NCBI GenBank assembly: GCA_014730235.1
Contig: WJIO01000034.1
Location: 1-22,536, forward strand
Origin: Candidatus Poribacteria bacterium
GTDB taxonomy: Bacteria > Poribacteria > DTPJ01 > WJIO01
Direction of reading: 5' to 3'
Length of the DNA: 22,536 nt
Shown here: positions 1 to 22,536 of the stretch, piece after piece
Numbering within the stretch: position 1 is the first letter of the stretch
Layout of the letters: each line of letters opens with the position of its first letter
The notes under the pieces: model-generated
The model's database searches: none
The model's input: only the letters and a program-made list of their open reading frames with translations
Told to the model about the DNA's origin: nothing
Translations under genes and position numbers: made by a program

Positions 1-103
1 CCAGTAGATCCGCATAAAGACTAGATCCCTGCTTTCGCAGGAATGACAGCATAAAGAAGTTTATTATCTTTACCACACTAAACCCGGAAGAACCGAAAAA
101 TTT
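1..103. repeat. Copy A of dispersed palindromic repeat, cut by the window edge
   Basis: Bases 1-50 match 11594-11643 with three substitutions, and the next roughly 53 bases also align at about 80% with 11644-11696. On the minus strand the core folds as CCTGC-GAAA-GCAGG (28-41). The copy ends at the stop codon of the TPR lipoprotein gene, so its hairpin would lie in the 3' part of that transcript. The left half of the element is off the window. Confidence 0.8.
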
Positions 104-2027
104 AACTTTGTAGCTCTTTTAATACTTGTTTAATTTTGTCTGCTTCTGAAAAGGTATTGTTTAAATCCAGAACTTTACTTAATTCTTCTTTGGCTTTATC
201 CTGAATACCTTTATCATGATAGGCCATACCTAAATGATACCTTATCATGGGATCATTTGGGAGTAGAATTTTTGCTGATTCCAGATTTAAGATGGCTTCG
301 TCATACATCTGATTAATAGAATATACAAAGCCGAGGGTATCAAGTATATTTCCATCTTTGGAATTAATTTCCTTAGCTTTTTGGGCTAATGTTATGGCAT
401 CTTGGAGATTTATTTTTTGTTTTGCGTATAACCAGGCAAGGTTGTTGTAGGCCTGGACCGCTTCTTCCGGTGCAATTTGTATTGATTTCTTGTATTCTTC
501 CACAGCGCTTTCATACATACCTTTTCTTTCGTAAATAACCCCAAGATTTTCATGCACTTTAGCCAGTTTGGGATTAACTCCAACTGCTTTTTTATATTCC
601 CTTTCTGCTTCGTCTAACATACCCTGATTATAGTATATATTGCCAATATCAGCATAGGCAGAATAGAAATTTGGATCCAGTTTTACGGCTTCTTTAAATT
701 CAGATATTGCTCTGCTAATTTGATTTCTATTGGCGTAGATTATCCCAAGCATATAATGGGCTTCGACATTTTTGCTGTCATTCTGAATTAATTTCTGGCA
801 TTGGGATATAGCTTCGTTATACATATCCTTTTTGAGATAAGATGAAGCAAGTTTGCAATATACAGATAACATACCCGGATTAAGTTCCAATGCTTTTTTG
901 TATTCGATAATAGCGCGATCATAATCTTTATCACCAGCATAGGTCAGACCTAATCTGTAATGGACTATAGGTGAATTTTCGTCTATTTCGGCGGCCTGTC
1001 GAAGTTCTCTTATGGATTCCATATATAGCTTTTTACCAAAATATGCTATACCAGCGGTTGTGTAGCTGAAACTTCGGACAGACCGAACTATGTTTAAAGT
1101 CCGGGGAGTTGCTTCAACAAGCTCTTCATCAGGAGGAACGAAACGTCTTAATTCTTCACATATGGATAAAGCTTTATCATAATCTCCATTTTTATTATAT
1201 AATTCACCGAGACTTATGTATACTGGTAAGAAATCAGGTGAGTTATTCATGGCTTGTTCAAATTCCGCTATAGCCTGACTTAACTTTTTTTGTTTTAAAT
1301 AGATATTACCTAAACCAACCCGGGCTTCAGTATGTTTTGGATTGATGCTTAATATTGCCTTATATTCGGACTCCATGTTGTCCAATTCATTACGAAGACG
1401 ATATATATTTATGATTTTTAAGTGCATATTTATATTATCTGGATTAACTTCCAGGGCTTTTTTATATAAATTTTGAGCTTTGTCCAATTGCTTTTGCGAT
1501 TCATAATAATTACCCAGACTAAAATATGCAGGCATGAAACTTAAGTCGGCTTCTATGGCTTTCTTGAATTCTGTTTCTGCCAAGCCATTTTGTCTTTTGG
1601 TGAGGTAAATTCTTCCAAGAATTTCATAGGATTTGGCACTTGCGGGATCAATAGCTATGGACTTTTGACATTCTTCAAATGCTTTGTCAATATTACCGGA
1701 ACGGAGATAGGCCTGAGCAAGACCTATTCTTGCATTAAGAAAATCTGAGTTGATATCTAAAGCCTTTTTATATGAGGGTATGGCATCTATTGTCTTTCCC
1801 TGGGCCATGTAGACTTGTCCTAATCCAAAATGTGCCTCAGCATAATTTGGATCTACTTTTAGGGCTTCATTGAATTCATTTTTTGCTTCCTCGTATTTAT
1901 CTCTATTAAGATAAATAACCCCTTTGCCATAATGCTTTTCTGCCTTTGAACCGCATCCGCAGATGGATATTATAAGAATATATGAAATCACAAACTTTAT
2001 TAAAATTGATTTTGATAAAAAATCCAT
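102..2027 (-). CDS. TPR-repeat lipoprotein, PrsT-like
   Basis: 641 residues. The N-terminus is a lipoprotein signal with a hydrophobic stretch at residues 8-22; the best lipobox ends at Cys25 (I-C-G-C), with Cys23 as alternative, so the protein is probably periplasmic and membrane-anchored. The rest is about 17 tandem TPR units of 34 residues: eight from about residue 32, a longer linker at about 295-325, then nine more to the C-terminus. TPR arrays are protein-binding scaffolds; no catalytic domain is visible. A GGGGG Shine-Dalgarno sits 7 nt before the ATG. It follows the broken prsR gene by 33 bp and was probably its co-transcribed partner. In exosortase/PEP-CTERM loci a TPR lipoprotein (PrsT) accompanies prsK and prsR, which is the basis for the call. 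It is shorter than I recall PrsT proteins being (about 900 residues), so a generic TPR lipoprotein remains possible. It is the only intact gene of this cluster. Confidence 0.85.
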   Translation of the reverse strand: MDFLSKSILIKFVISYILIISICGCGSKAEKHYGKGVIYLNRDKYEEAKNEFNEALKVDPNYAEAHFGLGQVYMAQGKTIDAIPSYKKALDINSDFLNARIGLAQAYLRSGNIDKAFEECQKSIAIDPASAKSYEILGRIYLTKRQNGLAETEFKKAIEADLSFMPAYFSLGNYYESQKQLDKAQNLYKKALEVNPDNINMHLKIINIYRLRNELDNMESEYKAILSINPKHTEARVGLGNIYLKQKKLSQAIAEFEQAMNNSPDFLPVYISLGELYNKNGDYDKALSICEELRRFVPPDEELVEATPRTLNIVRSVRSFSYTTAGIAYFGKKLYMESIRELRQAAEIDENSPIVHYRLGLTYAGDKDYDRAIIEYKKALELNPGMLSVYCKLASSYLKKDMYNEAISQCQKLIQNDSKNVEAHYMLGIIYANRNQISRAISEFKEAVKLDPNFYSAYADIGNIYYNQGMLDEAEREYKKAVGVNPKLAKVHENLGVIYERKGMYESAVEEYKKSIQIAPEEAVQAYNNLAWLYAKQKINLQDAITLAQKAKEINSKDGNILDTLGFVYSINQMYDEAILNLESAKILLPNDPMIRYHLGMAYHDKGIQDKAKEELSKVLDLNNTFSEADKIKQVLKELQS

Positions 2028-2060
2028 ATTTATACCCCCAAAATTACAAATAATGTAATT

Positions 2061-3061
2061 TCAATTTCCATATTTACTCGGATCTATATTATATTTATTC
2101 ATCAGGCTGTAAAATGTACTTCTTACAACATCTATGCTTTCTGCCGCATCTGTTACTTTACCTTCGCTTCTGATCAACGCTTCCTTGATGTATTGAGACT
2201 CGAATACATCGCGAGCTTCCTTTAAGTTAAGATTTTTCCTTTTTTTATACTGTTTCAATTCAAGATCTTCAGGAATTATAAATGGGCTTTTAGCCATTAT
2301 TATAGCCCTCTTTACCTTGTTTTCAAGTTCCCTCACATTTCCTGGCCATTTATGTTCCCTCATGGCATTTAGTGCTTCATCGCTAAAGCCTTTTATATTG
2401 AAATTCATCTCTTTGCAGAATTTTTTGAGAAATACGTTAGCCAATAAAATTACATCTTCACCTCTTTCCCGCAGCGGCGGCATGTCAATTTTTATTATAT
2501 TAAGACGATAGTATAAATCCTCGCGGAAATTTCCCTTTCTAACTTCTTCTTCCAGGTCTTTATTTGTCGCTGCCAGTATTCTTAGATCCAGTTGTATGCG
2601 GTGCTGACCACCTACTCTTTCAATCTCTTTTTCCTGAAGAAATCTTAGAATTTTAACCTGCAAAATTAATTCCAATTCAGCTATTTCATCGAGAAACACC
2701 GTTCCATCCTGGGCAAGTTCAAACTTACCTTTTTTCGTGTTACGGGCATCGGTAAAAGCTCCTTTTTCATGACCGAACAACTCGCTTTCCAAAAGATTTG
2801 TTGGTATTGCACCATTACTTTAGTCGTATCATCATGCCTTAATATATCCTGAAGAAGCTTTATGCCCTCAGTTCCCAGGCCTTTCTCCGGAGTTAAAGAT
2901 ATATCAAGTAGGACAACATTGGGTTTTCTTTTATCAAGAGCACTTAATGCTGTATCCGCATCTTCTGCAAGGAAGACTTCATAGTCTTTATTAAGAGCCC
3001 ATTTAATTTGACTTCTAATCCCCTCGTCATCATCAACTACAAGGATTTTGTGTTGCGGCAT
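2061..3061 (-). pseudogene. prsR: PrsR-like sigma-54-dependent response regulator with internal deletion and frameshift
   Basis: Two reading frames make up one NtrC-family regulator. The 5' frame (start 3061) gives a receiver domain with the DDD acidic pocket near residues 10-12 and the phospho-acceptor Asp in VVLLDIS (about residue 53), but it stops matching the family after TTKVMV, at the fourth beta strand. The 3' frame resumes at [20 protein letters not shown], well inside the AAA+ domain. It keeps the Walker B LDEI, the sensor-1 AATN, the REDLYYRL arginine-finger region, WPGNVREL and a C-terminal Fis-type helix-turn-helix ending at 2061. Missing are the end of the receiver with its conserved Thr and Lys, the linker and the Walker A GESGTGKE, about 115-140 codons by comparison with the family. 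The junction lies near 2810-2820, and the two halves are out of frame. The sigma-54 contact loop reads GAFTDA rather than GAFTGA. Neither product could be a working activator. The gene starts 29 bp after the kinase gene. Confidence 0.88.
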
Positions 3062-3090
3062 TTTTGAAAACAGTCCTTTCTGCTGGATAT

Positions 3091-5163
3091 TTAGGAAATA
3101 AAGGTATCAGATAATTGCTTCTCTTTGGCTAAATCAACTGGAAATTTAACAGTAAACATAGTGCCAGCATTTACTTCGCTCTTTATGTCTATAATCCCAT
3201 CATATGAGTCAACTATAGCTTTGGATTGATAAAGACCTAAACCCAGACCTTTTTCTTTGGATGTCTGAAAGGGTTGAAAAAGTTTATTTCTTATAAATTC
3301 CTTTGACATTCCACAACCATTATCACTTATGGAAACATTTATATATCCATCTGTTGTCTGATGGGTCTTAATATTAATATTTCCCTTCTTATCTATTGCT
3401 TCAACAGCGTTCATTATTATATTTAGAAATACCCTCTCTATGTTTTCTATATCCAGTATTAGTCTGGGTATATAACTCAATTCTTGTGTAAGTCTAATAT
3501 TGGTTAAATTTTGTATACCTGATTTTGATATTGCAACACCAATGATTTCATTTAAATCTGCTGGTTGAGTATTCTTATTTTCTATGTTTTCTGGATTTAC
3601 AGATAACCTTCGGATCAGTTTCTGGATTCTTTCAACTACATTGGACATTGTATTAAGGACATCTTTTTGAAACTCAGGATCACCAAAATTGTCAGCCGCA
3701 TTTTGTATAATCAATGACAGCATGGTGGCTGAACTTTTTAAATCATGCAAAAGCATGGTTGAAATTTTATGGAAAGATTCCATTTCCTTTGATATAGCCA
3801 ATTCCTGACTTGCCTTTGCATTCATTATCGCTATGGAAATCTGGTTGGACATGGTTTCCAGAAGGTCAAGATCCTCCTGAGAATATGGAAGAGCTTCTCT
3901 CTTGCCAATAATCATAACTGCAATCATTAAATGTTTTGCTATTACAGGAACTAATATACCTTGTGTTTCGTCATTAAACTTCGTTGATATTTTATCCGGT
4001 AAATCGGAAAAATCACTAAAGCTTTTTGTATTCTTTAATTCACCCTCTTTTACAATAACTGGTTTGCCATATCTCCAAAGCCAATTGGTAAATTCAGCTT
4101 GCATTGAAATTTTCAGCAAATTATCTCCAGAATCAGTATTATCATATTCGAATTTATTAACGGGCAATTCCTGGAATTCCTTTTTATACTCGTCTAACAG
4201 TAAAATCGACACATCTTCAGTTCCGATGGTTTCAGATACAGTATCCGAAACTTTACCTAATAACTCCTTTATATCAAAGGTTGAGAATACTTCTCTGCTA
4301 AAATTCTCCCATACTTTTCGATAATCATAACTACTCTTGTAAAAATTCCGAGCTATGAATAACTGAAATCTCTGTTTTATGGATTTTGACAGTATAATAA
4401 AGATAGCAATAAGTAATATAAAGAATGTAGCCAGAAAAGCTATGAAATAATTTATGTTTCTGCCAATTAACTTTATTAACTCACCAATCAAACCTATTAT
4501 TAAGAGATATATACCGGCCATTAAGAGGGTGTATGATCTGGCCGTGATTGATTGGGAAATGTATATACCTTTCCCAACAACATCGGAACTGGTTATAGGG
4601 CGTATTAGAAATATGTTTGCTATTATAAATGCGATAGATGCAACGGAAAGAACGTCCAGCCTTATATATGAAAACCCCAAACCCAAGCTATAAACGAGAA
4701 GATGAAAAGATAACATACCAATGAAGACAATTATTGGATACCTTATTTTTCTGCTTTTGGTTTTTAAATTACGATATTTCTGCTCTAAATTCATTATGCC
4801 TATTAAAGTGCATATGAATAGGAATACTATAAGAATAGAGCTTTTTCTATCGAACAATAAAATTTGGTTGCCATACTGGGTAGATAATTCAAATTTAAAT
4901 ATATTAATAATATTAGAAAAGATAATAATATAATAATAGAGTATATATAATGGAAACAAGTATGTTTTGAATTTATTCGGAACTCCATTTTTAACACCAA
5001 TTCCAAAAACGATACTGAATAAAACTATATTTGCCGCTACCAGACACTGACTTATCAGCGATAAACGCATCCAAATCAGATTTCGTATTCCCAATAACAT
5101 CATGAAATATCCAAAATCCATAAGCGCAATAGAAAAAACAAATATAGTAAAGAACCGATTTGT
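3091..5163 (-). pseudogene. prsK: PrsK-like sensor histidine kinase, 3' part downstream of the IS
   Basis: This is the larger piece of a membrane histidine kinase whose first 36 codons lie beyond the insertion sequence. It carries the remaining hydrophobic helices (about seven, up to roughly residue 245 of the 676-residue ORF that starts at the internal ATG 5121), then a GAF-like domain. The H-box is LLHDLKSS. The HATPase has the N box (NIIMNAVEAI), the G1 box (SDNGCGMS) and a glycine-rich GLGLGLYQS near the C-terminus. This matches PrsK, the predicted partner of PrsR. The frame stays open up to the IS end, and the fragment still contains the whole kinase core. Translation from the internal ATG at 5121 would lack the first one or two transmembrane helices. 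Joined across the IS, with one target-duplication copy removed, the gene would encode 723 residues. Confidence 0.88.
5155..5163. repeat. Target-site duplication, left copy
   Basis: The 9-bp CCGATTTGT directly abuts the left IS end and is repeated exactly at 6673-6681 beyond the right end. It lies inside the kinase coding sequence. A 9-bp duplication is what ISLre2 and part of the ISKra4 family are known to make. Confidence 0.93.
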
Positions 5164-5188
5164 CCAAGCATAAAAATAATGTTCCCTT
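5164..5188. repeat. IS left terminal inverted repeat
   Basis: Begins ccaagcataaaaataatg and is identical over 25 bp to the reverse complement of 6648-6672. The match stops at the 26th base. Confidence 0.93.
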
Positions 5189-5194
5189 CAGGAA

Positions 5195-6523
5195 CTATGC
5201 AGCCTTTTTGTACGTAGCCCAGAAATCATCCCATTCACCATTGCATACGAGAATGCGAATACTCAGCACAGCGTCTGCTCCTTTGCGACTCCAGCACATG
5301 CCACGAAGCTTCATCCGACGGCAGATGAGAATATCCCCGGCTTTGTCCGCTGAGCCTGCTCCTATGGAGATTCCTTTGTCTATGGCTTCCTTATACCATA
5401 TCCCATGACGGTTGCGCTCTATATAACCAGCAAGCTTCACCAACTGCTTTTTCTTGTATCTCTTGCGGATTCTCCTTCTCAGGCTCTCTATGTATGCCAA
5501 AGCTCCATCCACATCCCCTGAGTTCAGGTAATCCATGAGCTGCTCTTTGACTTCTATGAAACGCTTATGGTTGTAATACACCGCCCATAGGCGTTCCTTG
5601 ACTTTCTTACACAGGTGGTAGTAGTCAAGAATGTATCTGCATGAAAAGGCGTATTTGCTGTGAAAACCACGGATGAATGGTGCTCCATCACCCCGAACCA
5701 GGCCTTCTGTCTCATCAAGCTTGCCACCACTGCGTTTATACAACTCCAACACTATGTCCCAGTAGAATCGCTCCGGATCACAGAAGGTTCCCATGTAACG
5801 CTTATCTACCAATGAATATGTGTCTTCCTTAACCAACTCACGCTTTGACCACACCACACCAACTTTCCCTTCCATACGTTTCTCATTGTCGCGGCTGTTG
5901 ATCATCACACCATCCAGGTCCATGTAGATGCGGTTCATTAATTCCTTCCACACTTCCAGATTATCAAAATAATCTCCCTGAAGCTTCTTGTCATCTTCCA
6001 GTTCCCTGACTCTGTTGCCATCAAAGGAATCTGACACTGCTTTGCCAATCTCTGTGGTCTTGTTAAAAACCGTCTGGTGACTCACACAACGGCGACGTAG
6101 GATCTTCTGCATCAGGTATTCACTCTCCTTGTAATCCCAGGATGCTCCACACAATGCTGATAACTCTTGGACACTGGAACTCAACTGCTGCCTGGGGGAT
6201 ATGCCCAACACCTTATCCAATGGATAATCATATCTCCTGCATTGGGGGCAGTAACTACGCCATCGCTGGTAGCTGACGTCACTCACCCAGGTACCTATCT
6301 GACGATTCTTGCGTTTATGCTCCAGCTTTGTCCCACATTCCGGGCATGTCTCATTACGAACCTGGTCGTTCCAGTCTTCTACCTTCTTCTCCATCAGATA
6401 TGCTCCCAGCTTATACATGGCTGCAAGAACCCGGTCCTCCAAATCATCAATGCCGGTTGGCTTCATCTCTGAAAACTCGTCATTTATCTCTTGAAATATA
6501 TTATCCAGTGTCTTATGATCCAT
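5195..6523 (-). CDS. DDE-type transposase, ISLre2/UPF0236-like
   Basis: 442 residues filling almost the whole IS. A zinc-ribbon-like knuckle is formed by Cys60, Cys63, Cys92 and Cys95. Candidate catalytic acids are Asp202 or Asp204 in MDLDGV and Asp279 in RGDGAPF, followed by the family-typical DYYHLCKK. Near the C-terminus SADKAGDILICRRMK aligns with the ISLre2/ISKra4 block that carries the last catalytic residue, followed by GMCWSRKGA. At that point the family usually has Glu and this protein has Asp393. The expected role is cut-and-paste or copy-paste DNA transposition at the 25-bp ends. The reading frame is intact. ISLre2 and ISKra4 share this architecture and I cannot separate them with certainty. 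Confidence 0.88.
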   Translation of the reverse strand: MDHKTLDNIFQEINDEFSEMKPTGIDDLEDRVLAAMYKLGAYLMEKKVEDWNDQVRNETCPECGTKLEHKRKNRQIGTWVSDVSYQRWRSYCPQCRRYDYPLDKVLGISPRQQLSSSVQELSALCGASWDYKESEYLMQKILRRRCVSHQTVFNKTTEIGKAVSDSFDGNRVRELEDDKKLQGDYFDNLEVWKELMNRIYMDLDGVMINSRDNEKRMEGKVGVVWSKRELVKEDTYSLVDKRYMGTFCDPERFYWDIVLELYKRSGGKLDETEGLVRGDGAPFIRGFHSKYAFSCRYILDYYHLCKKVKERLWAVYYNHKRFIEVKEQLMDYLNSGDVDGALAYIESLRRRIRKRYKKKQLVKLAGYIERNRHGIWYKEAIDKGISIGAGSADKAGDILICRRMKLRGMCWSRKGADAVLSIRILVCNGEWDDFWATYKKAA

Positions 6524-6647
6524 ATCAGACGCATCCTTTCATGTGTAATGGTTAGTGTAATCTCTAAGTCCTTTACACATATTCTAATGGATGCGTCTTC
6601 TTTTTGCCAACCCCGTATTATTCCTCCCGTATTTTCTTAGGACTTCA

Positions 6648-6672
6648 AAGGGAACATTATTTTTATGCTTGG
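6648..6672. repeat. IS right terminal inverted repeat
   Basis: Perfect 25-bp inverted copy of 5164-5188. It lies upstream of the transposase start, so the transposase promoter should lie between here and 6523. Confidence 0.93.
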
Positions 6673-6681
6673 CCGATTTGT
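6673..6681. repeat. Target-site duplication, right copy
   Basis: CCGATTTGT, identical to 5155-5163. It belongs to the 5' fragment of the interrupted kinase gene. Confidence 0.93.
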
Positions 6682-6780
6682 CCTGTTTTTAGGATTTTTA
6701 GATATTGAATATAAACCCAGAGTGAGTTGGATTAAGATGCTGGCTAATTTTATTATAGAGTTGAGGTTTATGGAAATCAT
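6673..6780 (-). pseudogene. prsK: PrsK-like histidine kinase, 5' fragment upstream of the IS
   Basis: 36 codons from an ATG at 6780, opening with MISINLNSIIKLASILIQL, a predicted first transmembrane helix, and ending KNPKNRTNR at the IS. It is in the same frame as the codons that resume at 5154 (FFTIFVFSIALMDFGYF, the second helix), so removing the IS and one duplication restores a continuous gene. An in-frame stop lies three codons upstream of the ATG. No convincing Shine-Dalgarno is visible before it, so the start is tentative. The fragment follows the glycosyltransferase pseudogene by 88 bp, which suggests they were one operon. Confidence 0.82.
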
Positions 6781-6868
6781 GATCAATTATTGATACGGTT
6801 GGAATAAGGTGTAATAAATAAGAGCAGAAAAAAATATAGCATACTACTTGTCTCTAATTTCCCGTTGC

Positions 6869-8013
6869 TTATTTCCAATCGTGTTTCTGTGTTTTTGTTA
6901 TAAATTTATATAAACCTGCCAATGCCGCATAGTTTAATATTACCAGCGCATAGGGTATACCCAGAAGGCGACCGATTAATGATGGCTTCATCCTTGACAT
7001 GTAGTGACCAATTAGGGCTGATGTATAAACCGATACCTGAAGGACTAACATTGCTCTATAGAAAAGTATATGTGATAAAAATACACTCGTAATAAATGCA
7101 GATATTAAGGCGAAGGGAACAAAAAAGCCTGAATACTTTATGAGAGATAAATTGAAAGAACACCTTGTTTTTGAAGGGATTAAAGAGGTTGTGCATTCTG
7201 TAAGAGGCTTGATAATTGCCGCATAATGTCCTGATTTTTCGTCCCAGCTCCTTTTTTGCCGTATCTGATACATTGTCATAAGCCCGGGCATTTTCCTCAA
7301 ATACCACACGATAACCACTTAAGACTATATTTATTGGAATAACAACGTCATCAAGGATGGTGTCATCCGGTATTTGCTGAAATAATTCTTTCCTTATGGC
7401 ATAAATTGCCCCTGTAGCACCTGAAGTTGAATATATTAGACTTTCTTTTTTTTCTCAGGAGCTTTTCATATTTCCAATATGCTCCTACGCCTTCCCCCAC
7501 ACCGCCCTTGTCTTTATTTATCAAGTATAATTCGCCGCTTACAGCACCGACCTTTTTGTCATTAAAGTTATTAACAAGCTCAATAATCGCATTCCTGTCA
7601 TATAACTGTCTTGAATCCGAAAGCACGATTATTTTACCATTGGCTTTTGTTATCGCATAATTAAGTGCTGCTGATTTCCCTCCCCTTTCAGGCATTCTAA
7701 GCAATTTAACACCAAAAGGATTAAAATTTTTGACGATTTCATCTGTTTTATCCGAAGAATGATCTGAAACAACCACTATTTCAAATTTGTCCTTCGGATA
7801 ATTCATACTTAGAGCATTTTCGAGTTTATTTCTTATATTATTTTCTTCGTTATATGCAGCTATTAGCATAGTAACACTTGGTGTGAAGGCGTCTTTATCC
7901 ACAGCTTTGCCTTTAATTTTTGCTATAATAATTAGCAAAATTGGATATCCAAAGTAAGTATAAAATACAAAGAAGGCAGAAAACCAGAAGATAACTTTTA
8001 AGACAGTAAACAT
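6869..8013 (-). pseudogene. Family 2 glycosyltransferase with two frameshifts
   Basis: Three consecutive frames rebuild one membrane GT2 of about 380 residues. The first frame (8013 to about 7450) has an N-terminal transmembrane helix, the fold start SVTMLIAAYNEENNI, SDHSSDKTDEI, and the DxD-like VLSDSR. After an A8 run (T8 at 7446-7453 on the plus strand) the next frame continues STSGATGAIYAIRKELF, the TILDDVV acceptor-site acid and RTLCGNYQ, which stands where the QxxRW motif would be. After a T6 run (A6 at 7121-7126 on the plus strand) the last frame supplies the C-terminal transmembrane helices and ends KTQKHDWK. Dropping one base from each run restores the frame. The enzyme would transfer a sugar from a nucleotide donor to a growing exopolysaccharide at the inner membrane. 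The start has AGGA about 7 nt upstream. Both slips are in homopolymers, so sequencing error has to be excluded. Confidence 0.85.
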
Positions 8014-8486
8014 AATGTTTCCTATAGCCTATACAGTGGGAGTAATGCCATTCTATAGTAAACTTTTTCTTATCTGATCCATGAAACCCTGAGATCTTAC
8101 TAAATATACTGGCTCGTCAGTATTACCCAAAAGAATGGTACATTAATATTGAGATTTTCTTCATAGTGTGTAAATCTTGCTAAAAAGAGATAAAAAGTTA
8201 TATAATTTTGGGTATACTTGCTTTGGAAGATAATTTGAGCAAAATATATGCCATTAATATGTTTAATGTAAGGTTAGCATTTAATACGATGAAAGGTAGA
8301 ATTATTGGAGAGAGGGTGATATTCTAATTATTAAGGCTAATATTATTTGGTTAATAAAGTTAAACATTATGTATCATAATTTTAACTTACTTATTACTTT
8401 TATTTTATTGTTGCTTTTTCAACCATTTTCCCTTATCCTTTTTCTAATGAATAAATAAAGATTCAATATTAAAAAAGGAGGGTTTT
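8014..8486. other. AT-rich divergent intergenic region
   Basis: 473 bp between the minus-strand glycosyltransferase and the plus-strand repair gene. I see no gene. An inverted repeat ATACTG-N6-CAGTAT (8106-8123) lies about 90 bp upstream of the glycosyltransferase. On the minus strand it overlaps a weak promoter-like pair (TTGGGT, 16 bp, TATATT), so it could be an operator, but this is speculative. A candidate plus-strand promoter lies at 8411-8439. Confidence 0.5.
8411..8439 (+). promoter_or_regulatory. Candidate sigma-70 promoter for the repair gene
   Basis: TTGCTT, a 17-bp spacer and TATCCT, about 50 bp upstream of the small ORF at 8487. Only a moderate match to consensus, in AT-rich DNA. 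Confidence 0.3.
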
Positions 8487-8546
8487 ATGCGGGTTTTCAC
8501 CATTATAAATGGATATACGGGAGCTTTATGTCAGTATAAGCAATAG
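8487..8546 (+). CDS. Short 19-codon ORF, possible leader peptide
   Basis: Encodes MRVFTIINGYTGALCQYKQ from an ATG preceded at 5 nt by AGGAGG within AAAAAAGGAGGG, the strongest ribosome-binding site of this stretch. Its stop codon ends at 8546, eleven bases before the ATG of the AlkD-like gene. It could be a translational-coupling or leader ORF, or the front end of a lost gene. The peptide has no recognisable family. Confidence 0.35.
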   Translation: MRVFTIINGYTGALCQYKQ

Positions 8547-8557
8547 TGGAGAGGATA

Positions 8558-9256
8558 ATGGAATACAAAGATATATTGGAAAAGCTGGCTTCGCTTTCCA
8601 ATCCTGGTGCTGTAGCAGGTATGGAGCGCTACGGCATCAGTACAAAATATAAAGCATATGGAATCTCAATACCCAACCTTCGCAAGATGGCCCGGAAGAT
8701 AGGTAAAGACCATTCCCTGGCACTGAAGCTCTGGGCATCTGACATTCACGAAGCCAAAATTTTGGCCAGTATGATAGACGAACCGAAGGAGGTATCGGAA
8801 AGTCAACTGGAAAAATGGGTCACTGGTTTTGATAATTGGGAGATATGTGACCAGTGCTGCATGAATCTTTTTGAAGATATTGATACAGCATACCAGAAAT
8901 GCTTTGAATGGAGTGAAAGGTCTGAGGAATTTGTTAAAAGGGCAGGTTTCGTTCTCATGGCCCGTCTGGCTGTCAGTGATAAAAAAGCAGAGGACTGCAA
9001 ATTCCAGCAGTTCTTTCCAGTAATAAAAAGAGAGTCAGATGATAACAGAAATTATGTTAAAAAGGCTGTAAACTGGGCCCTTAGACAGATAGGAAAGAGA
9101 AATCGCAATCTCAATAAACAGGCCATAAAAGTCGCCGAAGAAATGCTTGAAATAGAATCCCAAAGCGCTTATTGGATTGCATCCAACACACTTAAAGAAT
9201 TAAATAGCCAGGTAGTTCAGGAACGCATTTCGAAAAGAGATAAAAATAAATCATGA
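8558..9256 (+). CDS. DNA alkylation repair protein, AlkD-like HEAT repeat
   Basis: 232 residues. The ATG at 8558 is preferred because GGAG lies 6 nt upstream; a GTG at 8546 would overlap the stop of the small upstream ORF and put that GGAG inside the coding sequence. The protein is all-helical in appearance and matches the DNA alkylation repair family (PF08713). Characteristic blocks are YGISIPNLRKMARKIG near residue 34, the WASDIHEAKILASMI block, the conserved GFDNWEICDQ near 90, and RNYVKKAVNWALRQIGKRN towards the C-terminus. AlkD members are glycosylases that excise N3- and N7-alkylpurines without flipping the base; the NWEICD block is where the family's functional Trp/Asp pair lies. Many relatives are uncharacterised, so glycosylase activity is inferred from family. 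Confidence 0.88.
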   Translation: MEYKDILEKLASLSNPGAVAGMERYGISTKYKAYGISIPNLRKMARKIGKDHSLALKLWASDIHEAKILASMIDEPKEVSESQLEKWVTGFDNWEICDQCCMNLFEDIDTAYQKCFEWSERSEEFVKRAGFVLMARLAVSDKKAEDCKFQQFFPVIKRESDDNRNYVKKAVNWALRQIGKRNRNLNKQAIKVAEEMLEIESQSAYWIASNTLKELNSQVVQERISKRDKNKS

Positions 9257-9293
9257 ATAAATAAAAGAATTAAGATATATATTTTATCCACTA

Positions 9294-9322
9294 TTGTCAT
9301 TCCTGTGAAAGCAGGAATGCAG
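9294..9322 (+). repeat. Copy C of dispersed palindromic repeat
   Basis: TGTCATTCCTGTGAAAGCAG followed by GAATGCAG. The perfect 8-bp arms CATTCCTG (9298-9305) and CAGGAATG (9312-9319) fold with a GAAA loop closed by a T-G wobble. It lies 40 bp after the AlkD-like gene and about 50 bp before the CPBP start. No T-run follows, so it is not a standard terminator. Confidence 0.8.
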
Positions 9323-9367
9323 TTTTCCTGGATAAATTTTTGTATTTGTGTATGGGAAAAACAAATA

Positions 9368-10210
9368 ATGGAAAATGAAAAATTAGATATAAGAAATAAA
9401 AATCCGTTTCAAGTTATAAGGATAAGAAGCCTATTAATTTGGTTGATGGTTAGCTCAATTATAGCAATGCTTCTTGCCTATCAGCTTAAACTCAGAGGAA
9501 TGGAGGGTGATGTTGATTATATCTGGTTTTTGTGGTTTCATCTTGTGGTATTGGCCTGGTGTATATACAAATTTAATAAACTTAATATTAGTTTTACAAA
9601 TTTGATGGGCAAATTACCCCGCCGTTATGATTGGGCTTCTACCATTGCCATGATCGTACCGCTGGTCGTTTTTTCTATGGGAACAGGACTTATCGCATAT
9701 TACCTCATTTCAAAAGTCTCCACAGAATTTGCTCAGGAAACCTTTTCCGGAGATATATCAGGCCTTCAATTATTCTTCATTATTTTGTTATTTCCTTTTG
9801 TGGAGGAATTATTCTTCAGAGGGGTTCTTCTTCATCGCTGGTCAGCCAAATGGGATATTAAAAAGGCTGTGATATATTCATCCCTGGTCTTTGCTACTGC
9901 CCATATACCTGTCAATGTTTTAGGAGCGTTTGTTTATGGTATAGCCCTGTCTGTATTATATATAAAAACTCATACTCTTATCACCCCTATTATTTTTCAT
10001 ATACTCATAAATTTTTCCGGTCTGTTTATTGGTGTTCTCTGGGCTGATATAAGTCCTGAGACAAATATATATGATTTTTACCAACCCTGGTTTGGGATCT
10101 TGTGTATGTTAATTTCCCTTCCCTGGGTAATTCGATTTATTTACAAGAATTGGCCAAGTAGAAATTGGCATGAACCTTATTTTATAAACCATGATATATG
10201 GAGGGATTAA
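9368..10210 (+). CDS. CPBP-family intramembrane metalloprotease
   Basis: 280 residues from ATG 9368. An open frame extends back to 9305, but those codons are repeat copy C and its flank, so the internal ATG is chosen although its Shine-Dalgarno is weak (GGGAAAAA). It is a polytopic membrane protein with hydrophobic segments near residues 20-38, 50-70, 88-112, 130-145 and beyond. The three CPBP (Abi) motifs are present: EELFFRG, FATAHIPVN, and FHILINF with the second-zinc-side His and Asn. The family includes eukaryotic type II CAAX prenyl endopeptidases. In bacteria members act in maturation or immunity of small peptides or have unknown substrates. The TAA is 3 bp from the next gene's ATG, so the two are translated as a pair. 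Confidence 0.88.
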   Translation: MENEKLDIRNKNPFQVIRIRSLLIWLMVSSIIAMLLAYQLKLRGMEGDVDYIWFLWFHLVVLAWCIYKFNKLNISFTNLMGKLPRRYDWASTIAMIVPLVVFSMGTGLIAYYLISKVSTEFAQETFSGDISGLQLFFIILLFPFVEELFFRGVLLHRWSAKWDIKKAVIYSSLVFATAHIPVNVLGAFVYGIALSVLYIKTHTLITPIIFHILINFSGLFIGVLWADISPETNIYDFYQPWFGILCMLISLPWVIRFIYKNWPSRNWHEPYFINHDIWRD

Positions 10211-10213
10211 ATC

Positions 10214-10945
10214 ATGCGTTTGGGTTATTCTCGACCTGGTTCTGTAGAGCAGTTACAGGAGATGATATCAAAAGCCATTGAGCAGGGATATGAAGGTTTA
10301 CAACTTAAAGGTAGCCAATATAGTGATTGGCTTAGTAATGCTGATGCATTTAAAGAAAAATTTGATATATCTGGCATCATGGGTATTATCGTCTATGGTT
10401 CAGATGAGGAAATCCTGCAGCAATCCATCAACTTTGCCGGTGATTTAAAACTTCCTGAAGTGACCTGGGTTCCTTCCTGGAGAAGAGATCAACTATCGGC
10501 TTCAACTTACGAACCAGCAGCCAACACACTAAACAGAATGGGGCGATATGCCATATCAAGATTAACTCGTTTATCGGTACATAACCATGTCGGTCAGCTA
10601 TTTCAGGATGAATATGATTTATATGAATTTCGCAGGTTTGTAGACTTCAATCGTGCCGGTTTAACTCTCGATACAGCTCATCTTGCCCTGGCTGGAGTAG
10701 AAGACATACCTGCTGTAATAAGGGATTCGGCTGATTATGTATATCTCTTTCATATAAAAGATCTGGATGGTGAAAGTTTTTGCCCTCTTGGCGAAGGTGA
10801 ATTGGACTTTGATGCTATATTCAAAGCTATTGATTATATCGGTTTTGATGGCTGGCTGGTGGTAGATGATGAAACCGATCAGATGAATCTTGATGAAGCT
10901 TTACCACATGCTGTGGATTTTATAAGTAGTTATATTGATTTATAA
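10214..10945 (+). CDS. Sugar phosphate isomerase/epimerase-like TIM-barrel protein
   Basis: 243 residues, shorter than the usual 260-290 of the xylose-isomerase-like (AP_endonuc_2, PF01261) superfamily. Start ATG with GGAGGG about 8 nt upstream, overlapping the end of the CPBP gene. Barrel landmarks are an early YEGLQLKG strand (the position where metal-site Glu often sits reads Q/K), SVHNH near residue 120, LTLDTAHLALAG near 155 with the metal-type Asp and His, LFHIKDLDG near 182, the LGEGELDF loop, and WLVVDDET, which replaces the common final ExE/E strand. Asp, His and Glu ligands for a divalent metal are therefore largely present. Likely reaction is isomerisation or epimerisation of a sugar or cyclitol; the substrate cannot be told. 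No terminator is evident after it. Confidence 0.82.
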   Translation: MRLGYSRPGSVEQLQEMISKAIEQGYEGLQLKGSQYSDWLSNADAFKEKFDISGIMGIIVYGSDEEILQQSINFAGDLKLPEVTWVPSWRRDQLSASTYEPAANTLNRMGRYAISRLTRLSVHNHVGQLFQDEYDLYEFRRFVDFNRAGLTLDTAHLALAGVEDIPAVIRDSADYVYLFHIKDLDGESFCPLGEGELDFDAIFKAIDYIGFDGWLVVDDETDQMNLDEALPHAVDFISSYIDL

Positions 10946-11089
10946 AACAGCTAAATTCCATTTGTAAAGCTAGGTAACCTCTTCACAACAGAAAGGATAA
11001 ACTGGGGACTTTTGACCGGCTTATAGGGGATTTATGAATTGGCTGTGAATAAAAAAGTGTTAGAAGTCGATTTATAAAGGATGGCAATA

Positions 11090-11455
11090 TTGCTTCGTAG
11101 AATCTTAACTTTGTTGGCTGTTTATACTTGTATATCTTTTAATTTAAATATACAAGCTGCCATAGTTACAGACGGTCTAATAGGTTATTGGACTTTTGAT
11201 AAAGCTGATATTGAAGGTAAAATGATTAAAGATTCTGTCGGAGATAATGATGGGTTGATTAACGGTGCTGAGTTGGCAGTAGGACAAGTTGCTGACGCAC
11301 TGAAATTTGATGGGGAAGATGATTTTGTTAGTCTGGATAACGGCGGAGGTACCGTAAACGATTTGATTAATGGCTTATCTGCTGTAACCTTTACAGCCTG
11401 GGTAAATCCAGAAGAAATCTCTACCACAGAATACTACAATGATATTATTACCTGA
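11090..11455 (+). pseudogene. Truncated secreted LamG-domain protein
   Basis: The protein opens with a Sec signal (LRRILTLLAVYTCISF) cleaved near NIQAA, followed by the beginning of a concanavalin-like LamG/jelly-roll domain: GLIGYWTFDKADIEGK, the DNDGLING strand, ALKFDGEDDFVSL, and FTAWVNPEE. It then stops at TEYYNDIIT, about half-way through the roughly 150-200-residue domain. I prefer TTG 11090 (121 residues) over ATG 11081 because AAAGGA touches the ATG but stands about 9 nt from the TTG. LamG domains bind carbohydrate or form cell-surface modules. No continuation is found before the repeat at 11527, so this is a gene remnant cut at the 3' end rather than a simple frameshift. Confidence 0.7.
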
Positions 11456-11526
11456 TATTTCTAAAATTAACTAAAACCAGATGTTGCAGTGCTTAAAGAG
11501 ACACTAGCAAATGAAAATGCTCCCAG

Positions 11527-11696
11527 GCTGTCATTCCTGCGAAACTCTTATTCCTTTTTGCTCAAGCTTTTTCAAAAAGCTTGAAGCAGGAGTCCAGTAG
11601 ATCCGCATAAAGACTGGATTCCCGCTTTCGCAGGAATGACAGCATAAAAAATTTCTTATCTTTACCCCACTCAAGCCGGAAGAGCCTAAAATTTCA
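11527..11696. repeat. Copy B: MITE-like palindromic element plus homologous tail
   Basis: A 117-bp unit (11527-11643) bounded by 18-bp perfect inverted ends, GCTGTCATTCCTGCGAAA and its reverse complement at 11626-11643. Inside is a perfect 11-bp-arm hairpin around one base (11562-11584, TCAAGCTTTTT arm) and the inner ATTCCCGC/GCAGGAAT hairpin with a GAAA loop on the minus strand. The right half plus about 50 bp to 11696 matches copy A at the window start. It lies between the LamG remnant and the end of the Clp-N/beta-helix gene, about 20 bp past that gene's stop. No coding capacity, so any mobility would depend on an external transposase. Confidence 0.8.
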
Positions 11697-11716
11697 AATA
11701 CTTTAACAAAAACAGT

Positions 11717-13453
11717 TTAATACACCACGTTAAAACCTATCTGCACACTTCCACTGCTCTCATTTGTGATATCAATCTCACCCATCATCTGATTACCCCT
11801 GATTATGGCCGAGTTCACATCGGATCCCAGGTGGATTTTCTTTGCATCGTGCTGGAAATTGCAGTTCTGGACACTCACATTTCCTCCTGTTGCCTCTACA
11901 GCCGCAGCCTTTTTCTTGGCATGATCCCAGTAAACAAAGTTACATTGCAGGAAACTTACAAAACCATCACCGGCTATTCGGGCTATCTGGTTTGCTGGGC
12001 CCCAAAAGGCACAGTTATTGAAACTGATTGTACCGGTGTTTTCCGGGCCAACTATTATTTCCACCGGATCTTTTGCTCTCATGCTTACAAATTCACCGTT
12101 GGTAATCAGTATACCATAAGGGGCTGATTGTTCAACAAATACGGCGTTCTCAGTTCCATCAGCACCTATACCCAGGAAATTTCCGTTGCAAACACCCTGT
12201 TCTGTTGCGATGAAGTGATAACCGATCTTATAGCCAAAGCAGAAAGTGTTTATAACATATTCCCAGTCAGTTCTGCCAAAAACAAAACCTCGGCCTTCTT
12301 TCAGCAGGTAATCTATCAACTTGCCTCCCTGAGGTCGGGGTTCTCCGTCCCCTTCATCCCTGGCCCAGTAATGGGGATTAAAATGGACGTTTTCAATGCG
12401 ACCAATATCAGTGCAGTTATTTATATATACACCTATCTTTAATGGGCATCCAAAGACGTTTCGGATATAGTGAAGCTCGTTGTGGTAACTTCCAATATCA
12501 ATGGCTTTGTATGGGTTGACAATTGTAACATCAATTATGCTGTTGTGCATGCCCCGACCCTGTATCGTCCAGGGATAGGGTTTTATATCTTCCAGAGTCT
12601 GTTCCGGATAATAAATAGTAAGGCCTTGAACTGTACCATTTGGGCTTATAGATATTAAAGGTGGATCGTTTTCTTTATCCCTTCCTGCATAAGCCAGTAG
12701 CACCGTTCCAGTATTTAAACGGGCATGATGGGGTGATGTCCATGTTCCTCGTAGTGTTACTCCTGGTGGTATTGTGAGGTTTCCATCAAGACGATAGCGT
12801 CCCGGCGGCAAAAACACCTCTCCACCAGCTTCACCGGCTTTATCCAGGTCTCGCTGTATATTTTCAGTGGCATCCTGGGTGCCGTCCCTGAGCTTGTCAA
12901 ATCTTGGTATCTGTCTATTGGCAGGTATTGATCCGATAGGCATAAGGACTTGTCTTATTTTTTCTTCTGTGACCTCAAATTCATTTAGAAGTCTTGCAGC
13001 TTCGGTTTTTTTTGACCTCAATAAACCCAACAGTATATGTTCAGTGCCTACATAATCCTGTTTAACCTTATAAGCTTCTTCCATAGAGTTTTCTATAATT
13101 TTCTGGGCGGATTTGGTAAATTCTATTTCTCCTTCTTCTTTATTATTTTCAGTGCTGTCGCCGCTGCCGCTTTGCTTTTTTACCAGTTCTTTTACTTCTG
13201 TTTCCAGGGTTTCAAGATTAATATCTATCTCCTGAAGTGCTCGAACCGCTATACCCTGACCTTCATGAAGAAGTCCTAAAAGCAGGTGTTCCGTATCCAC
13301 TCTGGAAAGCTTCTGACGTTTCGCTTCTTCACTTGCATAATTAATAACCATCCTGGCTCGTTCTGTGAATTTTGCCAGATCTATTGCCATTACAGAATCT
13401 ACACTTAAAAGGGTTAGTATTATTGTTAATATGATAATTGACACTATAAGCAT
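11717..13453 (-). CDS. Exported fusion of ClpC-type Clp-N double domain and pectate-lyase-like beta-helix
   Basis: 578 residues. Residues 1-23 are a hydrophobic segment ending SVMA, a plausible signal peptide, though there is no basic residue before it, so a membrane anchor is possible. Residues 25-172 are a complete Clp repeat (Clp-N) pair: FTERARMVINYASEEA, DTEHLLLGLLHEG, then FTKSAQKIIENSMEEA and GTEHILLGLLRS. The glutamates equivalent to those by which Bacillus ClpC binds phospho-arginine (E32, E106) are E55 and E138. No AAA+ module follows. Instead DGTQDATENIQRDLDKAG (190-207) and VFLPPGRYRL open a Pectate_lyase_3-type right-handed beta-helix that runs to the C-terminus. The ATG has AAAGGAA about 9 nt upstream; a second ATG at codon 22 would give a cytosolic form but has no Shine-Dalgarno. 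It has its own promoter (13526-13554). Function unknown; binding of a modified polymer or protein at the cell surface is inference. Confidence 0.85.
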   Translation of the reverse strand: MLIVSIIILTIILTLLSVDSVMAIDLAKFTERARMVINYASEEAKRQKLSRVDTEHLLLGLLHEGQGIAVRALQEIDINLETLETEVKELVKKQSGSGDSTENNKEEGEIEFTKSAQKIIENSMEEAYKVKQDYVGTEHILLGLLRSKKTEAARLLNEFEVTEEKIRQVLMPIGSIPANRQIPRFDKLRDGTQDATENIQRDLDKAGEAGGEVFLPPGRYRLDGNLTIPPGVTLRGTWTSPHHARLNTGTVLLAYAGRDKENDPPLISISPNGTVQGLTIYYPEQTLEDIKPYPWTIQGRGMHNSIIDVTIVNPYKAIDIGSYHNELHYIRNVFGCPLKIGVYINNCTDIGRIENVHFNPHYWARDEGDGEPRPQGGKLIDYLLKEGRGFVFGRTDWEYVINTFCFGYKIGYHFIATEQGVCNGNFLGIGADGTENAVFVEQSAPYGILITNGEFVSMRAKDPVEIIVGPENTGTISFNNCAFWGPANQIARIAGDGFVSFLQCNFVYWDHAKKKAAAVEATGGNVSVQNCNFQHDAKKIHLGSDVNSAIIRGNQMMGEIDITNESSGSVQIGFNVVY

Positions 13454-13470
13454 TTTATTTTTTCCTTTCG

Positions 13471-13528
13471 TAAAATAAAAAATCCCAGAAAGAACATCTA
13501 CCTCTTGAGATTAGTTCTTTCTGGGATT
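13471..13528 (-). terminator. Intrinsic terminator of the efflux operon
   Basis: Perfect 15-bp arms (13514-13528 and 13481-13495, AATCCCAGAAAGAAC) around an 18-nt loop, followed on the minus strand by a T-rich run (TTTTATTTTA). It lies 29 bp after the RND pump stop codon. The stem overlaps the promoter of the next gene. Confidence 0.88.
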
Positions 13529-13554
13529 ATAACTTACTCAGCCTATATTATCAA
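13526..13554 (-). promoter_or_regulatory. Promoter of the Clp-N/beta-helix gene, nested in the terminator
   Basis: On the minus strand TTGATA (13554-13549), 17 bp, then a perfect TATAAT (13531-13526). The predicted start site, near 13519, lies inside the first arm of the terminator stem, so transcripts from here would lack most of that arm. A second TTGATA six bases further upstream has non-optimal spacing. Confidence 0.6.
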
Positions 13555-13556
13555 TA

Positions 13557-16500
13557 TCAATCTGCTGTTGTTTCAGAGGCTTCCGCTTTCTTTGCCTCTT
13601 TACGAGCCTTTCGACGCTCTGAAATCCCCTCAAATATAGTATAGAAAATAGGCACAATCACAAGAGTCAGCACTGTGGAAACTGAAAGACCGCCGACAAC
13701 TGCCCTGGCCATTGGATAACGAATTTCCGATCCGGAACCAACTCCCAGAGCCAGAGGGGTCATGGCCAGAATTGTAGTAAGGGCTGTTATCAGAATAGGT
13801 CGTAATCTTGTGCGACCACCTGTAACCACAGCTTCCCGAAGTTCCATACCGTTTTCCCGGAGTTGATTTATATAGTCCACCATAACGATGGCGTTATTCA
13901 CAACAATTCCAGTGAGCATGATAACACCTACAAAAGCGATGATGCTAAACACTGTTCCGGTAAGGAAAAACATCCAAATAACACCGATAATAGCTAACGG
14001 GAAGGTAAGCATAATAATAAACGGATCCAGCAGAGACTCAAACAGAGAAGCCATAACGGCATAAACCAGAAAGACAGCACCAATAAGGGCCAGCCCTAAC
14101 CACTGGAAGGACTCCATCATGTCTTCACCAGTACCACCTATGGAAACTATAAATCCCTGGGGAACATCAATTTTATCCAGCCCTTCTCTTACTTCTCTGA
14201 GAACGCTTCCCATATCCCTGCCCTGCAGATCTCCGGTTACTGTTACCATTCGCTCCTGTTTCTTCCGCGTAATGTTTACAGGCCCTTCTGCAGGTTTTAA
14301 AGTGGCCACGTTTTTCAGAGATACTTTTGTTCCTAACGGTGACATTATGGATGTATTGTATACATCATCCCGGGTTTTTCTGTCCGATTCCTTTAACCTG
14401 ACAAGTATATTATACTCATCGCCGCCTTCCCGGTAAAGGGTTGCTACTGTACCATAAACGTTTGACTGGATTGTATTGGCGATAGTTGCCACGTTTAAAC
14501 CCATTGTATATGCCCGGTCTCTATTAATAATGATCTGGGTTTCCGGACTCGCTTTTTCTATACTCGTCTGAACGTCAACAGTTCCCTCTATACCTTCGAC
14601 CATTTCTTTTATTTCTTCGGCCAGGTTTCGGGCTATATTCTGATCGTATCCGTATATCTCGATATTTACCGGCATACCACCAAATCCCAGCATTGCTGCA
14701 CCGGGATCTTCAGTGGATAATACCCGGATACCTGCGATTTCGCTTAATCTGTCCTTAATAGCTCTTTCTATTTCCTTCTGGCTTCTTTCCCTTTCACTGC
14801 GATGCACAAGGGTTATGTTTGCAGAAGCTGAATGAGAGCCACCTGAGGAGAATAAAGCAGACATACCCTCGCCAGAACCTACGGTGATATACATGTTCTC
14901 AAAGTCTTCCCCTGTTACATCCATGATCATTTTTTCTACTCTGGCTACGGCTTCCTCGGTAACTTCCAGACTTGTGCCCGGAGGTGTTTCCATTGATAAC
15001 ATAATTTCACCCTGATCTACGTTGGGTATAAATTCTGTACCTACGAGCTGTAAGGGCCAGATAATCATTATACTGGCAACCAGAAGTATGGCCATTGTTA
15101 TTATAACAGGACCGCGATGATCCAGGGCCCAATTCAAAATTCTTTGATAATAATCATCCAGCCTGCTGATATATGTGTCCATTTTGCCTGAAAGACCGTT
15201 AGTTATACCCTTTGATTTCTTTTCCGAACGCACCCTGAGAAATCTTGAACACAAAAGGGGAACCAGAGTTAAAGCCACAAGCAGAGAACAGGCCAGGGAA
15301 AATGTAACCGTAAGGGCCTGGTCTTTGAATAAAACTCCTGCTATACCCGGAACAAAAACGATTGGAAAGAACACCGATATAGTCGTCAAAGTTGAGGCTA
15401 TAATCGCAGTCGCTACCTCTGAAGTTCCAATGCTGGCTGCGGTTTTGCGATCTTCTCCCTCCTCCCGGTGCCGGAAAACGTTTTCCAGCACAACGATGGC
15501 ATTATCCACAAGCATACCAACACCCAGAGCCAGACCACCCATTGAAAGCATGTTTAGACTCACACCGGTCGCATCCATAGCCATAAAAGTTGCTATGACG
15601 GACATGGGTATAGCCAGGGCGATTATTATAACACTGCGGACATTATGCAGGAATAAAAACAAAACAACAACAGCCAATATACTACCTATGATAGCTACGT
15701 TGGCCAGGTTACCCAATGAACGATTGATAAACTTGGATTGATCCATTAGAATACTGATATCAACCTTATCACCGAGTTTCTGTTCAAGTTCATTCAGAGC
15801 TTCTTTGGTTCTTTTTACTGCATCAACTGTATTGGCATCAGCCTGTTTTTGTAAATATACGGAAACTCCGGGTTTGCTGTTTATCCGGACTGCTTGTTTC
15901 TTTTCAGCGGTAGTATCATATACCTCTGCCACATCTCTTATATATATTGGCGCGCCGTCTTTATATGTAACCACAATATCATTTATCTGGTCAGGATCGG
16001 TAAATTCGCCTATAGTTCTCAGAAGGTTTTTAAATTTATCCTCCTGTATATCTCCAGCCGGCATACTTACATTTTCACCCCGGATTACATTTATAACCTG
16101 CTGTATAGATAATTCATAGGCTTCCATTTTGTCCCGATCTAACTGCACCTGGATTTCCCGGCTTTCGCCGCCCATTGTGCTGGCAATGGCAACACCCTCA
16201 ACCCTTTCCAGTATTGGCTCTATTTCATCCAAACACAGCTTTCTTACCTCTGCCTGCGTCAATGTATCGCTGGCCACACCAAGATAAAGTATGGGCTGCA
16301 TTGATACATCAAACTTAAAGACTAAGGGATCACTGGCATCGTCGGGTATAAAATCTGCCACCAAATCCAGACGTTCGCGTATATCCGACGTAGCGGCGTC
16401 CATATCGGATCCCCAGTCAAAACTGACCATTACGACAACCGCACCTTCACGACATGTGGAGGTTACCTCCGTAACTCCTGTAATGGTGCTTAACGTTTCT

Positions 16501-16703
16501 TCCAGAGGACGTGCTACAAGTTGTTCCATGTCTTCTGGGCCAATACCTTCGTATGTAACAATAATAGAAGCCGCCGGAAATGTAATATCTGGGAGCAGTT
16601 CAGGACTGAGACGAACCAGGGAGACTATACCAAATATAGCCACCGCTATGAAAATCATAGAAAACGTGACGGCTCTCTTAATTGAAAGATCTGATAACTT
16701 CAT
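13557..16703 (-). CDS. RND efflux pump, HAE/AcrB-type inner-membrane subunit
   Basis: 1,048 residues, the usual length for AcrB-type permeases, with twelve transmembrane helices in two halves and two large periplasmic loops. Landmarks are the N-terminal MKLSDLSIKRAVTFSMI helix, TM4 with GMLVDNAIVVLEN near residue 400, where AcrB has a DD proton-relay pair and this protein has D-N, and TM10 with IVVNNAIVMVDYINQLREN. The D-N form with the matching second-half NN is common in AcrB relatives outside the classical AcrB group. It uses proton influx to export drugs, detergents or other amphiphiles through the fusion protein and TolC-type channel encoded upstream. Start ATG has AGGAG 8 nt upstream, within a tandem CAGGAGT repeat. 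It is the last gene of the operon, 30 bp after the fusion protein gene. Confidence 0.95.
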   Translation of the reverse strand: MKLSDLSIKRAVTFSMIFIAVAIFGIVSLVRLSPELLPDITFPAASIIVTYEGIGPEDMEQLVARPLEETLSTITGVTEVTSTCREGAVVVMVSFDWGSDMDAATSDIRERLDLVADFIPDDASDPLVFKFDVSMQPILYLGVASDTLTQAEVRKLCLDEIEPILERVEGVAIASTMGGESREIQVQLDRDKMEAYELSIQQVINVIRGENVSMPAGDIQEDKFKNLLRTIGEFTDPDQINDIVVTYKDGAPIYIRDVAEVYDTTAEKKQAVRINSKPGVSVYLQKQADANTVDAVKRTKEALNELEQKLGDKVDISILMDQSKFINRSLGNLANVAIIGSILAVVVLFLFLHNVRSVIIIALAIPMSVIATFMAMDATGVSLNMLSMGGLALGVGMLVDNAIVVLENVFRHREEGEDRKTAASIGTSEVATAIIASTLTTISVFFPIVFVPGIAGVLFKDQALTVTFSLACSLLVALTLVPLLCSRFLRVRSEKKSKGITNGLSGKMDTYISRLDDYYQRILNWALDHRGPVIITMAILLVASIMIIWPLQLVGTEFIPNVDQGEIMLSMETPPGTSLEVTEEAVARVEKMIMDVTGEDFENMYITVGSGEGMSALFSSGGSHSASANITLVHRSERERSQKEIERAIKDRLSEIAGIRVLSTEDPGAAMLGFGGMPVNIEIYGYDQNIARNLAEEIKEMVEGIEGTVDVQTSIEKASPETQIIINRDRAYTMGLNVATIANTIQSNVYGTVATLYREGGDEYNILVRLKESDRKTRDDVYNTSIMSPLGTKVSLKNVATLKPAEGPVNITRKKQERMVTVTGDLQGRDMGSVLREVREGLDKIDVPQGFIVSIGGTGEDMMESFQWLGLALIGAVFLVYAVMASLFESLLDPFIIMLTFPLAIIGVIWMFFLTGTVFSIIAFVGVIMLTGIVVNNAIVMVDYINQLRENGMELREAVVTGGRTRLRPILITALTTILAMTPLALGVGSGSEIRYPMARAVVGGLSVSTVLTLVIVPIFYTIFEGISERRKARKEAKKAEASETTAD

Positions 16704-16733
16704 TTTTAAAACTCCTGACTCCTGATTAATTCC

Positions 16734-18344
16734 CTATGAATTCTTTTGATTTATAACCTTCACCTTTTGGCCATCTTCCAGGAAATTCTGTCCTGAAACC
16801 ACTACTTTTTCACCAACCTGTAGACCGGATAATATTTCTATTACATTGCTTTTTACTATACCAGCCTTTACTTCACGTCTGGAACTGATATTTCCATTAA
16901 CCACAAATACATGTTTTCCATCAGATACCCTATCTTCTATGACAGCAGAGCGGCGAAGTATTATGGTATCTTTACGAGTTTCTATAGGGATAGTTACTTT
17001 GGCGAACATTCCGGGTTTGAGTTTATGGTCATCATTCTTGATGGTAATCTCTACAGTAGATGTCCTGCTCATAGCCTTTATAATAGGACTTATAAGGCTT
17101 ATTTTACCCTTTATTTGTTCTGGTATGGATTCTACTGATATATATGCAGTGCGGTTCAGAGAAATTTTTGGCAGGTCAGCTTCTATAACACTTACTTCTG
17201 CCTCTACGCTTTCCATATCCACAATAGTAAACAGAGGGGCAGACATAGAAGCCATACTGCCCTTATCCATAAACCGTCGGGAGATCACACCGTCAATAGG
17301 TGCTGTAATTGTAGCGTTGCTAAGGGCTTCCTGGGACAGTTCCAGGGCTACATTTGCCTGCTTTAAGGCTGTTTCAGCAGCAGTTATTTCCGCTTTCCAG
17401 CTTTCAGCATCTATCAAAGATTTCGCTGTATCCAGAGCGGCTTTTGCCTGATCATACTGTCCCTGGGCCATTTCAATGTCCTGCTCCCAACTTTTCATCT
17501 CAAAGGATGACCTGGCCAATTCAAGACCGGCTTCCGCCTGTCTTACCTGGGATTCCATCGCTTGTATATCTTCTTCTCTTGCTCCTGTTTCCACCAGCTT
17601 CAACTGTTCCAGGGCAGCGTCATATTGGGCCTGGGCTACAGTCGCCCTTGTTTCTGTTGCATCCAGGCTCTGCTTGCTGATAGCGCCCTCTTCATAGAGG
17701 TTTTTCATCCTTTCCAGGTCGCCTTTAGCGTTGTCCAGACTTGCCTTTGCCTGCTGGACTGTGGATTCAATCTGTCGTTTTTCTTCGCTTCTGGCCCCTT
17801 CCTTAATCTTTTTGAGGTTGGCTTTAAGGGCTTCAAGGCCAGCTTCTGCCTGTTCCAACTGACTTACAGTTTTGGTTCGGGCCATATCCTTTACCTGCTT
17901 CAGGGCTGCTGCTGCGCTGCTGAAACCAGCCTGGGCCTGAGCTAATTGAGACCTGATTTTTATCTCCGAAAGGGATTTTGCCTGATCTAGTCCTACTTTG
18001 GCAGCTTCAACAGCCGCTTCAGCCTGGCGTACCTGTAGCTTAAGCTCTTTATCCTCAATTTTTGCTAATACGTTTCCAGCTTCAACTCGATCTCCGATTT
18101 CGACGAAAACATCAGTAAGTTTTCCCGGAACCTTTGGAAATACATTTACCTCTGAAGTTGCTTTAATATTGCCTACAAGGGATAGCTCATCCTGTATCGT
18201 ACCCAGTGATACATCTTCAAGCTCTACAGCCGTCAAAGCCTGAACTATCTGATTATCATCTTTGTTACGATTTTTGCTTATTTGCCATCCGCCTATTATG
18301 GCAACCACTAACACAATAGCGATGATTATTAATGCCTTTTTCAT
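16734..18344 (-). CDS. Periplasmic membrane-fusion protein (HlyD/AcrA-type) with very long hairpin
   Basis: 536 residues against about 380-400 for AcrA. A single N-terminal anchor (residues 4-20) leads to the first lipoyl half (DVFVEIGDRVEAGNVLAKI, 78-96), an alpha-helical hairpin from about 100 to 342, the second lipoyl half (ATITAPIDGVISRRF), then beta-barrel and membrane-proximal domains. The hairpin is about 120 residues per arm, rich in Ala, Gln and Glu heptads, with the canonical turn LYEEGAISKQSLDA near 217-230. Related segments such as EGARSEE (182) and ETGAREED (252) flank the turn. It couples the RND pump to the TolC-like channel. A good AGGAG lies about 8 nt before the ATG. The 131-bp gap to the upstream gene holds a weak hairpin. 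Confidence 0.92.
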   Translation of the reverse strand: MKKALIIIAIVLVVAIIGGWQISKNRNKDDNQIVQALTAVELEDVSLGTIQDELSLVGNIKATSEVNVFPKVPGKLTDVFVEIGDRVEAGNVLAKIEDKELKLQVRQAEAAVEAAKVGLDQAKSLSEIKIRSQLAQAQAGFSSAAAALKQVKDMARTKTVSQLEQAEAGLEALKANLKKIKEGARSEEKRQIESTVQQAKASLDNAKGDLERMKNLYEEGAISKQSLDATETRATVAQAQYDAALEQLKLVETGAREEDIQAMESQVRQAEAGLELARSSFEMKSWEQDIEMAQGQYDQAKAALDTAKSLIDAESWKAEITAAETALKQANVALELSQEALSNATITAPIDGVISRRFMDKGSMASMSAPLFTIVDMESVEAEVSVIEADLPKISLNRTAYISVESIPEQIKGKISLISPIIKAMSRTSTVEITIKNDDHKLKPGMFAKVTIPIETRKDTIILRRSAVIEDRVSDGKHVFVVNGNISSRREVKAGIVKSNVIEILSGLQVGEKVVVSGQNFLEDGQKVKVINQKNS

Positions 18345-18428
18345 TTTTGATGCTCCTTGAATCTCTATTTTCCTTTTTTCAAAGGGTAATAAATGGGGAA
18401 TTTCTAGCGCGATGAAAAATTTAAATCA

Positions 18429-18459
18429 TTTCTGAAACTTTTCTTAACAATTTCAGAAA
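18429..18459 (-). other. Weak intercistronic hairpin
   Basis: Perfect 9-bp inverted repeat TTTCTGAAA / TTTCAGAAA around a 13-nt loop, between the channel and fusion-protein genes. AT-rich and without a clean T-run directly after it on the minus strand, so it might modulate rather than stop transcription. Confidence 0.35.
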
Positions 18460-18475
18460 AATCTATTAAACTTGC

Positions 18476-19894
18476 TTAATCTAATTCAGACGCTGTAGCT
18501 TTTTCTAACTTTGCGACGGCAATTGCATAATCATGCAAAGCATTAAATCTATTTGTCTGTGCCTGGGTAAAGGCCAGTTCAGTATCCATGAGTTCAACGC
18601 TGGTTATAATCCCATTTTTGTATTGCAGGTTAGCAATTCTTAGGCTTTCTTCCGCCTGCTGAACTGTCTCTTCCTGGGCTTTAAGAAGTTCTTCAGCTTC
18701 CATAACTCCAAAATAAGCCGCCCTTACTTCAAGACCAATGCCGTCCTTAAGCTGCTCCATTCCAAGTTGTATTTGTCTTAGACCACTTTCTGCCTGTTTT
18801 ACCTTTGCTCTGGCTGAAAATCCATCGAATATAGGGAAATTAAGTGACAGGGTTATATTCCATGAGTTTTTCCATTCATCCCCATCAAAGATATCTCCTG
18901 GCGTATCCGCGTTGGATTCCCAATTGTAGTTGCCAACAGCCACCAGGTTTGGCCTGTTAGTGGCCTTAGCCAGACTTACGAATTTTTCACCGGCGTTGGC
19001 CTGCATTTCAAGCTGTTTGATTTCCGGCCTGTTTTCCATAGCTTTGGCAAGATGCTGAGGTAAATCCAGTTTCAGCGGGACATATACCAGTTGACCTTCT
19101 ACTTCGATGGGTTCGTTTAGATTAATACCCAGCATATTTTTGAGACCGTCTTTAGACAAGTTAAGACCATTCCGGGCTTTAATTAAGCCTGATTTGGTAT
19201 TGGCAAGCTGTACTTTTGCCCTTAGCAGATCAAAATTCGTGGCCATACCTGCATCTACAAGATCTTGAGCGGTTTTCAAATGAGCTTCCACCTGCTTAAC
19301 GGCCATCTCGGCGGTATCCACCATATGCTCTGTGAGTAATACACCATAAAAAGATGTGATTACATCTAGTATAACCTGATCTTTGGTTGCTTCTAGTTCA
19401 TATTCAGCCGCTTCCAGGCTGTATTTTGTCTGTTTATAGTTATTTATAAGTTTTCCCCACATAAACAGAGGTTGCTGAAGAGTCAGACCTGTGGAGTATG
19501 TATCTTCTTCGCCCATAGGTATTTCGTTGGGTTCGGACCCTTCCTGTGCTGCGCCCTGGCCCATCATTTCCAGCATTTCAGGCGGAATACCCAGGGCTGA
19601 TGGATCGAGATCAAAAGCCATGGTAGGTAGTTTCCCAAAATATGTATAGCTGGCGTTGGCTGAAAGGGATGGAAACATAGCTCCCAGGGCTTCTTTTACC
19701 TTATGTCTGGCTGTCTCTACTTTCTCTTCTGCCGTCTTAATACTCAGGTTGTTTTCCATTGCTGCGTCTATGCTGCCTTCCAATGTTAACGTACTTGTAT
19801 TACCTTCCTGAGCTACAGCAGAACATATCATATAGACCATAAAAATAGCTGTGGTAACAGGGATTATAAAGTGCTTTCCAAAGCATTTATACAT
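18476..19894 (-). CDS. TolC-family outer-membrane efflux channel
   Basis: 472 residues from ATG 19894, chosen because GGAGGA stands exactly 6 nt upstream; the longer GTG start at 19915 would place that site inside the coding sequence. A Sec signal peptide (MYKCFGKHFIIPVTTAIF...) is cleaved near CSAVA-QEG. Two OEP repeats follow, with the typical start LTLEGSIDAAMENNLSIKTAEE, long Ala/Gln/Glu helices such as LLRAKVQLANTKSGLIKARNGL, and a second repeat beginning near NRPEIKQLEMQA. The extra Gly/Pro/Glu-rich insertion PEMLEMMGQGAAQEGSEPNE near residue 95-115 sits where outer-membrane strands are expected. The protein forms the exit duct for the pump encoded downstream. It is separated from tetR by about 230 bp that include repeat copy D. 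Confidence 0.92.
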   Translation of the reverse strand: MYKCFGKHFIIPVTTAIFMVYMICSAVAQEGNTSTLTLEGSIDAAMENNLSIKTAEEKVETARHKVKEALGAMFPSLSANASYTYFGKLPTMAFDLDPSALGIPPEMLEMMGQGAAQEGSEPNEIPMGEEDTYSTGLTLQQPLFMWGKLINNYKQTKYSLEAAEYELEATKDQVILDVITSFYGVLLTEHMVDTAEMAVKQVEAHLKTAQDLVDAGMATNFDLLRAKVQLANTKSGLIKARNGLNLSKDGLKNMLGINLNEPIEVEGQLVYVPLKLDLPQHLAKAMENRPEIKQLEMQANAGEKFVSLAKATNRPNLVAVGNYNWESNADTPGDIFDGDEWKNSWNITLSLNFPIFDGFSARAKVKQAESGLRQIQLGMEQLKDGIGLEVRAAYFGVMEAEELLKAQEETVQQAEESLRIANLQYKNGIITSVELMDTELAFTQAQTNRFNALHDYAIAVAKLEKATASELD

Positions 19895-19985
19895 TTCATT
19901 TCCTCCATAATGCACCAGGTAATTTTGTTTGAAAATCTGTTTCTTCCAGGTTTAGTATGGTAATAATTTAAAAAATTCTACCAAC

Positions 19986-20013
19986 TTGTTATTCCTGTAA
20001 ACACAGGAATGAC
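19986..20013. repeat. Copy D of dispersed palindromic repeat
   Basis: Perfect 8-bp arms ATTCCTGT (19991-19998) and ACAGGAAT (20003-20010) with AAAC between them, flanked by TTGTT and GACC. It is the most diverged copy and lacks the GAAA loop. It sits in the leader between tetR and the channel gene. Confidence 0.7.
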
Positions 20014-20124
20014 CAAAAAGAAGATAGTTTTCTTAAATAGATAATGTTTTTTACATTTCTATTCTCAAACTGGAAATCTTATCTTTAGGATTGTAAGACT
20101 CCTCTCAATCTTTCCTTAGAAGAT

Positions 20125-20763
20125 TTACACCGAATTATGTTTTCTTATTCCATCCAACAATATTGATATGACATTTTCCAGCCTTCCTGTAGGTCTAAGC
20201 TCTTCAATATTGTGAATTATAGCAAAGGCAAAACCACGTATTACCTCCATAAGCACAAAAGCTATATCCTTGGCGTCAATATCTTTCAAAACACCGATAT
20301 CTATTCCATGTTGAATATATTCTTCAATCAGTTTCATGCCTTTAATAACAATTTTCCTTATGCGATTTTTGAATTTAAGGTTATCTCCACCATCCGATTT
20401 AAGCTCAAAATGAGCACGCTCTGATGATAGCAGTTTAAAAAAGCCTGTGTTGTTTTCAAAAAAGGCAAGTAAACGCACCATTATTTCTTTAATGCCCTCG
20501 ATTGGATCATCGGGTTTTTCTTTTATAGCTTCCTGGGCAATAGAAAAAACATTTTCCACGCCTAATTCAAAAGTTGAAAAGAAAAGTTCAGCTTTATTCT
20601 GAAAATACAGATAAAGTGTTCCTTTGGAAAGCTCCGCCATCTCAGCTATTTCATCAACTGTTGCAGAATCGTAGTCTTTACTAGAGAAAACTGCCCATGA
20701 CGCCTTAAGTATCTCCTTACGGCGATTTTCCCGTTCCCGTTCCCTTCTGCTTTGTTTTTGCAA
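20125..20763 (-). CDS. TetR/AcrR-family repressor of the efflux operon
   Basis: 212 residues from TTG 20763, preferred because GGAGG lies 7 nt upstream. A longer open frame begins at TTG 20802, but it would start between the two operators and has no ribosome-binding site. The N-terminal TetR helix-turn-helix is clear: RRKEILKASWAVFSSKDYDSATVDEIA, then AELSKGTLYLYFQNKAELF as recognition helix and following turn. The C-terminal ligand-binding half (about residues 65-205) is helical and divergent, so the inducer cannot be named. The gene is first in an operon with the three efflux subunits and lies just after a promoter overlapped by palindromic operators, which implies negative autoregulation and control of the pump. 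Confidence 0.92.
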   Translation of the reverse strand: MQKQSRRERERENRRKEILKASWAVFSSKDYDSATVDEIAEMAELSKGTLYLYFQNKAELFFSTFELGVENVFSIAQEAIKEKPDDPIEGIKEIMVRLLAFFENNTGFFKLLSSERAHFELKSDGGDNLKFKNRIRKIVIKGMKLIEEYIQHGIDIGVLKDIDAKDIAFVLMEVIRGFAFAIIHNIEELRPTGRLENVISILLDGIRKHNSV

Positions 20764-20785
20764 ATTTTTGCCTCCTTCGCAACCT

Positions 20786-20818
20786 ACTGACTGGTCATTC
20801 AATGACTGACTGGTCAGT
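20786..20818 (-). promoter_or_regulatory. Tandem TetR operators
   Basis: ACTGACTGGTCAGT (20805-20818) is a perfect 6-bp-arm palindrome around TG. ACTGACTGGTCATT (20786-20799) repeats it 19 bp away with one arm position changed. Both lie between the -10 box and the tetR start, covering the predicted transcription start and leader, as expected for a repressor site. Confidence 0.8.
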
Positions 20819-20821
20819 ATA

Positions 20822-20850
20822 ATTATACCTATATTTCACTTATTTGTCAA
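20822..20850 (-). promoter_or_regulatory. Consensus sigma-70 promoter of the efflux operon
   Basis: On the minus strand TTGACA (20850-20845), exactly 17 bp, TATAAT (20827-20822). Both hexamers are perfect. The first operator begins four bases after the -10 box. Confidence 0.88.
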
Positions 20851-21281
20851 GTGAGATTGGTGGATTAAACTATGACGGCGAAGACGGCGGAGAAAATATC
20901 TCGCTAATTGAGATATTATCAGATGTTATCATATAAAGACACAATGCTTGTTCCCCATAAGCATCAAATTAAGGAAATTATCAGTAGTTAATCACAAGAA
21001 TACATGTCATTCCTGTGAAAGCAGGAATCCAGTTTTTCAAAATAACATGTTTTCTGGTTTCCTGCCTTCGTAAGAATGACGAATTCTATAGTCAACAATA
21101 GAAAATCAATGAATACTATTTAGGTTTCAAAAAAACATAATTAATATAATAATTTGGATGACCAGATTTATGACGGTTGAAAGGTGTTGAAAAGTTTACA
21201 AAAATACTGATTTTTGGTAGTATTAAAAGGCTGGTTGGATTTTTTTGCATGAGAAAGACGGTGTTTATTTCGTTGATTTGT
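20851..21281. other. Intergenic region between glycosidase end and efflux promoter
   Basis: 431 bp without a supported gene. It contains repeat copy E (21006-21080). I see no clear intrinsic terminator for the glycosidase gene; copy E, about 200 bp after its stop codon, is the only strong stem. Confidence 0.6.
21006..21080. repeat. Copy E of dispersed palindromic repeat, full inverted pair
   Basis: The left half starts GTCATTCCTGTGAAAGCAGG and continues AATCCAG. The right half (about 21054-21080) is its imperfect inverted copy, ending AAGAATGAC. The left half by itself forms the short hairpin with GAAA loop. The arrangement resembles copy B in miniature, with about 21 bp of unrelated AT-rich DNA between the halves. 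Confidence 0.75.
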
Positions 21282-22536
21282 TTATGAAGAGTACTCCATA
21301 GCGATCATCTGGTGACCTTCAAGTTTTGGAAGTGTAAACTCAACGCGATTTCCATTTTGTTTGAATTTTAGGTTTTCTAATTCAGGTACACATTTTACGT
21401 CCTTTATACCTTCTGAAATTCTTACTGAGACTTTAACATCGAAAATCGGTATTATATCTTCTATAATATCAAAATCCTGACCACGCCTTTCAGGAATATA
21501 ATGTAAAAGGTGTAATACCATTCTGTTTTCCTGAGACTGCTGGTTTAAAGTCGCCAGTGCACTGCTGGGTGCATCAAGGCGAACCAGTGGATCTGGCAGA
21601 AGCATGTCCATAGCATTGAGGAAAAGACGCTTGCACCAGATAGGAGCATTTTTGTTATATTGGCTGAATATGGGATGGGAGAAGTATATCATATTGTCGT
21701 TACGCAGAATCCCCGGGTAACCCTCTGTTTCAGCAGATGGGGTGTGTCTATGGGAACAGAAGTGCTTATATGTCCGGTTGAAATACGGAACATTTACCAT
21801 AGCCAAAACCTCAGTTCCTGCTTCAGCTTCTACCTCCATGCCTCTCATATACATAACATGCTCAGTCTCTGGTAAACCCTCACCAATTTGGCCTTCAGGC
21901 ATAATAAAATCAGGGCTGTATGGAGCTTCACCTTTAATTTTAATACCCATATTTTTCAGCGCAAAATCATTTCCCTGGGAATTTAAACCTGATTTATAGG
22001 AAGCAATAATAGAACCACCACCAGAGATATATTCTTCCAGCTTTGATGCAAAATCTTCAGAAACAGCTATATTATCAGGTAAAACAAGAACTTTGTATCC
22101 TGATAATTCAGTTGATGAATCTATTATATCAAACTGATGAACGCCTTCCTGAAGCATACGGGCAACACCCATTAATGTTTCGTTATGACGACCACCGGCA
22201 AATTCTTCAGGAGTTAAAACTCCTATGTCAACCAGTGGTTTTGCCCCTTCACACCAGGGTTCTTTTTTTGCGACCTTTGAATATACCGAACCGATAAGCT
22301 TGTAGGTTGTCTGGCATATTTTACCACGAGGATGAAGCTGATCACCGATGGAACATTTTGCTCCCAGGGCCAGCATATTGAAACATTCAAATTCCAGGGC
22401 TTGAGGATTTTTAAAGGAATGGAAATCTCCCCATGAGGTATGGAATTTGCCGGTCATCCCCATGCAGTCAACCCCCAGATTACGGGCATAACGCTGGGTT
22501 AATGGAAAGTGCATGTAACCCCAACCACCGCTGGGC
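21282..22536 (-). CDS. Glycoside hydrolase C-terminal part, beta-galactosidase-trimerisation type (5' end outside window)
   Basis: The frame is open to the window edge (PSGGWGY precedes the first Met at 22514), so the catalytic N-terminal barrel is missing here; at least 417 residues are visible. The first part, MHFPLTQRYARNLG... FHTSWGDFHSFKNP... ALGAKCSIGDQLHPRG, resembles the barrel end of GH42/GH29-like hypothetical glycosidases. Residues about 95-190 have the trimerisation-domain signature with a class-I-amidotransferase-like fold: VDIGVLTPEEF, YKVLVLPDNIAVSEDF and EEYISGGGSIIASY. The C-terminus is beta-rich (RLDAPSSALATLNQQ... HLLHYIPE). Such proteins hydrolyse galactosides, fucosides or related linkages, and the specificity cannot be told without the barrel. 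No signal peptide can be judged because the start is absent. Confidence 0.78.
   Translation of the reverse strand, partial: PSGGWGYMHFPLTQRYARNLGVDCMGMTGKFHTSWGDFHSFKNPQALEFECFNMLALGAKCSIGDQLHPRGKICQTTYKLIGSVYSKVAKKEPWCEGAKPLVDIGVLTPEEFAGGRHNETLMGVARMLQEGVHQFDIIDSSTELSGYKVLVLPDNIAVSEDFASKLEEYISGGGSIIASYKSGLNSQGNDFALKNMGIKIKGEAPYSPDFIMPEGQIGEGLPETEHVMYMRGMEVEAEAGTEVLAMVNVPYFNRTYKHFCSHRHTPSAETEGYPGILRNDNMIYFSHPIFSQYNKNAPIWCKRLFLNAMDMLLPDPLVRLDAPSSALATLNQQSQENRMVLHLLHYIPERRGQDFDIIEDIIPIFDVKVSVRISEGIKDVKCVPELENLKFKQNGNRVEFTLPKLEGHQMIAMEYSS

Follow-up and report, generated by a model that had tools for sequence, protein, structure and literature searches.

A ClpC-type N-domain fused to a predicted exported beta-helix protein in a single poribacterial genome

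The window, a 22,536-nucleotide stretch of DNA from Candidatus Poribacteria bacterium, carries on its reverse strand (13453-11717) a gene whose product joins a double Clp-N domain to a right-handed beta-helix (Table 1). The reading frame runs uninterrupted for 578 sense codons, as stated in the initial annotation, followed by a stop codon and with no internal stops. The promoter of its own that had also been claimed is recognisable as a strong sigma70-like match, albeit by consensus only. At its start region this promoter overlaps a hairpin that is probably, by a consensus match only, the terminator of the upstream RND gene or operon; a transcript start at around 13519 would lie inside the 5' arm of the hairpin, such that the gene's own transcripts would be predicted to escape the terminator.

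Table 1. Features of the fusion gene, in window coordinates.
Feature	Position	Strand	Remarks
Sigma70-like promoter TTGATA-17-TATAAT, 11/12	13526..13554	(-)	consensus only
Perfect 15-bp inverted repeat and T-run, probable terminator	13481..13528	(-)	-24.4 kcal/mol, z -4.6
Shine-Dalgarno-like AAAGGA	13463..13468	(-)	9 nt before ATG1; direct reading
Export signal, residues 1-23 (MLIVSIIILTIILTLLSVDSVMA)	13385..13453	(-)	relatives too start with export signals
Double Clp-N domain, residues 27-172, eight helices, ClpC type	12938..13375	(-)	
Clp_N repeat 1 (DTEH, E55 = ClpC E32)	13181..13336	(-)	
Clp_N repeat 2 (GTEH, E138 = ClpC E106; with S147, T150)	12944..13075	(-)	
Linker, residues 173-182	12908..12937	(-)	pLDDT under 50 at 170-181
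Right-handed beta-helix, residues 183-578, conserved secreted polysaccharide-active-like family	11720..12907	(-)	

Just past the gene, at 11527-11643, lies a perfect 18-bp inverted repeat (GCTGTCATTCCTGCGAAA, 81 nt apart) that is possibly a small non-autonomous mobile element. Elsewhere in the window, a glycosyltransferase family 2 gene (6869-8013, reverse strand) shows an apparent frameshift break between approximately 7318 and 7400, and a UPF0236 protein is encoded at 5195-6523 (reverse strand); UPF0236 proteins are often transposase-like elements. The neighbourhood of the fusion gene gives no hint of a ligand or partner.

The hydrophobic N-terminus noted previously is evident from a maximum 11-residue Kyte-Doolittle value of 3.4, as against 1.1 for the ClpC N-terminus, and the hydrophobic stretch ends in a V-M-A motif after which cleavage is probable; the protein has both the hydrophobic core and the cleavage motif of a Sec-exported protein. 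Together with the family to which the beta-helix belongs, this signal strongly suggests that the fusion protein is exported. The alternative, that translation starts at Met22 and yields a cytosolic protein in which the hydrophobic stretch is no signal, is considered very unlikely. An ATG is indeed present at codon 22, Clp-N is elsewhere a cytosolic domain and the n-region contains no K or R (the first K is residue 28), although a positively charged n-region is usual for Sec signals rather than obligatory. However, the Shine-Dalgarno sequence serves ATG1 and none precedes Met22, a strong hydrophobic peak leads into V-M-A, and the beta-helix relatives are exported almost throughout, including two with Tat-type signals (L071 and L072).

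Pfam Clp_N (PF02861) matches the N-terminal part in two stretches (79.2 bits, E 2.6e-22), both repeats pass the gathering score, and the sequence matches the B. subtilis ClpC N-terminal domain with E values of 1e-27 to 1e-28. Phmmer alignment to ClpC N-domain chains places E55 of the DTEH motif (residues 53-56) and E138 of the GTEH motif (residues 136-139) opposite ClpC E32 and E106, so the two repeats, both motifs and both glutamates are as described in the initial annotation, which had also called for a structural model. The two domains were modelled apart because a joint MAFFT alignment of both misplaced the Clp-N rows. Modelled alone with AlphaFold, residues 24-178 (pLDDT 88) adopt the eight-helix ClpC N-domain fold, with TM scores of 0.72-0.83 to ClpC and ClpC1 N-domains, and the structural matches include the phospho-arginine complex 5hbn as well as cyclomarin and ecumicin complexes. 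AAA+ modules and an M-domain are absent, Pfam detecting Clp_N and PF12708 alone in a frame that ends in the beta-helix, so the protein does not have the module set of a ClpC unfoldase. Where the same genome's ClpC matches columns conserved among other ClpCs, 25 of the 28 residues are kept in the fusion, in comparison to identity with that ClpC at 16 of 50 variable columns (Fisher p 1e-6), which argues that the fold has been maintained by a constraint that may date from before or after the fusion. Repeat 2 departs from ClpC at two positions: S147 and T150 stand where all the ClpCs compared have Glu and Gly.

The two glutamates had been offered as evidence that the domain reads phospho-arginine or adaptors, a reading that is weak because these residues persist in nearly every Clp-N domain, including that of ClpB; across all aligned Clp-N rows, each repeat has an invariant or almost invariant EH. 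The equivalents of pocket residues are retained at site 1 (T30, R32 and E55 for ClpC T7, R9 and E32) and site 2 (E138 and R154 for E106 and R122), and T7/R9 and R122 of ClpC have been placed in or near phospho-arginine sites (PMC12583610). In the same genome a 501-aa McsB-type arginine kinase, also in favour of such a ligand, is encoded directly before clpC (L075:3433-4938); its N-terminal part is cysteine-rich and it is a possible McsA-McsB fusion. On the other hand, S147 and T150 alter repeat 2, and phospho-arginine is an acid-labile product of the cytosol. To our knowledge there is no source of it outside the cytosol, its presence outside the cell is implausible and an extracellular phospho-arginine reader is unlikely; little credence is given to the idea that the exported domain goes on recognising phospho-arginine, or some other phosphorylated or anionic molecule, beyond the cytoplasm.

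The second half of the protein matches PF12708 (Pect-lyase_RHGA_epim) in its N-terminal rungs only, at 29.9 bits and just above the 27-bit cut-off, but the pectate lyase-type start motif and beta-helix reported earlier are confirmed by structure and by a large full-length family. AlphaFold2 with 35 aligned sequences gave a pLDDT of mostly 94-99 over residues 190-578. The nearest solved structure is AlgE6 (Z 35.3, 327 residues, 2.2 A), followed by the Sf6 tailspike and AlgE4 (both Z 34.3) and then phi29 gp12, inulin fructotransferase and PfbA; the majority act on polysaccharides, whereas PfbA is an adhesin. Family members at 39-68% identity occur in Sumerlaeota, Armatimonadota, Planctomycetota, Omnitrophota, Verrucomicrobiota and others, and the family is present in 96 of the 291 Armatimonadota genomes searched. 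The invariant polar residues H328, D349, R352, E354, H357, D396 and D432 are all present and, with the fold, moderately support an enzyme. Of the two natures first suggested, carbohydrate-active or adhesive, the fold and invariant residues favour the former. Almost all the relatives checked have a signal peptide or Tat signal immediately ahead of the helix. One relative (L099) carries Golvesin_C at its C-terminus and five others (L092, L093, L097, L098 and L100) have similar C-termini, while L091 has an N-terminal extension with no Pfam match; accessory domains come and go in this modular secreted family. The sources searched yielded no characterised enzyme of this family.

The fusion is known from one genome. 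No Clp-N was found among more than 150 beta-helix relatives, and Clp-N joined to a beta-helix was detected neither in 84 genomes of the same phylum nor in 8 genomes of other phyla, and neither 35 genome contigs nor a scan of viral contigs contained it. Likewise, there was none in 40 genomes of the Sumerlaeota, none among the matches listed for 291 Armatimonadota genomes (up to four candidates scored per genome) and none in 392 Planctomycetota genomes (up to three). L091, which aligns to query residues 120-564, was rejected as an instance of the same architecture since its N-terminus is a different stretch. No other exported Clp_N was seen in the phylum, the matches listed being of AAA length, contig-end pieces or Clp_N-HTH proteins, and none was found in the literature searched; the view that the combination is unrecorded therefore stands for the literature and genomes searched. 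Double Clp_N fused to HTH_17 was observed in the same genome (L074:16647-17387, contig C338) and in the same taxonomic order (L078:1243-1941); this is the layout of a cytosolic regulator and recalls mycobacterial ClpC2.

The two halves differ in their nearest kin, which indicates different histories and a chimera. The beta-helix does not group with beta-helices of its own phylum but is sister to a Sumerlaeota protein without Clp-N (L039; 68% identity, support 100/99), and the Clp-N half is sister to the ClpC of the same genome (51% identity, support 88/88). GC3 values (Clp-N 0.30, clpC 0.32, beta-helix 0.41) agree in direction with separate histories. Judged from these sequence relationships, the most likely origin of the fusion is within this lineage. 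A 44-codon clpC 5' fragment, 80% identical to the genome's own ClpC, lies elsewhere in the genome (C445:27342-27473; L077:1810-1974, forward strand), where it keeps its ribosome-binding site directly upstream of an exported CBM9_1-DUF5916 gene; this second fragment shows that clpC 5' sequence has undergone at least two copying events.

The fusion combines two domains of known kinds into a chimera seen in a single genome, and looks like a one-off domain capture. In the preferred reading, given somewhat better than an even chance, it is an exported beta-helix enzyme with a captured ClpC N-domain as its binding module. A copy of the cell's own ClpC N-terminal domain would have been captured between the signal peptide and the beta-helix domain of an exported protein, most likely a polysaccharide enzyme (epimerase-, lyase- or hydrolase-like). 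Free of AAA+ modules, it may act as a tether that holds the enzyme on an envelope surface layer, a protein partner or an exposed peptide segment, a role parallel to that of the other accessory domains in the family. This reading starts from established domain identities and folds, chimeric ancestry and a conserved Clp-N core, and is weakest where the domain is to bind and tether; what holds of the binding module originally proposed on an exported protein is that a ClpC-type N-domain precedes an exported beta-helix in one protein, with binding itself presumptive. More tentatively, and less probably than not on present evidence, the AAA-free domain could select an envelope partner or substrate outside the cytoplasm by means of the peptide groove or anionic pockets that it inherited.

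Alternatively, the Clp-N domain is a passive, folded spacer left by a partial duplication of clpC that happened to insert in frame after the signal, an explanation that is judged unlikely yet deserves weight. Occurrence in a single genome fits it, as do the copied clpC fragment on C445 and the two ClpC-invariant residues missing from repeat 2, but the core residues are strongly kept despite only about 50% identity to the genome's own ClpC and the domain is predicted to be well folded. The draft nature of the assembly (451 contigs, contamination estimate 4.8%), combined with the lack of a second assembly with the junction in the genomes searched, raises the further prospect of an assembly chimera between a clpC gene and a beta-helix gene. 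This is most improbable: a signal with its own ribosome-binding site precedes Clp-N in place of the ClpC start, an arrangement that would take two in-frame misjoins, both junctions fall at domain borders and the genome's ClpC, at only 51% identity, provides no source copy.

Work on Clp-N domains has treated them as antibiotic targets and as the cytosolic points of entry into protein-degradation machines. If the preferred reading of a captured binding module is true, an exported, unfoldase-free Clp-N would mean that this domain can by itself serve as a portable recognition module beyond the cell, and would provide a natural test of Clp-N binding without AAA+ rings. Furthermore, the analysis brings to light a large, as yet uncharacterised secreted beta-helix family with swappable accessory domains.

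The closest counterpart of the N-terminal half is the ClpC N-domain (B. subtilis 5hbn/2y1r and M. tuberculosis ClpC1), which has the same double Clp-N fold; identity to the B. subtilis ClpC structures is 42-44%, with the equivalents of E32/E106, T7, R9 and R122 kept. Unlike ClpC, the fusion has no AAA+ modules, is predicted to be exported, bears a beta-helix and lacks the invariant Glu and Gly of repeat 2. Mycobacterial ClpC2 is likewise a ClpC-derived Clp-N without an unfoldase, reused as a stand-alone binding domain, although it binds cyclomarin inside the cell and represses its own promoter, with no signal peptide or enzyme domain described (PMC10030653). Clp-N has similarly moved to a non-ClpABC protein in the FtsH ternary conflict systems, in which ClpN repeats accompany vWA, albeit with other partner domains in a conflict-system setting and no exported enzyme described there (PMC7159879). 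The C-terminal half shares its beta-helix fold and N-terminal start motif with the mannuronan C5-epimerases AlgE4 and AlgE6 and the Sf6 tailspike (Z 34-35), a likeness at the level of fold; identity is 16-17% and they have no Clp-N. Much closer are the exported proteins of Sumerlaeota (L039), Armatimonadota (L041) and Planctomycetota (L048), which are 39-68% identical over the whole beta-helix and share its invariant residues; relatives of this type are without Clp-N, and some bear a C-terminal Golvesin_C instead.
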